Positions 1 to 64,000 of a DNA stretch of 64,000 nt are shown here, piece after piece (the stretch's first letter is position 1; every line of letters starts with the position of its first letter). Made by a program: the position numbers and the translations under genes. This DNA comes from Candidatus Eiseniibacteriota bacterium. GTDB taxonomy: Bacteria > Orphanbacterota > Orphanbacteria > Orphanbacterales > Orphanbacteraceae. The notes beneath the pieces were generated by a model. The model worked only from the letters and a program-made list of their open reading frames with translations, was not told the DNA's origin and searched no databases. The stretch spans positions 1,117,231 through 1,181,230 of the forward strand of contig JAJCZU010000004.1 of assembly GCA_029262235.1 (NCBI GenBank), read 5' to 3'.

Positions 1-516
1 GCAGGTGACATCGACGGCGCACTCGCTTCGTATCGCGAAGTGATCGACCGTTTTCCGACCGGCGACTACGTGAACGACGCGCTCGAACAGTCGATCTTTC
101 TGTCCGAGCATCGTGACGCCGGCGACATTCCGCTTCGCGAATACGCGACCTGCCTGCTTATGATCGACCGTCACGAGTACCGGGAGGCGAAGGCGCGGCT
201 CGACGAACTGCTCAGCAGCCTGCTTCTTTCGAAGCTGCGTGATGATTTCGCATGGCAGCTTGCCGTTATCGAGGAAGAAGAGGGGCGCTATGAAAGCGCC
301 ATCGAACGCCTGCAGTCAATCGTGACCGATTTTCCCGCGGAACGCCTCGCGCAGGCCGCGCACGTCAAGATCGGCGATCTCTACAGCAGCAATCTGCAGA
401 ATCTCCCGCAGGCCATCGCGCAGTACGAATCGTTCCTGCTCGCGCATCCTGGCAGCATTCTCTCCGATGAAGTAAGACGCAAAAAGCGTGAGGCGGAAGC
501 ACAGAATGAACTCTAG
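1..516 (+). CDS. TPR-type repeat protein, 3' end only
   Basis: The reading frame is open from base 1, so the true start lies upstream of the window; the GTG at 40 is an internal valine codon. The visible 171 residues are all helical and contain tetratricopeptide-like helix pairs. One example has 'ALASYREVIDRFPTG' near the window edge; others have 'AIERLQSIVTDFPAE' and 'AIAQYESFLLAHPGS' nearer the C-terminus. Such repeats normally make a protein-protein scaffold, often periplasmic in this kind of genome, but no localisation signal is visible because the N-terminus is missing. The stop codon (514-516) overlaps the start of the next gene by 11 bases, so the two are probably translated from one mRNA. 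The function beyond a TPR scaffold cannot be told. Confidence 0.8.
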   Translation, partial: AGDIDGALASYREVIDRFPTGDYVNDALEQSIFLSEHRDAGDIPLREYATCLLMIDRHEYREAKARLDELLSSLLLSKLRDDFAWQLAVIEEEEGRYESAIERLQSIVTDFPAERLAQAAHVKIGDLYSSNLQNLPQAIAQYESFLLAHPGSILSDEVRRKKREAEAQNEL

Positions 517-1849
517 AATCACGCGCGCGCCGATCACGCGTGCGCGGAAAATTACGCACGCGCCAATCACGCGCGCGCCGAAACGACGGTGCGGTCTGGC
601 GGCCGGGCTCCTGCTCGCGCTTCTACTCCTCCTGAGCACGCGCGCCAGTGCCGAAACCTACCTGATTCCGATGGATCTTTCGCAGACCGACCATCTGAAA
701 GCGTACGGTGTCGCGTTCTGGTATCTCGAGCAGGGCGTGAGTGTGCACTGGCTCCTGAACTACCGCGGCGGCGCGTTTCTGGCCGAAGGCGGCGACTTCC
801 TGCAGAAGCGGGCGCTCATCAAGGGCGTTTCGATCGAAACGATCAGCCAGGCGCAGAAAACGCGCATTCTCGAAACGATGGACGGGCAGAACATGACGGA
901 TGTGCTGCTCGAAAAGGCGCCGAAGGTCGCGATCTATACCCCGCCCGACAAGCTGCCGTGGGACGACGCCGTGACCCTGGCGCTCACGTACGCGGAAGTG
1001 CCGTACGAAACGCTCTGGGACGAAGAAGTCATGAACGGCGACCTCGACCGCTTCGACTGGCTGCATCTGCATCATGAAGATTTTACCGGCCAGTACGGCC
1101 GCTTCTACGCGAGTTTCAAGGACGCTGACTGGTACAAGCGCCAGCAGGTACTGTACGAAATGCTCGCGAAGCAGGCCGGATACCCCAAAGTGAGCGAGTA
1201 CAAGAAGGCCGTAGCGCGCAAGCTCAAGAATTACGTTTCACGCGGCGGGTTTCTGTTCGCGATGTGCTCGGCAACAGACACCTACGACATTGCGCTTGCC
1301 GCCTGGAAAACCGACATCTGCGAGTCGATGTATGACGGCGATCCGATGGACGCCGGCGCCCAGCAGAAACTCGACTTCGACGAGACCGTGGCCTTCGAGG
1401 ACTTTCGGATCGTGACGAACCCCATGGTCTACGAATTTTCCGACATCGACGTCTCGAATTACTCCAAAGCCGTCGGCCCCGAGCGCGACTACTTCGGGCT
1501 GTTCGAATTCAGCGCGAAGTACGACCCCGTGCCGACCATGCTGACGCAGAACCACGTGTCGGTCGTGAAGGGCTTCCTCGGGCAGACGACGGCTTTTCGT
1601 AAATCGCTGATCAAGAAGCATGTGGTGATCCTCGGCCAGTCCGAGGGAACCGACGAAGTGAAGTACCTGCACGGCAAGCTCGGCAAGGGGACGTTCACGT
1701 ATCTCGGCGGCCACGACCCCGAAGACTACCAGCACGCCGTCGGTGATCCGCCGACCGATCTCTCCCTGCACAAGAACTCGCCCGGCTACCGCCTCATTCT
1801 GAACAACATCCTGTTCCCGGCCGCGAAGAAGAAAGAGCGGAAGACGTAG
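506..1849 (+). CDS. secreted conserved protein (family often mislabelled asparagine synthetase B)
   Basis: 447 residues from the ATG at 506; a GTG at 488 in frame would add six residues but lies further inside the upstream gene. Residues 1-29 are basic and come from 15-bp tandem repeats. Residues 31-44 are a hydrophobic core, followed by a signal-peptidase site after ASA (residue 49). The mature part starts with a conserved-looking block 'IPMDLSQTDHLKAYGVAFW', then 'VHWLLNYRGGAFL'. From memory, this resembles a family in Bacteroidetes and relatives that databases call asparagine synthetase B, although it has neither the glutamine amidotransferase nor the AMP-binding motifs of that enzyme. I therefore call it a secreted protein of unknown function. 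It overlaps the TPR gene upstream, which suggests a joint envelope role. Confidence 0.75.
   Translation: MNSRITRAPITRARKITHAPITRAPKRRCGLAAGLLLALLLLLSTRASAETYLIPMDLSQTDHLKAYGVAFWYLEQGVSVHWLLNYRGGAFLAEGGDFLQKRALIKGVSIETISQAQKTRILETMDGQNMTDVLLEKAPKVAIYTPPDKLPWDDAVTLALTYAEVPYETLWDEEVMNGDLDRFDWLHLHHEDFTGQYGRFYASFKDADWYKRQQVLYEMLAKQAGYPKVSEYKKAVARKLKNYVSRGGFLFAMCSATDTYDIALAAWKTDICESMYDGDPMDAGAQQKLDFDETVAFEDFRIVTNPMVYEFSDIDVSNYSKAVGPERDYFGLFEFSAKYDPVPTMLTQNHVSVVKGFLGQTTAFRKSLIKKHVVILGQSEGTDEVKYLHGKLGKGTFTYLGGHDPEDYQHAVGDPPTDLSLHKNSPGYRLILNNILFPAAKKKERKT
518..580 (+). repeat. four 15-bp in-frame tandem repeats
   Basis: Units lie at 518-532, 533-547, 551-565 and 566-580, with a 3-base insert at 548-550. 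Units 1 and 4 are identical (atcacgcgcgcgccg) and the middle two differ by a few bases. Translated, they read ITRAP, ITRAR, (K), ITHAP, ITRAP and form the positively charged N-region of the signal peptide of the gene starting at 506. Because the unit is a multiple of three, copy-number change would lengthen or shorten the N-region without a frameshift. Confidence 0.85.
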
Positions 1850-1902
1850 GGTGAGGTGACAGTTCATACGTTGTCCCACAGGGCTTCACGGGAGGAGTTG
1901 TC

Positions 1903-2043
1903 ATGGGCTCCATTGAGCTATCGGGAATCATCGATACGGCACCCGAATCTTCGATCGTGGCATCTGTTCCGTTGGTTCTAAGAGTCGATACGACTGCCGT
2001 AGAGCACACGTCCTGGACAGTGTTCAAGAGCCTGTGGAGATGA
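1903..2043 (+). CDS. possible 46-residue small protein
   Basis: An ATG at 1903 is preceded by a strong ribosome-binding site (gggaggag at about 1890-1897, 5 bases spacing) and opens a frame of 46 codons ending in TGA at 2041. The peptide begins MGSIELSGIIDTAPESS and ends TVFKSLWR. It has no signal peptide, no membrane helix and no family I recognise. The good Shine-Dalgarno is the only real support; codon use is less GC3-biased than in neighbouring genes, so it may be chance. It is the only plausible translated frame in the 1850-2737 gap. Confidence 0.3.
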   Translation: MGSIELSGIIDTAPESSIVASVPLVLRVDTTAVEHTSWTVFKSLWR

Positions 2044-2108
2044 CTTTTCCAGATCGCCCCTCGTGGGGAGTAGCCTCTCAGCTCTGATCGTGGCGCACGC
2101 CGACGCGC

Positions 2109-2199
2109 AAAACGGCACTGGAAACCCACTGTCAAACGGTGAATTCGCCGGGCGAAACGCGGTTTCGTCGGCCGACAATGAGACGCACTGTGCCGTTTT
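2109..2199. repeat. nested inverted-repeat element
   Basis: Perfect 10-bp arms aaaacggcac (2109-2118) and gtgccgtttt (2190-2199) enclose 71 bases. Inside are two more small palindromes, ttcgcc-g-ggcgaa and cgaaac-gcg-gtttcg, around 2143-2169. A separate 7-bp hairpin (gaccgcc/ggcggtc) sits downstream at 2280-2298. The arrangement could be a structured RNA, a cruciform protein site or a miniature inverted-repeat element. No flanking target-site duplication is obvious and no U-tract makes it a terminator. Confidence 0.5.
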
Positions 2200-2353
2200 C
2201 AAACGAAGTGTTGCCGTAAAGGCTGCCATGGTGGATTCGGCCGACCTCCTCGACATTTGCGCAAGCCCGGCCAGTTCCTGACCGCCGAAATGGCGGTCGA
2301 GAATTGACCGCCCTGAAACCGAAGATTGTGACCCCATCCCCACGCGTGCCATT

Positions 2354-2457
2354 CTTCTCCGTCTCTTCCTCTCGCTCCTTCTCCGTCTCTTCCTCTCCGC
2401 TCCTTCTCCCGCTCCTTCTCCGCTCCTTTCCTTCCGCCTCCCTTTCCCCACTCTACC
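2354..2457. repeat. polypyrimidine tract with 24-bp period
   Basis: About 100 bases in which the plus strand is almost entirely C and T. It starts with two near-identical units of about 24 bp (cttctccgtctcttcctctc at 2354 and again at 2378) and then decays into shorter gctccttctcc-type units. It codes for nothing convincing in any frame. Such strand-biased tracts can form triplex DNA and commonly vary in length. Confidence 0.75.
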
Positions 2458-2478
2458 TTCGAGTTCGTGCGGGGGCGA

Positions 2479-2633
2479 GATCCGGAGCCGGTCCCCCCGC
2501 AGCGGGAGGAGTGGCCGTTCGCCCCGACGACCGCGAGGAGGGACCGGCTCTGAATCTTCCCCCTGCAGCGTGCGAGGAGTGGCCGGACCGCCCCGACGAC
2601 CGCGAGGAGGGACCGGCTCCGAATCTTCCCCCT
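2479..2633. repeat. 69-bp-period direct repeat with inverted copy
   Basis: A 44-bp unit at 2521-2564 recurs at 2590-2633 with one internal mismatch, giving a period of 69 bp. The core ggaccggct(c/t) of each unit is also present in inverted orientation at 2479-2495, where gatccggagccggtccc pairs with 2540-2556 (two mismatches over 17 bp). The module therefore contains both direct and inverted copies, like REP/BIME-type intergenic repeats. It lies between the upstream secreted-protein gene and the kinase-like gene at 2738. No ORF here looks real. Confidence 0.7.
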
Positions 2634-2737
2634 CAACGACCTCATCATCCATACACCCTCCTTCCTCCCTCAAGCTCGCCTCCAAACAGCCGAAACTCAT
2701 AGGGATAGAGGGGTTCTCCGCATACGCGGGAGGCATG

Positions 2738-3823
2738 ATGAGCACGAAGAACAGGCAGCGGTTCCGCATTCGTAACTTCAGCATTGTGAGCGGCTTAGCT
2801 GTTCTTGGTCTGCTGGTGTTCGGCGAATGGATTCCGTTTGGAGTCGGCATCGTCATCATGGGCGCGGCTTTTGCGGGTGCCGGATGGCTCTTCGTGTCGC
2901 AGATCAGGCTCTCCGTGGGGCCGAGCCTTCGAAGCCGTCAGGAGCACGTGAACGAAGAGTTCCGGGCTGAAGTCGAGCGCTATCTCCAGGACGCCACAAG
3001 CGGCCAGGCGCGCCCGAAACGGCGCAAGGAGCGACTCGCCGACAAGCCGGCCAAGCCGACGGTGCGCGAGCATACGGAGAGGGCGCTTCCGGACGACGGT
3101 TCGCCTCCTGTGGATCTGCTCGCCCGGATCGTCGAGAACGTGGAAGTGCTGGGCGGCTACCGTGACGATCTGTCGGCGCTGGTTCGCCTGCATCGCCTGA
3201 TCGAAGACCCTCAGCTTCCCGACGAAAAACGGGAAGCCACCCGCCGCGAGATCGATCGATTCGAGAAGCGGATCGCGCTTCCGTTTCTGCTCGAGGACTC
3301 TGAAGCCGTGCAGGACGAAACGGTCGGCCTCGTGGATGACCTGAGACGCTGGCTCCGCACGGACCGGCAAGGCGAAAAGGACCTCGAAGTGTGGACTCCC
3401 TGCGATTTGCATAACCGGCTCGAAACCGCGATCGAAGCGCTCCCGGAGGAACGCATGCGCTCCTGCTGGATCGAGCGCCACCTCGGAGAGATCACGCTGG
3501 TGCTTTCGAAGCCCGACACGCTCTACAAGGCGCTGTTCCATATCCTTGATTACTTCACCGAGCGGATCGGCGCCGGAAACCCGATCCACGTCCGCACGGC
3601 TCAGCGCGGCGATTTTGCCTGGATCGGCATCGGATCGGCCCCGAACGACAACGCGGCCGACATCGCAACCGATGCCCGGATGGCGGAATCGCGCGATCTC
3701 TGGAACGAACTCGGTGCCAAAATCGTGACCGGCGACACGGAAATCCGCATTCTGCTGCCCCTCCACGGCCCCATGCACATCTTCCAGGAAGAGGCCGGAG
3801 AGAGCGCCGAAAAAACCGGTTGA
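2738..3823 (+). CDS. membrane protein with degenerate histidine-kinase-like domain
   Basis: The start is set at ATG 2738 because gggagg (2728-2733) precedes it by a normal distance; ATG 2735 is also possible. The protein is about 361 residues. Two hydrophobic segments near residues 16-28 and 33-54 form a membrane hairpin, followed by a basic linker and a long helical region. The C-terminal 100 residues ('LYKALFHILDYFTERIGAG', then 'IRILLPLHGPM' at the end) have the shape of a GHKL/HATPase module: a helix where the N-box would be and a last strand typical of sensor kinases. However, the canonical N-box Asn and the glycine-rich G boxes are not visible, and no phospho-accepting His motif is clear. 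I infer a degenerate or non-catalytic sensor. No response regulator is adjacent. Confidence 0.55.
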   Translation: MSTKNRQRFRIRNFSIVSGLAVLGLLVFGEWIPFGVGIVIMGAAFAGAGWLFVSQIRLSVGPSLRSRQEHVNEEFRAEVERYLQDATSGQARPKRRKERLADKPAKPTVREHTERALPDDGSPPVDLLARIVENVEVLGGYRDDLSALVRLHRLIEDPQLPDEKREATRREIDRFEKRIALPFLLEDSEAVQDETVGLVDDLRRWLRTDRQGEKDLEVWTPCDLHNRLETAIEALPEERMRSCWIERHLGEITLVLSKPDTLYKALFHILDYFTERIGAGNPIHVRTAQRGDFAWIGIGSAPNDNAADIATDARMAESRDLWNELGAKIVTGDTEIRILLPLHGPMHIFQEEAGESAEKTG

Positions 3824-3921
3824 CGACCCATTTCCCCGGTGCTACCGTTCCGTCTCGACGCTTCTAAAGCCATATTATTTCGGCAGTTGGACGAACGTGA
3901 TGACGGGAGGAATGTGTTTCT

Positions 3922-4113
3922 ATGGAAGTGAAGTTTCCCACTTGCCGGGCCTGCAACAAGGGGGTTCTGCTCCCCCTTTCCGACTACGGCCGCGAAGGCG
4001 CCACGATTCAGTACAAGGCGTGGTGCTGCTCCGACCCCGACTGCGGCTACAACATCCGGATCGATAACGGTGAGATCAGCATCGGGCGACGCCTGACGCA
4101 ATCCATGAAATAG
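3922..4113 (+). CDS. 63-residue zinc-ribbon protein
   Basis: A small protein with two cysteine clusters, CRAC (residues 8-11) and CCSDPDC (about 35-41). The spacing is typical of a zinc ribbon or rubredoxin-like knuckle. There is no signal peptide or membrane segment, so it should be cytoplasmic. A gggagg motif at 3906-3911 lies about 10 bases before the ATG. It stands alone between the kinase-like gene and nnr, with spacers on both sides. The family is not one I can name; nucleic-acid or protein binding through zinc is the usual role of such ribbons and is inference here. Confidence 0.7.
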   Translation: MEVKFPTCRACNKGVLLPLSDYGREGATIQYKAWCCSDPDCGYNIRIDNGEISIGRRLTQSMK

Positions 4114-4211
4114 CCTGTCCCGCTCCCCGGGGCCGTAACGGCCGGCACTCCCGGCCACCCCGGCCTCGACGACTTCCTGATCCTCTGATGACATTGCCTG
4201 CCCCCGGTCTC

Positions 4212-4240
4212 TGGAATTCGCGCGCACCCTGCGGCATACT
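4212..4240 (+). promoter_or_regulatory. candidate promoter placing nnr on a leaderless mRNA
   Basis: A -10-like CATACT (4235-4240) is followed by six bases and then the ATG of nnr at 4247. A weak -35 (TGGAAT, 4212-4217) lies 17 bp upstream. No Shine-Dalgarno precedes the ATG. Together these suggest transcription starts at or within a base or two of the start codon. Confidence 0.35.
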
Positions 4241-4246
4241 CAGAGC

Positions 4247-5812
4247 ATGAACCTCATTACGCCGGACGAAATGCGCGAGGCAGACCGCATCGCGATCGAA
4301 GAACGCGGCATCCCGGGCCTCGACCTCATGGAACAGGCGGGGGTGGCGTGCGTGCGCCAGGCGGTCGGCATGCTGGGCGAGCCGGCCCTGGCGCGCGTGG
4401 TGGTGCTGATCTACAAGGGCAACAACGGGGGCGACGGTTCCGTGATCGCGCGCCTGCTGGCAGAAGCGGAGGCGGCAGTGACCGCCGTGCTCTTCGCCCC
4501 GGTTTCGGAACTGGCCGGTGATGCGCTCGTGAACTGGAACCGGCTCGAGAAAACGAAGGTGACGTGCCTGGACGCATTCGACGGGGCAAAAGACGAGGAC
4601 GTCCTGGCCGCGATCCGGTCGGCCGAACTCGTGGTCGACGCGATCTTCGGCACGGGCTTCGCGGGCAAGCCCCGGGGGCGGGCGGCCGATGCGATCCGCA
4701 TGTGCGCCGAAGCAGGTCGCGTTCTCTCCGTAGATATTCCTTCGGGCGTGAACGGTTTGAACGGCGCCGTGGAGGGAGAAGCCGTGTCCGCCAACCGCAC
4801 GGTGACGTTCTGCCGCGCGAAGACGGGACTCTTTTTCTACCCCGGGAGGTCGCACGCGGGGCGCGTGGAGGTCGCCGCGATCGGAATCCCGCGCGACGTG
4901 ATCAGAAAAGTGGGGACGACCGTCTCTGCATTCGACGAAAACGACGCGCGTGCGCTCTGGAAGCCGCGGCGACGTGACGCCCACAAGGGCGACTTCGGAC
5001 GGGTCGTCGTGCTTGGCGGCGCACCGAGTTACGTCGGGGCGCCGATGCTTACGGGGCTTGCCGCGCTTCGCACGGGTGCCGGACTCGTCAGTCTGCTCGT
5101 TCCGCACGCCGTGCATCGGCTTGCCGCGGGGCGGATTCCCGAACTCATGGTGAAGGCCGCGGGAGATCACGGGACCGCCGGAAGTGACGGCGAACTGCTC
5201 GACGCGCGCGCGCTGAACCCGCTGATCGCGGGGGAAGTGCGCGCGGACGTTCTCGCTGTCGGCCCCGGCATGGGGCGGGGGACCGGGCCGCGCGATCTCA
5301 TGGGCGCGCTGCTCGCACGCTGGAAGGGGCCTGTCGTGATCGACGCCGACGGCATCCACGCGGCGGCCGCGCACCGCGAGAAGATCGCGGCGTCTGCGTC
5401 AGCCCTCGTGTTCACGCCGCATCTCGGCGAATTCATCGCGCTCACGGGCGTTGAGAAGGACGCCGTGGCACAGGATCCCGCGGGCGTCGTGTCGCGCTTC
5501 GCCCGTGAGTGGAGCGCGGTCGTGCTGCTGAAGGGGAACCCGACGCTGGTCGGCGACCCGTCCGGTTTCGTCACGCTGAATATGACGGGCAACCCCGGTA
5601 TGGCGACCGCCGGCTCCGGGGACGTATTGACGGGCATGATCGCCTCGCTGATCGGCCAGGGTTACGAAGCGGCGCAGGCCACGCGGTTCGCCGTCTGGCT
5701 TCACGGGCGCGCGGGCGATATCGGCGCCGGACATCACGGCGAAACATCACTGATTGCATCAGACATCATCGCGTCGATTCGCGGCGCGATTGCTACGATC
5801 GATCTCGATTAA
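4247..5812 (+). CDS. nnr: bifunctional NAD(P)H-hydrate epimerase / ADP-dependent dehydratase
   Basis: 521 residues, the normal length for the fused metabolite-repair enzyme. The N-terminal YjeF_N half holds the Rossmann loop KGNNGGDG (residues 57-64) and the 'DAIFGTGFAGKPRG' segment of the epimerase. The C-terminal ribokinase-like half (from about residue 240) holds the dehydratase signature NPGMATAGSGDVLTG (about residues 446-460). The enzyme epimerises and then dehydrates NAD(P)HX using ADP, restoring NAD(P)H in the cytoplasm. It is followed after 15 bases by thiL, with a good ribosome-binding site between, so the two are probably cotranscribed. Confidence 0.95.
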   Translation: MNLITPDEMREADRIAIEERGIPGLDLMEQAGVACVRQAVGMLGEPALARVVVLIYKGNNGGDGSVIARLLAEAEAAVTAVLFAPVSELAGDALVNWNRLEKTKVTCLDAFDGAKDEDVLAAIRSAELVVDAIFGTGFAGKPRGRAADAIRMCAEAGRVLSVDIPSGVNGLNGAVEGEAVSANRTVTFCRAKTGLFFYPGRSHAGRVEVAAIGIPRDVIRKVGTTVSAFDENDARALWKPRRRDAHKGDFGRVVVLGGAPSYVGAPMLTGLAALRTGAGLVSLLVPHAVHRLAAGRIPELMVKAAGDHGTAGSDGELLDARALNPLIAGEVRADVLAVGPGMGRGTGPRDLMGALLARWKGPVVIDADGIHAAAAHREKIAASASALVFTPHLGEFIALTGVEKDAVAQDPAGVVSRFAREWSAVVLLKGNPTLVGDPSGFVTLNMTGNPGMATAGSGDVLTGMIASLIGQGYEAAQATRFAVWLHGRAGDIGAGHHGETSLIASDIIASIRGAIATIDLD

Positions 5813-5827
5813 GGAGTAGGACGAGGT

Positions 5828-6883
5828 ATGGATGTGCCCGGCAACGGAGAACAGAAACACGACGGCTTGCACGAGTCCGGCGAGAGGATGGAGCTCACGG
5901 AGCGCGAACTGATCGACGAGATCGCGGCGCTCATTCCCGAACCAGGCGCCCGCACCCTGCTCGGGATCGGCGATGACGCGGCCATACTGCAGGCGGGTGC
6001 GCGGAGTACGGTGGTCACGACCGACACGTTCACGGAGTGGGTCCACTTCCGCATGGACCATCTTTCGCCGGACCAGGTCGGCTTCAAATCGATGAGCGCC
6101 GCAATCAGCGACTGCGCGGCCATGGGCGCCGCGCCGCGCTGGGTCACGATCAGCGTGGCCGCACCGGACAACACGTCGTCGCAGCGAATCCTGAGCATGT
6201 ACCACGGCATCGTCGAGGCGGCGCGGGCGTACGAGTGCGACATCGTCGGCGGCGACACCGTGCGCTCGATGAGCGATCTTACGATTACGATCACGGTCAT
6301 CGGTGAGCCGCTCGGGGAGCGCATCTGGACGCGCAGCGGCGCCCGGATCGGGGACGATGTCCTCGTGACCGGCGAGCTCGGCGGGCCGATGGCCGCGCTC
6401 GCGCTGCTCGAAAACGAACCGCGTCTTACGCTCGAAGAAAAGTACCAGCGCACGATGATCCGATTCCTGCGCCCCGAAGCGCGGATCGACGTCGCGCGCG
6501 CCCTGGCGTCATTCCCGATCACGTCCGCCATCGACGTAAGCGACGGCCTTGCGACCGAACTTCATCACATTGCCCGCGCGTCCGGTGTCGGTTTTCATAT
6601 CGAGCGAGAGACGATTCCGCTTTATGACGGCGCGCTCGTCGTGGCGGAAGATCTCGGCTACCCGGCCGAGGCGTTCGCGCTCTTCGGCGGGGAAGAGTTC
6701 GAGCTTCTGTTGACGGTCGAACCCGGTCATGACGAAGACCTGATTCACACGGTCGAGCAGGAAACCGGGCTCCGCCTGACACGCATCGGCACGGTTGTCG
6801 ATGCCGGGGAAGGCGTTACACTCTTCGATTCCGCCGGCGGAAGTGAAGTTCTCGAAGAGAAGGGGTACGAACATTTCGGGTAA
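5828..6883 (+). CDS. thiL: thiamine-monophosphate kinase
   Basis: 351 residues. It carries the PurM/AIR-synthase-like signatures of ThiL: LGIGDDAAIL near residue 46, then TTDTFTEWVHF, the acidic Mg-binding IVGGDT, and DVSDGLATELHHIA. It phosphorylates thiamine monophosphate to thiamine diphosphate with ATP. The start at 5828 follows an aaggag motif at 5811-5816; an ATG at 5888 would give a shorter, more typical N-terminus, so the first 20 residues are uncertain. The 3' end is followed after 49 bases by the ankyrin gene. Confidence 0.93.
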   Translation: MDVPGNGEQKHDGLHESGERMELTERELIDEIAALIPEPGARTLLGIGDDAAILQAGARSTVVTTDTFTEWVHFRMDHLSPDQVGFKSMSAAISDCAAMGAAPRWVTISVAAPDNTSSQRILSMYHGIVEAARAYECDIVGGDTVRSMSDLTITITVIGEPLGERIWTRSGARIGDDVLVTGELGGPMAALALLENEPRLTLEEKYQRTMIRFLRPEARIDVARALASFPITSAIDVSDGLATELHHIARASGVGFHIERETIPLYDGALVVAEDLGYPAEAFALFGGEEFELLLTVEPGHDEDLIHTVEQETGLRLTRIGTVVDAGEGVTLFDSAGGSEVLEEKGYEHFG

Positions 6884-6932
6884 CGGAACGATTCTGCCGA
6901 TCGATGACGCGCTGTCGCAGGAGGTCAGCACG

Positions 6933-7607
6933 GTGATTCGCGAGGGGGAGTTCGCGGAGCTCGCGCACATTCTGACGGACCATCCTGAACTCGGAACCGC
7001 GCGCATTGTCGACGAGCGCGACGTCCAGCGCACGCTGCTTCACATGGCGACAGACTGGCCGGGCCGATTCCCTTCCGTCGCCAAGACGATCGCGCTGCTC
7101 GTGAAGGCAGGCGCCGACGTGAACGCGGGCGTCATCAAGCCGGGCGGCGACTCGCCTGAAACGCCGCTTCACTGGGCCGCGAGCTGCGACGATGTGGCGG
7201 CGATCGACGCACTGCTCGACCACGGCGCGAACATCGAGGCGCCGGGCGCCGTGATCACGAACGGAACGGCCATGTCGGACGCGGTCGTTTTCTCGAAGTG
7301 GAAGGCCGCGCGGCGGCTTGTGGAACGCGGCGCGGAAACCACGTTCTGGCAGGCGGCGGCGCTCGGGCTTCTCGATCGCGTGGAGGCGCACTACGGCCGC
7401 AAGCCGACGCCGACGCCGGCGGACATCACGAACGCGTTCTGGCACGCGTGCCGCGGCGGGCATCGCGCGACGGCCGAGTACCTGCAGGCGCTGGGCGCCG
7501 ACGTGTGCCAGGTCGGCCCCGACGGGCATACCGCGCTCCAGCTTGCGGAAAAGGGCGGCGACCCCGCTCTCATACGCTGGCTTCGCGAGAAGGAATTCGA
7601 CGCATGA
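6933..7607 (+). CDS. ankyrin-repeat protein
   Basis: The GTG at 6933 is chosen as start because AGGAGG (6919-6924) precedes it by eight bases; an in-frame ATG at 6795 lies inside thiL. The resulting 224 residues contain about four to five ankyrin units, for example 'GDSPETPLHWAASCDDVAA', 'IDALLDHGANIE' and 'DGHTALQLAEKGGDPALI' near the end. There is no signal peptide or membrane segment. Ankyrin repeats bind partner proteins; the partner is not indicated. The stop overlaps the ATG of the DUF3052 gene (ATGA), so the two are translationally coupled. Confidence 0.8.
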   Translation: MIREGEFAELAHILTDHPELGTARIVDERDVQRTLLHMATDWPGRFPSVAKTIALLVKAGADVNAGVIKPGGDSPETPLHWAASCDDVAAIDALLDHGANIEAPGAVITNGTAMSDAVVFSKWKAARRLVERGAETTFWQAAALGLLDRVEAHYGRKPTPTPADITNAFWHACRGGHRATAEYLQALGADVCQVGPDGHTALQLAEKGGDPALIRWLREKEFDA

Positions 7608-8029
7608 GCCCGACAGCCGGCTATTCGGGAACACCGCTTGCGAAAAAACTGGGCATCAAACCCGGGTTTCGCGTGAAAACGAAGAACGCGCCCCTTCATT
7701 ATCAGAAACTGCTCGCGCCGCTTCCCGCTGACGTCACGATCAGCGCGCGTCTCAGAAGCGAGATCGACCTCTGGCATTTCTTTACGCAGTCCAGGACGGA
7801 ACTCGCGCGCCAACTCCCCGCCTGCATGAAAGAAATTCATCAGGACGGTATGATCTGGATTTCGTGGCCGAAAAAATCGTCGGGCGTGGCTTCGACCGTA
7901 ACCGAAGATACAATCCGTGAGGTGGCGCTCCCGCTCGGGCTCGTTGATGTCAAAGTGTGCGCGGTCGATGATGTATGGTCGGGGCTCAAGCTCATGATAC
8001 GCAAAGAAAACAGAAGGAAAGCGAAGTGA
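7604..8029 (+). CDS. DUF3052-family protein
   Basis: The start ATG at 7604 overlaps the ankyrin gene stop. The 141-residue product begins MSPTAGYSGTPLAKKLGIKP, a lysine-rich opening followed by 'AD(V)TISARLRSEIDLWHFF' and 'DGMIWISWPKKSSG', which fits the DUF3052 family of about 130-150 residues. Members are cytoplasmic and of unknown biochemical role. The stop overlaps the GTG start of the methyltransferase gene. Confidence 0.75.
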   Translation: MSPTAGYSGTPLAKKLGIKPGFRVKTKNAPLHYQKLLAPLPADVTISARLRSEIDLWHFFTQSRTELARQLPACMKEIHQDGMIWISWPKKSSGVASTVTEDTIREVALPLGLVDVKVCAVDDVWSGLKLMIRKENRRKAK

Positions 8030-8700
8030 AAGAGCGAAGCGAAAAATGGACCGCGGTCGACGCGTACTTTACGGATTTGTTCAAGGTCTCCGACGACGCG
8101 CTCGAAGCGGCACTCGCCGCGAATCAGGCCGCCGGGCTGCCCGCGATCGACGTCTCGCCGAACCAGGGAAAGTTTCTTTCGATGCTGGCGCGCATGAGCG
8201 GCGCGCGTCGCATTCTCGAAATCGGCACGCTCGGCGGGTACAGTACGATCTGGCTCGCGCGCGCGGTTCAAGAGGGTGGCCGCGTGGTTACGCTCGAGCT
8301 GAACCCGAAACACGCGGAGGTCGCGCGCGCCAATCTCGCGCACGCGGGAGTCGCCGAGCTCGTCGAGATACGCGTCGGTCCGGCGATCGCCTCGCTGGAC
8401 GCGCTTGCGAGTGAGAACGTGGAACCATTCGACTTCATCTTCATCGACGCGGACAAGCTCAATTACCCGCATTATCTCGCGCAATCGCTTGCACTCTCAC
8501 GGCCGGGTACCGTGATCGTGGGCGACAATGTCGTGCGCGCCGGCGAAATCGTGAACCCGGCGAGCGACGACCCGAATGTGCCCGGTGTTCGCGTGTTCAG
8601 CGAGATGATCGCGCGCGCCCCCCGTCTCACCGCGACCGCAATCCAGACGGTGGGCGTCAAAGGCTACGACGGATTCGCGATCGCGATCGTAACGAGCTGA
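8026..8700 (+). CDS. SAM-dependent O-methyltransferase (family 3)
   Basis: The GTG at 8026 overlaps the preceding TGA and follows an aaggaa motif, giving 224 residues. The class I methyltransferase motif I, ILEIGTLGGYSTIWLA, lies at residues 64-79. The catalytic metal-binding segment FIFIDADK is at about residues 141-148 and a later D-N pair ('VGDNVVRAG') completes the catechol-OMT-like site. This fits the caffeoyl-CoA/catechol O-methyltransferase family, which methylates a hydroxyl using a divalent cation; the physiological substrate is unknown. It is last in the coupled ankyrin-DUF3052-methyltransferase set. Confidence 0.9.
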   Translation: MKERSEKWTAVDAYFTDLFKVSDDALEAALAANQAAGLPAIDVSPNQGKFLSMLARMSGARRILEIGTLGGYSTIWLARAVQEGGRVVTLELNPKHAEVARANLAHAGVAELVEIRVGPAIASLDALASENVEPFDFIFIDADKLNYPHYLAQSLALSRPGTVIVGDNVVRAGEIVNPASDDPNVPGVRVFSEMIARAPRLTATAIQTVGVKGYDGFAIAIVTS

Positions 8701-8850
8701 GACCGCAAAGACGCCGTGCCGGCCGAACAAGGAAGACCTATAGGGCAACCAGTGGTACTTTGGAACGTATCAGCCGGGGGCGCACCGGGACGGCGCCTCC
8801 CCCGACACGAACCCCTGATCGCGCAGAGCGCGGCCAACGACAGGTGACGC

Positions 8851-9390
8851 ATGCCACAGTTCATTGCACTTTTTCGCGGGATCAACGTCGGTGGCAGCCA
8901 CGTCCTGCCGATGGACGAACTGACGAGCATACTCGAGCGGTTCAAGCTGAAGGATGTACGGACCTACATTCAGAGCGGCAATGTACTCTTTCGTTCAGCG
9001 AAACGCCCGCCCGCATCGCTGGCCGACGAGATCGCGACGAAGATCGAGAAGAAGAAGGGCTTTCGGCCGCAGGTTCAGATTATCTCGCGCGAGCGTTTCG
9101 AGCACGCGATGCAGCTGAACCCGTTTCGCGAAGGCGAGGCCGATCCCAAGACGCTGCATCTTTATTTCCTCGCGAAGAAGCCGCGACTCCCCGACATGAA
9201 GGCGCTCACCGAACTCAAAGCCCCGACCGAGAACTTTCAGCTCCGTGAGAAGATCTTCTATCTGCATGCACCCGACGGCATCGGCCGATCGAAACTCGCG
9301 AGCTCGGTCGAGAAGATTCTGAAAGTGCCGGCGACCGCGCGCAACTGGCGCACCGTGGTCAAGCTGTCCGAGATGGCGGCGGTAGAGTAG
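8851..9390 (+). CDS. DUF1697-family protein
   Basis: 179 residues beginning MPQFIALFRGINVGGSHVLP. This 'ALFRGINVGG' opening and the following 'LKDVRTYIQSGNVLF' are the signature of DUF1697 (PF08002). The family is cytoplasmic, about 170-180 residues long and of unknown function. A 150-bp spacer separates it from the methyltransferase gene and contains an 8-bp GC hairpin (8776-8800) without a U-tract. Confidence 0.9.
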   Translation: MPQFIALFRGINVGGSHVLPMDELTSILERFKLKDVRTYIQSGNVLFRSAKRPPASLADEIATKIEKKKGFRPQVQIISRERFEHAMQLNPFREGEADPKTLHLYFLAKKPRLPDMKALTELKAPTENFQLREKIFYLHAPDGIGRSKLASSVEKILKVPATARNWRTVVKLSEMAAVE

Positions 9391-9403
9391 TACAAAGCCC
9401 GCT

Positions 9404-9985
9404 TTGCCGAGCGGAAAGGAGTCCGTTTCGTTTCTCGTTCGTCCTGCCCATATCGATGACGCGGGCCCGATGATCGCCGTATTGAATCCGATCATCGAAG
9501 CCGGCATCCACACCATCTTGCAGCAGACTTACACCGCAGAGGAACAGGCCGCGTATATTCGCGACTTTCCGCTCGGGGGCGTGTTCTACGTGGCCGTTGC
9601 GCAGCAGGCGCCGGACGACGCGCACCGTGCCGGGATCGCGCGCGCGCCGGGCCGCATCGTCGGTATGCAGAGCGTCGAACCGATCCCGTCCACGTCGCCT
9701 GCCACGTTCGCGCATGTCGGTGATATCAGCACCTTCGTGGCGCCGGATGCGCACCGCACGGGCGTCGGACGTGCACTCAGCCGTGCTACTATTAAAGCCG
9801 CGTGGGAAGCCGGGTTTCTGAAGCTCATGGCGAACGTGCGCGCGGACAACCCGGCAGCCGTCGCATTCTATCGCAGCGTCGGATTCCGCCTGATCGGTAC
9901 GGCGCGCAATCACGCGCTGGTGCGCGGCGTCCGGATCGACGAGGTCATGCTGGAACTGCTGCATGGCGAGGAAACGACATCTTGA
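9404..9985 (+). CDS. GNAT-family N-acetyltransferase
   Basis: About 193 residues if translation begins at the TTG at 9404. The GNAT fold is clear: 'FLVRPAHIDDAGPMIAVLN' at the start, the acetyl-CoA loop 'TGVGRALSRATIKAAWEAG', and the late 'DNPAAVAFYRSVGFRLIGTA'. It resembles phosphinothricin-acetyltransferase-like enzymes; the substrate is unknown. The start is doubtful: a perfect aaaggag (9415-9421) sits inside the frame, yet no ATG, GTG or TTG follows it at a normal distance. Either a rare start codon is used or the TTG is correct. The stop overlaps a small downstream frame (TTGA). Confidence 0.85.
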   Translation: MPSGKESVSFLVRPAHIDDAGPMIAVLNPIIEAGIHTILQQTYTAEEQAAYIRDFPLGGVFYVAVAQQAPDDAHRAGIARAPGRIVGMQSVEPIPSTSPATFAHVGDISTFVAPDAHRTGVGRALSRATIKAAWEAGFLKLMANVRADNPAAVAFYRSVGFRLIGTARNHALVRGVRIDEVMLELLHGEETTS

Positions 9986-10122
9986 ATTACGAGGACCTTC
10001 TGCATGCCCGCATCGAGCGCACCGCCATTCTCCCGTGCAACATCGAAGATCTCGACGCGCTCGCACACCGCTCCCTGCGGAGCGTGCGATGCGTAGATTC
10101 CCGGTACTCCGCTTCTTCCTGA
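9982..10122 (+). CDS. possible 46-residue small protein or gene remnant
   Basis: A TTG at 9982 overlaps the GNAT stop and opens a 46-codon frame reading MNYEDLLHARIERTAILPC and onward. Its third codon positions are strongly G/C for the first 35 codons, as in real genes of this region, and a gagg motif lies about ten bases upstream. The last third overlaps the start of the membrane-protein gene at 10089. No family is recognised. It may be a genuine coupled small protein or the N-terminal remnant of a longer gene. Confidence 0.35.
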   Translation: MNYEDLLHARIERTAILPCNIEDLDALAHRSLRSVRCVDSRYSASS

Positions 10123-10562
10123 TCGCGCTCGTGACTCTGCTGCTGATCCCGCCGGTCGTCTTCACGATCGTGGCTCTCTCGAAAGGGATGGCCGTCGCGG
10201 CGATTCCGGGTCTGCTGCTCGACCAGTACCAGGCGCCGCGGCAGAACCTGTTCGTCTGCGGTGCAATCAGCATCGCGCCCCTTCTGGCGCTGCTCGTGGT
10301 CGGCTGGCTCTACCGCCGCTTTCGGGGTTCTGCTGAAACACGGCATCTCATGATGTGGGGCGGGCTCATTCCGATTGTGCTCGTCCAGATCTGGGTGAAC
10401 TTCGATTTCTGGCCGGCGTTTCTGCCGAGCCGGGTCTACCCGGGATTTCCGCACGGGCTCGAATTCATCATAGGCCCCGGCGTATTCGCCCCGATCGGGA
10501 TGCTGCTCGGGGTGCTCACTGTCTGGGTATCGCAGCGACGAGCGGGGGAGGGGCGCGCATGA
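10089..10562 (+). CDS. four-helix integral membrane protein, unknown function
   Basis: The ATG at 10089 directly precedes the first membrane helix (MRRFPVLRFFLIALVTLLLI), giving 157 residues; the longer in-frame extension upstream is arginine-rich and runs through the GNAT gene. About four hydrophobic segments are present, near residues 8-28, 48-70, 85-105 and 125-147. No catalytic motif or family is recognised. Its stop overlaps the next ATG (ATGA at 10559), implying coupling to that gene. Confidence 0.65.
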   Translation: MRRFPVLRFFLIALVTLLLIPPVVFTIVALSKGMAVAAIPGLLLDQYQAPRQNLFVCGAISIAPLLALLVVGWLYRRFRGSAETRHLMMWGGLIPIVLVQIWVNFDFWPAFLPSRVYPGFPHGLEFIIGPGVFAPIGMLLGVLTVWVSQRRAGEGRA

Positions 10563-11512
10563 GCACGCCGCCCGAAGGGAATCAGCCGCCGCCGACGGAT
10601 ATGGGACGCGTGCTCCGCAGGAACATGCTGACCGCGGATCCGATCGCGGCCGGGCTTGCGCCGAGCGCCGCGTTTCCGCGCGTCTACGGTGTGCTGATGG
10701 ACTGGCCCGTGGGGGGCGGTGACATCGCCACCGTTGCTTCGCTCGCCGACGGGAACGCCAGCCTCTACACGACAGCCAGCTTCGGGATCATCGGCGGCTT
10801 TGCTTATGATGCCGTGCGCGAGAACGCGATCGAGGTCGTCCGCATCGCCGAGCGTCACTACGATGCCGCCGCGCCGACCGACACGTTCGACTATCCGCCG
10901 TCCGATCACGTGCGGTTTTATCTGCTCACATTCGAAGGCGTGCGCCTGCTCGACGTCGAAGCGAGCCGGTTACAGGGCGATCATACGCTCACGGAGCTCT
11001 TTCATCAGGCGCAGCGGGTGCTGACCGAGCTGCGACGCATCGAACAGAGCGAGGAGAGCGAGGAAGGGAGCGGGGATGCGGATCCGGACTGGCGCGGCGT
11101 ACCCGGCTATGTGAACTGCCTGCTTACTGCCATGTCGGAAGGCCTTTCGCGCGTAATCGAAGTGAACGCGGACCTCGGGGTCCCGATTCTGCGCGACCTC
11201 GCGGCAAACGATCCGGTCCTCCGGCAATGGATTGACGAGCAGAACTTCGACTACGAGGAACTGAATGCGAAGAGCGTGATTGCGCTGCTCAAATCGAGCG
11301 CCTCGATCGGCGGGCTTCCGTTTCTGTCGCATACGGGAGAGCTGGCGACGATCGATATCCGGAAGGACGGGCGTCGCATGGCGCGTGTGTTCGATCTTAC
11401 GATCGGGGCTTTCGGGAAGACGGCGCGCATCGAACTCGCCGGCGAAGACGATCCGCGTGTGATCTCGCTTCAGAAGCAGGCCGACGAGCGCGACGCGGGA
11501 GAAAATTCGTGA
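10559..11512 (+). CDS. conserved hypothetical protein
   Basis: 317 residues from an ATG that overlaps the previous stop. The protein is soluble, starts with a Pro-rich 15-residue tail, and has a middle region 'DTFDYPPSDHVRFYLLTFEG' and a helical segment with many acidic residues (EQSEESEEGSGDADPD) around residues 160-180. No signal peptide, membrane helix or known family is seen. The following GNAT gene starts within its stop codon (GTGA), so membrane protein, this protein and GNAT form a coupled trio. Confidence 0.65.
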   Translation: MSTPPEGNQPPPTDMGRVLRRNMLTADPIAAGLAPSAAFPRVYGVLMDWPVGGGDIATVASLADGNASLYTTASFGIIGGFAYDAVRENAIEVVRIAERHYDAAAPTDTFDYPPSDHVRFYLLTFEGVRLLDVEASRLQGDHTLTELFHQAQRVLTELRRIEQSEESEEGSGDADPDWRGVPGYVNCLLTAMSEGLSRVIEVNADLGVPILRDLAANDPVLRQWIDEQNFDYEELNAKSVIALLKSSASIGGLPFLSHTGELATIDIRKDGRRMARVFDLTIGAFGKTARIELAGEDDPRVISLQKQADERDAGENS

Positions 11513-12012
11513 GCCGGCGCGGAAGAACGGACGCCGGAGCGGCGCGCGTCTCCCTTCGCGATGTGCTGCCCGAGGACCTTCCGGTTTTCTTCGAGCATCA
11601 TCAGGACCCCGCCGCGACCTGGATGGCCGCGTTTACGATGGCCGACCCGGCGGATCGCGCCACGTTCGACAGCCACTGGGAAAAGATCCTGGCTCACGAC
11701 CACATCACGAAGCGCACGATCCTTCTCGGCGATGAGGTCGTGGGAAACATCATGTGCTACCAGCTGCTCGGGGCGCCGAACATCGCCTACTGGATCTGGC
11801 GGGAGCAGTGGGGGAACGGGATCGCCACGGAAGCCCTGCGACTCTTTCTCGAGATCGTAACGGAGAGGCCGCTCGTCGGCCGCATCGCGTCGGACAATGT
11901 CGCGTCGGGGCGAGTGCTCGAGAAGTGCGGGTTCGTGCGGATCGGCGAAGAGCGCGGTTTCGCGCACGCCCGCGGAGAGAATGTCGACGAAATTGTTTTC
12001 CAGCTCGATTGA
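11509..12012 (+). CDS. GNAT acetyltransferase (RimJ/RimL-like)
   Basis: 167 residues from a GTG that overlaps the previous stop. It matches the Acetyltransf_3 pattern: 'VSLRDVLPEDLPVFFEHHQD' at the start, 'IAYWIWREQWGNGIATEAL' for acetyl-CoA binding, and 'SGRVLEKCGFVRIGEERG' near the end. Members N-acetylate ribosomal protein termini or small amines; which applies here is unknown. Confidence 0.9.
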   Translation: MSRRGRTDAGAARVSLRDVLPEDLPVFFEHHQDPAATWMAAFTMADPADRATFDSHWEKILAHDHITKRTILLGDEVVGNIMCYQLLGAPNIAYWIWREQWGNGIATEALRLFLEIVTERPLVGRIASDNVASGRVLEKCGFVRIGEERGFAHARGENVDEIVFQLD

Positions 12013-12036
12013 CACCTGCCCCCAAGCGGAGGACTC

Positions 12037-12801
12037 ATGATCGAATCGCTCGCTCAGATCGCGACTGACCCGGCTGCCTGGATCGCGCTTGCCACATTGA
12101 TCGCGATGGAAGTCGTGCTCGGGATCGACAATCTCGTCTTCATTTCGATACTGACGAACAAGCTTCCCGCAAGCGAGCGGTCGCGCGCGCGGCGTCTCGG
12201 AATCGGCGGCGCACTCGTCATGCGGCTCGCACTGCTCGCCACGGTTTCGATCATCGTCAAGCTGACGGCCCCGGTCGCGACGGTGATGGGGCACGGATTC
12301 TCCTGGCGTGATCTGATCCTGATCGCGGGAGGTCTCTTTCTCGTCTGGAAAGCCACGAAGGAGATCCATCACAGCGTGGATCCGGATGCCGGCCACGACG
12401 TATTCGACACGAAGCAGGTGACGCTCGGAGTCGGCGCCGCGATCGGCCAGATCCTCGTGCTCGACCTGATTTTTTCGGTCGACAGCATCATCACCGCTGT
12501 CGGGATGACTACGCACGTGCCGATTATGTTCATCGCGGTCATCGTGGCCGTTACGGTCATGCTGTTCGCCGCGGATCCGCTCTCGAACTTCATTCACAAG
12601 AACCCGACGATCGTCATGCTCGCACTCGGTTTCCTGCTGATGATCGGCACGATGCTGATCGCCGACGGCTTCGGCGTGCATGTGCCGAAAGGTTATATCT
12701 ATTCGGCCATGGCGTTTTCGGGACTCGTAGAAGGGCTCAACATGATGTCGCGGCGGGCGCGGAAGAAGCGGCGTGAGCGACGAGCTGCCGCGGGGCAATA
12801 A
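12037..12801 (+). CDS. TerC-family membrane protein
   Basis: 254 residues with seven to eight hydrophobic segments. The two diagnostic acidic membrane motifs are both present: [20 protein letters not shown] (residues 22-41) and [15 protein letters not shown] in the second half. These belong to TerC/Alx/YoaE proteins, proposed to move or buffer divalent metals such as manganese and, in some species, to metallate exported enzymes. A ggagg motif precedes the ATG. The C-terminus is a short basic tail. The gene is followed by a convergent gene. Confidence 0.92.
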
Positions 12802-12871
12802 GGCGCGGGGAAAGGTGCCGGGCACTGGGGGGCAATGACGAACCACGCCGCGCCGTCGAACCGGCGACTCG

Positions 12872-14014
12872 CTATCGGAAGACCGGGATTCGCGTCGTAT
12901 CGAAATAGACGCGCCACTCCTTCCGCTTCGTGATGGGAAGGCGCGCGGACTGCGGTTGCTCGGCGTAGTCGTACGCAAAACCGATTGGGAAGAGGTCGCC
13001 TGATCGCAATCCCCAGCCTTTCGTGCGGCCGTAGATTCCGCCGTCCTCTTCGCGAACGAAACCGCGGCGCCAGCTGAAGATCCCTCCCAGCGTCACCTCG
13101 GCTCCGTAGTGGTCGATGTTCCTCCAGACGTTGAGGGAACGTTCGACTTCGTACCCGAACTGAAATCCCAGCTGCATGATCCGGCGCCAGTCGTATTTTT
13201 CTTCTGGATCGACCGCCTGCGCATGGAAGGCAACTCCGGCGCCCGCATGAAAGAATCGTGGTAGTGACTCTGCCCTGTTGTGGTCGTTGTATTTGAATTT
13301 CGGTCCGAGGTGCTGCACCGACGCCGCGATGATCGGACGCATTGTGATGACAGCATGGCCCGTTCTGTCGCTGAAAACATTGGAAGGAATCCGGAACGCG
13401 GGATCGAAGCGATACCCGAAAGTCACGGACGGGGCCGTACCCTTGCCGTCTTCGATTTCGAGTTCAATTACCCGGGGGGAAAGATTCGAGTAAGTGTACT
13501 CAAGCGTAACTCCGAACGAGCTGCCGTGATCCATTCGGTATGCGATGGCCAGGTTCAGGAGAACGTCGTAGGAATGAAAGCTGCCGATCTGTTCGCCTGT
13601 CTCCGAGATGACCTGGCTTTGCCCGAGATCGACATAAGCAACTCCCAGACCGGAAGCGAGCCTGTCGGACCAGGGTAGATGCGGTGTCGACAGATTGAAT
13701 GTGTGAAGAAAGATGTCGTCGGCAAGCCCTACCGCGAGCTGTGATCGCGTGTAGTCCAGTTGAAACGCCTGCTCGGAACCGACCGACGCGGGGTTCCCCC
13801 AGATCGCGTTCGGCCCGTCGCTCAGCACGGTTGTGATCGTGCCCATGGCCGTGGCCCGCGCACTCCCTGCGAGAAGCGAGGCCCGGCTCGCGGGCGCGCC
13901 TTCGGAAACGGCGCCGGAAATGGTCGGCTGCAGGATCAAAACAGCGGCTGTGGTCGCAAGCAAAGCCCATCGCCGCGGCCCCCCGGATGATTCTCTGCCA
14001 TAGGGTTCCGTCAT
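12872..14014 (-). CDS. outer-membrane beta-barrel protein, PorV/FadL-like
   Basis: The start ATG at 14014 follows an agaaagg motif; an upstream in-frame ATG at 14041 lacks one. About 380 residues with an N-terminal hydrophobic signal ('LLATTAAVLILQPTISGA'). The mature start 'SRASLLAGSARATAMGTITTVLSDGPNAIWGNPA' has the PorV/PorQ/FadL pattern of an 'alternating Gly then D-x-x-A-x-x-x-NPA' hairpin, followed by amphipathic strands and a C-terminal strand ending in Phe-Arg. It should be a barrel in the outer membrane. In the FCB group PorV members serve type 9 secretion, but that function is not shown here. Confidence 0.7.
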   Translation of the reverse strand: MTEPYGRESSGGPRRWALLATTAAVLILQPTISGAVSEGAPASRASLLAGSARATAMGTITTVLSDGPNAIWGNPASVGSEQAFQLDYTRSQLAVGLADDIFLHTFNLSTPHLPWSDRLASGLGVAYVDLGQSQVISETGEQIGSFHSYDVLLNLAIAYRMDHGSSFGVTLEYTYSNLSPRVIELEIEDGKGTAPSVTFGYRFDPAFRIPSNVFSDRTGHAVITMRPIIAASVQHLGPKFKYNDHNRAESLPRFFHAGAGVAFHAQAVDPEEKYDWRRIMQLGFQFGYEVERSLNVWRNIDHYGAEVTLGGIFSWRRGFVREEDGGIYGRTKGWGLRSGDLFPIGFAYDYAEQPQSARLPITKRKEWRVYFDTTRIPVFR

Positions 14015-14028
14015 CGCGCCTTTCTCTG

Positions 14029-14057
14029 TTGTATGCTGCACAAATGAGTAGTATAGT
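14029..14057 (+). promoter_or_regulatory. promoter of hydrolase-pabB-dinB operon, overlapping the divergent promoter
   Basis: On the plus strand TTGTAT (14029-14034) and TATAGT (14052-14057) are 17 bp apart. The same bases read on the minus strand contain TATACT (14055-14050), a near-perfect -10 for the barrel-protein gene. The two -10 boxes overlap, so polymerase can probably occupy only one direction at a time. Confidence 0.5.
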
Positions 14058-14089
14058 CCTCACTCGACCCGATACGGCAAGGTATACGA

Positions 14090-15256
14090 ATGGAACCCAA
14101 GAACCCACCGACCAAACCGAAAGAAATCCCGTTTTCGTGGATGCTGCGATCGAAGTTCGCCACGAAAACCACGCTCGATACGCTCTTTCGTTTTTTCGGG
14201 GCACAGAAGGTGCTGCCGGAACTCTATTATATCCGCCCGCTGATGATGGGATCGCATTTTCTCGATATCCGCGAAGCGTTCCAGACGATTCATTCGTGGC
14301 AGGACTGGATCGAGTCGTGGGAACGGGTAGGGGAGAAACGCGACGCGTACGGAACGGTGGCACTCGACGAGGGGCGCCTCGTGACGGCGCGTGAATCGTT
14401 TCTTCTCGCGTCGGCGGCGTATCAGATGGCGCAGCTCCCGCTGTTCGATGAGATCGAGCAGAAGCGCGCGACTTATCGAAAGGCGACGATTTCGTATCGA
14501 CGCTCGTTCGATCTGATCGAGCCGATTGCCGAGCGCGTGGAGATTGCGTTCGAAGACCTGGGCATGCCAGGCTACCTCCGCATTCCTGTTTCCGATCGCC
14601 CGTCGCCGGTTCTGATTCTCGTGCCCGGCGCCGACTCGTGCAAAGAAGAGATGCATTTCTTCGCGGAGTCGCTTTTTCGCCGCGGGATCGGTTCGCTTGC
14701 GTACGACGGGCCCGGGATCGGGGAGTCGTGGGAAACGCATCCGATGATTCTGGACTACGAGCGGGTGGCGGCGCCGCTCCTCGATTTTCTCGAGAAAGAC
14801 GCACGGGTCGACGCCGGCCGGATCGGGGTCCTCGGCTTTTCCTACGGCGGCAATCTCGCGATTCGCATGGCGGCGCATGAACCCCGCTTCGCGGCGACTG
14901 TTTCGGTGTCAGGGCCGTACGACCCGGCCGGGTACGCGGAATTCGTGCTTCCCGTGATTCATGACCAGGTGAAGCTGCTGTTTCATGACAAGACAAACGA
15001 TGCGTTCGCCCGCTGGAGCCGTGAGTTTTCGATTCGCGGGATCGTGCAGAAAGTACGTTCGCCGCTTCTCGTCATGGGGGGCGGGGCCGACGAGATCATC
15101 CCGGGCGACGAAACGAAGCAGATTTTCGAAGAGGCGACCTGCGAGAAACGCCTCGTGTTTTTTCAGGAAGGCAATCATCTCTGCGCGGAATATGCGTACG
15201 ACCTCGTGCCCCGTATGGAAGAGTGGATGTACGAAGTCGGGTTTCTTCGGGTGTAA
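14090..15256 (+). CDS. alpha/beta hydrolase, FrsA/DUF1100-like
   Basis: 388 residues. The N-terminal 160 residues form a helical cap; the hydrolase core begins near 'SPVLILVPGADSCKEEMHFF'. The nucleophile elbow is GFSYGG (about residues 246-251). The catalytic Asp lies in 'GGGADEIIPGDE' and the His in 'EGNHLC'. The cap-plus-core layout fits the FrsA/2,6-dihydroxypseudooxynicotine hydrolase group of C-C or ester hydrolases; the substrate is unknown. It has no signal peptide. The ATG at 14090 follows a gcaaggt motif. The pabB gene starts four bases after its stop, so the two form one operon. Confidence 0.85.
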   Translation: MEPKNPPTKPKEIPFSWMLRSKFATKTTLDTLFRFFGAQKVLPELYYIRPLMMGSHFLDIREAFQTIHSWQDWIESWERVGEKRDAYGTVALDEGRLVTARESFLLASAAYQMAQLPLFDEIEQKRATYRKATISYRRSFDLIEPIAERVEIAFEDLGMPGYLRIPVSDRPSPVLILVPGADSCKEEMHFFAESLFRRGIGSLAYDGPGIGESWETHPMILDYERVAAPLLDFLEKDARVDAGRIGVLGFSYGGNLAIRMAAHEPRFAATVSVSGPYDPAGYAEFVLPVIHDQVKLLFHDKTNDAFARWSREFSIRGIVQKVRSPLLVMGGGADEIIPGDETKQIFEEATCEKRLVFFQEGNHLCAEYAYDLVPRMEEWMYEVGFLRV

Positions 15257-15260
15257 AGCG

Positions 15261-16748
15261 ATGTTCCCACTTATTAAAGAGCTGAAGGGGCTTTACCGTC
15301 TGCGGCCTGCGGAGAACGGACCCTCGATCCGTTTCGACTCGCTGGGATCGCGTTCCGACGAGGCACGCTATTCGTATGAAGCGGCCGCGCCGTATCGCGA
15401 GATCATCGTTCGCGGGCGCGCAGTCGAAACGCGTGAGCATCATGACGGCGAGACGACCGCGCGTGTGACGGACGAAAATCCATGGGACCGTTTTGAGGTG
15501 ATTGCGCGCGAGTTTCGCGCGATTCGCGTGGATTCGGACGCGCTTCGCCCCACGACCTCGCCCGAAGAGTTCGCCGGCACTCCCCATCCAACTCCGCCGA
15601 TTCCTCCGTTGCCATCGATTGCCGGATACTGGGGGTATGGGCTTACGCCGTTCGCGATTCCGGTCGATCAGGTGCAGCCTGACCCGCTCGGCCTTCCCGA
15701 CGCGCACCTTGCGTTTTACGACGCCATCATGGTGCAGATTCGGGGCGAGAACCGGACGTTGCTCGTCTCGACGGGCCGCCCGGAGACTGACCCTGCCGCG
15801 CGCGCGCGTCGCGCGAAGCGCAGGCTCCGCGAACTCGAATCGCAGATCGTGCCCGAAACGGAGTCGATCCGTTCGAGTGATTCCCCAGCCAGCGACTCTT
15901 CGCCCGTCTCACCATCGGAGTGGACACCGGAGACGCGCCCGGCATACGAGCGCGCGATCAACGCGATCCTGTCGCACATTCGGGAAGGCGACATCTACCA
16001 GGCGAATCATACCGAGCTTTTCCGCGTGCCTGCGAACGAAGGCGCGCGTGCGCACTATGCCGCTCTCCGCAACGCGAACCCGGCTCACTATTCCGCGTTG
16101 TTCGACGCCGGCGACACGGCCGTGCTTTCGTCCTCGCCCGAACTCTTTCTGCGCGTTACCGGCCGCGATGTGGTATCCGCTCCGATCAAGGGTACGCGTC
16201 CACGCGGGATCGACAGGGATGCCGACGAACGCTTGATGCACGAACTGCGCGCGTCGGAGAAGGACCTGGCGGAACACACCATGATCGTGGACCTCGTGCG
16301 GAACGACCTCGGCAAGAGCTGCGTTGCCGGTTCCGTGCACGTCGACCCGTTCCTGAATATCGAATCCCACCCCACTGTGCACCATCTCGTTTCTTATGTG
16401 CGCGGCCGGCTTCCCGAGGGCGCGACCTGGGCGACCACATTGCGCGATCTTTTTCCCGGCGGTTCCGTGACGGGCACTCCCAAGCGACGCGCCGTGCAGA
16501 TCATCGACGAGCAGGAAGCGACGGGGCGCGGCGTATTTTACGGGTGCCTGGGATTCGCGGATGAAGACGGGCGCGGCGTCTGGAACCTGCTCATTCGAAG
16601 CGCGGTCTGGAAACCGGGCGAACTGGCGTTTCGCGTGGGGGGCGGGATCGTTGCGGACTCGACGGCGGTGAACGAGTGGGAGGAACTCGCGTGGAAGGGG
16701 AGCGCGCTTCATCGCGCGTTTGCAGCGAGGACTGCGGTGAAGGGATGA
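15261..16748 (+). CDS. pabB: aminodeoxychorismate synthase component I / chorismate-binding enzyme
   Basis: 495 residues from ATG 15261, just after the hydrolase stop. The C-terminal chorismate-binding domain is complete: PIKGTRPRG (the PIKGT form is typical of PabB), EKDLAEHTMIVDLVRNDLG, then FPGGSVTGTPK and the closing WNLLIRSAVW and GGGIVADS. It should make 4-amino-4-deoxychorismate from chorismate for folate synthesis. An N-terminal domain of about 180 residues is less conserved. No PabA glutaminase or PabC lyase is adjacent, but folP lies elsewhere in the window. The stop overlaps dinB (ATGA). Confidence 0.88.
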   Translation: MFPLIKELKGLYRLRPAENGPSIRFDSLGSRSDEARYSYEAAAPYREIIVRGRAVETREHHDGETTARVTDENPWDRFEVIAREFRAIRVDSDALRPTTSPEEFAGTPHPTPPIPPLPSIAGYWGYGLTPFAIPVDQVQPDPLGLPDAHLAFYDAIMVQIRGENRTLLVSTGRPETDPAARARRAKRRLRELESQIVPETESIRSSDSPASDSSPVSPSEWTPETRPAYERAINAILSHIREGDIYQANHTELFRVPANEGARAHYAALRNANPAHYSALFDAGDTAVLSSSPELFLRVTGRDVVSAPIKGTRPRGIDRDADERLMHELRASEKDLAEHTMIVDLVRNDLGKSCVAGSVHVDPFLNIESHPTVHHLVSYVRGRLPEGATWATTLRDLFPGGSVTGTPKRRAVQIIDEQEATGRGVFYGCLGFADEDGRGVWNLLIRSAVWKPGELAFRVGGGIVADSTAVNEWEELAWKGSALHRAFAARTAVKG

Positions 16749-17917
16749 CCGACGCCCGCGCGATCCTGCACATCGACATGGACTCGTTCTTCTGTTCCGT
16801 CGAGCGTGCGCTGAACCCCGTTCTCGATGATCGCCCGCTCATGGTCGGCTCAACGGGGACGCGCGGCGTGATCGTGGCCGCCACTTATGACGTGAAGGCG
16901 AAGGGGGTGCAGCAGGGGATGCCGACGGGGCAGGCGCAGCGGCTGGCTCCGGGCGTTACGATTCTCCCTCCGCGCCACAAGATCTACACGCAGATTTCCG
17001 CCGGCATCTTCAAAGTGCTTGCCACGTTTACCGATCGCGTCGAGCCGGCTTCGATCGACGAGTCGTACCTCGATATCACGAGCGAAGCGCACGGATTCGA
17101 AGGCGCGCAAGCGTTTGGTGAATCGATCAAGGCCACGATTCGCGAGCGCTTCCGGCTGCCGTGCACGATCGGAATCGGGCCGACGCGCGTGATCGCGAAG
17201 ATCGTGTCCGCGCACAGCAAACCCGACGGCCTGCGCATCATTCTTCCCGGCGAGGCGCGTGCGTTTCTGAACCCGCTCCCCGTTCGCAAGCTCGGGGGGA
17301 TCGGGCCGCGCACCGAAGAGATCCTTTCGGGCGTCGGCATCCGTACTCTCGGCGATCTCGCGCAGTACACGGACGAACAGCTCGTGACCCTTCTCGGAAA
17401 ATCGGGGCCGTATCTCGGGTCCGCCTCCCGCGGGGAGAGCGCGGATTCCGTTGTGGCTTTCGCGGACCGGGGCGAGGCGAAATCGATGAGCAAGGAAACC
17501 ACGCTCGCTTACGACACAAACGACTGGCCCACGATCGAGTCCGTGCTGCTCTTTCTGTCCGAAGGGCTCGCGTCGCGCATGAGAAAATCGAAGATCAGCG
17601 GCAAAACGTTCGTGATCAAAATCCGGTTCGACGACTTCAAGACGATCACGCGAAGCAAAACGCTCCCGCGCGCGACGAACAGCGAAGGCGCGATTTTCTC
17701 GCTCGCGGCGGACCTGTTTCGCGCAAATGTCGGGGGCCGCAAGATCCGGCTTGTCGGCGTCGGTCTGCATCATCTGGACGAACAGGAAGCGCTTCCGCTC
17801 GAACTCGATCTGGGACTCGAAGAAGAGCGTCCGAAGGAAGAAGAAACTCTCGCCGTAGTCGATCGCATTCGGAACCGTTACGGAGACGATGCCGTCAAGA
17901 AGGCGAGGCTGCTTTGA
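16745..17917 (+). CDS. dinB: DNA polymerase IV (Y-family)
   Basis: 390 residues starting at an ATG that overlaps pabB. Catalytic carboxylates are visible at D11 (HIDMDSFF) and D105/E106 (SIDESYLD). The Y-family segments 'TYDVKAKGVQQGMP', 'IGIGPTRVIAKIVS' and the helix-hairpin-helix 'KLGGIGPRTEEILSGVGI' follow in order, and the C-terminal little-finger domain is present. It carries out error-prone translesion synthesis in the cytoplasm. The final residues (KKARLL) are not a clear beta-clamp-binding peptide. The gene is coupled to the DUF72 gene by a TTGA overlap. Confidence 0.95.
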   Translation: MTDARAILHIDMDSFFCSVERALNPVLDDRPLMVGSTGTRGVIVAATYDVKAKGVQQGMPTGQAQRLAPGVTILPPRHKIYTQISAGIFKVLATFTDRVEPASIDESYLDITSEAHGFEGAQAFGESIKATIRERFRLPCTIGIGPTRVIAKIVSAHSKPDGLRIILPGEARAFLNPLPVRKLGGIGPRTEEILSGVGIRTLGDLAQYTDEQLVTLLGKSGPYLGSASRGESADSVVAFADRGEAKSMSKETTLAYDTNDWPTIESVLLFLSEGLASRMRKSKISGKTFVIKIRFDDFKTITRSKTLPRATNSEGAIFSLAADLFRANVGGRKIRLVGVGLHHLDEQEALPLELDLGLEEERPKEEETLAVVDRIRNRYGDDAVKKARLL

Positions 17918-18765
17918 TCCTCGTCGGTACAAGCGGCTATTCGTTCGATGACTGGCGCGGCCCGTTCTATCCTCATTATCTGAAGCGCGGCGACTGGCTC
18001 AATTTTTACGCGCGGCATTTTCCCGCGGCCGAGATCAATCTCACGTACTACCGCATTCCGTCTGCGAAAGCGTTTGCGGGCATGGTGCGGAAGACCCCGC
18101 GCGACTATCCGTTTTTCGTGAAGACGCACTTCGAAACGACGCACGAACGAGTCGACCCGCGCCCCGCGATGCGGGCCCTGCTCGCCGCCACCGCGCCGCT
18201 CTACGATTCGGGCCGTCTGCACGGTTTTCTCGCGCAGTTCCCGATGAACTTTCGCAATCGCGAAAAGGAGCGCGGTTATCTGCTCCGGCTGCGCGACCTC
18301 ACGCCGCCCGAGATCCCGTTCTTCGCCGAGTTCCGTCACGACAGCTGGGACCAGGAGGCGCTCTATCCGTTTCTCGAAGCGCAGAAAATCGGCTATTGCG
18401 CGGTCGACGAACCACGCCTGCCCGGGCTCATGCCGGCGCGCGCGCGTGTTACGAACGGAACGGGGTACGTGCGCTTTCACGGCCGGAACCGCGCGACATG
18501 GTGGGGGCGTGATGCGTCGGGATCGGCGGCGGGAACTCCCCGTCATACAGACCGCTACGACTATCTATATCGCGAAGAGGAGCTGCAGACCTGGGTGAAG
18601 CGAATTCGCGCGATGGAAGAGGCGAGTCAGCGCACGTTCGTATTCTTCAATAACTGTTATTCGGGGCAGGCCGTGCGCGGCGCCAGACTGATGCAGCAAC
18701 TGATGGATCTTCCGATGGCTGGAGAGGAGCAGGTAACGCTTGGTTTCGAACACGGAATGGATTGA
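17914..18765 (+). CDS. DUF72-family protein (YecE-like)
   Basis: A TTG at 17914 overlaps the dinB stop; 283 residues result. The opening ILVGTSGYSFDDWRGPFYP, 'FPAAEINLTYYRIPSAKAF' and 'FAEFRHDSWD', then 'VRFHGRN' are the standard DUF72 (PF01904) landmarks of a TIM-barrel protein about 240-290 residues long. Biochemical function is unknown. Its position between dinB and a repair helicase suggests, but does not prove, a role in nucleic-acid metabolism. It overlaps the helicase start by 26 bases. Confidence 0.9.
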   Translation: MILVGTSGYSFDDWRGPFYPHYLKRGDWLNFYARHFPAAEINLTYYRIPSAKAFAGMVRKTPRDYPFFVKTHFETTHERVDPRPAMRALLAATAPLYDSGRLHGFLAQFPMNFRNREKERGYLLRLRDLTPPEIPFFAEFRHDSWDQEALYPFLEAQKIGYCAVDEPRLPGLMPARARVTNGTGYVRFHGRNRATWWGRDASGSAAGTPRHTDRYDYLYREEELQTWVKRIRAMEEASQRTFVFFNNCYSGQAVRGARLMQQLMDLPMAGEEQVTLGFEHGMD

Positions 18766-21154
18766 CCTCACAGACGACAGAATCCGATCGATCCGCGAAA
18801 TCCCCGCGCGGCAGGCGGAGTTTGTCGACGCGTTTCCTCTCACGGGATTCGCGCAGAACGCCTTGCACGCGATCGGCATCGAGAAGCTCTATTCGCACCA
18901 GGCGGGCGCGATCGAAGCGGCGCGCCGCGGCGAGAATGTCGTAACGGTCACGGGAACCGCGTCGGGCAAGAGCATCTGCTATCACGTGCCCGTTCTCGAG
19001 TCGCTCGCCGACGGAAAGAACACGGCGATCTATCTCTTTCCGACGAAGGCGCTCGCGCAGGATCAATTGCGCAGCGTGAAGCGTCTTCTCGAAACGGACC
19101 CTGTGCGCGCGAAGTCGATCGTGTCCGGTACGTACGATGGCGACACGTCGCAACACGCGCGCCGCAAACTGCGTACGCACGGCAACCTGATCCTGACGAA
19201 TCCGGACATGCTGCACGCGGGAATTCTTCCGAACCACCCGGGATGGGCGCGCTTCTTCGAAAACCTCCGCTATGTGGTGGTTGACGAAATCCACGCGTAT
19301 CGCGGCATCTTCGGCTCGAACGTGGGCAATGTCTTTCGTCGCCTCCGCCGGATCGCGGCGCACTACGGCGCGTCGCCTCAGTTCCTCTGTTCGTCCGCCA
19401 CGATCGCGAATCCGGCCGAACTCGCCGAGCGCATTCTCGGCGAGCCGGTTACCGTAATCGATCAGGACGGATCGCCGCGCGGCCCGAAGCGTTTTCTTCT
19501 CTGGAACCCGCCGAAGTTCGACCCGAACAGTTCCGAGCGCAAGAGCGCGAACATCGAAGCGAAGAATCTGATGGTGCAGTTCGTGCTGCAGGGCATTCCC
19601 ACGATCGTGTTCGCGCGCTCCCGCATCACGGCTGAACTCATCTATCGCTACGCGCGCGAAGATCTGCTCATGAAACACAAGAAGCTCGCGAGCAAGATCG
19701 CGGTTTATCGCGGCGGCTATCTGCCCAAAGACCGGCGCGAGATCGAACGGCGTCTTTTCGAAGGCGACCTGCTCGGCGTTACGAGTACGAACGCGCTCGA
19801 ACTCGGGATCGACGTCGGCTCGCTCGGCGTTTCGATTCTCGTCGGCTTTCCCGGCACGATCGCAAGCACCTGGCAGCAGGCGGGACGCGCCGGGCGCACG
19901 GAAGAGGAGTCGATGAGCATCCTGATCACGTACAACGATCCCATCGATCAGTATCTGGCGCGGCATCCCGCGTACTTCTTCGATCAGACCCCGGAGAACG
20001 CGATCGTCGACTCCGAGAATCCGTACATTCTCGCGAGGCATCTGGCATGCGCCGCGCACGAACTGCCGATCGAAGAGAGCGAAGACGGCGAACTGTTCGG
20101 CGCCAACATGGCGCCCGTACTCGATGCGATGGAAGAGCACGAGAAGGTCATGCGGCTCAAAGACAAATGGTACTGGAGTTCGACCGACTATCCCGCGGCG
20201 GAAGTATCGCTCCGGAACATGGCCGACGCGACGTATACGATCACCGAGATCTTCCCGAACGGACAGGAACGCGAGCGGACGATCGGCACGGTCGACGCGA
20301 TCTCGGCGCCCGAGCTTCTCTACCCCGAGGCGATCTACCTGCACGACGGCGAGACGTACTTCGTGCGCGAACTCGATCTCGATCAGCGTGTCGCGTATGT
20401 CGAGCGACGCGAAGTCGACTACTACACACAGGCAATTGTGGAGTCGACCATTCGTCTCGGCAAGGGGATCGCGGAGGCGGAAGTTCCCGACGGGAAGAAG
20501 ATGCTCGCACAGGCCACCGTTTCGTGGATGACGGTCGCGTTCAAGAAGATTCAGTTTCAGAACATGGACTCGATCGGGTGGGGGAAGCTCGATTTGCCCA
20601 GTCAGGAACTCGAAACGGTCGCGATGGGGCTGCATGTCGAGGGGCGGATCGTCGGGCGACTGGCGGACGAGTCACTTCGCATTTCAGAAGGGCTCGCCGG
20701 GCTTCGCAATCTGCTGCTCGTCGTCGCGCCTCTTTTCGCAATGTGCGATCGCAGCAATCTCGGCGGCGTGGTCGAGAGCTCGAACACCGGAGTGCCGACG
20801 CTCTTTCTCTACGACCGCTACCCGTTCGGTCTCGGCTACAGCGAAAAGTGCTTTCACATTCTGGACGAGATTCTCGAGGCGTGCCTCGAGCTTGTCGGCG
20901 ACTGTCCGTGCGACGACGGATGCCCGTCCTGCGTCGGCATGCCGCGCCAGCCCGTGCTGCATCACGACCCCGATACGGCGCTCGGGATTCCGATGCCCGA
21001 CAAACGCGCGACGAAGCGTCTGCTGGAAATGCTGGGCGAGGGATCGAGCGCGCCCGCGTCGTCGGCCGTGCCAGCGACGGCACCGGCGGCCCCGGCTTCG
21101 GCCACGTCAGGCGTGGCCCCGGACCCGGGAGAAGATCGCGGCGATACCGAGTAG
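18740..21154 (+). CDS. DEAD/DEAH helicase with DUF1998 zinc domain, MrfA/YprA-like
   Basis: 804 residues from a TTG preceded by ggagaggagc. Walker A TGTASGKS is at residues 71-78 and the DEAH-box variant VVVDEIHAYRG near residue 180. A second RecA domain with 'GVTSTNALELGIDVGSL' and 'QQAGRAGRTEEES' follows. The C-terminal DUF1998 domain contains CPCDDGCPSCVG, a four-cysteine zinc site. This is the architecture of B. subtilis MrfA/YprA, a 3'-5' DNA helicase acting in mitomycin-type lesion repair. A YprB/MrfB-like nuclease, its usual partner, is encoded at 29955-30770. The 3' end overlaps the convergent permease gene by 48 bases. Confidence 0.9.
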   Translation: MVSNTEWIDLTDDRIRSIREIPARQAEFVDAFPLTGFAQNALHAIGIEKLYSHQAGAIEAARRGENVVTVTGTASGKSICYHVPVLESLADGKNTAIYLFPTKALAQDQLRSVKRLLETDPVRAKSIVSGTYDGDTSQHARRKLRTHGNLILTNPDMLHAGILPNHPGWARFFENLRYVVVDEIHAYRGIFGSNVGNVFRRLRRIAAHYGASPQFLCSSATIANPAELAERILGEPVTVIDQDGSPRGPKRFLLWNPPKFDPNSSERKSANIEAKNLMVQFVLQGIPTIVFARSRITAELIYRYAREDLLMKHKKLASKIAVYRGGYLPKDRREIERRLFEGDLLGVTSTNALELGIDVGSLGVSILVGFPGTIASTWQQAGRAGRTEEESMSILITYNDPIDQYLARHPAYFFDQTPENAIVDSENPYILARHLACAAHELPIEESEDGELFGANMAPVLDAMEEHEKVMRLKDKWYWSSTDYPAAEVSLRNMADATYTITEIFPNGQERERTIGTVDAISAPELLYPEAIYLHDGETYFVRELDLDQRVAYVERREVDYYTQAIVESTIRLGKGIAEAEVPDGKKMLAQATVSWMTVAFKKIQFQNMDSIGWGKLDLPSQELETVAMGLHVEGRIVGRLADESLRISEGLAGLRNLLLVVAPLFAMCDRSNLGGVVESSNTGVPTLFLYDRYPFGLGYSEKCFHILDEILEACLELVGDCPCDDGCPSCVGMPRQPVLHHDPDTALGIPMPDKRATKRLLEMLGEGSSAPASSAVPATAPAAPASATSGVAPDPGEDRGDTE

Positions 21155-21916
21155 TGCCCCGAGCGTCAGCACCACCATGGGCGCCGCGGGCATGTCGAGA
21201 TGGAACGCCGCATGCAGCCCGAGCACGCTTGCGGCGATCGCGATTCCCCAGCCCCAGGCAAGCCGTCCGGCGGTCGACCCCGCAAGCAGCAGTGCCGCGA
21301 CCGCCGGGAGCACGAGGAACGCGAACACGAGCAGTACGCCGACGAGACCGACCGACGAAGTCACGACAATCGCGAACGTGCCATAAAAGAAGAAGTCGAG
21401 CCAGCGCCCCTGCCTGCGGCCTTCGGTGACATCGTTCGTTCTTCGATGCACGAACGCGTGCGCGATTCCGATCGAAACGTAGATCAGGGACGTCCAGAGA
21501 ACGTGACCGGGATCGACGGTCAGAAGCTGGCCGACGAAGAGATGCTTGATCTCGTCCATGCCGTGCGGGGAACGTTCGAGCACGACGAACGTCGCCGCGA
21601 CCGCGAGCCCGTATGCGGTTGCGACGATCGCCTCCTGATGCACCCGCCGGCTCTTCACGAGCGCGAAGAAGGCGGCGCTCGCGAGCGCGAATCCGGCGGA
21701 CATCAGATACTCCGGGAGCGTATCGTGTTCGAGTCCGACGACAACCGCGACGGCGGCCCCGAGAGCGGCCGCCTGCGCCATGGCGAGGTCCACGAAGAGT
21801 ACGCCGCGCCGCACGATGTGAAATCCGAGGTAGACGTGGATCCCCGCGAGCAGCAGGCAGCAGAAGAGCGCCCACTGCATGAAGGTATAGACCCAGGGTT
21901 CGGTGAGCCAGCTCAT
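21107..21916 (-). CDS. metal ABC transporter permease (ZnuB/MntB type)
   Basis: The start is placed at ATG 21916 because it overlaps the binding-protein stop (ATGA). About 269 residues with seven to eight hydrophobic segments. The family landmarks are 'VYLGFHIVRRGVLFVDLAMAQAAALGAA' near the N-terminus and 'LLVFAFLVLPAVAALLLAG' near the C-terminus, typical of ABC-3 permeases for zinc or manganese. It sits in the inner membrane and would pass metal from the binding protein encoded just upstream. No ATPase gene is adjacent. The final 48 bases overlap the helicase gene on the other strand. Confidence 0.88.
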   Translation of the reverse strand: MSWLTEPWVYTFMQWALFCCLLLAGIHVYLGFHIVRRGVLFVDLAMAQAAALGAAVAVVVGLEHDTLPEYLMSAGFALASAAFFALVKSRRVHQEAIVATAYGLAVAATFVVLERSPHGMDEIKHLFVGQLLTVDPGHVLWTSLIYVSIGIAHAFVHRRTNDVTEGRRQGRWLDFFFYGTFAIVVTSSVGLVGVLLVFAFLVLPAVAALLLAGSTAGRLAWGWGIAIAASVLGLHAAFHLDMPAAPMVVLTLGALLGIAAIFSRVRGHA

Positions 21917-22851
21917 GGTGATACCGCGCTTTCGAGCGCCGCGCACACCCGGTCGAACGTCGCCAGATAGGCTTCGGGACGCCCTTCCTCGCAGACGGAG
22001 GGGATCACGACGTCGCGGACGCCGGTTTCCCGTTCCAGGAATTCCACGGGCGACTCCGAATGAAACGGATCCCGCACGACAACGCGTATTTCATCGGTCC
22101 GGATCGTGCTGGACAGGGTCGCGAGCTGGCGTGCGGTCGGCGAGATTCCGGGCAGCGGCTCCACGCGTCCCGCGATCGTTATGTCGAAACGGTTCGCGAG
22201 ATAGAGCCACGTGTCGTGATACTCGACGAACGAGCGTCCGCGCAGACACGTTTCCCAGTCGACAATGCGCCCCGCGATCGTCTCTTCGAACCGCCGTGCG
22301 TTCTTATGGAAAGCATCGGCCAGCGCCGGTCTCGCTTCACCGAACTGTTCCGCCAGGAAGAGCGCGACGAGCGCCCCGTTCTCCGGGTCTAGCCAGTAGT
22401 GCGGGTTCCCTTCGGGATGCACGTCGCCCATCGATGCGTCGACCTTTCCCTCCGGGACTCCCTGCGGTGTGATCGCGCGGGAGCAGTCGATCATGACGAG
22501 ATCACGGTTGCGCGATCCGCGGACGATGTCTTCGGCCCAGAGATCGAGCGACAGCCCGACCGCGAGATAGTAATCCGCGTGCGCCGCCCTGCGCATCGTG
22601 CTCGGGCGGACTTCCACCGAGTGCGGGTCCCGGTTGCTCCTCAGCACGACTTCGATTTCGGCCTGCTCGGCGCAGACCGCCCGCGCGATCGCGGCCAGGT
22701 CGTTCGTCGAAGCCAGAATGCGCAGCGGTTCGCCTGCGTCGCCCCCTTCGTCCGCGCGTCCGGTCGACGCGATCCCGCAGAGAAGCATGAGTACGAACGC
22801 GGTCACGACCGGCCGTACGCTTCGAGTCGCGATTCGTCTTCGCGTCCTCAT
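21913..22851 (-). CDS. metal-binding periplasmic protein of ABC transporter (ZnuA-like, cluster A-I)
   Basis: 312 residues with an N-terminal signal segment ('VVTAFVLMLLCGIASTGRA'). The three histidine ligands expected for cluster A-I binding proteins are visible in RDPHSVEVRPS, GNPHYWLDPENG and VEYHDTWLYL. A late 'VVRDPFHSESPVEFLERETG' provides the acidic region. The long His-rich loop of many ZnuA proteins is absent. It delivers Zn2+ or Mn2+ to the permease encoded next. It starts two bases after the stop of the outer-membrane protein gene, so all are one transcription unit. Confidence 0.85.
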   Translation of the reverse strand: MRTRRRIATRSVRPVVTAFVLMLLCGIASTGRADEGGDAGEPLRILASTNDLAAIARAVCAEQAEIEVVLRSNRDPHSVEVRPSTMRRAAHADYYLAVGLSLDLWAEDIVRGSRNRDLVMIDCSRAITPQGVPEGKVDASMGDVHPEGNPHYWLDPENGALVALFLAEQFGEARPALADAFHKNARRFEETIAGRIVDWETCLRGRSFVEYHDTWLYLANRFDITIAGRVEPLPGISPTARQLATLSSTIRTDEIRVVVRDPFHSESPVEFLERETGVRDVVIPSVCEEGRPEAYLATFDRVCAALESAVSP

Positions 22852-22853
22852 TT

Positions 22854-23954
22854 CTAAAACCGATGCGGCCGGTGCGGGCCGAGCGCGAAGATCGTCTGCA
22901 GCGTAATGCCGGCTTCGGATTCTCCTTCGTCGGGGTCGGTCACGTGTCCGACGAGACGGAAGAGGGTGCTCTCCTCGAGCAGCGCCATCCCGATGAAGCC
23001 GCCGTAGCGGTTCGTACGCACGTCGTCATCGAAGCGTTCAGTCGCGCTTTCGACGAAGCCGCCGACGTTCCAGTTCCGGTTCGCGCGGAAATCGACGCTG
23101 CCGAAGAAACCGTTCGGGTCGACCGATGCCGCTTCCTCCGTTTCGTCGAGCGAGCCGAAGATCGCCTCCGCGTTCAGAACGAGTGCGCGCGCCGGGCCGA
23201 AGTCGAACGACGCCTTGCCGTCGATGCCGAACCACGTCGCCTTCGCGTCCTCGTGCACGTCGTGCGTGCCGTGCAGCACGGAAGCCCCGATCAGGAACGA
23301 GCCGCCTTCGCCCGCTTCGAGAAAGAGATCGACGCGGCCCGAAACGCCGAGATCCGGTGCTTCCTCCTCTTCGCCCTCTTCCTCCGCAGGGGCCAGCGAC
23401 AGCTTTTCCGCATGTTCGTCTTCTTCCCCGTGTGCATGGCCGCCGAGAAACACGTCGCCGCGCACGGCGCCGGCGGTCGCCCGCAATGTCGCGCTCTCGA
23501 GCGGGGCGATCCAGTCGAGGCGCACGCCGTCATCGCGGATGCCGTCCTCGGAGAAAAACGTGGAATGCATGAGGGGGCGATCGACGAAAGGGTAGGCATG
23601 GGCGTGGACGACGTTCAGCTGTCCGAAATCGAGCAGCTTCCGTCCGATCGTAAGTCCGAAGCCGCCCGGAAGATACCGGTCGAGCATGAGTTTCGCCTCT
23701 TCGATCTCGAATTCGCCCTCATGGGCGGCGACGTAGATCTCGGCGCTCGCATACGGATTCACGGGGCCGGTGAAGGACAGCTCGAGCTCGTGGAATTCGA
23801 GGGCAACGTCATCCTCCTCGGATTCGGTCCAGAGGGCGCGCATGTCGCCGATCGCGGAAATGGCGGGGTTCGCAGGGCCGGCGTGGGCGCCGCCGGCGAG
23901 CAGCAGCAGTAACGGGCACGCAAGCAGCGTGCAGGCATGGAAACGAGACAGCAT
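22854..23954 (-). CDS. zinc-uptake-associated outer-membrane protein with His/Glu-rich loop
   Basis: 366 residues with a clear signal peptide ending AHA-GPANP. The start of the mature part, 'NPAISAIGDMRALWTE', the block 'FHELELSFTGPVNPYASAEIY', and 'YLPGGFGLTIGRKLLDFGQL' describe a porin-like beta barrel, and the C-terminal region is strand-rich. A loop in the middle (GGHAHGEEDEHAEK, then an EEEGEEEEAP stretch) is a likely metal-binding surface. I recall similar proteins beside zinc ABC genes, but it has no TonB box or plug domain that I can see. It probably helps divalent metal cross the outer membrane. It lies first after the small Cys/His gene. Confidence 0.75.
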   Translation of the reverse strand: MLSRFHACTLLACPLLLLLAGGAHAGPANPAISAIGDMRALWTESEEDDVALEFHELELSFTGPVNPYASAEIYVAAHEGEFEIEEAKLMLDRYLPGGFGLTIGRKLLDFGQLNVVHAHAYPFVDRPLMHSTFFSEDGIRDDGVRLDWIAPLESATLRATAGAVRGDVFLGGHAHGEEDEHAEKLSLAPAEEEGEEEEAPDLGVSGRVDLFLEAGEGGSFLIGASVLHGTHDVHEDAKATWFGIDGKASFDFGPARALVLNAEAIFGSLDETEEAASVDPNGFFGSVDFRANRNWNVGGFVESATERFDDDVRTNRYGGFIGMALLEESTLFRLVGHVTDPDEGESEAGITLQTIFALGPHRPHRF

Positions 23955-24017
23955 AAATCATTCTCCTGAAGTTCGCGTATGAGATTGCGAATACGGCCGG
24001 GACTGCCCCGGGCGCGG

Positions 24018-24311
24018 TCAGGAGATAGTGGGCGGAGCGCGGCCTCGTTCGGGAGCAAAGGGGACGGAGCCGGGAAGCGAGGTTGTTTCGGGAAGCGCGG
24101 CAACGACGCATCCGACCCGGTCGGGGACCGCGGGGTCCTCGACAAGCGCGGGATGCTGCAGCTTTGCGAACGTGCAGACAGTGCACTCGTGCGAGGAAGC
24201 GCCCCTGACGGGAGCTTTGTCGTGATGCTCGCAGTGGGAGGGTACGAGACCCGCGAACGGCGCGGCCAGCAGAGCCGCGAGGATGACGAAAGTAATGCCG
24301 AAGCGCTTCAT
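24018..24311 (-). CDS. small exported Cys/His protein heading the metal operon
   Basis: 97 residues with a hydrophobic export signal (FGITFVILAALLAAPFAGLV). The mature part carries HCEHHDK and HECTVC, six potential metal ligands within about 20 residues, and a Pro-rich C-terminus. It does not match a family I can name; a periplasmic metal-binding or sensing role is inferred from the ligands and from the downstream zinc-uptake genes. There is no Shine-Dalgarno, which fits the promoter six bases upstream of the ATG (leaderless). The gap to the outer-membrane protein gene is 63 bases. Confidence 0.7.
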   Translation of the reverse strand: MKRFGITFVILAALLAAPFAGLVPSHCEHHDKAPVRGASSHECTVCTFAKLQHPALVEDPAVPDRVGCVVAALPETTSLPGSVPFAPERGRAPPTIS

Positions 24312-24317
24312 GACGTA

Positions 24318-24346
24318 AGAGTAAATCTGACGGCAGGCCGTGTCAA
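24318..24346 (-). promoter_or_regulatory. sigma-70 promoter giving a leaderless mRNA for the metal operon
   Basis: Reading the minus strand, a perfect TTGACA (24346-24341) is followed by exactly 17 bases and TACTCT (24323-24318). Six bases later comes the ATG at 24311. With the usual 6-7 base distance from -10 to start site, the transcript would begin at the A of the start codon. The spacer could hold a metal-regulator operator; I see no perfect Zur-type palindrome. Confidence 0.65.
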
Positions 24347-24387
24347 CCGAAGCAGGGCACTCGCCCTGATTGCCGGCAAGCGGGGGA

Positions 24388-24951
24388 CTACGCCATCGCG
24401 CGCTTCAGCCATGTCTTCGCGAACGTCCAGCTTCGCTTCACGGTCATGGGGGCGATATCGAGCGCTTCGCCGGTCTCTTCGATGGTGAGGCCACCGAAGA
24501 AACGGCATTCGACGACGCGCGCCGCGCGCTCATCGATGGCCCCGAGCTTGTCGAGGGCGTCGTCGAGCGCCACGAGTTCGTCTTCGCGGCCGTCCACGGC
24601 GACCTGCAGCCCCTCGTCAAGCGAGATCTTTTCGACGCCACCACCACGCTTCAGACGCTTGCGTTCCTTCGCGTAATTCACGAGAATTCTCCGCATCGCC
24701 ATCGAAGCCACGGCGAAGAAGTGTCCGCGGGATTTCCATTCCACGCGGTTCTGGTCCACGAGCTTGATATACGCTTCGTGCACAAGCGCCGTCGTACCGA
24801 GCGTATGCCCCGACCGCTCGCTCCTCAGCTGATTATGCGCGACGGCCCGCAGCTCGCGATAGACAAGCGCGAGCAGTTCATCGAGCGCCTTTTTGTTGCC
24901 GCCTGACATGTTGCGCAGCAGCTGCGTGATCTCTTCGCGTGCGTCAGCCAT
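24388..24951 (-). CDS. ECF RNA polymerase sigma factor (TIGR02999-like)
   Basis: 187 residues. Sigma region 2 is around residues 25-95 ('ALVYRELRAVAHNQLRSE' and 'HFFAVASMAMRRILVNYA'). Region 4 helix-turn-helix is near the C-terminus ('FFGGLTIEETGEALDIA' then 'TVKRSWTFAKTWL'). The wording LGTTALVHEAYIKLVDQ is typical of the TIGR02999 group common in Acidobacteria, Planctomycetes and FCB lineages. No anti-sigma gene is seen; instead the gene overlaps the kinase gene upstream by eight bases. This group is thought to be controlled by such kinases. Confidence 0.93.
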   Translation of the reverse strand: MADAREEITQLLRNMSGGNKKALDELLALVYRELRAVAHNQLRSERSGHTLGTTALVHEAYIKLVDQNRVEWKSRGHFFAVASMAMRRILVNYAKERKRLKRGGGVEKISLDEGLQVAVDGREDELVALDDALDKLGAIDERAARVVECRFFGGLTIEETGEALDIAPMTVKRSWTFAKTWLKRAMA

Positions 24952-27853
24952 CGATCACCTTCGTGGCAAAGTTCTCGGCCCGTTGCTGATTCCCCTGCGC
25001 GCGATAAGTCTCCGCCAGGCAGTCGTAGATCCATTGGTTAAGCCAGTTGTCGGGCGTGTTCTCGCGATCGGCAATCACCACGCCGCGCTCCAGAATGTCC
25101 TCCGCGTCCGCCCACTGATTCCGTTTCATATAGTAGCGGGCAAGCGAAATCTCCGCTCGCACCGTTCGTATGTCTTCCGCACCGTACGCCGTCACAAGAG
25201 TCGCCACAGCCTCATGAAAGTACTGCTCGCCGTCGTCGTCCGTGCCGTATGCGTACCCTGTGTTGATGAGCGAATTCGCGAGATCAGGGTGTCCCTCGGC
25301 CAGAATCGTGCGACGGATCTCGAGCGCGCGCATCGCGAGAGGAAGCGCCCGTTCCAGGTCACCCACTTCCATGTAGTAGGTCGAGAGCGTCGACATGGTC
25401 GATGCAACCTCGCTGTGCTCTTCGCCATAGCGCTCGATCTCGATCGCGAGCACGCCACGGAGAATGCCTGCCGCCCCCTCGAAGTCACTGAAGCCGGCCA
25501 GCACCTGCGAGTAGTTCGCGCGCACGCTCGTGGTGACCGGATGTTTCTCGCCGAGGTGCCGGTCGAGAAGCGGAAGGAGCGCGCGATACGTCGTGTCGGC
25601 TTCGGCGAACTGCTGCTGCCGAATGTAAAGCGATGCTAGATTGTTCAGATGGCGCACGTACTGTGCGCTCTCTTCGCCGTATACCTCGCGCACCATTTCG
25701 CGGCATTCCTTGTAGATCGAGACCGCCTCGTCCCATTTCTGATTCTGCTGCAATATGCCCGCGAGATTCGTCATCGCGTTGGCGAGATTCGGATGGTTGT
25801 CGGGGTAGAGTATGCGGTGCTGAGCGAGAGCGACGCGCGCGAGCGATTCGGCCTCGGCGTACTCCCCGCGCGCACGCGCCACCCACGCCAGGTTCGTGAT
25901 CGAAGCGGCAACAGCCGTGTGCGGCTCGCCGAACTCCTGGCGCCGGATCGCATACGCTTCCCGTTCCAGCGCTTCCGCTTCGTCCAGTCTGTCGAGCAGT
26001 CTCAGATTGCTGGACAGGTTCGACAGTATGTCGGCGGTCTCGACGGATTGCCGGCCGTATTCGGCTTCGAAAACGGCGAGCGCCTCGCGATGCAGGGAAT
26101 CCGCGCGGTCGAGTTCTCCGAGTTCCGATTTGAGCTTCGCGTAGTCGTCGAAGTAGCGCGCCGTTTCGAGGTGCTTGCGGCCCCAGACGTCCTCGGCTGC
26201 GGCGACCGCGAGTGCGAACAGCGAGTCCGCCTCGAGCGGTTTGGTTTCCGTGAATCGAAGCTTCGCGAGGGAGTGGAGCGTGGCCGCCTCATTGGCTTCC
26301 GCGCCCGGCCAGTCGCCCTGCGCGATCGTGAGCGCGCGCGTCAGCAGCGATTCGGCCTGCGGGAAGAGTGCGAGGTTCGTGTAGACCTCTCCCACGACCT
26401 GCATCATGCCGCTCTGCAGATGCGGATCGCTCGTCAGCTCCGTTTCGAGCCGCGCCGACCCGCGGTCGAGCAGTTCGCGCGCGGTCACGGTTTCGCCGCG
26501 CGACTGTGTCGGGGCCGCCACCGCAAAGAGGTCCTGCAGAAACGTCGCGACTTCCTGCGCCTTGTCCCGTTCGAGTGCGATCTCCCGCGCCTGCCTCGCA
26601 ATGCGGGAGGATTGCACCGCCATGGCAGCGCCGAATCCGATGACAAGGACCATGAGAAGTGCCGCCGCAACCGAACCGAATCGATGCCGTCGCACGAACT
26701 TTCCGAACTGGTAACGCACGGTCTGGGGGCGGGCCGTAATCGGCTCGTAGTCGAGAAAGCGTCCGATGTCGTCCGCGAGCGCCTTGGCAGACGCGTACCG
26801 CTCGTCCGGCGACTTGCGCATGGCCTTCATGACGATGTTGTCGAGATCGCCGCGAAGGCGCGGTTCCGGAACGGCGCCCGCGAGCCGGACATCCCCGGCC
26901 CCCGCGCCCACCCGCGTGCTGGGTCGCGGCGGATCTTCGTCGCAGACGACGCGGGCCATGTCCGTCAGCGAACGGTTCGTCAGCGCGTGCCCTTTCGCGC
27001 CCGTCAGCATCTCGTAGAGCAGAAGCCCGAGCGAATAGACGTCGGCCGCCGTTGTCACCGGTTCTCCCCGGAACTGTTCGGGGCTCGTGTATTCGGGCGT
27101 CAGCAGTCGCATGTCGGTTCGTGTCAGCGGGCTAACGTCCCCGTCGTCTTCCGTGTCGAGCAGTTTCGCAATCCCGAAGTCGAGCAGTTTTACGTCGCCG
27201 GCGCGCGAGATCAGAATGTTCGAAGGTTTCAGGTCGCGATGAACGACGAGATTCTGATGCGCGTAGTGCACAGCCGAACAGACGCGGGTGAAGAAGATCA
27301 GTCGGTCGCGGAGAGGAAGATCGCGATCGAGGCAGTACCTGTCGATCGGCGTTCCCCCTTCGATCATCTCCATCACGAAATACGGAAGCCCGTCTTCCGT
27401 AATGCCACCGTCATAGAGCCGGGCGATGTCGGGATGATCGAGCGAAGCGAGAATCCGCCGTTCGGCACGGAATCGAGCGACCACGTGTTCCGAGTCCATG
27501 CCGCGCTTCACGATCTTGACCGCAGCCTGCTGATCGAAATCACCGGTACGCTCCGCCCGCCAGACGGTTCCCATTCCCCCTTCGCCGATCCGCTCGGTGA
27601 TCGTCCAGGGGCCGACTGCGGTTCCGGTGCGTGTCGGTGAATCAAAGGTTGAATCGACGGAATCCATCTTCACCGGCGAGTCTTCGAGGAAGGAAGGGTC
27701 GGTTTCGTACGATTCGAGAAGGGACTCGGCTTCCGCGCGCAGGTCGGGGGAGTCGCCCAGAGTTTGCTCGAGATAAGCGATGCGCTTGTCGGAGGGAAGG
27801 GAGAGCGCTTCATGGAACGCGTTCTGTATCCGCTCCCAATGGTCTCTATTCAT
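24944..27853 (-). CDS. TPR-tailed membrane Ser/Thr protein kinase
   Basis: 969 residues. After an 80-residue helical N-terminus comes a full Hanks-type kinase: GEGGMG (90-95), catalytic Lys 113, HRDLKPSN (205-212), DFG (225-227) and 'TPEYTSPEQFRG'. A single membrane helix ('VAAALLMVLVIGFGAAMAV') near residue 400 separates it from a region of TPR/kinesin-light-chain-like repeats (for example 'EAESLARVALAQHRILYPDN') filling the rest. The kinase faces the cytoplasm and the repeats lie on the other side. It precedes and overlaps the ECF sigma gene, so it is probably the input to that sigma factor, by phosphorylation or by an undescribed contact. Confidence 0.93.
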   Translation of the reverse strand: MNRDHWERIQNAFHEALSLPSDKRIAYLEQTLGDSPDLRAEAESLLESYETDPSFLEDSPVKMDSVDSTFDSPTRTGTAVGPWTITERIGEGGMGTVWRAERTGDFDQQAAVKIVKRGMDSEHVVARFRAERRILASLDHPDIARLYDGGITEDGLPYFVMEMIEGGTPIDRYCLDRDLPLRDRLIFFTRVCSAVHYAHQNLVVHRDLKPSNILISRAGDVKLLDFGIAKLLDTEDDGDVSPLTRTDMRLLTPEYTSPEQFRGEPVTTAADVYSLGLLLYEMLTGAKGHALTNRSLTDMARVVCDEDPPRPSTRVGAGAGDVRLAGAVPEPRLRGDLDNIVMKAMRKSPDERYASAKALADDIGRFLDYEPITARPQTVRYQFGKFVRRHRFGSVAAALLMVLVIGFGAAMAVQSSRIARQAREIALERDKAQEVATFLQDLFAVAAPTQSRGETVTARELLDRGSARLETELTSDPHLQSGMMQVVGEVYTNLALFPQAESLLTRALTIAQGDWPGAEANEAATLHSLAKLRFTETKPLEADSLFALAVAAAEDVWGRKHLETARYFDDYAKLKSELGELDRADSLHREALAVFEAEYGRQSVETADILSNLSSNLRLLDRLDEAEALEREAYAIRRQEFGEPHTAVAASITNLAWVARARGEYAEAESLARVALAQHRILYPDNHPNLANAMTNLAGILQQNQKWDEAVSIYKECREMVREVYGEESAQYVRHLNNLASLYIRQQQFAEADTTYRALLPLLDRHLGEKHPVTTSVRANYSQVLAGFSDFEGAAGILRGVLAIEIERYGEEHSEVASTMSTLSTYYMEVGDLERALPLAMRALEIRRTILAEGHPDLANSLINTGYAYGTDDDGEQYFHEAVATLVTAYGAEDIRTVRAEISLARYYMKRNQWADAEDILERGVVIADRENTPDNWLNQWIYDCLAETYRAQGNQQRAENFATKVIDG

Positions 27854-27933
27854 ACTGAATGATACCGCGGATCCGTAGCCATTTCAACAGGTTACCGAGT
27901 TGCAGTGCTTTGCGCGGGCCGCGAAGGGCCCTC

Positions 27934-28452
27934 TCACGCGCCTCCATTCCCCGTTTTTCCGCCATCGCTGCCGCGGTAGTGCGGCACCATCCAGTTCCGG
28001 TCGAAGTCGAAGATGATCGCGGTTTCCATGTGCGAGAGCTCGGCTCTCGTCGCGAAGCGGTCGAACGTGAGATCACGCAGGTAGGCGGCGTTCGGCACGG
28101 CCACGTGCACCAGAAAGTCGTTGGCGCCCGACGTACGGAAGACCTGAATGACCTCGGGCTGCGCAAGCAGATGCTTTCTGAAGTCGCTCAGCGTTTTGCG
28201 CGAGTGAAGCGTGAGCCGCATCGCGATCATCGCCTCGAGTTCGACCCCGATCGCCTCGGGGGCCACATCCGCGTGAAAACCGCGCAGTACGCCGGACTGC
28301 TGCAGGTTTCGCACGCGCTCCAGACAGCTCGAAGGGGCCAGCCCGACGCGTCCGGCGAGCTCCTTGTTGCTGAGCCGAGCATCCTTCTGCAGTTCACCCA
28401 GTATGGCGAAGTCGATTCGGTCGAGGCTCTTCAAGGGGGGCTCCTTTCGCAT
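27934..28452 (-). CDS. Lrp/AsnC-family transcription regulator
   Basis: 172 residues. The N-terminal winged helix is clear: 'LDRIDFAILGELQKDARLSN' and 'ELAGRVGLAPSSCLERVRNL'. It is followed by the RAM ligand-binding domain ('MIAMRLTLHSRKTLSDFRKHL' and 'VFRTSGANDFLVHVAVPN'). Such proteins sense amino acids and act as dimers or octamers. It is transcribed away from the ThrE-type exporter gene with 81 bases between, a common arrangement for a regulator and its exporter target. The last few residues run on past the usual family end. Confidence 0.92.
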   Translation of the reverse strand: MRKEPPLKSLDRIDFAILGELQKDARLSNKELAGRVGLAPSSCLERVRNLQQSGVLRGFHADVAPEAIGVELEAMIAMRLTLHSRKTLSDFRKHLLAQPEVIQVFRTSGANDFLVHVAVPNAAYLRDLTFDRFATRAELSHMETAIIFDFDRNWMVPHYRGSDGGKTGNGGA

Positions 28453-28499
28453 AGGATTCGGTGGAATTTCGTACAGACTGATACGATACTATCTGAATG

Positions 28500-28517
28500 A
28501 GCTTGGCTGTACAAGCT
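28500..28517. promoter_or_regulatory. inverted repeat, candidate Lrp operator
   Basis: AGCTTG (28500-28505) and CAAGCT (28512-28517) are perfect inverted half-sites separated by six bases. They lie between the divergent lrp-like and thrE-like genes and just upstream of the exporter's ggagg ribosome-binding site. Either an operator or a 5' hairpin is possible. Confidence 0.4.
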
Positions 28518-28533
28518 TTGGAGGAATGATAGC

Positions 28534-29829
28534 ATGTCGGAATATCGTTCGGCGGCCACGCTGGCCCGCCGGTTCAAGAACAGCCGCGCCGCCATCGTGA
28601 GGCCGGAACCATTGCCCCTGCGTCCTACCGGCGCGTCGAGTCGGCTTCTGGTGAAGCTGGGCCGTGCCCTGCATCAATACGGAACGCCGAGCCACCGGCT
28701 CGAGGAGAATCTCGGTCTCATCGCGGAGCGCCTGGGCCTTTCGGCGCATTTCTTCGCGACGCCGACCGCGATCTTCGCGGCGATCGAGCGGGGCGGGCGG
28801 GAACAGACGCATCTGATTCGCGTGGAGCCCGGCGATGTGGACCTGGGTCGCCTGCAGGATACCTACGCGATCGTTGACGACGTTCTTTACGAAGAGATCT
28901 CCATAGCAGAGGGGGAGCAGCGCCTGGACGCTCTGGCCGGTACAGGGCCGCGGTATGCGAAGTGGCTCACCGTACTTTCGTTCGGACTCGCCGCAGCCGG
29001 CGCGGGACGGTTTCTGGGCGGTGGCTGGCGCGAGATCGCGGTTGCGGCCACGATCGGGCTCGTAGTCGGCGTGCTGGCGCTGCTTCGCAAACGCGCCGTC
29101 GCGATCGCGCGTCTCTTTGCGCCGGCGAGCGCGTTCCTCGGATCGCTGCTCGCCACTGCCATCGCGCTCACGGTTCTGCCGCACGGGACGCATCTGTCCG
29201 TGATCGGCGGGCTCATCGTCCTTCTGCCCGGGCTCAGCCTGACGCTCGCGATGACCGAACTCGCGACCGGCCACCTCGTTTCGGGGACCGCGCGCCTTAC
29301 GGGCGCGGGCATGCTCTTCGTTTCGATGGGCTTCGGCGTTGCGATCGGGGCCCGCTGCGCGGAGGGAATCATGGGCAGTACGCTCACGCCCATGGCGCCC
29401 GTCCTCCTGCCGGGATGGACCGAATGGGTCGCGCTCCTGGCAGCCCCGCTCGCGCTCACGATCCTGTTCCAGGCGCGCTTTCGGGAGCTGCCGTTCGTGG
29501 CCGTCACCGCGTGGACCGCATATCTGGCCGCCCGCCAGGGAACGGCGGCGTGGGGACCCGAACTCGGCGTCTTTCTGGGTGCGCTCCTCGCGGGACTCCT
29601 CAGCAACCTGTACTCGCGCGTATTGCGTCGCCCGGCTTCCGTGCCGATGGTGCCGGCGCTCATGATGCTCGTTCCGGGAGCGATGGGGTTCGGATCGCTT
29701 CAGTTCTTTCTCGACAGCGAAATCGTCCCGGGTGTCGAACTCGCGTTTCGCGTGCTTCTCGTCGCAGTCTCGCTCGTCACGGGCATTCTCGTCGCGAACG
29801 TTTCCACGCGGCGCTCGCGCGGATTCTGA
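28534..29829 (+). CDS. ThrE-type threonine/serine exporter (DUF1212/DUF3815)
   Basis: 431 residues. The N-terminal soluble domain shows the ThrE signature: 'LLVKLGRALHQYGTPSHRLE' and 'HFFATPTAIFAAIE', around residues 35-85. About ten hydrophobic segments follow, covering both the DUF1212 and DUF3815 modules in one chain. 'LIVLLPGLSLTLAMTELATGHLVSGTARL' and 'VPALMMLVPGAMGFGS' mark the two repeat cores. It exports small amino acids across the inner membrane. The divergent Lrp-type regulator is its likely controller. The ggagg motif lies seven bases before the ATG. Confidence 0.92.
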   Translation: MSEYRSAATLARRFKNSRAAIVRPEPLPLRPTGASSRLLVKLGRALHQYGTPSHRLEENLGLIAERLGLSAHFFATPTAIFAAIERGGREQTHLIRVEPGDVDLGRLQDTYAIVDDVLYEEISIAEGEQRLDALAGTGPRYAKWLTVLSFGLAAAGAGRFLGGGWREIAVAATIGLVVGVLALLRKRAVAIARLFAPASAFLGSLLATAIALTVLPHGTHLSVIGGLIVLLPGLSLTLAMTELATGHLVSGTARLTGAGMLFVSMGFGVAIGARCAEGIMGSTLTPMAPVLLPGWTEWVALLAAPLALTILFQARFRELPFVAVTAWTAYLAARQGTAAWGPELGVFLGALLAGLLSNLYSRVLRRPASVPMVPALMMLVPGAMGFGSLQFFLDSEIVPGVELAFRVLLVAVSLVTGILVANVSTRRSRGF

Positions 29830-29954
29830 CCGCACGCGGGGGAGACGCGTTCTGCGGGGCGAGTTTCCCGAATCGTCTGTTGCTCCACGCTACCGGGGCC
29901 GTTATATTGCGAAGAACCCCGCGGATCTTCACGCACGGAGCGATCGACATCGGT

Positions 29955-30770
29955 ATGGAAGAGTCCCTCCAGCGCCAGCTCGCCAGTCTCTTGCGAAAGG
30001 ATGGAGCACGTCCTGTCGTCACCCGGCGACCTCGGAAGACGCCGGTGTTTCCCCTTCCGCCCGGCCGCGAAGTCGAGAACGCGCACGGTCGCTACTACCT
30101 GGCCGAAGTCGACATGGGCAAGTTGCTCGCCCTCGAGGAGTGCGCGGCTCTCTCGCTTGCAGCCCCGCCATGGACGATCGACGACGGCCCGCGCGGTCCG
30201 CTCAGCATCGACCGCCCGCTCTTCCTCGATATCGAAACGACCGGGTTTCGTTCCACGCCACTTTTTCTGATCACGACGTTTCTGCACGACGACACGGGCG
30301 AGTTTCGTTTTCGCCAGCGCTTCGCCCGCAACTACTCGGAAGAGGCGGCCGTAATCGCGGCGACGCTCGAAGAGCTCGCCAACGCGCGTTCGCTGGTTAC
30401 GTACAACGGCAAATCGTACGATCTTCCGTTCATTCGCACGCGTGCGGCGTTCCATCGTATCCGGTCGCACTTCGACGGGCCGCACCTCGACCTTCTGCAT
30501 ACGTGCCGACGCCGATGGAAGGGGGAGGCGCCCGATTTCCGCCTGCAGACCATGGAGCACTATTTTGCGCCGCTCAGCCGCAGCAAGGGCGACATCCCGA
30601 GCTTCGAAATTCCGGCGCTCTATCATCGATACGTCAGGACAGGGCACGACCCCCGTCTTCGTTCCGTCTTCCGCCACAATCTACGCGATGTGCTTACGAT
30701 GATTCGCCTTCTCGAGATTCTACTGCGGGAAGAAGCGACGCCCAGGGAGGAATCGAAACTTGAAGGATAA
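29955..30770 (+). CDS. YprB/MrfB-like RNase H-fold exonuclease
   Basis: 271 residues from ATG 29955. The RNase_H_2/DEDD fold carboxylates are visible in FLDIETTGF (about residues 92-100), [29 protein letters not shown] and the closing [14 protein letters not shown]. subtilis MrfB is an exonuclease that works with the MrfA helicase; the MrfA-like gene here lies 9 kb upstream on the same strand rather than adjacent. The stop overlaps guaB, so it is cotranscribed with it. A 125-bp gap separates it from the exporter gene. Confidence 0.85.
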
Positions 30771-32223
30771 AATCATCGGAGAGGGACTTACATTCGACGA
30801 CGTACTGATCGTCCCGATGGCGTCCGAACTCGTTCCCTCCGAAGTCAACACGTCGACGCGCCTCACGAAGAACCTGCGGCTCGAAGTGCCGCTCCTCTCC
30901 GCCGCGATGGACACGGTAACCGGGAGTCGCATGGCGATCGCGATGGCGCGCGAAGGCGGGCTCGGCATCATCCACAAGAACCTCACGCCGCGCGACCAGG
31001 CGATGGAAGTCGATCGCGTGAAGCGCTCCGAAAGCGGCATGATCATCGACCCGATCACGCTCGAGCCCGACCGTCCGATCGGCGACGCGCTCGAGGTCAT
31101 GGCAGAATTCGAAGTGTCGGGGATACCGATCACGCGTCATCGCAAGCTCGTCGGCATCCTGACGAATCGCGACCTCCGGTTCGTCGTGGACTACGGCCGG
31201 CGGATCGAAGAAGTCATGACGAAGGAGAACCTCGTGACCGTGCCGGAAGGGACGACGCTCGAGGAGGCGAAAGTGATGCTGCACCAGCATCGCATCGAGA
31301 AGCTGCCCGTCGTGGACCGCGAGGGATATCTGAAGGGCCTTATCACGGTCAAGGACATCAAGAAACGCGAGCAGTTCCCGCACGCCTGCAAAGACGAACT
31401 CGGCCGGCTGCGTGTCGGCGCCGCGGTCGGAGTCGGCGAAGATCGCATTGCGCGCGTCGACGCGCTGATCGAAGCGGGCGTGGACGTGATCGTGGTCGAT
31501 ACCGCGCACGGGCATTCGAAAAACGTGCTCCGCGTCGTGGAAGAAGTGAAGCGCAACTATCCGAACATCGAAATTGTTGGCGGAAACGTCGCGACGGCCG
31601 ACGCCACGAAGGCCCTGATCGATGTCGGTGTCGATGCCGTGAAGGTGGGCATCGGTCCCGGTGCGAGTTGCACGACGAGAATCATTGCCGGCATCGGCGT
31701 GCCCCAGATCACGGCGATCGTGAACTGCTCGGAAGCCGCCGCGCGCCAGAACGTGCCGATCATTGCCGACGGCGGCGTCAAGTACAGCGGCGATGTCGCG
31801 AAGGCGATCGCGGCCGGCGCGGAATCCGTCATGATCGGAAGCCTGCTCGCGGGGACGGCCGAATCACCGGGCGAGATGATTCTCTACGAAGGCCAGTACT
31901 ACAAAGTGTATCGCGGTATGGGATCGATGGGCGCGATGAAAGAAGGATCGCGCGACCGCTACTTCCAGGAAGGAACGCGCGAGGACGAGAAGCTCGTGCC
32001 CGAAGGCGTGGAAGGACGCGTGGCCTATCGCGGTCCGCTCCACGACACGCTGCACCAGATGATCGGCGGCCTCCGTTCGGGTATGGGCTACTGCGGCGCC
32101 GGCACGGTCGACGAGTTCCGCAAGCGGACGAAACTGATCCGTGTCACGGAAGCCGGCCGGAGGGAGAGTCATCCGCACGACATGACGCTCACGAAGGAAG
32201 CGCCGAACTACCACAAGACGTAG
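30760..32223 (+). CDS. guaB: inosine-5'-monophosphate dehydrogenase
   Basis: 487 residues from a TTG start with gggagg (30745-30750) in front. The TIM barrel is interrupted by a CBS pair around residues 95-205. The catalytic cysteine is C304 in [11 protein letters not shown]; most bacterial enzymes have GSIC at this place. Later landmarks '[16 protein letters not shown]', '[13 protein letters not shown]' and the mobile-flap '[10 protein letters not shown]' are intact. It converts IMP to XMP with NAD+, the committed step to GTP. It is coupled to the YprB-like gene upstream. Confidence 0.97.
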
Positions 32224-32264
32224 GCATGAGACTTCGGGGCCTGCATCGAGACAGGGACGCGACC

Positions 32265-33014
32265 CTACTCTTCCCGTTCTTCGTCCGGGACGGACGACTC
32301 TTCGTCGAGCGCCACGGACAGGAACAGAGAAACTCCGCTGATCTGAAAGTCGGGTGTGGCGATACCGCGCACCTCGTCGACTGAAAGCGCGGTCCAGCGC
32401 GCTTTGATTCCCGCGCCCCAGAGACCCAGAAAGAACGGCATCTCATACCCCGCCGTGATGGCGATCCCGGGGCCCTGCGCATCCCGGTCGCCCGTATCTC
32501 CTTCGCGCAGTATGAACCAGCTCGGGTCCACGCCATCCGGATTCTCTGCCGTCGTCTTCATGAAGATATACTGCGCGATGGCGCCGAGAGACCAGTAGTG
32601 ACCGTTCGCTCGCTCCCATCGTTTCATGTACCCGGCCGTGAACGGGAAGCCGAGCATCTGAAGACGCTTCGGATCGTTCGATTCGAAAGGAATGTCGTCG
32701 GCCTGTGTACGGCGTGCCCAGAAGTATCCGAAGCCGACGAGCGCGGAGCCTCGCCGGTTGCCGAGCGTAAGCAGAAAGTCGCCGTCGTACGCGAGCGCGG
32801 GATTCGTCAGTTCGAGGTCGCCCGCTGTCTGCTTGAAGTCGCCCGTGTCGTAGAGCGATCCGCCGTTCAGAAACGTGATTCCTACGTCAGCGTGCGCGCG
32901 AGTGGCTCCGGCCGTCGCATGCAGCGCGAGCGCAATCAGCGCGCTCGCGAAAAGCGTGCGCGCCGGCGAATTGCGCCCCGGGCATTCCGTTCGTATCTCG
33001 TGTCGTTCATCCAT
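32265..33014 (-). CDS. outer-membrane or periplasmic beta-rich protein
   Basis: The start is put at ATG 33014, giving 249 residues with a hydrophobic export segment ('TLFASALIALALHATAGATRAHA') about 20 residues in. The mature region has alternating strands ending in aromatic residues ('GSALVGFGYFWARRT', 'HYWSLGAIAQYIFMKT', 'FFLGLWGAGIKARW'), consistent with a small outer-membrane barrel. The C-terminus is acidic (VPDEEREE), unusual for a barrel. No family is recognised. The next gene upstream on the strand ends 112 bases away. Confidence 0.55.
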   Translation of the reverse strand: MDERHEIRTECPGRNSPARTLFASALIALALHATAGATRAHADVGITFLNGGSLYDTGDFKQTAGDLELTNPALAYDGDFLLTLGNRRGSALVGFGYFWARRTQADDIPFESNDPKRLQMLGFPFTAGYMKRWERANGHYWSLGAIAQYIFMKTTAENPDGVDPSWFILREGDTGDRDAQGPGIAITAGYEMPFFLGLWGAGIKARWTALSVDEVRGIATPDFQISGVSLFLSVALDEESSVPDEEREE

Positions 33015-33125
33015 GCCGCCAGTATACCGGGCAGTCTGGAATTCTGCGGGGAAAACGGCAGAAGGCGCGGCCGAATGAACGACCGCGCCCCCGCTTGTCA
33101 CCCCCGTGGAGAGGATGAATGAACT

Positions 33126-33584
33126 CTATTCGCCGCCTTCCCCGGAATCCTGCAGCACGAAGTGAACGGTGCGCGCTCTGTCCGGGCGAACCTTGACGTT
33201 GTACTTCCACTTTTCTTCGAATCCACCGGCGGACGCGACCATGTCGTATCGCCCCGGGCGAAGCGACAGAGAGAAGCCGTCCTGCTCGGCACTGGTCATG
33301 GTTTCCGCGACAAGAACGCCTCCACCGGAGCGATAGGCACGGATCATGGCGGAGACGGCCGGCGACACGGTGCCGTTCAGCACAACCATGCCCATGCCGC
33401 CGTCGACGAGGACTTCGTTGGGCGGTTTATTCGGATTGTAACGGGCGCCGTTCGGCTGCTTCGAAGCGTCGCTGCTTCCGCTCCCGGAGATGTCGGGCGC
33501 CGTGACCTCGTTTCCGCAACCGGCGCCGGTCAGGAGCAATGCGCACGTGAAGATCGCGACAACGAAAGTGATTGAGCGTGGCAT
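33126..33584 (-). CDS. lipoprotein with carboxypeptidase-regulatory-like beta domain
   Basis: 152 residues. A signal peptide ends in LLTGAGC, a good lipobox with Cys 23. After a Ser/Asn/Pro-rich linker comes a beta-sandwich-like region with 'VVLNGTVSPAVSAMIRAYRSGGG' and 'FSLSLRPGRYDMVASAGGF', which looks like a carboxypeptidase-regulatory (CarboxypepD_reg) fold. It should be anchored in the envelope. The function is unknown. The ribosome-binding site ggagg directly follows a stable hairpin at 33599-33619. Confidence 0.7.
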   Translation of the reverse strand: MPRSITFVVAIFTCALLLTGAGCGNEVTAPDISGSGSSDASKQPNGARYNPNKPPNEVLVDGGMGMVVLNGTVSPAVSAMIRAYRSGGGVLVAETMTSAEQDGFSLSLRPGRYDMVASAGGFEEKWKYNVKVRPDRARTVHFVLQDSGEGGE

Positions 33585-33598
33585 ATAAACCTCCAGGC

Positions 33599-33619
33599 GG
33601 TCCGCTTCGCAGCGGGACC
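33599..33619 (-). promoter_or_regulatory. hairpin adjacent to lipoprotein ribosome-binding site
   Basis: On the minus strand ggtcc-c-gct-gcga-agc-ggacc forms an 8-bp stem with one bulged C and a GNRA-type tetraloop (gcga). It ends three to four bases before the Shine-Dalgarno ggagg of the lipoprotein gene. It could protect or modulate the site. It is too short, and lacks a U-tract, to be a terminator. Confidence 0.35.
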
Positions 33620-33809
33620 AGTTCGAGCAATGAGGTGTGATCCCTCGCTCTCTGGAAGTGCAACCGGCGTGCCGGAAATCGTGCCGTGTGTGCGCGGGAC
33701 AACGGCGTCAATCGTGTACAAAGCAGAAGGTTGTTTCGTGTCGTGTGCGGGCAGGCGAACGGGTGGTTGCGCATACGCCGGACAATCAGCGCAACGGTTG
33801 CACTTCCGA

Positions 33810-33838
33810 TTGACAGGCGTTTCGATGCGTGGTAAATT
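33810..33838 (+). promoter_or_regulatory. sigma-70 promoter of the structured RNA
   Basis: A perfect TTGACA (33810-33815), a 17-bp spacer and TAAATT (33833-33838, four of six consensus bases). The predicted start is about 33845, two bases before the first paired base of the downstream RNA. No protein-coding start follows. Confidence 0.7.
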
Positions 33839-33844
33839 TCTTGT

Positions 33845-34047
33845 TGAACCCTGCAAGGATCGACTTGCTTGTAGTTACTTTGAACCAACAGTTCAATTAC
33901 GGGAGCTCGCGCGCAAGCGCAACTTCAATCGGGTAGACCGGTACTCGCATGTTCGAGTGGTTCGAGCCGAATGAGAGGGCACCCCCCTGGATTACCGGGG
34001 CTTAAAGTAACGCACGCACCGATCCTTGATGGGGTTCGCTTTTTTTT
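33845..34047 (+). ncRNA. structured RNA of about 200 nt, 6S-like architecture
   Basis: The RNA ends pair with each other: gaaccc (33846-33851) with gggttc (34032-34037), then caaggatcg (33854-33862) with cgatccttg (34020-34028). The helix continues imperfectly, then gttacttt (33874-33881) pairs with aaagtaac (34004-34011). An open region follows, with a small hairpin on the 3' strand (33985-34000). A terminal stem-loop occupies 33924-33975 (ttcaatcggg with ccgaatgag, capped by actcg-catgtt-cgagt). Eight T residues (34040-34047) finish the gene and a perfect -35 promoter starts it. A long closing stem, central bubble and terminal stem-loop is the shape of 6S RNA, which holds RNA polymerase. 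Identity as 6S is inference from shape; no conserved sequence was checked. Confidence 0.6.
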
Positions 34048-34067
34048 GCCCTGAATCGTCGGCACGA

Positions 34068-34823
34068 TCAGGAGTCGAGCTTCCAGTCGGGCGCTTCATC
34101 AGGTGCGAGATCGGTCAACTCGCCGAGCGCCGCTTCGAACGTGTCCCGGTTCGCGTCGGTCGGGTCCTTCTGGTACGCGAGGAACGCGTCGAGAAGTTTG
34201 TCCCTCGATACGCGCAACGTTTCGTTCGCCCCCGCTTCATCCATTTCACGGTACAGCTGTCCCATCTGATGCTCGCCGAGCGTCTCGACGAGATTCAGAT
34301 ACTCCACGCGCATGAACGACAGGACTTCACGGTACGTTTCGAATCCGTACGCGAGTTTTGCGAGCACCGTCGAGAGAGCCCGGTAGCGCGCGGGAATCCG
34401 ATCCGTGTACGCGCACGCCATGCGGTAGTACGCCTTGCCACGCTCGACGCTGTTTCGGATCTTTTCGTCGTCTGCTTCGAGGTCCTGCGGAAGCTGAAAC
34501 AGGCCGGTGCGCAGCAGCAGAAAGTCCGCATTGGCGCGGTAGATCTGGTATTTCGTGTGATAACTGGATGCCCGGTCGAGAATTTGGGGGAGATCGGTTT
34601 CGTAGTCCACGACATACGCCGCCGCTTCCTCATGAAAACGATTGCTCACCATCGAGTTCAGCAGCAGCGTGACATAAACGTTCACGTCTTCGTCGAAGTA
34701 CTCTCGATTGGACTCGTTGGCCGTCGCGATGCGTGACTGCAGCAGTGTGTCCAGCAGGTAGGCGAACGACGGTTCACCCTCCTGCGACCGGAGGAGTCGG
34801 TCTGTGTAGCGGTCGAATCCCAA
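34068..34823 (-). CDS. helical cytoplasmic protein, unknown function
   Basis: 251 residues from a TTG start with a strong aaggaggg in front (start MGFDRYTDRLLRSQEGEPSF). The protein is almost wholly alpha-helical, with TPR-like helix pairs ('FLLLRTGLFQLPQDLEAD' and 'RGKAYYRMACAYTDRI'), many acidic residues and no signal or membrane segment. I do not recognise the family. It ends 20 bases from the 3' end of the structured RNA gene on the other strand. Upstream lie 293 bases holding only the rhlE-like terminator. Confidence 0.65.
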   Translation of the reverse strand: MGFDRYTDRLLRSQEGEPSFAYLLDTLLQSRIATANESNREYFDEDVNVYVTLLLNSMVSNRFHEEAAAYVVDYETDLPQILDRASSYHTKYQIYRANADFLLLRTGLFQLPQDLEADDEKIRNSVERGKAYYRMACAYTDRIPARYRALSTVLAKLAYGFETYREVLSFMRVEYLNLVETLGEHQMGQLYREMDEAGANETLRVSRDKLLDAFLAYQKDPTDANRDTFEAALGELTDLAPDEAPDWKLDS

Positions 34824-35025
34824 GGGAGCCCTCCTTCGATGTTGTCCCCACCCGAGGAATCATGCAGTTCCCGTGCCAGGGGCCGGATCCTTCGCGTCTC
34901 CTGCAGGAAGCGCCATCAATCGTGCTCGTTTGTATTGTTTTCCATGATATTCCGAACTGCAATAGAAAGTTCCCGGCAGGAGGCCCGTGCAGATTGCGAC
35001 GGGAAGGGGGAGGTGCGAGACGGGC

Positions 35026-35062
35026 AAAAAAACGGGGGCTCTTCCCGATGGAAGAACCCCCG
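35026..35062 (-). terminator. intrinsic terminator of the DEAD-box helicase gene
   Basis: On the minus strand a stem of about 12 bp with one mismatch (35062-35033; arms cgggggttcttcc and ggaagagcccccg, tetraloop atcg) is followed directly by seven T residues (35032-35026). It lies 55 bases beyond the stop codon of the helicase gene. Confidence 0.9.
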
Positions 35063-35116
35063 AACAGATTGGCGATTGCTATCGTACGATCCTACGACTT
35101 CCAGCGCACGACTCGC

Positions 35117-36406
35117 TTAGCGGCGACGGCCGCCACCGCCCGACCGTGCCCGGCGCGATCCGCCGGAACTGCGGGAGCCTCCGCCCGACCGGCGCGCGTC
35201 GTGCGACCGGCCCTGGGAGTTCCCCTGCGGCGTATGGTGGAGTCTCGGCTTGTCTTCGGCCTCGGGCTTGAACCCTTCCACCTGACGGCGCGGGATCGGA
35301 GCCCCGAGCATGCGTTCGGTCGCGCGTACCCAGAGCCTGTCCGCGTTCGTAACGAACGTACAGGCGATGCCGTTACATTCCGCACGCCCGGTCCGACCGA
35401 TGCGGTGCGTGTACGCTTCCGGCGTGCTCGGCACGTCGTAGTTGATCACGTGCGAGACGTTGCTCACGTCGATGCCACGCGCCGCGATATCGGTTGCCAC
35501 GAGAATGTCGTAGCGATTTTCCCGGAAACCGCGCATGGCGCGATCGCGCTGCCCCTGCGACATGTTGCCCTGGAGCCCGACGGCGCGGTGTCCCGCTTTG
35601 CCGAGCTGCTCGGCGAGCCTGCGGGCACGATGCTTCGTTCGCGTGAACACGATGGCCGACGTGCAGTCGTCGCGCTTCAGCATCTTCTCGAGCAGAGCGC
35701 GTTTGTGCCCTTCCGCTACGAGATAAAGAGCGTGATCGATAGTCGAGGCCGGCGTGGCGCCTTCCCCCAGATCGACGACGTGCGGATGATCGAGCAGATT
35801 GTCCGCCAGGTGTCGAATCTCGCGCGGCATCGTCGCCGAAAAGAGCAGGTTCTGACGCTTCGCGGGAAGCGCGGCCAGAATTTTACGAATGTCGGGCAGA
35901 AAGCCCATGTCGAACATATGATCGGCTTCGTCGAGCACGAGCGTTTCTATCTGGCTCAGGTTCAGCAGGCCCTGCTGGAGCAGGTCGAGCACACGGCCCG
36001 GGCATCCCACGACGACCTGCGGTCCGCGACGGAGCGCGATGACCTGGCTGCGGATCGAGACGCCACCGTAAACGGTGACCATCTTGAGTCGCGTGAAGGC
36101 GGAGAGAGTGCGTGTTTCGGCCGCGATCTGCGTGGCGAGTTCACGGGTAGGGGCGAGCACGAGCGCACGGGGGCCCTTGCGAGGGTCCCGCAGGAGCCGG
36201 TCGAGCAGCGGCAGCGCGAACGCAGCCGTCTTCCCGGTGCCGGTCTGAGCGAGGCCCAGCACGTCACGGCCCTGCATGCCTGCCGGAATGGTTTCGTCCT
36301 GAATCGGACGGGGGTTCTCGAAACCAGCCGCGGCAATGCCGCGGATCAGAGTTTCGTGGAGTCCGAACTGGTCGAAACCAGTCGCGGTGATGGTTGAAAT
36401 TGACAT
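35117..36406 (-). CDS. rhlE: DEAD-box ATP-dependent RNA helicase, RhlE-like
   Basis: 429 residues. In order: Q-motif 'GFENPRPIQDETIP', Walker A AQTGTGKT (53-60), PTRELA, DEAD (VLDEADHM), SAT, the ARGIDV motif and HRIGRTGRA. The C-terminal 35 residues are a basic Arg/Gly/Ser tail (RRSGGGSRSSGGSRRARSGGG) that binds RNA nonspecifically. It unwinds short RNA duplexes in ribosome assembly or decay, often in the cold. The 250-bp upstream region may carry a long 5' leader with a hairpin at 36556-36571. A clear terminator follows the gene. RhlE rather than another DEAD subgroup is a judgement from the core and tail. Confidence 0.9.
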   Translation of the reverse strand: MSISTITATGFDQFGLHETLIRGIAAAGFENPRPIQDETIPAGMQGRDVLGLAQTGTGKTAAFALPLLDRLLRDPRKGPRALVLAPTRELATQIAAETRTLSAFTRLKMVTVYGGVSIRSQVIALRRGPQVVVGCPGRVLDLLQQGLLNLSQIETLVLDEADHMFDMGFLPDIRKILAALPAKRQNLLFSATMPREIRHLADNLLDHPHVVDLGEGATPASTIDHALYLVAEGHKRALLEKMLKRDDCTSAIVFTRTKHRARRLAEQLGKAGHRAVGLQGNMSQGQRDRAMRGFRENRYDILVATDIAARGIDVSNVSHVINYDVPSTPEAYTHRIGRTGRAECNGIACTFVTNADRLWVRATERMLGAPIPRRQVEGFKPEAEDKPRLHHTPQGNSQGRSHDARRSGGGSRSSGGSRRARSGGGGRRR

Positions 36407-36661
36407 AAAAATCTAGATCTCCGTCGTACGCGCACAGATATACCTGTACGGCACGGCCGTAAGTTTCCGACCCATACAACAGTGAAGGGCAAGAGGGATT
36501 CGGTGGCGGCGCGACCCCGGTAGGATTACGAAGAGGTCCTGTTGTTCGCCGCGTGTCGGGCTGAAGCCCGAATACAATCAATACAGTAGCTCGTTTAACA
36601 CATAAGTGCAAGCTTTGTCGTATTTTCGGCCGTTCAGTCCGATTCGGGAGTCATTTCGGTA

Positions 36662-37837
36662 CTACCTCGCCAGAATGACCTTGCGGGTACTCGTCGCGCT
36701 TCCGTTCGTCAGATTCACGAAGTAGATCCCTGCAGCTGCCTTTCGGCCCGCGTTGTCCCGTCCGTCCCAGACCGCGCGACCGCTCCCCGAGGTCGTCGAG
36801 GGTGTAAGCGCCCTGACCAGGCGACCGCGGACATCGTATATGGAAAGTGCGTGCGTGCCGATCGCGCCTGCCCGGAACAGGATCTCGGTCGTCGACCGGA
36901 ACGGATTGGGCGACGTGGAGGCGATCCCGAACGAAGGCGACGAGGCCGCCGCAGGCTGTCCTCCGGCCACGCTGACCGCTTCCGGTTTCGGGTGCGCGTA
37001 GAGCCAGTCGATCACTTTCCGGCTGTATGTGCCCGACAACAGAGGGGAGTGGCCGGCCTCGGGAATCGACCAGAGTTCCGTGACGCGGTTCTGGTCGCAA
37101 TCGGACTGATACTGAATGACGATCGTTTCTGGCCCGGCCGTTTCGATCGTGATGTTGATCGTGGTGGCCGAAGTTTCCGGCGTCACGGTGCACCCGTTGA
37201 ACGTGGCCCACTGCTCGACCGACTCGACGGCACCGGGATACATGGCCCCGTTCAGAACCCCGCCCGTGTACAGGATCGTGGCGTCCGACGTGCCGTGAAT
37301 CTGCAGAACACTTACGGGTTCCGCGGGGCTGCAGTCGAGGGGATCCTCCCACGTGGCGCCTGCGAAACTCGCGATCGCCGCGATCCGGTCGGAGTGGTCG
37401 CATGCCATGCGGTGCGACATGAAACCGCCGTTCGAATGTCCCGTGAAATAGATGCGGTTCTGGTCGACGTTGAAATGCGCCTCGATCGAGTCGAGAAGAT
37501 CGCTCAGATAGCCGGAGTCGTCGACCGGGGATGCGGTGAAGTTACAGCAGGCGTCGGTCCCTTCCCAGAACCGGTTCCCGCCCGCCAGCGTTCCGTTCGG
37601 CGTCGCGTAGAGAAACCCGTATTCGTCCTGGTGCTTCTCGAACTGCATGTAAGACTCGATCCCGGCTCCCGTATTCCCGAAGCCGTGGAGCAGAATGATG
37701 ACGGGCGCCGGAACGAGCGGGTCGTAGCCGGCAGGCTCCTGGATCGTGATCGGTCCCCGGCCCAGATTGACATCGATATCCGCAATCGCGGGCTGGCACG
37801 AGATGAGTACGGCAATCAGCAGTCCTGAAGTGCGCAC
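36662..37837 (-). CDS. secreted PHB-depolymerase/feruloyl-esterase-like hydrolase with C-terminal sorting domain
   Basis: The GTG at 37837 is chosen because aaggagg lies six bases upstream, giving 391 residues that start directly with a signal peptide ('TSGLLIAVLISCQPAIA'). The esterase domain (LpqC/PHB depolymerase type) has 'PVIILLHGFGNTG', nucleophile elbow GHSNGG, 'LQIHGTSDATI' (Asp) and 'PEAGHSP' (His). After an Ala/Ser linker, residues from about 310 form a FlgD-Ig/T9SS-type C-terminal domain ('STSPNPFRSTTEILF', 'LSIYDVRGRLVRAL', 'AAGIYFVNL', 'TRKVILAR'). The enzyme is exported and probably sorted to the surface; the natural ester is unknown. Confidence 0.88.
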   Translation of the reverse strand: MRTSGLLIAVLISCQPAIADIDVNLGRGPITIQEPAGYDPLVPAPVIILLHGFGNTGAGIESYMQFEKHQDEYGFLYATPNGTLAGGNRFWEGTDACCNFTASPVDDSGYLSDLLDSIEAHFNVDQNRIYFTGHSNGGFMSHRMACDHSDRIAAIASFAGATWEDPLDCSPAEPVSVLQIHGTSDATILYTGGVLNGAMYPGAVESVEQWATFNGCTVTPETSATTINITIETAGPETIVIQYQSDCDQNRVTELWSIPEAGHSPLLSGTYSRKVIDWLYAHPKPEAVSVAGGQPAAASSPSFGIASTSPNPFRSTTEILFRAGAIGTHALSIYDVRGRLVRALTPSTTSGSGRAVWDGRDNAGRKAAAGIYFVNLTNGSATSTRKVILAR

Positions 37838-38025
37838 GCGACGCCTCCTTCTGTGTGGCGGGGGATGTTGTGATTTCGAGGGGTGGCTGTGCCCCTCTAC
37901 TATATCACAGGGACGAACACGGCCCGGCTGGCGGCTCAAAAATTCTGCTGCTATAGTCCAGGGCCGGAAGAAGCGGTGCGCCGCGGGAACCGGGAGAGTG
38001 CTTCGAACCACCGAAAGGGGAGGCG

Positions 38026-38832
38026 ATGATCAAGGCGGGCTTTCTACAGTTCGACCCCGCGCTGGGCGACGTCGCAGGCAATATCGCGAAAGTCGATGCG
38101 CTCCTCGATGCCGCGAGTGACATTCCCGACCTGCTCGTGCTTCCGGAACTGGCGCTCACGGGGTATCTGCTGAAGAACAGGGCGCAGGCGATGGACCTGG
38201 CCGACACGGCGGACCGGGGCTCCCAGGTCGAAGCCCTGCAGCGGTGGGCCCGGTCGACCGGGGCCGTGATCGTCGCCGGATTCCCCGAGCGCGATCGGGA
38301 TCACGTCTACAATGCTTCGATTCTCGTCACGCCCGCGGGCGACCGCCATGTCTATCGCAAGGCGCACCTGTTCCTGAACGAGAAGGATCTGTTCGACCCC
38401 GGCGACACGCCGCTCGAGCCGGTCGACGTGGACGGAGTACGCATCGGCATGATGATCTGTTTCGACTGGTATTTCCCGGAGACGGCGCGCGTTCTGTCTC
38501 TTCGCGGCGCGGAAGTGATCTGCCATCCGAGCAATCTCGTGCTCTCGTACTGTCCCGATGCCATGCGGACACGCTGTCTCGAAAACCGCGTGTTCGCCGT
38601 GACCGCGAATCGGTGCGGGCGAGACGTCGCCTCGGACGGGCAGGAACTTCGTTACACGGGGACGAGTCAGATCACGGGGCCGGGGGGAGAGATTCTACTG
38701 CGCGCCGGTGAAAACGAAAGTGTGCTGGGTGCGGTTTCGATCGACCCGGCCGCCGCGCGGGACAAGTGGATCACGCCGAGAAACGGGATGCACGAAGATC
38801 GCCGCACGGACCTCTACGGCCCGCTCGTCTGA
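38026..38832 (+). CDS. nitrilase-superfamily carbon-nitrogen hydrolase
   Basis: 268 residues with the catalytic triad visible: Glu in 'LLVLPELALTGYLL' (about residue 45), Lys in 'YRKAHLFLNEKDLF' (about 113) and Cys in 'IGMMICFDWYFPETA' (about 145). The chain has no extra domain, so it cleaves a small amide or nitrile-like substrate in the cytoplasm, like omega-amidase or N-carbamoyl hydrolases. The precise substrate is unknown. An aggggagg motif precedes the ATG. It faces the cdaA gene convergently with two bases between the stops. Confidence 0.92.
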   Translation: MIKAGFLQFDPALGDVAGNIAKVDALLDAASDIPDLLVLPELALTGYLLKNRAQAMDLADTADRGSQVEALQRWARSTGAVIVAGFPERDRDHVYNASILVTPAGDRHVYRKAHLFLNEKDLFDPGDTPLEPVDVDGVRIGMMICFDWYFPETARVLSLRGAEVICHPSNLVLSYCPDAMRTRCLENRVFAVTANRCGRDVASDGQELRYTGTSQITGPGGEILLRAGENESVLGAVSIDPAAARDKWITPRNGMHEDRRTDLYGPLV

Positions 38833-38834
38833 GC

Positions 38835-39680
38835 CTATCCCCGCGTATCCTGCAGAATCGAACCGGCGGGAGGCTTTGTTTCCCCCGCTGGGGTGCTCGA
38901 TCCCTCGGTCAGCGGCTCGTCCTCTGCGATATGCGTACGCATGATTTTCGAAAGCGACTCCATGAGGTCGTTTTCGTCGCGCGCGATGCCGAGTGTTCCG
39001 CGGAACGCGACCGACAGGGTCCCCGTCTCTTCCGAAACGACAACCACCACCGCATCCGTTTCTTCCGTCATCCCGATCGCGGCACGATGCCGTGTTCCGT
39101 ACTGGATGTCCGGGCCGCGCACTTGCGAAAGCGGCAGAATGCAGCCGGCCGCGATCAGCGTTTCGTCGCGCACGATGATAGCGCCGTCATGAAGCGGCGA
39201 GTAGTTCGTGAAGATCGTGACGATGAGTTCGGCGCTCACCTTCGCGTCGATCCGATGACCGGTTTCCGTAATGCTGCGAAGCGAGGCGTCGCGCTCGATC
39301 ACGATCAGTCCACCAATACGTTTGAGCGCCATGACCTTCGCGGCCTTCACGATCTCCTGCAGATACTCGGTCGTTTCGAGCCGGAAGAAATAGCGGAAGA
39401 TGCGAAACTGTCCGGTTTGCGCCAGCGCGCGGCGGAGTTCCGGCTGGAACAGAATTACGAACGCAACGAGCCACACGGTCTTGAGGCTCGAGAAGATGCG
39501 GTTCAGGCCAGTGAGTTGAAACGTGTCCGCGAGCGCGGAAAAAAGATAGATGATGCCGAGCCCGAGGAACATCTGTGAAGCACGCGTCCCTTTGACTACG
39601 AGCAGCAGGCGATAGATCAGAAGCCACACGATCGCAAAATCGACAATGTCGTAGATGCGGTATTGAAGGTGTTCCATCAT
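38835..39680 (-). CDS. cdaA: diadenylate cyclase (c-di-AMP synthase)
   Basis: 281 residues. Two or three hydrophobic helices at the N-terminus ('VDFAIVWLLIYRLLLVV', 'FLGLGIIYLFSALAD') anchor it, and a DAC domain follows. DHDGAIIV-type active site appears as LHDGAIIVRD, and the RHR motif as GTRHRAAIGMTEETDAVVVVVSEETG. It joins two ATP to make cyclic di-AMP on the cytoplasmic face. Its start overlaps the folP stop. The usual partners cdaR and glmM do not follow; a convergent nitrilase gene does instead. The C-terminal 25 residues are a low-complexity tail. Confidence 0.95.
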   Translation of the reverse strand: MMEHLQYRIYDIVDFAIVWLLIYRLLLVVKGTRASQMFLGLGIIYLFSALADTFQLTGLNRIFSSLKTVWLVAFVILFQPELRRALAQTGQFRIFRYFFRLETTEYLQEIVKAAKVMALKRIGGLIVIERDASLRSITETGHRIDAKVSAELIVTIFTNYSPLHDGAIIVRDETLIAAGCILPLSQVRGPDIQYGTRHRAAIGMTEETDAVVVVVSEETGTLSVAFRGTLGIARDENDLMESLSKIMRTHIAEDEPLTEGSSTPAGETKPPAGSILQDTRG

Positions 39681-40551
39681 TTTTTCACCTGGTCAATCGC
39701 CTCGGCCACGCGGATCGCGCGCCGGACCGCTTTCACGTCGTGCACGCGCACGATGTCCGCTCCGTGCAGCACGCCGACCACGCTGGCCGCGATCGTGCCT
39801 TCGAGCCTGTCCTTCGCTTCCGTATCGAGTATGCGGCCGAGAAACCGCTTCCTCGATGGTCCCAACAATATCGGAAAGCCAAGCGAACGCAATTCATAAT
39901 GATCGCGGATCAGCAGAAGATTGTCGCGAAAGCGCTTTCCGAAGCCGATTCCGGGATCGACGCAGATGCCGCTCGGAGCGACTCCGCGTTCCTGCGCCGT
40001 CCGCGCCGCCGCACCGAGTTCGGTCCTGATCTCACTCCAGAGATCGTCAAAATGCGGCGAGTTCTGCATGGTTCCCGGTTCGCCCCGCATGTGGTTCAGG
40101 ATCAGGCCGGCGCCCGCGGCCGCCGCTGCATCCGCCAGTTCCGGGTCGAACTGCAGGCCGCTTACGTCGTTCACGACGTTGGCACCGGCATCGAGGGCCG
40201 CCCGGGCGACGGCGCTCTTTCGCGTATCGATCGAAAGGGGGAGAGCCGGGAACCGGGCGCGCAGGGCGCCGATTACGGGAACGGTGCGGGCGATTTCTTC
40301 CGCGACGGCGACCTCCACGGCACCGGGCCGGGTCGATTCGCCGCCGATATCCAGAATGTCCGCGCCTTCTTCGACGAGCCGGGCGCCGTGGGCGACCGCG
40401 GCGTCCGTATTGTCGTGACGCCCGCCGTCATAAAAAGAATCGGGAGTGGCGTTCACGATCCCCATGACCGCTGCCTCTCCCGATTCTCGTGCGACACCCC
40501 AGTGCTGGAAGAGTCGCGCTCGCAGTGAATCGTCGAATCGCGCCGCGTCGG

Positions 40552-40555
<4 letters not shown>
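39677..40555 (-). CDS. folP: dihydropteroate synthase
   Basis: 292 residues from a GTG overlapping the ftsH stop. Landmarks of the TIM barrel are '[17 protein letters not shown]' (pterin/pyrophosphate loop), '[11 protein letters not shown]', '[24 protein letters not shown]' and the closing '[18 protein letters not shown]'. It condenses p-aminobenzoate with the dihydropterin pyrophosphate, linking to the pabB gene at 15.3 kb. It is coupled to ftsH upstream and cdaA downstream. Confidence 0.96.
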
Positions 40556-42663
<2,108 letters not shown>

Positions 42664-42703
42664 GAATTCAGCTCGCCTCGGAGTAATTGGGGTCGGAATC
42701 GTA

Positions 42704-44086
42704 TCAACCGCCCCAGTGAATTGCAACCTCGATGATCGCGCGTGTCCGTTCCGTTACACGCACACGATCGGCGATTTCGACACCCGCCACCCACACGATG
42801 CCTTCGGCGTCTTCGACAAGCGGCACGCGGCCGCGAAAAGTGCGTGGAACCTTGCGATCCACGAAGAGATCCTGCAGTTTTCGTTTTCCCGGCGCGCCCA
42901 GAGGCCGGAACCGATCGCCCTCACGCCATACTCGGACATGGAGGGGTTCCTTCACAAGGTCCGCATCCATCCAGGCCTCGTCAAGCGAATGTGGCCGTTC
43001 ACTCAGGTTCCCGGGCCGCGCTTCGTGGCGCGAAGCTTCGAGCACGGCGCCTGAATCGAGCGCCAGACGGCCCGGAACAGCCAGCTCACGTGATCCCGGT
43101 GCCGGTGCTCCGGAGGCGGGGCAGATTGCGAAAACGCCCCCCTCGACCACGAAATCGCAGTCGTTCCACTGGAATCGCTTCGATTCCTCGCTCGTGAGCG
43201 CATCCCAGACCGATTCCACGAATTCCCGGCTCGGCGAGTAGAGCGATCCCGACCACTGCCGGGCCGCTTCCCCGAGGGCCTCTTTCCCGACTGCGGGAGG
43301 GAGACGGCGGAGCGGAGCCGCGTCGATCACGTCTGTCTGCCTCTTTTCGTCCGGGCGGATCGAGTCCGTGAGCCACTGGGCCGCGACATGCGCGATGAAG
43401 TCCTGCGCTTCAGCCGCAATGCCGGCCGAACGCGCGAGGGGCGCGGTAATCGAACGGCCGAGTGCGCGCTCCATCTCTGGAACGATCGAAAGCCGAAGCT
43501 TGTTCCGTCGATAGTCGGTGTTCTCGTTCGACGAGTCTTCGCGAAACGCGAGATCGTGCTTCTCGATATAGCCCAGAACAGCTTCACGATCCACGTCGAG
43601 CAGAGGACGGACGAAACGGTTTCTCCGGTACATGATGCCGGCGATGCCGCGAAGTCCCGCGCCCCGTGTCAGGTTCAGAAGCACCGTTTCCGCGCGGTCG
43701 GTCATCGTATGCGCGGTGGCGATCACGCGCGCGCCACGCGCTTCCAGTTCTTCGCGAAAGAGGGTCTGGCGAACCGCGCGCGCCGCGGCCTGCAGCGAAG
43801 GCTGTTTCGATTCGATCGGTCCGCTGCGCACCGTGAGCGGGATCGCGTGCGTTTCGCAGAACGTGCGGACGAACGCTTCGTCCCCGTCCGACTCGGAGCC
43901 GCGCAGCCCGTGGTTCACGTGAATGGCGGAAAGCGTGAGTTCCCAGTCAGTGCGAAGCCGCAAAAGGACGTGGGCGAGCGTCGTCGAATCCGGTCCGCCC
44001 GAAAGTGCGAGCAGGACATGTTCCCCCGGCAGCACGAGGCGACGCTCCTGCATCGTTGTACAGGCTCGATCGAAGAGATCGTCCAA
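42704..44086 (-). CDS. tilS: tRNA(Ile)-lysidine synthase
   Basis: About 460 residues from a TTG at 44086, chosen because the preceding helix '[21 protein letters not shown]' is normal in the family; an ATG at 44053 is the alternative. The open frame continues to 44152 but that lies within the tRNA gene, so it cannot be the start. The PP-loop motif SGGPDS is at residues 29-34, followed by '[16 protein letters not shown]' and '[18 protein letters not shown]'. A C-terminal TilS domain ('[20 protein letters not shown]') is present. It changes C34 of tRNA-Ile2(CAU) to lysidine. A CAU-anticodon tRNA gene sits 37 bases upstream. Confidence 0.94.
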
Positions 44087-44122
44087 TCGGGCACCTGCCG
44101 CGGGGAAGACGGGGAAGAGGAG

Positions 44123-44196
44123 TGCCGGCGCAGGGATTCGAACCCCGGACACGCGGATTATGATTCCGCTGCTCTAACCAACTGAGCTACGCCGGC
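44123..44196 (-). tRNA. tRNA with CAT anticodon, probably elongator tRNA-Met
   Basis: Read on the minus strand the 74 bases fold perfectly. Acceptor stem GCCGGCG pairs with CGCCGGC (7 bp), D-arm GCTC/GAGC, anticodon stem GCGGA/TCCGC with loop ATCATAA (anticodon CAT), five-base variable loop, and T-arm with TTCGAAT. The discriminator is A and the CCA end is not encoded. The paired 1-72 end and lack of three G-C pairs in the anticodon stem exclude initiator tRNA. The body resembles elongator Met; tRNA-Ile2, which has the same anticodon before TilS modification, cannot be fully excluded. Confidence 0.95.
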
Positions 44197-44245
44197 CCGT
44201 TTTCAAAGCTAGACAAGGAACGGTAATGGGGGGCGCGGATTCTTG

Positions 44246-46801
44246 TCAATCGCGTTTCTTCCGAAAGCGGGATGCCCCGATTAAAAGGAGATAGATCCCT
44301 CCGGCGATACCAGAGAAGCGAACCCCGTTCCGCCAGCTCTCCGGGGCGTATCGGAGAACGATTTCGTGGTCGCCGCGCGGAACGGCGATGGCGCGAAAAG
44401 TCGTGTGGGCACGGAGAATCGGCGCGGGGCTCCCGTCCACCTCGGCGGTCCAGCCGGGGACATCGTTCTCGCAGACGAAAAGCAGGCCGTCGCGGGACGA
44501 AGACGTTCTGACGCGAATCGTGCCGTTGCTTCGCGTGAAGTCACAGGTGTCGCCCGGGTCCCAGGCAGGTGCGGACCCGACGATGCCGGGATCTTCTTCG
44601 AGCAGAAGCGGACCGCGCGGATCGAATGTCGCCGAGACAAGACGGGCGCGCGCCGCCTCCGGATCCGTCACGACTTCGTAGTCATGAATCAGAAAAGCGA
44701 ACGGGAGCGCGTCCCGGTTCTCGAGCACGGCCCAGGAACTCATCGGCATGTACGACGAATAGAGGTCGGCAATCGCAAATCGTTCGTGTCCGTGATTCAG
44801 CGCCGCCACCACGCGTTCCGGTTCGAAAGACGGCCCGACGAGAAGCGAGCGCATCCCGAGGAGATCCCAGACGGGGCGGTCGAGTTCGCCGATCGACGTG
44901 AAGGGCGCAATGCGCCTTCCATCGGGAAAGAGCACGGGGGAGACGGCGCCGAAGATCGCACCGTACCTTGCGGGCATAAGCGCGTTCACGCCGGCGACGT
45001 CGTCGATGCCGTACACGAGAGCCGTGTTCGGGGGCAGCAGGTACTGGCCGCCGAGCCGCGCGATCCGGCCGGGCGCCTTGCTCAGCTTCGCGATCGCGGG
45101 GTGCGGCGCGAACGCCGTTTCGCGCGGCGAGTTCGTGTAGTACGTGCGCGCGAACGTGACCGTGTCGAAAACATGAATCACCAGAATCGCGCCCACAGCG
45201 ACAAGAAATGCACGGCTGGCGGGGAGGGCCGGATCCCCGCGTCGCGTCCGTGCGGCCAGTTCGAACGCGACGCCGAGCAGCGCGAGGAGGAGCGCGGTAC
45301 GCCGCACGCACTTCCACGTGTGCGCTTTCCATGCGCGCGGCGTGACCGCGCGATTCGACGAAGTGGGAAACCACGCCGCGGCAACGGGCGGCATCTGCAT
45401 CGTGCCGCCATACGCGAGCCGCGTGCCCGCCCCCGCAGTCGGGCTCGTGCCCTGCTTCTCGAGCAAAGCACGCGATGCCACGCGATAAATGGCATCGCCT
45501 CCGAGCGCGAACGCGATCACGAGCACGAGAGAAGCGCCGATCATCACGAGCCCGGCGCGCGTCGGACGCGGGGGCGCGGTGGCATCTTCGCCCCGCGCCT
45601 CGAAAAGCGCGCCCCAGCCGAGACCGGCCAGTACGCAAAGGGCGAACAGAAACGGGAACTGCAGTCGATGGAGTTCCGATGAGAACCGGGCGAACGGCAC
45701 GAGCTTGTAATAGAGCGAATAGGCGTGCGAGGAAAAGAGGAGAAGCAGGCTCGTTGCGGCGACGGCGAAGAAGAACCATCGTTCACGCCGGCGCGATCGA
45801 AACAGCGCAAGGAACGCGAGCAGAAGCGTCGCGAGACCGGCGTAACCGAGAAAACCGATGTCGTTCGGATGCGGAATCGGGCCGTCGAACGCGTGAATCC
45901 AGTACGTTTCGTCAACCGGATTTCCGAAGAAGTCGGGCACGAGCGCCCGGATCATCGTAGCCGGCTCCGGTTGATGAACGGCCACGATCTTGTCGAGCGG
46001 GATCGCGGTTCGATCGGAAAGGGAGCCGAGTTCTTTCGTGGGAAGAAGTTGAAACAGTACGAGCCCGATGCCGAGCGCCACGCCTGCGCCGGCAGATCCC
46101 AGCCCGATCCACCGCTGCTTCGCCACCGCTTCGAAGAGAGCGTAGGCCCCCGCGATGATCAGCGAGTAGAGGATCGTCTGCGGAAATCCGCCGAGAAAGA
46201 GCATGGCCACGACGAACGGAAGCGCGAGCCATCCGCGTCCGTGCACCGCGCGTCTTACCGCCAGGAGCAGGAACGGCAGCCAGCATCCTGTCGTGATGTG
46301 CACGGGATGGCCGATATACGTTGCGAAGTACGCGTTGAATCCGAACGCGATCGCGCCGAACGCGCCGCCCCAGGGACCCACGCCGAGCGCGCGCAGAAAA
46401 AGAAAGAGACCGAGTGCGCCTGCGAGCAGATGCACGTAGAGGAAGATCCCCGTTCCCTCGAGCGCGTCGAATCGATAAAGAATCAGGTTCAGCGGGTGAT
46501 AAACGCCCGACTGAAAGTCCGCGAGATGAGGCGTGCCGCCGAGAACGTGCGGATTCCAGAGGGGGACTTCCCCCGCGCGAATCGATTCCTGCGACAGCCA
46601 GCGGCGCGGGAAGTACGTGATGGCCGAGTCGTCGCGAAACCCGGGTGCGCCCGCTTCGACTCCGGCGGCTTCGGTGCGCCACGGGAGCCACCGGGCCATG
46701 TTCGCGGTAATGAGAACACGGTTCCCGAAAAGCACATCACTGAAAAAGAGAGTGAAGATCAGCGCGACGAGAACGATCGCGATCGCGGATTGCTTGGACA
46801 A
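44246..46801 (-). CDS. YfhO-family large membrane protein
   Basis: 851 residues from a TTG start with ggtggtg in front. A first helix and then about a dozen hydrophobic segments fill residues 5-560, with GT-C-like features near the N-terminus ('FPRRWLSQESIRAGEVPLWNPH' between helices 1 and 2). The C-terminal 250 residues form a soluble beta-rich domain ('LPFAFLIHDYEVVTDPEAA' and 'VPRGDHEIVLRYAPESWRNG') typical of YfhO, ending with a last helix. YfhO proteins are thought to be lipid-linked-sugar glycosyltransferases for lipoteichoic acid-like or other glycans. It is last in the four-gene envelope operon. Confidence 0.88.
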   Translation of the reverse strand: MSKQSAIAIVLVALIFTLFFSDVLFGNRVLITANMARWLPWRTEAAGVEAGAPGFRDDSAITYFPRRWLSQESIRAGEVPLWNPHVLGGTPHLADFQSGVYHPLNLILYRFDALEGTGIFLYVHLLAGALGLFLFLRALGVGPWGGAFGAIAFGFNAYFATYIGHPVHITTGCWLPFLLLAVRRAVHGRGWLALPFVVAMLFLGGFPQTILYSLIIAGAYALFEAVAKQRWIGLGSAGAGVALGIGLVLFQLLPTKELGSLSDRTAIPLDKIVAVHQPEPATMIRALVPDFFGNPVDETYWIHAFDGPIPHPNDIGFLGYAGLATLLLAFLALFRSRRRERWFFFAVAATSLLLLFSSHAYSLYYKLVPFARFSSELHRLQFPFLFALCVLAGLGWGALFEARGEDATAPPRPTRAGLVMIGASLVLVIAFALGGDAIYRVASRALLEKQGTSPTAGAGTRLAYGGTMQMPPVAAAWFPTSSNRAVTPRAWKAHTWKCVRRTALLLALLGVAFELAARTRRGDPALPASRAFLVAVGAILVIHVFDTVTFARTYYTNSPRETAFAPHPAIAKLSKAPGRIARLGGQYLLPPNTALVYGIDDVAGVNALMPARYGAIFGAVSPVLFPDGRRIAPFTSIGELDRPVWDLLGMRSLLVGPSFEPERVVAALNHGHERFAIADLYSSYMPMSSWAVLENRDALPFAFLIHDYEVVTDPEAARARLVSATFDPRGPLLLEEDPGIVGSAPAWDPGDTCDFTRSNGTIRVRTSSSRDGLLFVCENDVPGWTAEVDGSPAPILRAHTTFRAIAVPRGDHEIVLRYAPESWRNGVRFSGIAGGIYLLLIGASRFRKKRD

Positions 46802-46818
46802 ACGTCACCACCGGTCGG

Positions 46819-47526
46819 TCAGTTTCGGCGAAGATCTTTCCATAGATCGAACATCTGCGCGATCGTCATCGCGATCTCTTTCACGCGATAGCGGCTGCCC
46901 CCTTCGCGCCGGCGAAAGTGCGTGACCCCTACCTGTACGATGCGAAAACCGGCCTTGCGTGCCTTGAGCAGGACTTCGGCGTCGATCAGGCCGCGCGTCG
47001 ACTTCAGTTCGATCCTGTCGAATACTTCACGTCGATACAGTTTGAATCCGCAGTTTACGTCTTGGAACGGAAGATCGAAAAAGAGGCGGAGCGATGTGTT
47101 GTAAACCCACGACACGATTTTCCGCTCCCATGTGTCCATGCGTTTGATCTTGTAGGCGGACACGATGTCGGCGTCTGCGATCAAAGGGATGAGCTTCGGC
47201 ATTTCGGATATGTCGAACTGGAGGTCGCCGTCGGTGTAGAAGACGAACTCGAGCTTCGCCTCCTGGAAGCCCGTCCTGAGCGCGCTGCCGTACCCCCGGT
47301 TCTGAGGATGGTGGACGACGCGGATGCGGCGATGTTCCGCGGCGAGACGATCGGCGATCTCGCCGGTACGATCGGTCGAACCGTCGTCGACGATGATGAC
47401 CTCATAGTCGGATGCGACTTCGCGCAGCACCTTGTCGGCCCGCAGCGCGAGTTCCTCCACGGTCTTCTCCTCGTTGCACGCGGGAAAGAAGAACGAGATC
47501 GCCGGTTTCTCCAGTGGGCGCGACAC
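46819..47526 (-). CDS. family 2 glycosyltransferase, polyprenyl-phosphate sugar synthase-like
   Basis: 235 residues from a GTG. The GT2 nucleotide-sugar fold is clear: 'ISFFFPACNEEKTVEELALR', VIIVDDGSTDRTG, and the metal-binding 'FVFYTDGDLQFD' (DxD-like). The order and 'RGYGSALRTGF'-type segment resemble dolichol/polyprenyl-phosphate mannose synthases. No membrane tail is seen. It probably charges a polyprenyl-phosphate with a sugar for the GT-C enzymes encoded beside it (DUF2723 and YfhO). Its start is two bases after the sulfatase-like gene. Confidence 0.92.
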   Translation of the reverse strand: MSRPLEKPAISFFFPACNEEKTVEELALRADKVLREVASDYEVIIVDDGSTDRTGEIADRLAAEHRRIRVVHHPQNRGYGSALRTGFQEAKLEFVFYTDGDLQFDISEMPKLIPLIADADIVSAYKIKRMDTWERKIVSWVYNTSLRLFFDLPFQDVNCGFKLYRREVFDRIELKSTRGLIDAEVLLKARKAGFRIVQVGVTHFRRREGGSRYRVKEIAMTIAQMFDLWKDLRRN

Positions 47527-47528
47527 GG

Positions 47529-48992
47529 TCAGTCCCCCCCCATGTAACCGAGGGCTTCGAGCACTTTGCGCTCCTCGTCCGAGAGCTCCGGGAAACTGAC
47601 GTCGCGGGAACCGGCGCGCACGTCGTCGAGCAGCTGTTTCATCTCCGCGTACTTTTCCGGATCGCTCTCCGCGCGGTTGATCTGCTCGTTCGGATCGTCG
47701 GCAAGCCAGTACAGCTGCCGGACGTCGGAGCCGTCTTCTTCGATAATTTTCCAGCCGTTGAAGCGGACCGAATGGCGCGGCTCGGTCTTCCAGTTCGGTT
47801 TGGGCCCGTACAGTTCCGCGAGCACGGGCACGTCGCTCATTTCTTCTCCGCTGAAAGCAGGCGTCAGGGATCGCCCGTCGAACGCATCGTCCGTCTCGAT
47901 TCCGAGCATCGCGAGCAGGGTCGGCACGATATCGACCGAACGCACGGTGCTCTGCACGATCCTCCCGCCATCGGCCATTCCCGGCGCCATGATGATCAGG
48001 GGCACATGAATCGAAGGGTCGTAGAGCATGATGTCATGACCGAAGTAGCGGTCCCGCTCGTAGAGCATTTCACCGTGATCCGCCGTGAGAATCACGATCG
48101 TCCTGTCGGCCATCCCGGATGCTTCGAGCTGGTCGAGAATGATGCCGACCTGGAGATCCGTATACGCCACTTCGCCATCGTAAAGACCGCGAATGCTCTG
48201 AACTTCCTCCTCGGTGAGATCGATGTACCCTTTCCAGAGCTGCTCCAGCGTGACCTTGTCGGCCTGCAGATTCGTGTTGGCTCGGTGGTCGTACTTCAGG
48301 CGCTGGGACTTCGGCGGCTCGTACGGCTTGTGCGGATGAAACCAGTGAACCCACGCGAACGTGGGCTGTTCCGAAGGCGCCGCAAGATACTGGCCCACGG
48401 CTTCTGTCAGAATGTCGAAGCCGGAGTTGGCCCGGATTCGGTTCGCCTCTTCGGTATTGTAATTGTAGCGGCGCCAGAACGAGTCGAAACCCTGGCCGAT
48501 GCCGTATCGATTGTCGAGCACGTGCGACGAGATGAACGCCCCCGTGCGATACCCTTCGACTTTCAAGTATTCCGCCAGCGTCGTCTTTTCTTCTTCGAGA
48601 GTATAGGCATGGCTCAGCACGCCGTGAGACTTGGGGTAGAGACCGGTCAGAATCGACGTGTGAGAGGGGAGCGTAAGCGGCATGGCCGCGAACGCGTTGG
48701 CGAACAGAACTCCGCGGGCCGCGAGACGATCCATGTTCGGCGTGTCGGCGTACATCCCGCCGTAACACCCGAGCCGGTCCGCGCGGAGCGTATCGATCGT
48801 GATGAGAAGCACGTTCCACGGTTTTTCGCGCTGCACGCCGCAGCCGAACCCCGCGAGCAGGACTGCCGCGAGCAGGGCTCTCCCGAGGGGTCCTCTGGCG
48901 AGGGAGCCTCGAACGAGGGGCCCTCGAATGAGTGGAAACGCTCGATATAAAAAGAGGCGCCCGGGAACCCGTTTGCCGCTCGTGCCGGTCAT
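47529..48992 (-). CDS. sulfatase-fold hydrolase/transferase with Thr nucleophile
   Basis: 487 residues; aaggagagg sits just before ATG 48992. A basic, repeat-derived N-region (RGPLVRGSLARGPLGR, residues 23-38) leads into a hydrophobic segment ending AGFGC. The alkaline-phosphatase-superfamily core shows D67 in TIDTLRAD and, where a sulfatase would have Cys or Ser in C-x-P-x-R, T107 in TLPSHTSILTG. Later 'TADHGEMLYERDRYFGHDIMLYDPS' supplies metal ligands. Without Cys or Ser it cannot form formylglycine, so it is more likely a phosphohydrolase or phospho-substituent transferase than a true sulfatase. It is exported or membrane-anchored. Confidence 0.88.
   Translation of the reverse strand: MTGTSGKRVPGRLFLYRAFPLIRGPLVRGSLARGPLGRALLAAVLLAGFGCGVQREKPWNVLLITIDTLRADRLGCYGGMYADTPNMDRLAARGVLFANAFAAMPLTLPSHTSILTGLYPKSHGVLSHAYTLEEEKTTLAEYLKVEGYRTGAFISSHVLDNRYGIGQGFDSFWRRYNYNTEEANRIRANSGFDILTEAVGQYLAAPSEQPTFAWVHWFHPHKPYEPPKSQRLKYDHRANTNLQADKVTLEQLWKGYIDLTEEEVQSIRGLYDGEVAYTDLQVGIILDQLEASGMADRTIVILTADHGEMLYERDRYFGHDIMLYDPSIHVPLIIMAPGMADGGRIVQSTVRSVDIVPTLLAMLGIETDDAFDGRSLTPAFSGEEMSDVPVLAELYGPKPNWKTEPRHSVRFNGWKIIEEDGSDVRQLYWLADDPNEQINRAESDPEKYAEMKQLLDDVRAGSRDVSFPELSDEERKVLEALGYMGGD
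48869..48928 (-). repeat. four 15-bp in-frame repeats at the start of the sulfatase-fold gene
   Basis: Units at 48869-48883, 48884-48898, 48899-48913 and 48914-48928 follow the plus-strand pattern cgaggggNcctcNNN, with the first unit the most diverged. Read in frame on the minus strand they encode RGPLV-RGSLA-RGPLG-RALLA. They build the basic N-region before the hydrophobic segment, closely parallel to the repeats at 518-580. Confidence 0.8.
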
Positions 48993-49053
48993 GAACCTCT
49001 CCTTGAGGTGAAAAATGCGTATCTTCCAAAGATAAAGGGGGTTCCGGGGACCG

Positions 49054-50559
49054 TCAATCGGATTTCACGCGTACTTCGAAGAGCCCGTGCACACTCACGA
49101 CGTGATACTCCTGGCGGATCTCGTGCGTGATGTCCTCGGCGTAGACGACCGCCGGAGGCACGAGGTGCCGGATCGCGTCCGCGTATCCTTTTCGAGAGAG
49201 CGAGTGCACGTGCACGTCGGGCCGCAGCCCTTCCACGGTCTGCAGGTAGCGCAGGTACGACGCGCGCCCCCAGGGCATCAGAATGTGCGCCCGTTCCGCG
49301 AGATTGCTGGTCATGATCGCGCGTTCCGTCGAGAGCGTGGTCTGCGCGTGCTGATAGCCGAGGTCATTTCCCGCGCGCTTCACGACGTCGCGCGCATTCA
49401 GCGCCGCGAGAGCCGCCAGCCCCGCGAAGGCGAGCGAGCGCCCCGCGGCCGGATGACGGAGCAGCGACTCGAGCAGCCGTCGCACGTCCTCGAGGAGGAT
49501 CCCCGCCCCGGCGGCGAGCATCATCGACGAGGGAATCAGGAAGTCTTCCCAGTCCATCGAATTGAAGTTCCCGTAGAACAGCGTATTGACGCCGAACACA
49601 TAGAGGAGCAGCAGCGACTCCCCCCGCGGGCCGATGAACATGCCGCGCAGCAGCCCCGCAAGCCCGAGCCCGAGAAAGAGAGTGCCGATGCTCCCGCGAA
49701 AATAGTCCGGGAAGCGGGGGAACATCTCCGCCGCGGTCTCTCCGAACCAGCTGAGCTTCCGTTTCGGTCCCGCGCCTGAAAGTTTATACCGAAAGCGATC
49801 CGAGAAGGTCGTGCCGGCGAGTTCTTCGTCGATCAGGCCCCATTCCACTTTCGTCTGAATTTCGTCGAAAGCGTTGACGGGAGGGTTCGTCCCGTTACGG
49901 ATCGGCAGGTGCGCGAAGACCGTAAACGCCACCGGTACGAGTAGAAGCGCCGCGAGGAACCGCTTCGCCGGCGGGCGAATCGAGAAGGAAAGCAGAACCA
50001 GTACGGCATAGCCGGGTGCGAAGAGAAGCGCGCTGCCGTGATGCGTCGCGTCGAGGGCCGCGGCGTAGGTCGCAAGCAGCAGCAGGCGGTCGTTGCCCGT
50101 TCGGCGCCATCGGAAGAGCAGAAACAGCGTGAGCGCGAGCAGAAACGCGTGGAGCGCGTACACTTCGGCAAACGTCGCGATAAACCAGAAGGGCCGGCCG
50201 AGGGCGAGCATGGCCGCGGCGATGGCCGGCGCGAGCATGCGCCCGCGCAGCTCCCGCACCGCGAGTGCCAGCAGAAAGAGAGCCCCGCCCGCGAAAAGGG
50301 CCGAGGAAAGATTCATCGCGTGCGCGGGGGCTGAACCGGGCAGCAGGCGCGCCATTCCGCCAAGCCACGTATAAAGAGGATACCCGGTGGCGTGAGGAAT
50401 CCCCTGGCAGAAGGCGGCGGCGATCAGTTCGGCGGAATCGCCCCCTTCGGGATCCGTCCTCGTCGAAATCACGAGGAAGAGCGTGGCGGCGAGCAGAACC
50501 AGCAGCGCGGCCCACTCTTTCTGCAGGAACGAGAGCGCCCGGGTCCTGAACGGGGTCAT
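49054..50559 (-). CDS. DUF2723 GT-C membrane glycosyltransferase-like protein
   Basis: 501 residues with about ten membrane helices. The diagnostic loop after helix 1, 'EGGDSAELIAAAFCQGIPH' followed by ATGYPLYTWLGG, matches DUF2723, a GT-C family related to protein O-mannosyltransferases; the acidic D-S-A-E provides the catalytic position. The C-terminal tail of about 150 residues has a soluble part ending 'YHVVSVHGLFEVRVKSD'. It would move a sugar from a polyprenyl carrier to protein or lipid on the periplasmic side. It is the first gene of the DUF2723-sulfatase-GT2-YfhO operon and diverges from the lipoprotein at 50626. Confidence 0.9.
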   Translation of the reverse strand: MTPFRTRALSFLQKEWAALLVLLAATLFLVISTRTDPEGGDSAELIAAAFCQGIPHATGYPLYTWLGGMARLLPGSAPAHAMNLSSALFAGGALFLLALAVRELRGRMLAPAIAAAMLALGRPFWFIATFAEVYALHAFLLALTLFLLFRWRRTGNDRLLLLATYAAALDATHHGSALLFAPGYAVLVLLSFSIRPPAKRFLAALLLVPVAFTVFAHLPIRNGTNPPVNAFDEIQTKVEWGLIDEELAGTTFSDRFRYKLSGAGPKRKLSWFGETAAEMFPRFPDYFRGSIGTLFLGLGLAGLLRGMFIGPRGESLLLLYVFGVNTLFYGNFNSMDWEDFLIPSSMMLAAGAGILLEDVRRLLESLLRHPAAGRSLAFAGLAALAALNARDVVKRAGNDLGYQHAQTTLSTERAIMTSNLAERAHILMPWGRASYLRYLQTVEGLRPDVHVHSLSRKGYADAIRHLVPPAVVYAEDITHEIRQEYHVVSVHGLFEVRVKSD

Positions 50560-50625
50560 ACCTTGACCCCCCGGTAGCCTTCACCTACGATTGGCGCCGC
50601 TCTAGAAGAGGGGAAACCACTGTTC

Positions 50626-51807
50626 ATGAATCGACACTCCTTGCTGCGAACCGGCGTCTTTCTCGTCGCGGTCTTTCTGCTCCCGTTCGGGTGCGGGACG
50701 AAAGAAGAGAATACTATGGTGGGGTCCGATTTCATCACGAATCGTGACTGGGCCACGCCGCGCCTCGATTCTGCGATCGTTTTCATCAAGGACTCGTTCT
50801 TCGAGGCTTCGGTTTCGAGCGGTTCGCAGCATGAAGTCGTGATCGGCAACGTGCGCAAATTCCGTTTCGTCGGGGCCGTTCAGTTTCGCGGCCTTCCCAC
50901 GGACGCCGACTCCGTCCAGGCCGCCTGGGTCACCGTGGCTCTCGATACTCTTGTCGGCAGCGGGGACCTTCTGGTCGACCGGATCAAGGAAAGCTGGACC
51001 GAAGGCGGATCCACACGCGAACTCACGACGACCCTGGACGGCTTTACGATTTCCCCGACGACCGATCTCCGTATCGACGTCCCGCTCGACTGGGTGCGTG
51101 ACTGGATCGATTCGACCGCCACGAACCAGGGGATCCGGCTGCAGTTCGAAGAGAGCGAGGGCAATCTGATCCGCTTCCGCTCGAAGGAGGGGGATCCGGA
51201 CTCCACGCTCGGCGTCTCGATGATGCACGTCGCCTATAAGGACAGCACCGGCGTGCTCGACACGGTCAGCGTGCGCCCGCGCCGGGATCGCTTCTACGCA
51301 TTCAAGGACCGGGATGTTGTTTCCTATCTCGACGAGAACGACGCCGCCGACTCGCTCCTGATCGGCATGCATTCGTCGCTTTCGAACCTCGCGTTTCTGC
51401 AGCTCTCGGTCCCCGATTCCCTGCGCGACATCTCTGTGAACCGGGCGGAGCTGATTCTCCCCGTTCGCAGCTTCCGCCTCGAGGAGGACGATGAATTTAC
51501 GATTGAATGGCGCCGTGTGCTCGGCTACGAGACGTCCCGAGACAGCGTGACGTTCGAGTCGTTCTCGCTCGCATCCGGGACGTTCGGCCCGGCCGACTCG
51601 ACGTCCGTCGCCACGATTCCGGTGACGAGCGCGGTACTCGACTTCTATGAACTGCGCGACTGGGATCCGGTCCTGCTGCTGCGCGCGTCGCAGTCGATCG
51701 GAAGGAATCGCTCCCTTACGCTTCTCTCGACGGAATCGGGCGGTGACATGCCCCGGATCCGCCTTCTCTATACTCCGCTTCGCGACGAGTCCGGAGGCTC
51801 CGAATGA
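50626..51807 (+). CDS. lipoprotein with two beta-sandwich (DNRLRE-like) domains
   Basis: 393 residues. The signal region 'TGVFLVAVFLLPFGCGTKEE' ends at a lipobox-like LPFGC, with Cys 23. The rest is strand-rich and seems to be two similar halves, each with a '..DSVQAAWVTVALDTL.. / ..RAELILPVRSF..' pattern and ending with 'VLLLRASQSIG' and 'PRIRLLYTPL'. This resembles the DNRLRE beta-sandwich domain of surface proteins, a low-certainty match. It overlaps the next barrel-protein gene (ATGA at 51804), so the two are made together. Confidence 0.65.
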   Translation: MNRHSLLRTGVFLVAVFLLPFGCGTKEENTMVGSDFITNRDWATPRLDSAIVFIKDSFFEASVSSGSQHEVVIGNVRKFRFVGAVQFRGLPTDADSVQAAWVTVALDTLVGSGDLLVDRIKESWTEGGSTRELTTTLDGFTISPTTDLRIDVPLDWVRDWIDSTATNQGIRLQFEESEGNLIRFRSKEGDPDSTLGVSMMHVAYKDSTGVLDTVSVRPRRDRFYAFKDRDVVSYLDENDAADSLLIGMHSSLSNLAFLQLSVPDSLRDISVNRAELILPVRSFRLEEDDEFTIEWRRVLGYETSRDSVTFESFSLASGTFGPADSTSVATIPVTSAVLDFYELRDWDPVLLLRASQSIGRNRSLTLLSTESGGDMPRIRLLYTPLRDESGGSE

Positions 51808-53042
51808 TGCGAGCGGGCACAATCCAGCGCGCGGGCTCCATTCTGGGCGTGGCCGCCACAGCACTGGCGCTCTGGCTGCCGGGTGCTGCCGTCGCGGATT
51901 CGCAGTTCGGCACGAACGGGCTCGGCGTCAGCAACATGATCAGCCATGCCCGCGGATGGGGGATGGGCGGCCTCTCGACGGCGCTCGACGACTCCATGCG
52001 CGTCTCGTTTTCGAACCCGGCTCTGGCCGCCGGCCAGCGTCAGGTGTCCATGGCGATTCTGTACGCGGCCGATCGCAGGCGCGCGGAGGACGCGGGAGGC
52101 GACACGCGCTACAACAGCAGCACATTCCCGTATTTCGCGTTTCTCGTCCCGATGGGGCCCCGACTCGGCCTCGGCTTCGGCTACAACCTCGAGCAGGATC
52201 TCAGCTCCGCGCTTACGAATTCCGGCCTGATCGCCGCGAGCGGCGACATCCCGGCACACACACGGCTTTTCGAGCGGAGCGGCAGCGTGTTCCGCGTTCC
52301 GGGCGTGGTCGCCCTTCGCCCGCATGACAATCTGTATCTCGGTTTTCGGGTCGACGCATTCTTCGCGAACGCGGAAGAGCGCTTCGAACTCGATTTCGTC
52401 GAAAGCGGCATCGAAACCACCGAAGAGCGCGTGGAGATCAGCGGCCGCGGAACCGGCGGCGGATTCGGTGTGGCCTGGAAACTGCCGCCGCATTTGTCGG
52501 TGGGCGTCTCCTACGCGACTTCGGTCACGATGAACGCGAGCCGCCGCAGGATCGGCATGAACGGGAACATTGCGTCCCGCGACATCGACATCGGCTTCCC
52601 CGAGCGCGTAAGCGCCGGCGCGACGCTGCGCTGGAACCGGTTCACGCTGGGCGGCGAAGTGACGCAGGCAAAGTGGGAAGATCTCGACGATACGGAACAG
52701 CTCGCGCCCCTCGGCGGGTATCAGGACGTGACGGAGTGGGGCGTCGGCTTCGAGTTTGCGGAAAACCACTTCGGCCCGTTCCTGGGCCGGTTCCCGTGGC
52801 GTGTCGGTTTTCGGTCGTCGCCGCTCTCGTACGTGACTCTCGATGGAAAAACGATCGATCATTACTCGTTTACGTTCGGCTCCGGATTCAACCTGGGCCG
52901 CGGCGGTTTCTGCGACCTCGCACTCGAATACGGGCTTCTCGGCGATGCCTCGACCGTCGGGCTCGAAGAAAACTACTATCGATTCGTAGTCGGATTCAGC
53001 GGCCAGGAGCCGTGGCGAAAGCGAAAAAGCTACATCGATTGA
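51804..53042 (+). CDS. outer-membrane beta-barrel protein, FadL/PorV-like
   Basis: 412 residues with a signal peptide ending around 'LPGAAVADS'. The start of the mature chain, 'GLGVSNMISHARGWGMGG' then 'LSTALDDSMRVSFSNPALAA', is the FadL/PorV type of opening hairpin (a small-residue strand then NPA). Strands run through to 'NYYRFVVGFSGQEPW', ending in a basic tail RKRKSYID. Its neighbours are a lipoprotein (coupled) and the giant metallopeptidase/barrel protein 91 bases downstream, so all three likely work in the outer membrane. Confidence 0.75.
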   Translation: MMRAGTIQRAGSILGVAATALALWLPGAAVADSQFGTNGLGVSNMISHARGWGMGGLSTALDDSMRVSFSNPALAAGQRQVSMAILYAADRRRAEDAGGDTRYNSSTFPYFAFLVPMGPRLGLGFGYNLEQDLSSALTNSGLIAASGDIPAHTRLFERSGSVFRVPGVVALRPHDNLYLGFRVDAFFANAEERFELDFVESGIETTEERVEISGRGTGGGFGVAWKLPPHLSVGVSYATSVTMNASRRRIGMNGNIASRDIDIGFPERVSAGATLRWNRFTLGGEVTQAKWEDLDDTEQLAPLGGYQDVTEWGVGFEFAENHFGPFLGRFPWRVGFRSSPLSYVTLDGKTIDHYSFTFGSGFNLGRGGFCDLALEYGLLGDASTVGLEENYYRFVVGFSGQEPWRKRKSYID

Positions 53043-53133
53043 CCCCGATTCCGTCCGTCTTCACACCCGCGCAGTTTGCCGGTTGCCCGAAGTGAGGGTA
53101 TAATCCCCGAACAGCCCCCTGCAGGAGCCGGAT

Positions 53134-56100
53134 ATGCGTCTTTTCCGAACGATCGTTCTCAGCCTGTTTGTCGCACTCCTGCTCTCCGCGCCCGCCGGCG
53201 CCCAGTATTTCGGCAAAAACAAAGTGCAGTATCGGGAATTCGACTGGGCGGTCATCAAGACCGAACATTTCGAAGTCTATTATTATGAGACGGGAAAGCA
53301 GGTCGCGCTCGATGCGGCGCGCATGGCCGAACGATCGTACCGGCAGCTTTCGAAGCGCCTCGGGTACAAGATGGTGCGCCCGATCCCGCTCATCCTCTAC
53401 GCGTCCCACTCCGATTTTCAGCAGACGAACGTAAGCCAGGGCCTGATCAGCGAAGGAACCGGCGGCGTGACGGAGTTCATCAAGCGCCGCGTGTTTCTGC
53501 CGTTTACGGGATCGTACGCGGAACTCGAACACGTCCTGACACACGAACTCGTGCACGCGTTCCAGGTCGAGATCCTCTGGGGATCGTCGGGCAGCGTTCT
53601 CGCGAACACGCTCGGGTTCTCCCCGCCGCTCTGGTTCATGGAGGGGATGGCCGAGTACCTGTCGGTCGGTGAAGTCGACGTGCACACGAGAATGTGGCTC
53701 CGCGATGCGGCGCTGCAGGGGTATCTGATTCCGATCCCGATCCTGAGCCGCGTCGGCGACATCCGCGTGTACCGGTTCGGGCAGTCGATCTTCCAGTTTC
53801 TGGCCGACCAGTACGGCGACGAGAAGGTGGGCGAGATTCTGCGCGCGGCCCCTCGCGTGGGCGGCGTGAACCACGCGTTTCAGTCGGTGCTCGGCGTGTC
53901 GCTCTCGAAGTTTTCGGAAGAGTGGCTGGAAGACGTGCGCCGCACGTATCTCCCGCAGATCGCGGACTATCAGAAGCCGGAAAAGTTCGCGCGCAAGATC
54001 ACGGACAATGGAAAAGATCTCAGCTCGCTGAACCTCGTTCCCGCCGTTTCCCCGAGCGGCGAGCAGGTCTGCTTCATCAGCGATCGCAGTATGTATTCGG
54101 ATATTTATCTCGCGAGCACGAGCGACGGCAAGATCAAGAAGAAGCTGATCGAAGGCGAGCGGACGGCCGACTTCGAGTCGCTTCGATTCTTCAGCACGTC
54201 CATTTCGTGGTCGCCCGACGAACGGTTCATCGCCTTCCCCGCCAAAATCGGGGCGAACGACGCGATCTATATCGTCGATGTGCGCACGAAGAAAGTGCGC
54301 AGGAAGCTGAAGTTCGACTTCGACGGGGTCGTTTCGCCGTCGTGGTCGCCTGACGGCGAACATCTCGTTTTCGTCGCGCTCGAAGGGGGCAAGACGAACC
54401 TCTTCACGTGCCGCACCGACGGCTCCGAACTGACGCGACTGACCGACGACCGTTTCACGTGCCGGGACCCCGCCTGGTCACCCGACGGCAGGACCATCGC
54501 CTTTACGACGGATCGCGGAGGAGAAACGGACTTCGAGATCCTTCGCTTCGGCGATTTCAAAATCGCGACGTATGATCTCGCGTCCGGCGCAATCGAGATC
54601 CTTCCCGAAATGAAAGGGAAGAACATCGCTCCGCAGTGGGGGCCGGACGGCGAGAACATCATCTTCATCTCGGATCGATCCGGGATTTCGAATCTGTACG
54701 ACTACGAAGTCGCGACGGGCCGGATCTTCAAACTCACGAACATTCTGACGGGCATCACCGGCATCGTTCCGCAGTCACCGCCGTTCAGCTGGTCCCGAAG
54801 CGGCGAGATGCTCGTATTCTCGGCATTTTCGGGGGGCGGCTGGGATCTCTACACGATCCGCGATCCTTTGCGCCTCAAGAATGTGCCCATCGAAGGCGGC
54901 GATTCCGATCCCGCTCTCGTTGCGGGGACACAGCTGCCTGAAGCAGACGAGGCGAGTGAAGTCGGCGACGAGGGACCCGAGCCCGTTCGCTCGACACTCC
55001 CGTCGAAGCTGGTCGACCTGCGCACGATCTTTCCGAAGGCGGAGGTGCCCGATGAGGAGGTGCTGACCGCGTCGGCGGATCCGAATGCGCAGTATGCGCT
55101 GCCCGATACGACGGAGTTCGAGCGCAAGGACTACAAACTGAAGTTCAGCCAGGATTTCCTGTTCGGGGGCGCCGGTTTCGCGTCCAACGTCGGTTTTGCG
55201 GGCCAGAGCACGCTCTCGTTCAGCGACATCATGGGGAATCACAACATCCGCCTTGCCGCCGGGATCTACGGCTCGCTTTCCGACGCGGATCTCTTCCTCT
55301 CGTACGCGAATCTCAAACAGCGCCTGAACTACGCTGTCAGCATCTTTCAATTCCGGAACGATTTTTTCATCTTCTCGGCAACCGACGACGCGGAGTTCCA
55401 GTCACAGATCTATCGCGGCGCGGAGTTCCAGACCGCGTACCCGCTCAGCAAATTCCGGCGCTTCGAAGTGGGCGCGCGCGCGCTTTCGATTTCGAGCCGC
55501 GTGTTCCAGCAATCGTTCGATGTGAATACCGGCGGGACGCGCACGTCGATCGAAAACGGAGACACGCGCTACTTCGGCCAGCCGTTCGTCGCGATGGTGT
55601 TCGACAACGTGCTTTACGGGCCGACCGGCCCGATCAACGGGAGTCGCTCGCGCTATTCGATCGACTATGCGGCCGGCGACGTTTCGTACGTAACGGGCAT
55701 CGCGGACATCCGGAACTACTGGAACATCCGGCATCGGTATCATTTTGCTACGCGCCTTATCGTGGGCGGCAGCAGGGGGCGCGACAATCAGTTCTTCCGC
55801 GTCGGGGGGCCGTTTACGTTCCGGGGGCTCGACTGGGGCGATCTTCGCGGCACACGCCTCGGCACGCTGAACCTCGAGTTTCGCTATCCGTTCATCGACC
55901 AGATTCGATTCGGGTGGCCGCTGCCGCTCGACATTCGCTCCATCGGCGGCATTCTGTTCGTCGACGGAACCGCGGTCTGGGACGGGGACGGGCAGGAGCT
56001 GAAACCGATCTACCGCATTCAGCCGGAATCGAACGGGCTGATCACGAACGGATACGGATTCGCGTACGGATTCGGCGCCCGCGTCAATCTCGGCTTTTTC

Positions 56101-56190
56101 GTGCTGCGCTGGGACACGGGCCGCCTCACAGATTTCCAGAGAAACTACGGGAACGCATTCTCGTTCTTCACGCTTGCGGCTGACTTCTAG
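53134..56190 (+). CDS. gluzincin peptidase - TolB propeller - D15 barrel fusion
   Basis: 1018 residues; an aggag site lies in front of the ATG. Signal peptide to about residue 23. Residues 30-270 are a peptidase-MA-like gluzincin: zinc ligands and catalytic Glu in H137-E138-L-V-H141, third ligand Glu 170 in WFMEGMAEYLS. Residues about 290-600 carry WD40/PD40 beta-propeller blades ('WSPDERFIAFPAKIG', 'WSPDGEHLVFVALEG', 'WSPDGRTIAFTTDRGGETD') as in TolB. The last 350 residues are an Omp85/D15-type barrel, with 'FTFRGLDWGDLRG' like the (F)xRG motif. I infer an outer-membrane protease or assembly factor. It overlaps convergent bshB1 by four bases. Confidence 0.9.
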   Translation: MRLFRTIVLSLFVALLLSAPAGAQYFGKNKVQYREFDWAVIKTEHFEVYYYETGKQVALDAARMAERSYRQLSKRLGYKMVRPIPLILYASHSDFQQTNVSQGLISEGTGGVTEFIKRRVFLPFTGSYAELEHVLTHELVHAFQVEILWGSSGSVLANTLGFSPPLWFMEGMAEYLSVGEVDVHTRMWLRDAALQGYLIPIPILSRVGDIRVYRFGQSIFQFLADQYGDEKVGEILRAAPRVGGVNHAFQSVLGVSLSKFSEEWLEDVRRTYLPQIADYQKPEKFARKITDNGKDLSSLNLVPAVSPSGEQVCFISDRSMYSDIYLASTSDGKIKKKLIEGERTADFESLRFFSTSISWSPDERFIAFPAKIGANDAIYIVDVRTKKVRRKLKFDFDGVVSPSWSPDGEHLVFVALEGGKTNLFTCRTDGSELTRLTDDRFTCRDPAWSPDGRTIAFTTDRGGETDFEILRFGDFKIATYDLASGAIEILPEMKGKNIAPQWGPDGENIIFISDRSGISNLYDYEVATGRIFKLTNILTGITGIVPQSPPFSWSRSGEMLVFSAFSGGGWDLYTIRDPLRLKNVPIEGGDSDPALVAGTQLPEADEASEVGDEGPEPVRSTLPSKLVDLRTIFPKAEVPDEEVLTASADPNAQYALPDTTEFERKDYKLKFSQDFLFGGAGFASNVGFAGQSTLSFSDIMGNHNIRLAAGIYGSLSDADLFLSYANLKQRLNYAVSIFQFRNDFFIFSATDDAEFQSQIYRGAEFQTAYPLSKFRRFEVGARALSISSRVFQQSFDVNTGGTRTSIENGDTRYFGQPFVAMVFDNVLYGPTGPINGSRSRYSIDYAAGDVSYVTGIADIRNYWNIRHRYHFATRLIVGGSRGRDNQFFRVGGPFTFRGLDWGDLRGTRLGTLNLEFRYPFIDQIRFGWPLPLDIRSIGGILFVDGTAVWDGDGQELKPIYRIQPESNGLITNGYGFAYGFGARVNLGFFVLRWDTGRLTDFQRNYGNAFSFFTLAADF

Positions 56191-56906
56191 AGGGAACGGC
56201 CGAGGATCTCTGCGGGGTCGCTGATGCCGAACGGCTCGCGCAGCAGATACGGTTCGCCGTATGCCGTCTGGATACGCGCCCCGTACTCCTGATTCCGCAT
56301 CGTGATCTGCTCGTAGAGCGAAAGCGATCCGCTGGCGAGGATATCCCCCGCTTCCTTCGCATCGTCGAACTGCGAAGCATACGCACGCACCGCTTTCATC
56401 TTCGTCTCGAACGAATCCGAAATGTCGACGATGAAACTCGGCGTGACGGGCAGGTACGAGACCGCCTCGAGCACGAGCCGCGGCCGATGCCCCGGCGTCC
56501 CTTCATTGAGACTCGAGAGGCCCGCGCTGTACGCCGCCTGGCGCGACAGAATCGACGCGGCATGATGATCGGGATTGCGGCCGCCGTTGTACTGGATCAG
56601 CACGATTGCGGGCTTCCAGTCGCGCAGGAACGAAGCGATCACGAGACGGTGCGCCATCGTGTTCTCGAGGTGCGCGTCGGGCAGCGCCGCGTTCTCGCGC
56701 ATGGCGAGGCCCATGATCGCGGCCGCGTCGGCCGCCTCGCGCAGGCGTCGTTTCGCGCTCCCCTTCGAACCCGCTTCGCCCGCTGTAAGGTCCAGCACGC
56801 CCGCGCGCTTTCCGTTCGCCGCCGTCTTCGCAAGCAGACCGCCCATGAGCAGTTCGGCATCGTCCGGATGCGCCGCGATCGCGAGAATGTCGAGTGGTTC
56901 ATGCAT
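56187..56906 (-). CDS. bshB1: bacillithiol biosynthesis deacetylase (PIG-L/LmbE family)
   Basis: 239 residues. Zinc-binding AHPDDAE at residues 12-18, then 'LDLTAGEAGSKGSAKRRLRE', and the late NPDHHAAS complete the LmbE site. The length and these segments match BshB1, which deacetylates GlcNAc-malate on the way to the thiol bacillithiol; other LmbE deacetylases are possible. BshA and BshC are not in the window. A good -10 (TACAAT, 56922-56917) is ten bases from the ATG and no Shine-Dalgarno is visible, so the leader would be very short. Confidence 0.85.
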   Translation of the reverse strand: MHEPLDILAIAAHPDDAELLMGGLLAKTAANGKRAGVLDLTAGEAGSKGSAKRRLREAADAAAIMGLAMRENAALPDAHLENTMAHRLVIASFLRDWKPAIVLIQYNGGRNPDHHAASILSRQAAYSAGLSSLNEGTPGHRPRLVLEAVSYLPVTPSFIVDISDSFETKMKAVRAYASQFDDAKEAGDILASGSLSLYEQITMRNQEYGARIQTAYGEPYLLREPFGISDPAEILGRSL

Positions 56907-57030
56907 GATGCCGGCGATTGTAGCACGAACGCCCGGGGGTTGACGTTTCTTCAGATCGAAAGGAGATTGGAGTCACTCGCGCCGCACACCGCGCCTGCTC
57001 CCCGCTCTTTCTTTCTTCTTCGGGAGGCGT

Positions 57031-57693
57031 ATGGTGACTGCTTTATCGGGACGGGTACACTCATCCAGCATCGGTAAGCTCTCGTTTGTCCTGGCCGTCG
57101 CGCTGCATCTGGCTCTGTTCCTGTCAATTCCGGCCGGGGATGCGCGGCGCCTGATCGTGCCTTATCACGATCTGCTCGTGATCGACGTTCTGCTGCCCGG
57201 TGACATTCCGGTGGAAGTTCCGGAAGCTCCTTCACGTGTATCCCGGCCCGCGCTTCCCACACCGGTCACCGTCGCCTCCCTCGTCGAAGAGCCTGTCGCG
57301 TCCGATGATGCGGCGCGCGATCTCACGATTCTCGACATGCAGGTCTCGCTTGTCGATCCGGCGGCGCGGCGTACCTCGCCCGCTGATCGCGCGACCGGCG
57401 AGTCCGCGTTCATCCCGTCGTGGGAGCGCGCGCCCGTTGTCGTCGAGATCGTGCGGCCGGCCTACCCGTCGCTCGCGCGTCAGGCGGGCATCGAAGGGTC
57501 GGTCCTCGCGCGCGTCTTCATCGATCGCCATGGGAAGGTGACGCGGGTGGAGATTCTCGAAGCGCCGAGCGAACTGTTCCACGAGCCCGTCGTGCGGGCG
57601 CTGATGCAGAGCAGGTTCGAACCGGCGTATCAGGGCGAACACGCCGTTCCCTCAAACATTCTCGTTCCGGTCGACTTTCGTTTGAACGATTGA
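57031..57693 (+). CDS. TonB-family energy transducer
   Basis: 220 residues. A single N-terminal hydrophobic helix ('LSFVLAVALHLALFLSI', residues 16-32) is followed by a short linker with several prolines and the C-terminal TonB domain: 'VRPAYPSLARQAGIEGSVLARVFI', 'GKVTRVEILEAPSELF', 'ALMQSRFEPAYQG'. It would span the periplasm and pass inner-membrane energy to outer-membrane receptors. ExbB/ExbD are not adjacent. A ggagg motif precedes the ATG. It diverges from bshB1 and is convergent with the metallophosphoesterase gene (6 bases between stops). Confidence 0.88.
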   Translation: MVTALSGRVHSSSIGKLSFVLAVALHLALFLSIPAGDARRLIVPYHDLLVIDVLLPGDIPVEVPEAPSRVSRPALPTPVTVASLVEEPVASDDAARDLTILDMQVSLVDPAARRTSPADRATGESAFIPSWERAPVVVEIVRPAYPSLARQAGIEGSVLARVFIDRHGKVTRVEILEAPSELFHEPVVRALMQSRFEPAYQGEHAVPSNILVPVDFRLND

Positions 57694-57699
57694 CCGAGG

Positions 57700-58701
57700 T
57701 CAGGCGGGGGAGTAGTCCGTGCGCACGATCGTGTGCAGGACGATTTCCGGGGGGCAGTGCAGTCGCAGCGGGATTCCTGAGCAGCCGACGCCGCGGGACG
57801 TGTACCCGCGCATTCTCAAGTAGGACCATGCGCCTGCGCAGAACCCGCGCGGCGCCCTCGCGTTCCGCAGCAGCGGGAAGCCACCCGGCGCACAGATCTG
57901 GCCGCCATGGGTGTGGCCTGAAAGCATTACGTCGAACCCCGCGTGCGCGGCTTCGCGATAGACGTCGGGCGTATGCGACAACAGGATGCCGAACGAACCC
58001 GATGCGAGTGACGCGATCGCGTCGCCCGGACTCTCCAGAAAGTGAACGTCGTCGATTGCCGCGATCGTGAATCGATCCGTGCCGCGTTCCCACGCGACTC
58101 GTTCGTTCACGAGAATCGTGAACCCGCACGCTTCCCATCGGGCCGCGTCCGCGATCGAGTCGTGGTTGCCGAGCGAAACGTAAGCGGGGCGGGCGCCGAG
58201 CGCGTGGCGAAGCAATCGGGCGTCCTTCTCGCAAAAGCTGCCGGCGAAGCTGTTCAGGTCTCCCGTGATCACGGTGCAGTCGAACGAGAGGCTGCGGACC
58301 CGGGCGACCAGTCGATCGAGGATGCCCGGTGTCGTGTCGAGATGAAGGTCGCTGAGGTGCAGAATGCGCGTGCCGTGGAACGGGGCGGGGAGCCGGCGGG
58401 ACACGATCCGGTTGTCGCGGATCGCCAGGTTGGCGGCCTCTCGCCGGCCCGCGCTTTCGAGACCGAGGCCGCGGAATCCGGCCATGAGCATCGCGCGCAG
58501 TCTGCTCTGCGGGAGCCAGCGCCTGAAAGGCAGCCTGAGCCCGAACGGCCGCCCGACGCGGGTGCGTTCGGCATGGGCGCGTCCGGCCCGCGACTCCCTG
58601 GAAAGGCGCTCTTCCAGCGGCCGTAGCTCCGCCCCGCCGGGATTCAGGGTGTCGGGGGAGGTGGCTTCGAGAAGGCGGTGGAGTGTGGCCGTTCGTTCCA
58701 T
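57700..58701 (-). CDS. metallophosphoesterase (calcineurin-like)
   Basis: 333 residues from ATG 58701. The binuclear metal site is intact: HLSDLHLD, ITGDLNS, SLGNHDSIAD, LLSHTPDVY and SGHTHGGQI in order. About 100 N-terminal residues are basic and contain one weak hydrophobic stretch. This resembles the YkoQ/YaeI group, which hydrolyses lipid-linked or cyclic phosphate substrates; the substrate here is unknown. It follows the GT-C/TPR gene by 34 bases on the same strand, so the two may be one operon. Confidence 0.9.
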   Translation of the reverse strand: MERTATLHRLLEATSPDTLNPGGAELRPLEERLSRESRAGRAHAERTRVGRPFGLRLPFRRWLPQSRLRAMLMAGFRGLGLESAGRREAANLAIRDNRIVSRRLPAPFHGTRILHLSDLHLDTTPGILDRLVARVRSLSFDCTVITGDLNSFAGSFCEKDARLLRHALGARPAYVSLGNHDSIADAARWEACGFTILVNERVAWERGTDRFTIAAIDDVHFLESPGDAIASLASGSFGILLSHTPDVYREAAHAGFDVMLSGHTHGGQICAPGGFPLLRNARAPRGFCAGAWSYLRMRGYTSRGVGCSGIPLRLHCPPEIVLHTIVRTDYSPA

Positions 58702-58735
58702 ATCTAATAGAGATCGGAACACGGGCTCGATGCGA

Positions 58736-60499
58736 TTAGCGGTTTTGCGCGGTCCAGGCAGTGGCCCCCGGGTGCCCCGGCTGGATTCGCAGCACTTCCT
58801 CCATCGCGAGGAGGGCGCCGCGCCGGTCCCCGGCCTGGTCGAGCGTGAGCGCGACCCGGAAATGAGCCTCGGGGTCGGCGGGCGTGAGCGATACCACGCG
58901 GCGGAACGACTCCAGAGCCCCGGCGACGTCGCCGCCCCGCGCGTACGCAACCCCGAGGTTCGTGTGCAGCGACGGCATGCGCGGATTGATCGCGATCGCG
59001 TCCTTCAGCACCGCGATTCCCTCTTCGATCCGTCCCGCGTTCACGAGCGCCAGTCCGAGGTTGCTTCGCGCGTTCATGTTCGCGGGGTCCGCCTCGATGG
59101 CAGCCCGGTACTGCGCGAGCGCCTGATCGCCCCTGCCGATCGCGGCCAGCGAAGTGGCGAGATTGTTCTGCGCCTTCGGGTAGGGCGATTTTACGCGGAT
59201 CGCGGCTTCGTACAGTGCGATCGCTTCGCCGTGTTCGCCGCGCCTGGCAAGCATCTGCCCGAGATTGTTGAGCGCCATCCAGGCCGTGTCGTTCTCTTCG
59301 ATCGTGTCGCGCCAGAGCGTTTCCAGATTGCGATACGTATGCGCTTCGCCGTGCGCGACTCCGAGAAGCCCGGCAGCGGTGGTAGCGAGCAGCAGCGCGC
59401 CGCCGACCCGCGGAATCCTCGCACGCTGAATCGTGCGCGCTACCAGGACGGCGATCGCACAAACAAGGACCGGCACGGCGTGATACTGGAAATGATCCGC
59501 GACGAACGAGTAGCGGAACGGGTAGACGTCGATAAATCCGAGCGCCGGGAAAAGAACGCCCGCAAAAAGAAGCAGGGTTGCCAGCGGTCCGCGACCGATG
59601 CGGGCGCGAAGAAGCCATCCGGCCGCCGCGGCCCCCGCCAGCGCGAAGAGCGGAATCCACTGCAGGAAGTTCGCGGCGTCAGGCGTCCAGCGCGGATAGA
59701 AGAACGTGAGCGGGGAAGGCCAGACCACCTTGCCCGCATAAAAGATAACGTTGTGCGAAGCGAGCTGGGTTCTTTCGAGAAACGAGAGCGCCCACTCGCT
59801 TCCCTGAGCGCCGATGTAGTTCCGTTCGATCCAGACCGTCACGAGTCCCATGATCACGCCGATCGCAAGCAGCGGGGCAAGACGGGTCGTGTCCTTGCGC
59901 GGCAGCCGGCCCTCTCGCCACCAGATCATGACGGCAATGACCGCGGGGAGAGAAGCGACCACCGTTTTCGCGAGAAGCGCGCCGAGAAAGAGAGCGCCGG
60001 ACGCCGCCAGAAGTCCCGCGCCACCCTTTTCGCGATGCCGGAAGTACAGCAGCATCGACCCCAGCGCCAGCGCAAGGCTCAGCACGTTCTTACGCTCGGT
60101 GATCCAAGCGACCGACTCGACGCAGACCGGGTGCACGGCGAAAAGAAGCGCCGCGGCGAACGCCCCGGGCAGATCGAGACGTCGCAAGATCGTCGCGAGG
60201 AGCATCGCGCTGATCGCGTGCAGCAGAATGTTGACGATGTGATAGCCGCGCGGGTCGAATCCCCAGAGGCGCGATTCGATCCAGTAGGTGGTGTGCACGA
60301 GCGGATAATACTGCGTGGTCGCGCCGGGGCTGAACCAGATCGCGCGCAGCCCCCCCGGCTCGGTGAGCGTGCGGTTTTCCGTCACGTAGGAATCGTCGTC
60401 CCAGAGGAAATCGCCGTCCCACGCGGGAGCATAGACGACGGCCGAAGCCAGCAGCAGCAGCAGAAACCCGAGCAGGTTCGTTTTCGTTTGGGGGCTCAC
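58736..60499 (-). CDS. GT-C membrane protein with C-terminal TPR repeats (TMTC-like)
   Basis: About 587 residues from a GTG at 60499; a run of in-frame GTG codons just upstream (for example 60505) makes the exact start uncertain. Around ten membrane helices include the first loop 'GDFLWDDDSYVTENRTL', whose Asp residues are the GT-C catalytic signature, and 'HIVNILLHAISAMLLATIL'. From about residue 385 on, five TPR units ('HTNLGVAYARGGDVAGALES', for example) form a cytoplasmic or periplasmic tail. Animal TMTC O-mannosyltransferases share this plan. A sugar acceptor cannot be named. Confidence 0.85.
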   Translation of the reverse strand: MSPQTKTNLLGFLLLLLASAVVYAPAWDGDFLWDDDSYVTENRTLTEPGGLRAIWFSPGATTQYYPLVHTTYWIESRLWGFDPRGYHIVNILLHAISAMLLATILRRLDLPGAFAAALLFAVHPVCVESVAWITERKNVLSLALALGSMLLYFRHREKGGAGLLAASGALFLGALLAKTVVASLPAVIAVMIWWREGRLPRKDTTRLAPLLAIGVIMGLVTVWIERNYIGAQGSEWALSFLERTQLASHNVIFYAGKVVWPSPLTFFYPRWTPDAANFLQWIPLFALAGAAAAGWLLRARIGRGPLATLLLFAGVLFPALGFIDVYPFRYSFVADHFQYHAVPVLVCAIAVLVARTIQRARIPRVGGALLLATTAAGLLGVAHGEAHTYRNLETLWRDTIEENDTAWMALNNLGQMLARRGEHGEAIALYEAAIRVKSPYPKAQNNLATSLAAIGRGDQALAQYRAAIEADPANMNARSNLGLALVNAGRIEEGIAVLKDAIAINPRMPSLHTNLGVAYARGGDVAGALESFRRVVSLTPADPEAHFRVALTLDQAGDRRGALLAMEEVLRIQPGHPGATAWTAQNR

Positions 60500-60537
60500 G
60501 GGCACAGATGGTAGCACAGACGGCGCGGCGAATTCTC

Positions 60538-60566
60538 TTGACACCCTGTGCGGGGTTTCCCTAGTT
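60538..60566 (+). promoter_or_regulatory. promoter of the parA-CBM48 leader
   Basis: A perfect TTGACA at 60538-60543, 17 bases, then CTAGTT (60561-60566); TAGTTT one base on also fits. The -10 is weak, so activation may be needed. The predicted start is near 60573, about 190 bases before the parA ATG. Confidence 0.5.
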
Positions 60567-60572
60567 TTGCGC

Positions 60573-60725
60573 CGAAGGAGCACCCCGTGTAAAGGCATGC
60601 GCAGGCGTATGCACCGGAGCACCATGGCACAGCTTCCGACATATCCTCCCGATCGATCATCACGGAACGGCCGTCGCCGTATTTCAAATACCCCGCCCCT
60701 CCGCGCCAACGCTGAGGGCTTTTTT
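60573..60725 (+). ncRNA. terminated leader or small RNA upstream of parA-CBM48
   Basis: Between the promoter and the ParA gene, an RNA of about 153 bases would begin near 60573. It would form a hairpin gcatgcg-cagg-cgtatgc (60595-60612) and end at an intrinsic terminator (60695-60725). Transcription must pass that terminator to reach parA, so this is either an attenuator leader or a separate small RNA. A 48-codon frame (ATG 60597 to TAG 60741) crosses the terminator and could be a leader peptide; it has several Arg codons and a purine-rich gaaggag upstream. Neither is proven. Confidence 0.4.
60695..60725 (+). terminator. intrinsic terminator ahead of parA-CBM48
   Basis: The arms gcccctccgcg and cgctgagggc pair around a ccaa loop (with one mismatch and one bulge), followed by six T residues at 60720-60725. 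The site is 37 bases upstream of the ParA start codon and on the same strand. Confidence 0.7.
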
Positions 60726-60762
60726 ATGGGAATGGGAGGGTAGCGTACCGGGAGGAAGATCG

Positions 60763-61860
60763 ATGAAGATCATCGCCATCGCAAATCAAAAAGGGGGATG
60801 TGGAAAGTCCACCACCGCAGTCAATCTGGCTGCTTCATTGTCCGAGCTCGAAGGACGAGTGCTGCTCGTCGACCTCGACCCGCAGGGCCATGCGTCGCTC
60901 GGCCTCGGGATCGATACGGAACTTCTCGCGCTCACTGTGCGCGACGCGATCATGCAGCCGGCCAAACCCCTGTCCGCCATCAAGCTGCCGGCGCTCGAAG
61001 GCGTCGACGTCATCCCCGCCAACGTACTGCTTTCGACCGTCGAACAGGAACTCGCCGGCGAGGAAGGTAGAGAGACGCGGCTTCATGAAGCCCTGGCGGA
61101 AGTCCGCGACCAGTACGACTGGATTCTGTTCGACTGTCCGCCGAGCGTCGGGTTCCTGACGATCAATGCTTTCGTTGCCGCCGATGCGGTACTCGTGCCG
61201 ATCGACTCTTCCTCTTTTTCGATGCATGGTCTCGAGCGCCTGCTCGACACCGTGGACCTGGTTGAGTCGAACGCGAACAAGAAGCTTCCCGTGCACGCGC
61301 TGGCCACGATGCACAATCCGCGCACGAAATACGGCCGTCAGTTCTTTGACGAACTGCGTGGCCGGTTCGGCGACCATCTCCTCGAAACGGTGATCCATCA
61401 GTCGGTCGTAGCGAAGGTCGCGGCATCCCGCGGGCTTCCGATCGGCCGGGTGGCGCGCCACTCCCGATTGCACCAGGACTATCTGGCGCTCGCGACGGAA
61501 GTGGTCGAGGCGTCTGCCGCCGACGATCTGCCGGCCACCTTCGAGGCACCCGTTGCGATGCCTTCCGGCGGGCCGCTCGTGGTCGGGGACACGATCGAAT
61601 TCGAACTGGAGGCGCCGGCCACGTCGTCAGTGGCGATTGTCGGCGAGTTCAACGACTGGAACGCGGACGTAGGGAAGATGAGCTACGACCGGCGCTCCGG
61701 CATCTGGCATCTGACGGTTGCGGTCGTGCCCGGCCGGTATCGCTATCGGTTCATCGTCGATGGCCAGTGGGTGGAAGATCCTTCGGCGCCCTGCGAAGAG
61801 TCTGCGGCCGGCTATCGGAATTCGGTCGTCGACGTGGCCGGTGCGCGCGTCGTCGAGTGA
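60763..61860 (+). CDS. ParA/MinD-type ATPase fused to a CBM48/AMPK-type glycogen-binding domain
   Basis: 365 residues; gggagga precedes the ATG. Residues 1-250 are a complete ParA: deviant Walker A K10-GGCGK15-S16-T17, switch I DLDPQGHASLGLG (37-49), Walker B ILFDCPP (121-127) and the 'KVAASRGLPIGRVARHSRLHQDY' end. After a linker, residues about 275-360 form an E-set carbohydrate-binding module like AMPK-beta/CBM48: 'SSVAIVGEFNDWNADVGKM', 'SGIWHLTVAVVPGRYRYRF', 'VDGQWVEDP' and the closing 'AAGYRNSVVDV', with W299, W315 and W336 in the expected sugar-binding places. It is not a chromosomal parA: no parB is present, and the next gene starts within its stop codon (GTGA). A role in positioning glycogen or a glycan-making machine is inference. 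Confidence 0.95.
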   Translation: MKIIAIANQKGGCGKSTTAVNLAASLSELEGRVLLVDLDPQGHASLGLGIDTELLALTVRDAIMQPAKPLSAIKLPALEGVDVIPANVLLSTVEQELAGEEGRETRLHEALAEVRDQYDWILFDCPPSVGFLTINAFVAADAVLVPIDSSSFSMHGLERLLDTVDLVESNANKKLPVHALATMHNPRTKYGRQFFDELRGRFGDHLLETVIHQSVVAKVAASRGLPIGRVARHSRLHQDYLALATEVVEASAADDLPATFEAPVAMPSGGPLVVGDTIEFELEAPATSSVAIVGEFNDWNADVGKMSYDRRSGIWHLTVAVVPGRYRYRFIVDGQWVEDPSAPCEESAAGYRNSVVDVAGARVVE

Positions 61861-62507
61861 GCGGATCACGTACCGTTCGTGAGACGCACAGGGAGCACCT
61901 CGCGTCCGTTTATTTCTCCGGCGCCTCCCGTGCGCCGGCGCGGTGCCCCGCGCTCGTCCTTCTGCGCGACGAAGCAGAAACCGCCCGCCTTGCGAACCGC
62001 ATTCGGTCGCGCTCTCTCGAGGCGGGCGGCCTGTTTCTTCGGGCGACCCCGGCGCGCGACGACGGATTCACACTGGATGACGGAACCGTATGGACCGGGG
62101 GACTCGCGCCCGCCATTGAACGGGTGCTCGGTCACGCGTCATGCTCGATGGTGCTGGCCGAAACGCGCAGGCCCCGCATGACCGGGGATGCCACGGTCTG
62201 GTCGTTCGACGCGGATCCCGCGTCGGTCGAAGCCGTGTATCGCGATTTGAAGCAGCTTTCGCTGAAGGGCGAACTGCGTCTTCCGACCTTGCTCGCATCT
62301 TCACGGGACAAACAATGGCTGCGGAAACTGGCCCGCGATCTCGAAGGCGCTGTCCGCCGTTTTCTCGGCTACAAGGTGACCGTGTGGACGGACGAAGACG
62401 CACTGGCCGCGAGAATCGTTTCGCTGGCCGGACGCGTTGCCGAGCGGAAGAATTCCGACGATCGCAGAACGCGCATTGCGGCCCTGCTGGATGCGTGCCA
62501 TGCCTGA
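61857..62507 (+). CDS. hypothetical protein coupled to ParA-CBM48
   Basis: 216 residues from a GTG overlapping the parA stop. The chain begins with basic and hydroxyl residues, then 'APARCPALVLLRDEAETARLANRIRSRS', and later a helical block 'VEAVYRDLKQLSLKGELRLPTLLASSRDKQWLRKLARDLEGAVRRFLG'. There is no signal, no membrane helix and no Walker motif. I do not recognise a family. The overlap suggests strong co-expression with the ATPase, so it may be its partner or activator. The stop overlaps the next start by eight bases. Confidence 0.65.
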   Translation: MSGSRTVRETHREHLASVYFSGASRAPARCPALVLLRDEAETARLANRIRSRSLEAGGLFLRATPARDDGFTLDDGTVWTGGLAPAIERVLGHASCSMVLAETRRPRMTGDATVWSFDADPASVEAVYRDLKQLSLKGELRLPTLLASSRDKQWLRKLARDLEGAVRRFLGYKVTVWTDEDALAARIVSLAGRVAERKNSDDRRTRIAALLDACHA

Positions 62508-63012
62508 ACCGACGCCGGCCATTCCCCTCGAAGTTCTCCTTTCGGACCGGATCGTTCCGGGACGGGCGCTGCGTCCGCTCCATCCGGCGCCCTCAGATCG
62601 CGTTCATGCCTGCGGGGACGAGCGGGATCGCATTCATCTCATTGCCGAAGTGACCGGAAACAGGGCCCGGCTTTTTTGTGAACTCGGTCGTGTGATTTCC
62701 CTGCTTCGCGGGACGCTCGATCCGTCGACGCTTTTTCGCGGAGAGCACGGTCTGCGCGGAAGTCTCGAACCCGCGCTCCACCTCGTGACCCGGCGCGCGT
62801 TCCCGCGGGATCCGTTCCTCGGACTCGGCGCCGGTGCGATCCACGTGGTGCTCCTTGGCGGTGATGCGTCGAATCTGCGGGTCCGCAAGCGGGAACAGTG
62901 GTTTGATGCAGGGAATCGCACGCCGGAACCGCCGGCGGAATCGGACGGACTCTCACCGGAAGAACAGCTCTTTTTCGACCAGCTCGCGCGGGATTATCGC
63001 GCCGTCGTTTGA
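62500..63012 (+). CDS. hypothetical protein, third gene of the ParA-CBM48 unit
   Basis: 170 residues from ATG 62500, which overlaps the previous gene by eight bases. The sequence begins MPEPTPAIPLEVLLSDRIVP, has a helical middle ('ARLFCELGRVISLLRGTLDPSTLF') and ends with an acidic stretch and 'FFDQLARDYRAVV'. There are no membrane segments or recognised motifs. It sits between the ATPase unit and the aminotransferase gene, 47 bases upstream of the latter. Confidence 0.6.
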   Translation: MPEPTPAIPLEVLLSDRIVPGRALRPLHPAPSDRVHACGDERDRIHLIAEVTGNRARLFCELGRVISLLRGTLDPSTLFRGEHGLRGSLEPALHLVTRRAFPRDPFLGLGAGAIHVVLLGGDASNLRVRKREQWFDAGNRTPEPPAESDGLSPEEQLFFDQLARDYRAVV

Positions 63013-63059
63013 ACTGTCTCGCGCGCGGCCCGGGTTCGCGATTGTGATACGATCGCCAT

Positions 63060-64000
63060 ATGTCGAGTGAGATCAAGCAGTCCGTTGCCTATCGCGCGCC
63101 CCGCCTTCCCGATGCGGCCGCGCTCCGCGTTTCGTTCGACTCCCTGCTCGACTCCGGTATCTGGAACCGCGGCCCGCTTGTTTCCCGGTTCGAGCGCGCA
63201 TTCGCGGCGCGCGCGGGGGCCGGGGATGCCGTTCTCTGTTCGTCGGCGACCGCGGCGCTCACGCTTCTTCTACGCGCCGATGCGCCCGATGGAGCGATCG
63301 TGATGCCGGCTTTTCAATTTCCCCCCGTACTGGCCGCCCTTCGCGATTCCGGCCACGCCACGGTTTTTGCCGATGTCGACTCCCGTTTCTGGACGGCGCG
63401 CGCGCAGTCTCTCGCGGGCGCCCCCGAGTCGGGGGGAGCAGGCATGGAGTCCGTAAGCGGGTTCCTGGGTGCGCCCTCGTTCGGGGAAACCGCGTGCTGC
63501 GCCGACGGCGAGAAGTGGAGCGCCGCGCATCGCAAGCCGGTCTGGTTCGATTCCTGTCACGCGTTCGGCAGCAGCGTTGCCGGCCGTGCGTCTGGTTCGT
63601 TCGGGCGCGCGGAGGTCTTCAGTCTTACGCCTTCGAAACTGGTGATCGGGGGCGAAGGAGGAGTCGTTACGACGAGCGATCCGGAGCTCGCGGAACAATT
63701 GCGCGCCCTGCGGGACTACGGGAAGCGTGCCGACGGTACGTTCGATTCGCGCGGCACGAGCGCGCGCGCGAGCGAATGGACGGCCGGTATTGCGCTGGCC
63801 TCGCTGGAACTGTTGACGGACGAAATGGCGAGACGAAACCGCCTGCTTTCCGTTTATCGCGAAGAGCTCGCAGAAACTCGCGGAATCGAGTTCCAGGCGG
63901 CGGACGATGCGCTCGTTCCGAACGCGCAGGAGTGCGTGATCCGTGTCGACGCCGGGAACTTCGGCATGAGTCGCGCCCGGCTGCGAGCCGCGCTGCAGGC
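63060..64000 (+). CDS. DegT/DnrJ/EryC1/StrS aminotransferase, 3' end cut by the window
   Basis: The frame from ATG 63060 is open to the window edge (313 codons seen of an expected 360-400). The PLP-lysine motif is SLTPSKLVIGGEGG, with 'VWFDSCHAFGSSVAG' (Asp and His) before it and 'ALRDYGKR' after it, as in sugar aminotransferases. 'IVMPAFQFPPVLAALRDSGH' replaces the usual 'P.ytf.at..ai' segment. The enzyme transfers an amino group from glutamate to a keto sugar-nucleotide, typically for polysaccharide or antibiotic-sugar synthesis. It lies directly after the ParA-CBM48 unit. No frameshift is seen. Confidence 0.9.
   Translation, partial: MSSEIKQSVAYRAPRLPDAAALRVSFDSLLDSGIWNRGPLVSRFERAFAARAGAGDAVLCSSATAALTLLLRADAPDGAIVMPAFQFPPVLAALRDSGHATVFADVDSRFWTARAQSLAGAPESGGAGMESVSGFLGAPSFGETACCADGEKWSAAHRKPVWFDSCHAFGSSVAGRASGSFGRAEVFSLTPSKLVIGGEGGVVTTSDPELAEQLRALRDYGKRADGTFDSRGTSARASEWTAGIALASLELLTDEMARRNRLLSVYREELAETRGIEFQAADDALVPNAQECVIRVDAGNFGMSRARLRAALQ

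Follow-up and report, generated by a model that had tools for sequence, protein, structure and literature searches.

The window, the stretch of 64,000 nucleotides from a Candidatus Eiseniibacteriota genome that was analysed here, contains at 53134-56190 on the forward strand an open reading frame (ORF) with an ATG start that encodes a protein of 1018 amino acids, exactly as the preliminary description had delimited it. A chance ORF or a mis-join is ruled out by the existence of full-length homologues, with 32-94% identity, in many genomes. The AlphaFold2 model of this protein (pLDDT 84.5, pTM 0.84), for which 43 sequences were supplied (the window protein and 42 homologues from a motif-based scan of genome contigs), resolves into three folded parts. 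Following a predicted signal peptide at about residues 1-23 (53134-53202), assigned by sequence inspection and by a pLDDT below 50 at residues 1-24, these parts are a gluzincin-type (Peptidase MA) domain (residues 25-278; 53206-53967), a TolB-like β-propeller (residues 285-585; 53986-54888) and a 16-strand Omp85-type barrel (residues 663-1018; 55120-56187), the last separated from the propeller by a linker at residues 589-648 (54898-55077) that is predicted to be disordered (pLDDT < 50) and varies in length among homologues. Profile matches and the model agree with the combination of peptidase, propeller and barrel that had been proposed from the sequence alone, as does structure superposition for the propeller and the barrel, and we regard this anatomy as very nearly certain. 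Directly downstream, a gene on the reverse strand (56187-56906) that encodes the bacillithiol deacetylase BshB1 (209.5 bits, against a curated cut-off of 182.5) converges with the gene for the three-part protein and overlaps it by 4 bases.

The assignment of the N-terminal domain draws on several partial matches. Pfam family PF13485 (Peptidase_MA_2) matches residues 68-266 of the window protein with 26.2 bits (E 7.9e-6), below its gathering score of 32.4, and PF04450 (BSP) and PF01752 (M9) match weakly, the latter with 17.1 bits against a cut-off of 26, so that the M9 collagenase family score is not reached. Across the 43-sequence alignment, BSP is matched in 38 members and Peptidase_MA_2 in 25 (best E 8e-15). 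No M48 domain was matched by Pfam in the window protein at E-values up to 1. When solved structures were searched with a profile built from 15 peptidase domains, a microbial collagenase was found (7wss_A, E 3e-4), and in the alignment with solved microbial collagenases the HExxH, EGxAEY and YRxG motifs stand in register. Residues 25-278 are modelled as a mixed helix/strand domain in which HExxH lies on one helix (residues 128-149) and E170 on another (residues 166-178). The best 50 Foldseek/VIA-align matches listed for the full-length model all fall on the propeller or the barrel, with no structural match to the peptidase among them. The HExxH itself (H137, E138 and H141; 53542-53556) and the downstream glutamate E170 (53641-53643) together constitute the residue set by which gluzincins are recognised. 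E170, which aligns with the collagenase EGxAEY, is the probable third zinc ligand; the nearby E174 is disfavoured in this role, being kept in 79 of 92 homologues compared with 90 of 92 for E170.

These counts come from homologues that were not found by means of the catalytic motif. The patterns used in the motif-based scan (HE[LM][VT]HAFQ and PLW[FSM][MLI]EGM) contain the catalytic residues, which biases the conservation of 80/80 obtained from that scan. A separate set of 92 non-redundant homologues was taken from loci found by profile search (115 minus 23 genes shared with the motif-based scan) and hand-picked, not randomly drawn, from strong and weak matches. Within it, 90 members keep H137, E138, H141 and E170 together, which rules out that the conservation is a mere artefact of the search pattern. 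The preliminary description had expected the zinc ligands to be conserved and had named the loss of HExxH in most homologues as the observation that would count against it; at 90 of 92, its expectation holds and the loss is not seen. Two homologues (L208 in genome G189 and L209 in G212) have all zinc ligands replaced and keep the propeller and barrel, and these are probably pseudo-peptidases, judging from their sequences. Pairwise identity across 173 non-redundant full-length homologues averages 0.43 in the peptidase, compared with 0.36 in the propeller and 0.31 in the barrel. Because the catalytic domain is thus the best conserved part, a working enzyme can be argued for, and it is likely that the three-part protein is an active metallopeptidase, which would bind zinc and carry out proteolysis.

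The propeller is matched by PF07676 (PD40; E 1.4e-22) and by TIGR02800 (TolB; E 1e-38), in the latter case with 133 bits against an equivalog cut-off of 343 that is not reached. TolB superposes on residues 284-568 (Foldseek and VIA-align; 2ojh, Z 26.5 over 251 residues at 2.5 Å; 1c5k, Z 26.4). Likewise, the barrel superposes on BamA/TamA (8xnb_A, Z 24.8 over 306 residues at 3.8 Å; TamA 8us3, Z 23.3), and its 16 strands are modelled between residues 672 and 1015; the absence of a C-terminal barrel from a structure prediction, the other observation that would have told against the preliminary description, is accordingly not what the model gives. By Pfam, PF01103 has no match in the window protein alone and is matched in 22 of 43 relatives, and the family profile of the three-part protein matches solved BamA barrels at about 4e-10. 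In the FRGLDWGDLRG segment, noticed initially in the D15-type barrel, the RG of FRGLD (R897-G898; 55822-55827) coincides with the L6 RG motif of Omp85 proteins and is kept in 158 of 173 homologues. The last residue is F, W or Y in 155 of these 173, the other 18 being gapped at the end. No POTRA domain was matched by Pfam in the window protein, in which residues 25-585 are modelled as peptidase and propeller. Among the 92 motif-independent homologues, the barrel could be aligned in 89. Of the other three, L196 and L130 (the latter at a contig end) are partial, and L216, with 1003 amino acids, has the peptidase and propeller without an alignable barrel.

Upstream of this gene, and on the same strand, lie a lipoprotein gene (50626-51807) and a gene for a BamG-like barrel of the FadL family (51804-53042), which share 4 bases. 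The barrel protein, the best BamG match of its genome, matches NF053685 (BamG) over its full length with 131 bits. The curated cut-off of 250 is not reached by this protein and is passed in none of 22 genomes, though 18 of the 22 have a match. The profile of the BamG-like family matches solved BamG chains (9hiv_F, 6e-18; 9n2d_B, 1.5e-15; 9hjm_F, 2e-12), behind which the FadL-type transporters CymD and TodX rank at 4e-5 and weaker. The lipoprotein is a candidate BamH on account of its DNRLRE-like character and its position before bamG-like genes. The NCBIfam DNRLRE model matches all five members of the lipoprotein family (best E 2.5e-12), and all five aligned lipoproteins carry at least two acidic residues among the six after the lipobox cysteine, which is the rule given for surface lipoproteins (PMC12578637). 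A search of solved structures in the PDB with the lipoprotein profile yielded no match to BamH, returning cereblon alone (E 0.49), and the single-sequence model of the lipoprotein (pLDDT 30.5) is too poor for fold comparison. BamG and BamH have been reported across most FCB phyla, as has a putative bamG2-bamH2 operon (PMC12611786; PMC12578637). The coupled lipoprotein/barrel pair was already recognised in the preliminary description, and its 4-base overlap is real; what that description did not see is that the pair is probably best read as BamH-BamG-like, a reading that moves the locus closer to outer-membrane assembly.

A homologue of the lipoprotein gene lies directly 5' of a BamG-like gene in four further genomes (G008, 6e-14; G013, 2e-11; G007, 1e-5; G012, 8e-4), so the pair is older than the family to which the window belongs. 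The genes for lipoprotein, BamG-like barrel and three-part protein are adjacent in this order in G001, G002, G003 and G004; in G006 a stretch of about 5.4 kb breaks the order, and in G005 the contig ends. In 80 homologue loci of other lineages, searched with family-specific profiles over flanks of at most 8 kb, no such bamG-lipoprotein neighbourhood was found, and this absence outside the family of the window speaks against a general bamG-lipoprotein-peptidase cluster. Between bamG and the gene for the three-part protein there is a promoter-like TTGCCG-17-TATAAT (53076-53104; two such sites in the region, 1.2 expected by chance), which leaves the cotranscription of these two genes uncertain. 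Divergent from the bamG cluster, the genes at 42704-50559 include ones that we take to be tilS and a YfhO-like gene, together with glycosyltransferase, sulfatase and TMEM260-like O-mannosyltransferase genes, and are syntenic in relatives. Further downstream, the gene at 60763-61860 (forward strand) encodes an unusual fusion in which a ParA/MinD-type ATPase (PF13614, 4.7e-55) carries a glycogen-binding domain (AMPK1_CBM/CBM48; PF16561, 7.9e-13) at its C-terminus.

Homologues of the three-part protein are present in 7 of 7 genomes searched from the phylum of the window, and the motif-based scan of genome contigs found at least 531 relatives. Going by their record labels, the best 80 of these at least 531 include Gemmatimonadota, Eisenbacteria, Latescibacterota, Fermentibacteria, KSB1, Calditrichota, Glassbacteria, Cloacimonadota, Aminicenantes and Acidobacteria/Vicinamibacterales, as well as one Bacteroidetes, one Clostridiales and unplaced bacteria. 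When whole phyla were counted, each named after the label of the locus through which it was entered, a homologue was present in 118 of 121 genomes of the Gemmatimonadota-type phylum (E 1e-60; entered via HR33), in 24 of 24 of the Calditrichota-type phylum (E 1e-100; entered via a Calditrichaceae locus), in 61 of 99 of the phylum entered via a Bacteroidetes-labelled locus (E 1e-40) and in 34 of 80 of that entered via an Acidobacteria-labelled locus (E 1e-60). HR33 is presumed to group with Gemmatimonadota, a placement that rests in part on its gene order. Many genomes have two or more copies, and at least two matches occur in 23 of the 24 Calditrichota-type genomes. The genome of the window itself encodes three paralogues: one complete (936 amino acids), one in which only the peptidase was aligned (938 amino acids) and one of 1170 amino acids (L022, 7330-10842) that has propeller and barrel and shows gaps at the HExxH columns of the alignment. 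The clade that unites the window protein with its orthologues in G002, G003, G004 and G006 has a tree support of 1.0, and nodes deeper in the tree, around the paralogue, are poorly supported. In Gemmatimonadota- and Calditrichota-type genomes, where outer-membrane assembly has hardly been studied, the gene seems to be close to a core gene. The fusion of propeller and barrel reported from the window is real, but it is not singular: it has the anatomy of the published WD40-Omp85 subfamily, and proteins with all three parts occur commonly in several phyla.

The housekeeping genes for ribosomal protein L9 and RsfS are the chief neighbours of the three-part gene in loci of Gemmatimonadota. The gene 3' of the three-part protein in these loci encodes a protein with a lipoprotein-like start, a SPOR domain at its C-terminus and a weak match to BamB/PQQ, as seen in the one example scanned (L100, 8873-10438), and the cluster of such SPOR genes was found in 25 of 81 compared loci.

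Barrels of the 16-strand Omp85 type have both termini in the periplasm. As the barrel is preceded by the peptidase and propeller, these two domains would consequently lie on the periplasmic side. An ordinary BamA is encoded elsewhere in the genome (506 bits, cut-off 297), and BamA is present in 12 of 12 genomes checked, which argues that the three-part protein is an addition to BamA and not a substitute for it. Once exported and freed of its signal peptide, the protein would be held in the outer membrane by its C-terminal barrel, from which a flexible linker of about 60 residues would suspend the gluzincin domain and the propeller in the periplasm. Docking of a partner or a substrate could be the task of the propeller, and the peptidase could cut or chaperone outer-membrane or other envelope proteins, its clients most likely being stalled proteins or ones that need trimming at the assembly site. 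Such a protein would work like a combination of BepA (the protease), BamB (the propeller) and a BamA-type barrel, beside the ordinary BamA of the genome. We tentatively propose, by analogy with these systems, that it is an outer-membrane-tethered periplasmic zinc protease of envelope or outer-membrane proteins; that it acts on outer-membrane proteins at the membrane is a conjecture on which opinion could reasonably lean slightly to the negative. In favour of this proposal are the conserved catalytic set, the peptidase being the best conserved domain, the wide distribution, the BamG-like and lipoprotein neighbours in the family of the window, the SPOR gene of Gemmatimonadota loci and the precedent of BepA. 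Against it weigh the two homologues without zinc ligands, the absence of the bamG-lipoprotein neighbourhood from the 80 loci of other lineages, the promoter-like site and the housekeeping neighbours in Gemmatimonadota. The protein may further take part, as the preliminary description suggested, in the quality control or processing of outer-membrane proteins, and may cooperate with the BamG-like protein. A bolder version, in which the protein is a self-contained assembly-and-proofreading machine of Gemmatimonadota, FCB and Acidobacteriota, its own barrel offering the insertion seam, the propeller replacing BamB, the tethered zinc peptidase removing stalled clients, and BamG and the lipoprotein serving as partners in the family of the window, would amount to a protease-coupled Omp85 branch parallel to BamA; we consider it improbable. 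If the enzyme is active, a protease is physically built onto an Omp85 barrel, and the clearance of stalled outer-membrane proteins at their assembly site becomes a question that can be tested with one gene.

Other functions can be envisaged for the same architecture. The barrel could be a translocation pore and the peptidase could mature the proteins that pass through it or arrive at the surface, as in a PlpD-like or two-partner-like exporter. Omp85 translocases such as FhaC and PlpD do exist (PMC4104836), the multiple copies in Calditrichota-type genomes would suit different cargoes, and the nearest genes in the family of the window encode the BamG-like barrel and what may be a surface lipoprotein. 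Nevertheless, no recurrent cargo gene stood out in the neighbour clusters that recur across the 81 compared loci, and Pfam found no POTRA to receive a cargo, making export a rather unlikely function. The closeness of the propeller to TolB, both in sequence and in fold, and the SPOR domain encoded by the next gene of Gemmatimonadota loci would suit a Tol-Pal-like envelope linker, in which a Pal/OmpA-type or peptidoglycan-bound partner is held by the propeller, the barrel serves only for anchoring, and lipoproteins or other envelope proteins are cut by the peptidase during remodelling; yet the TolB N-terminal domain is missing, the TolB equivalog cut-off is far from reached (133 of 343 bits) and TolB-type propellers are a common scaffold, for which reasons we hold such a linker to be unlikely. 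Finally, a scavenging peptidase that breaks down peptides or foreign proteins close to the membrane, with the barrel as anchor or uptake pore, is suggested by microbial collagenases being the nearest solved peptidases by sequence, but is an unlikely reading given that this similarity is weak (E 3e-4) and that presence in 118 of 121 genomes and the ribosomal protein and RsfS neighbours better fit a housekeeping role.

The tethered periplasmic protease that we favour resembles several known systems in part. The E. coli M48 protein BepA is likewise a periplasmic zinc peptidase with HExxH and is tied to outer-membrane protein assembly, acting on LptD at BamA (PMC8423444; PMC13067283), but it is a separate protein without propeller or barrel. 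The genes upstream recall the BamG-BamH of the Bacteroidota BAM, in that a FadL-type BamG(-like) barrel is encoded beside a lipoprotein in both, with the differences that the BamG cut-off is not reached in the window and that BamH is unrecognisable by sequence. TolB shares the propeller, by fold (Z 26) and by sequence, whereas the three-part protein lacks the TolB N-terminal domain, stays below the TolB cut-off and has the propeller fused to other domains. With BamA and TamA it shares the 16-strand barrel and the L6 RG motif, and it differs from BamA in having no POTRA domains. The catalytic unit of M9 microbial collagenases aligns in HExxH, EGxAEY and YRxG, but this similarity is weak and below the family cut-off, and a propeller and a barrel replace the collagenase domains. 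PF00149 is a phosphoesterase family. It defines the 'Metallo' subfamily of Omp85 proteins, which is a separate group (PMC4104836). The closest counterpart is the WD40-Omp85 cluster, defined in 2014 by Heinz and Lithgow and likened by them to a BamA-BamB fusion, which has an N-terminal TolB-like propeller and an Omp85 barrel without POTRA domains (PMC4104836). The apparent difference is the N-terminal peptidase, of which section 10 of that paper states none for WD40-Omp85, the word 'peptidase' not being found in its main text. In the open-licence PMC literature, no description of the three-part protein was found apart from the WD40-Omp85 class. The combination of propeller and barrel is thus already known, while the conserved peptidase part and the prevalence of the protein in little-studied phyla appear to be undescribed, and the protein may be seen as a variant, or an unrecognised part, of the WD40-Omp85 kind that is as yet uncharacterised and widespread.

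Follow-up and report, generated by a model that had tools for sequence, protein, structure and literature searches.

What would a ParA-type ATPase do with a domain of the kind that binds glycogen? The question is raised by an open reading frame near the end of a 64,000-nucleotide stretch of bacterial DNA, the whole of which we call the window. The cargo of known ParA/MinD ATPases consists of DNA, carboxysomes, chemoreceptors, flagella and division sites. If the glycan binding that the domain suggests is real, a storage polymer would join that list.

In the literature that we searched, which took in few subscription papers and preprints, we found no description of a ParA-CBM48 protein or of ParA acting on glycogen. 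A survey and test of the multiple ParA/MinD ATPases of one bacterium does not contain the word glycogen (PMC10241942). In Escherichia coli csrA mutants, glycogen gathers at the old poles, and such cells cease dividing (PMC4836754). The active sharing-out of glycogen is therefore a real and testable question, and the lack of an active partition can matter to cells.

A ParA-type ATPase joined to a glycogen-binding-type domain

The open reading frame begins with an ATG preceded by a GGAGG sequence (Table 1). The preliminary description of this DNA had read its product as a ParA/MinD ATPase with intact Walker motifs, ending in an E-set CBM48/AMPK-β module, and both parts of that reading were borne out. 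Residues 1-175 matched the Pfam family AAA_31 with an E value of 4.7e-55, and the features of the deviant Walker A class of ParA/MinD ATPases are present, i.e., the sequence KGGxGK[ST] with its signature lysine, D-x-D in motif 2, and the ParA fold. The tail agrees with the CBM48/AMPK1_CBM family in both sequence and fold: residues 288-359 scored 48.9 bits with AMPK1_CBM (PF16561; E = 7.9e-13), for which the cut-off is 26.8, and CBM_48 was matched by residues 277-335 (E = 1.1e-8). In a sequence search of the PDB, residues 289-358 matched the glycogen-binding domains of AMPK β1 and β2 (E about 1e-6 to 2e-8); pullulanase was also matched by the tail. An AlphaFold2 model, built with 54 sequences, consists of a ParA fold, a disordered linker (residues 256-268) and a β-sandwich (residues 272-358), and its top Foldseek matches were Soj and the ParA structure 8ray. 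We regard it as confirmed that this gene encodes a ParA-type ATPase joined to a C-terminal glycogen-binding-type domain.

Table 1. Features of the fusion locus (window positions unless a locus is named)
Feature	Position	Strand	Basis or remark
ParA-CBM48 fusion ATPase, 365 aa	60763..61860	+	Pfam/NCBIfam matches; AlphaFold2, mean pLDDT 90.7; 69 same-architecture homologues
ParA domain, residues 1-250	60763..61512	+	AAA_31; Soj and ParA 8ray fold matches
Deviant Walker A KGGCGKST, residues 10-17	60790-60813	+	Within ParA domain
C-terminal AMPK1_CBM/CBM48 β-sandwich, residues 273-359	61579..61839	+	PF16561; AMPK β alignment
Orf2, 216 aa, candidate ATPase-activating partner	61857..62507	+	GTGA overlap; homologues; AlphaFold2/Foldseek
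Orf2 N-terminal motif, window form RTVRETHREHLASVYFS	61869..61919	+	Candidate ParB/PomX-like activator peptide
Orf3, 170 aa, C-terminal motif L-x-x-x-E-x-x-(F/Y)-F	62500..63012	+	Comes after Orf2 both in the window's family and among Gammaproteobacteria
DegT/DnrJ/EryC1 sugar aminotransferase	63060-64000		Directly after Orf3; local context
CAIN(S/T)RWE membrane protein loci	L041:3688-3921, L040:2082-2315, L043:7306-7581		

Distribution of the fusion and its separation from chromosomal ParA

By the preliminary description, the fusion claim would fall if the domain order were confined to rare singletons resembling assembly joins. The domain order recurs well beyond singletons, in several phyla, and an assembly chimera is excluded because the fusion sits within long contigs of many genomes. 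The full 365-residue query was matched in all seven genomes of the window's family (the window's own and six relatives), with 52-94% identity. For the wider search, a profile built from 14 fusions was used. Full-length fusions were found in 3/3 genomes of a second phylum (that of genome G030) and in 57 of the 80 genomes of a third (that of G031), along with four truncated or split copies. The fusion is also present in named metagenome-assembled Gammaproteobacteria; among 369 gammaproteobacterial genomes sampled, 14 had the full fusion, and two had a relative without the CBM.

In a tree of the ParA domains (a quick tree, made without bootstraps), the fusions fell apart from canonical ParAs, and with Soj as the root they formed a single clade (SH-aLRT 91), in which the relatives without the CBM sat among the gammaproteobacterial fusions. 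These two ATPases (loci L230 and L231, genomes G429 and G322), one of which keeps the upstream MerR gene, are natural tests of what the CBM contributes.

No ParB gene, the neighbour that marks chromosomal ParABS systems, adjoins the fusion. The window's genome has its own Soj, at C4:27171, followed by a ParB with a GRGLEALL motif. A ParA for plasmid or chromosome partition is excluded by the lack of an adjoining ParB, the separate clade and the presence of this other Soj-ParB pair. BcsQ is excluded by score (77.8 bits with TIGR03371, against a cut-off of 157.85).

Conservation of residues in the ATPase and the CBM

Conservation was assessed in 69 distinct fusions of the same architecture. In the ATPase, K10, K15, D37 and D39 were invariant, as was H43, which occupies the position of the motif-2 asparagine N64 of Myxococcus ParA. 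Invariant residues of the CBM were W299, Y328, W336, G350 and N353, and position 329 was arginine or lysine in 68/69. By the alignment from the PDB search, W299, W336, R/K329 and N353 correspond to W100, W133, K126 and N150 of AMPK β, whose roles we take to be those generally ascribed to them. Three conserved aromatic residues had been proposed at the outset; W299 and W336 stand, whereas W315, kept in 52/69 fusions, falls away and is not among the recognised contact residues. As a caveat to the link with glycogen, the conserved CBM residues are typical of PF16561 generally, and further PF16561 domains of the window's genome keep them as well.

An E-set domain that has lost carbohydrate binding, and now serves in dimerisation or in binding a partner, seems to us very improbable. 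Although E-set domains often act as interaction modules, and the two CBM-less gammaproteobacterial relatives keep the ATPase, W299, W336 and N353 do not vary in 69 proteins, and the 53 homologues compared span 33-94% identity to the window protein.

In Myxococcus ParA, R238 is a DNA-binding residue (PMC12462528). The fusion position aligned with it, residue 216, was R or K in 62/69, and to judge from this alignment most members of the fusion family are likely to bind DNA there. The remaining seven have V or I. By alignment, these seven belong to the window's own family, and DNA binding at this position by the window protein is for this reason uncertain; the loss of R/K at residue 216 (P0001) was seen only in that family.

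Orf2, a candidate activating partner

The preliminary description had noted, after the fusion, two genes of unknown family that overlap tightly, and both are present. Of these, Orf2 has no Pfam or NCBIfam match. It begins with a GTG, which overlaps the fusion's stop codon in the sequence GTGA. Its most conserved part is a basic and hydrophobic stretch at the N terminus, with the family consensus [RK]xxLxxISHHFLS; the window, like its genus, has a divergent form. The strict motif occurred in 44 of 68 genes downstream of a fusion and in 4 of 1741 random anchors, and a looser one in 52/68 and 16/1741, respectively, a large contrast, with p values that are too good since the pattern was defined on the same sequences. 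The divergence of the motif and the loss of R/K at residue 216 may have come about together in the window's lineage.

Relatives of Orf2 lie directly 3' of the fusion in other phyla as well. Such a relative also comes next in the third phylum, where one group matched the window-type Orf2 in profile comparisons (E = 2.8e-5); two groups of relatives matched each other with E = 1.3e-6. In the second phylum, the motif heads an unrelated Cys-rich protein. At one of two fusion copies in genome G140 (L170:7000-8940), an Orf2-type motif protein of 646 aa continues in frame into an NrfD/HmcC-like membrane domain; this may be a partner of another kind, or the product of a gene fusion.

In the AlphaFold2 model of Orf2 (pLDDT 70), the disordered, basic N terminus is drawn as a helix of low confidence, set apart from an α/β domain. 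The best PDB matches of the latter in Foldseek were FlhG and FleN (E about 1e-4), and it is a degenerate MinD/FlhG-like domain from which the P-loop has gone. The spacing of the motif, L-x-x-I-x-x-x-F-L-S, resembles that of ParB, L-x-R-x-L-x-x-L-L-S (LGRGLEALLS in the ParB of the window's genome). Because the motif is like the peptides with which ParB and PomX bind ParA, we propose Orf2 as an ATPase-activating partner, i.e., one that probably acts as activator and adaptor of the fusion ATPase.

The likeness of Orf2 to FlhG and FleN would also fit a sensor or switch, an alternative already offered in the preliminary description, in which glycogen or maltodextrin on the CBM would alter the ATP cycle, and the pseudo-ATPase Orf2 would pass the signal to a target, much as FlhG/FleN control transcription or AMPK β reads glycogen. 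A MerR-type regulator gene often precedes the fusion in Gammaproteobacteria, and HDOD, GGDEF and EAL genes lie near some fusion loci. We nevertheless consider this reading unlikely, because most members retain all the catalytic residues and the DNA-binding position of positioning ParAs, the Orf2 motif looks like an activator peptide, and a common regulatory target was not seen across the phyla.

Orf3 and neighbouring genes

Orf3 overlaps Orf2 by 8 bp and has no significant Pfam match and no NCBIfam match; weak matches to NucS/PD-(D/E)XK nucleases (E = 0.06-0.2) do not amount to an assignment, and we claim none. The usual gene order in Gammaproteobacteria is MerR regulator, fusion, Orf2, Orf3. 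The preliminary description had raised the recurrence of the same two downstream genes in other genomes, and because this equivalent pair trails the fusion in Gammaproteobacteria, Orf2 and Orf3 belong to the fusion system.

The sugar aminotransferase described earlier is indeed there, as a DegT/DnrJ/EryC1 protein, and is local context only. In relatives of the window's family, a small membrane protein (77-91 aa) with a CAIN(S/T)RWE motif comes after Orf3; in the window there is no such gene between Orf3 and the aminotransferase. A PMT-TPR membrane protein comes after the aminotransferase in relatives, and in the window another, divergently oriented, lies upstream of the fusion (58736-60709). 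In the phylum of G031, a DUF212 (divergent PAP2) gene is located directly upstream on the same strand at L163:7462-7878, L179:8064-8492 and 19 other loci. Elsewhere in the window's genome, four AMPK1_CBM domains lie in tandem within an open frame of 1201 aa (G000:C4:519117-520619), and there are two further AMPK1_CBM open frames near 601-604 kb.

Many operons of the third phylum extend into genes for an O-antigen ligase/Wzy-type protein, a GT4 glycosyltransferase and a WecA/MraY-type transferase. Taken with the window's aminotransferase and flanking PMT-TPR proteins, they would suit a surface-glycan machine that is positioned or gated in the manner of BcsQ, in which case the CBM would bind either an intermediate of the glycan or just a protein. 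Such neighbours vary by lineage, however, and none was seen at the gammaproteobacterial loci; BcsQ models score far under their cut-offs, AMPK1_CBM domains bind α-glucan, and an explicit α-glucan cluster is present in one lineage. We judge this alternative distinctly unlikely.

Association with glycogen genes

In the gammaproteobacterial sample, the glycogen synthase gene GlgA was found in 200/369 genomes overall, i.e., in 14/14 with the fusion and 186/355 of the others (p = 1.5e-4, uncorrected for phylogeny). Both genomes with CBM-less relatives also have it. GlgA was likewise present in 15/15 fusion genomes drawn from the window's family, the phylum of G030 and named gammaproteobacterial records, one genome (G065) being counted both here and in the sample of 369. 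The GlgA gene of the window's genome is on a different contig from the fusion. The third phylum shows no association (GlgA in 34/38 genomes with the fusion and 7/8 without), GlgA being nearly ubiquitous there, and classical GlgB, which exceeded the cut-off in 7/78, is uninformative as a marker.

We saw direct linkage of the fusion to glycogen genes only in a single family, within one phylum. In genome G145, the genes downstream of the fusion, all on one strand, encode a lone CBM48 protein, two GlgA-like GT4/GT5-type glycosyltransferases, a GH57 branching enzyme, an α-glucan phosphorylase, a second GH57 protein, MalQ (GH77 4-α-glucanotransferase) and a GlgX-like CBM48-amylase protein. Because none of the searched genomes of this family has a classical GlgA match, the cluster is probably the family's glycogen pathway. 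At its second copy in G140, the fusion precedes a lone CBM48 gene and a fragment of a glycosyltransferase. Weak support for a glycogen link comes from sucrose synthase and sucrose-phosphate genes at one gammaproteobacterial locus, a related gene at a second, and invertase at two others. The co-occurrence with GlgA and the glycogen cluster downstream in one lineage support the view that the genomic context of the fusion points to α-glucan.

A proposed role in glycogen positioning

The preliminary description had suggested a system that positions glycogen granules or a glycan machine, and this interpretation is supported by the conserved fusion, the residues kept for both activities and the genomic context. 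We give an even chance to the reading that the fusion and its partners form a ParA-type system for positioning or partitioning intracellular α-glucan, i.e., glycogen. We infer that the ATPase binds glycan and DNA, that Orf2 activates it, and that the system positions its cargo. The ATP-bound ParA dimer would use the usual ParA surface to sit on the nucleoid and its C-terminal CBM48 domains to grip glycogen, so that granules, or the machinery that makes glycogen, would be tethered there. The basic and hydrophobic N-terminal peptide of Orf2 would dock at the ParA dimer interface, like those of ParB and PomX, and trigger ATP hydrolysis and release, with Orf3 as a putative accessory subunit. Repeated binding and release would spread the granules over the nucleoid and divide them between the daughters.

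Several points count against this proposal. Several fusion loci adjoin surface-polysaccharide genes; the window's family lacks the DNA-binding arginine at position 216, and the window's motif is divergent; and in known ParA-type systems the cargo is usually marked by the partner, not the ATPase. More tentatively, this could be the first partition system for a storage polysaccharide, in which a glycogen-binding ParA and a pseudo-ParA partner with a ParB-like peptide secure equal inheritance in several phyla. Conserved across several phyla together with a partner gene, the fusion suggests an active placing or sharing-out of glycogen in some bacteria, and the family names genes with which active sharing of glycogen in bacteria can be tested.

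Comparison with known systems

With the chromosomal ParA/Soj proteins (8RAY of Myxococcus, and Soj of Thermus and Helicobacter), the fusion has the fold and catalytic residues in common, at about 40% identity, and most fusions also have R/K at the DNA-binding position. It differs in its C-terminal CBM48, in the invariant H43 in place of the motif-2 asparagine, and in having no adjoining ParB and its own clade in a genome with a separate Soj-ParB. BcsQ is, like the fusion, a ParA/MinD ATPase tied to a polysaccharide process; however, it lacks a CBM, the fusion scores about half the BcsQ family cut-off, and no cellulose genes were seen with the fusion. FlhG/FleN, the MinD-like flagellar regulator, is the nearest fold match of Orf2, but Orf2 has no P-loop and only about 10-14% identity, in a model of moderate confidence. 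The AMPK β glycogen-binding domain, also of CBM48, has its W100, W133, N150 and K126 (as R/K) equivalents kept in the fusion, whereas the positions of L146 and T148 vary, and the fusion's CBM is joined to a ParA ATPase rather than to a kinase scaffold.

The logic of the fusion system is likely to be that of McdA/McdB in carboxysome positioning, PpfA/TlpT in chemoreceptor clusters and PomZ/PomX, i.e., a nucleoid-bound ATPase, a partner whose N terminus carries a short, basic activator stretch, and a cargo other than DNA. In contrast to these, the fusion carries a candidate cargo-binding domain on the ATPase itself, Orf2 has a pseudo-MinD domain, and the cargo would be a polysaccharide. The fusion family would be a minimal case, with the cargo-binding domain on the ATPase and, as its partner, a pseudo-ATPase bearing the activator peptide.
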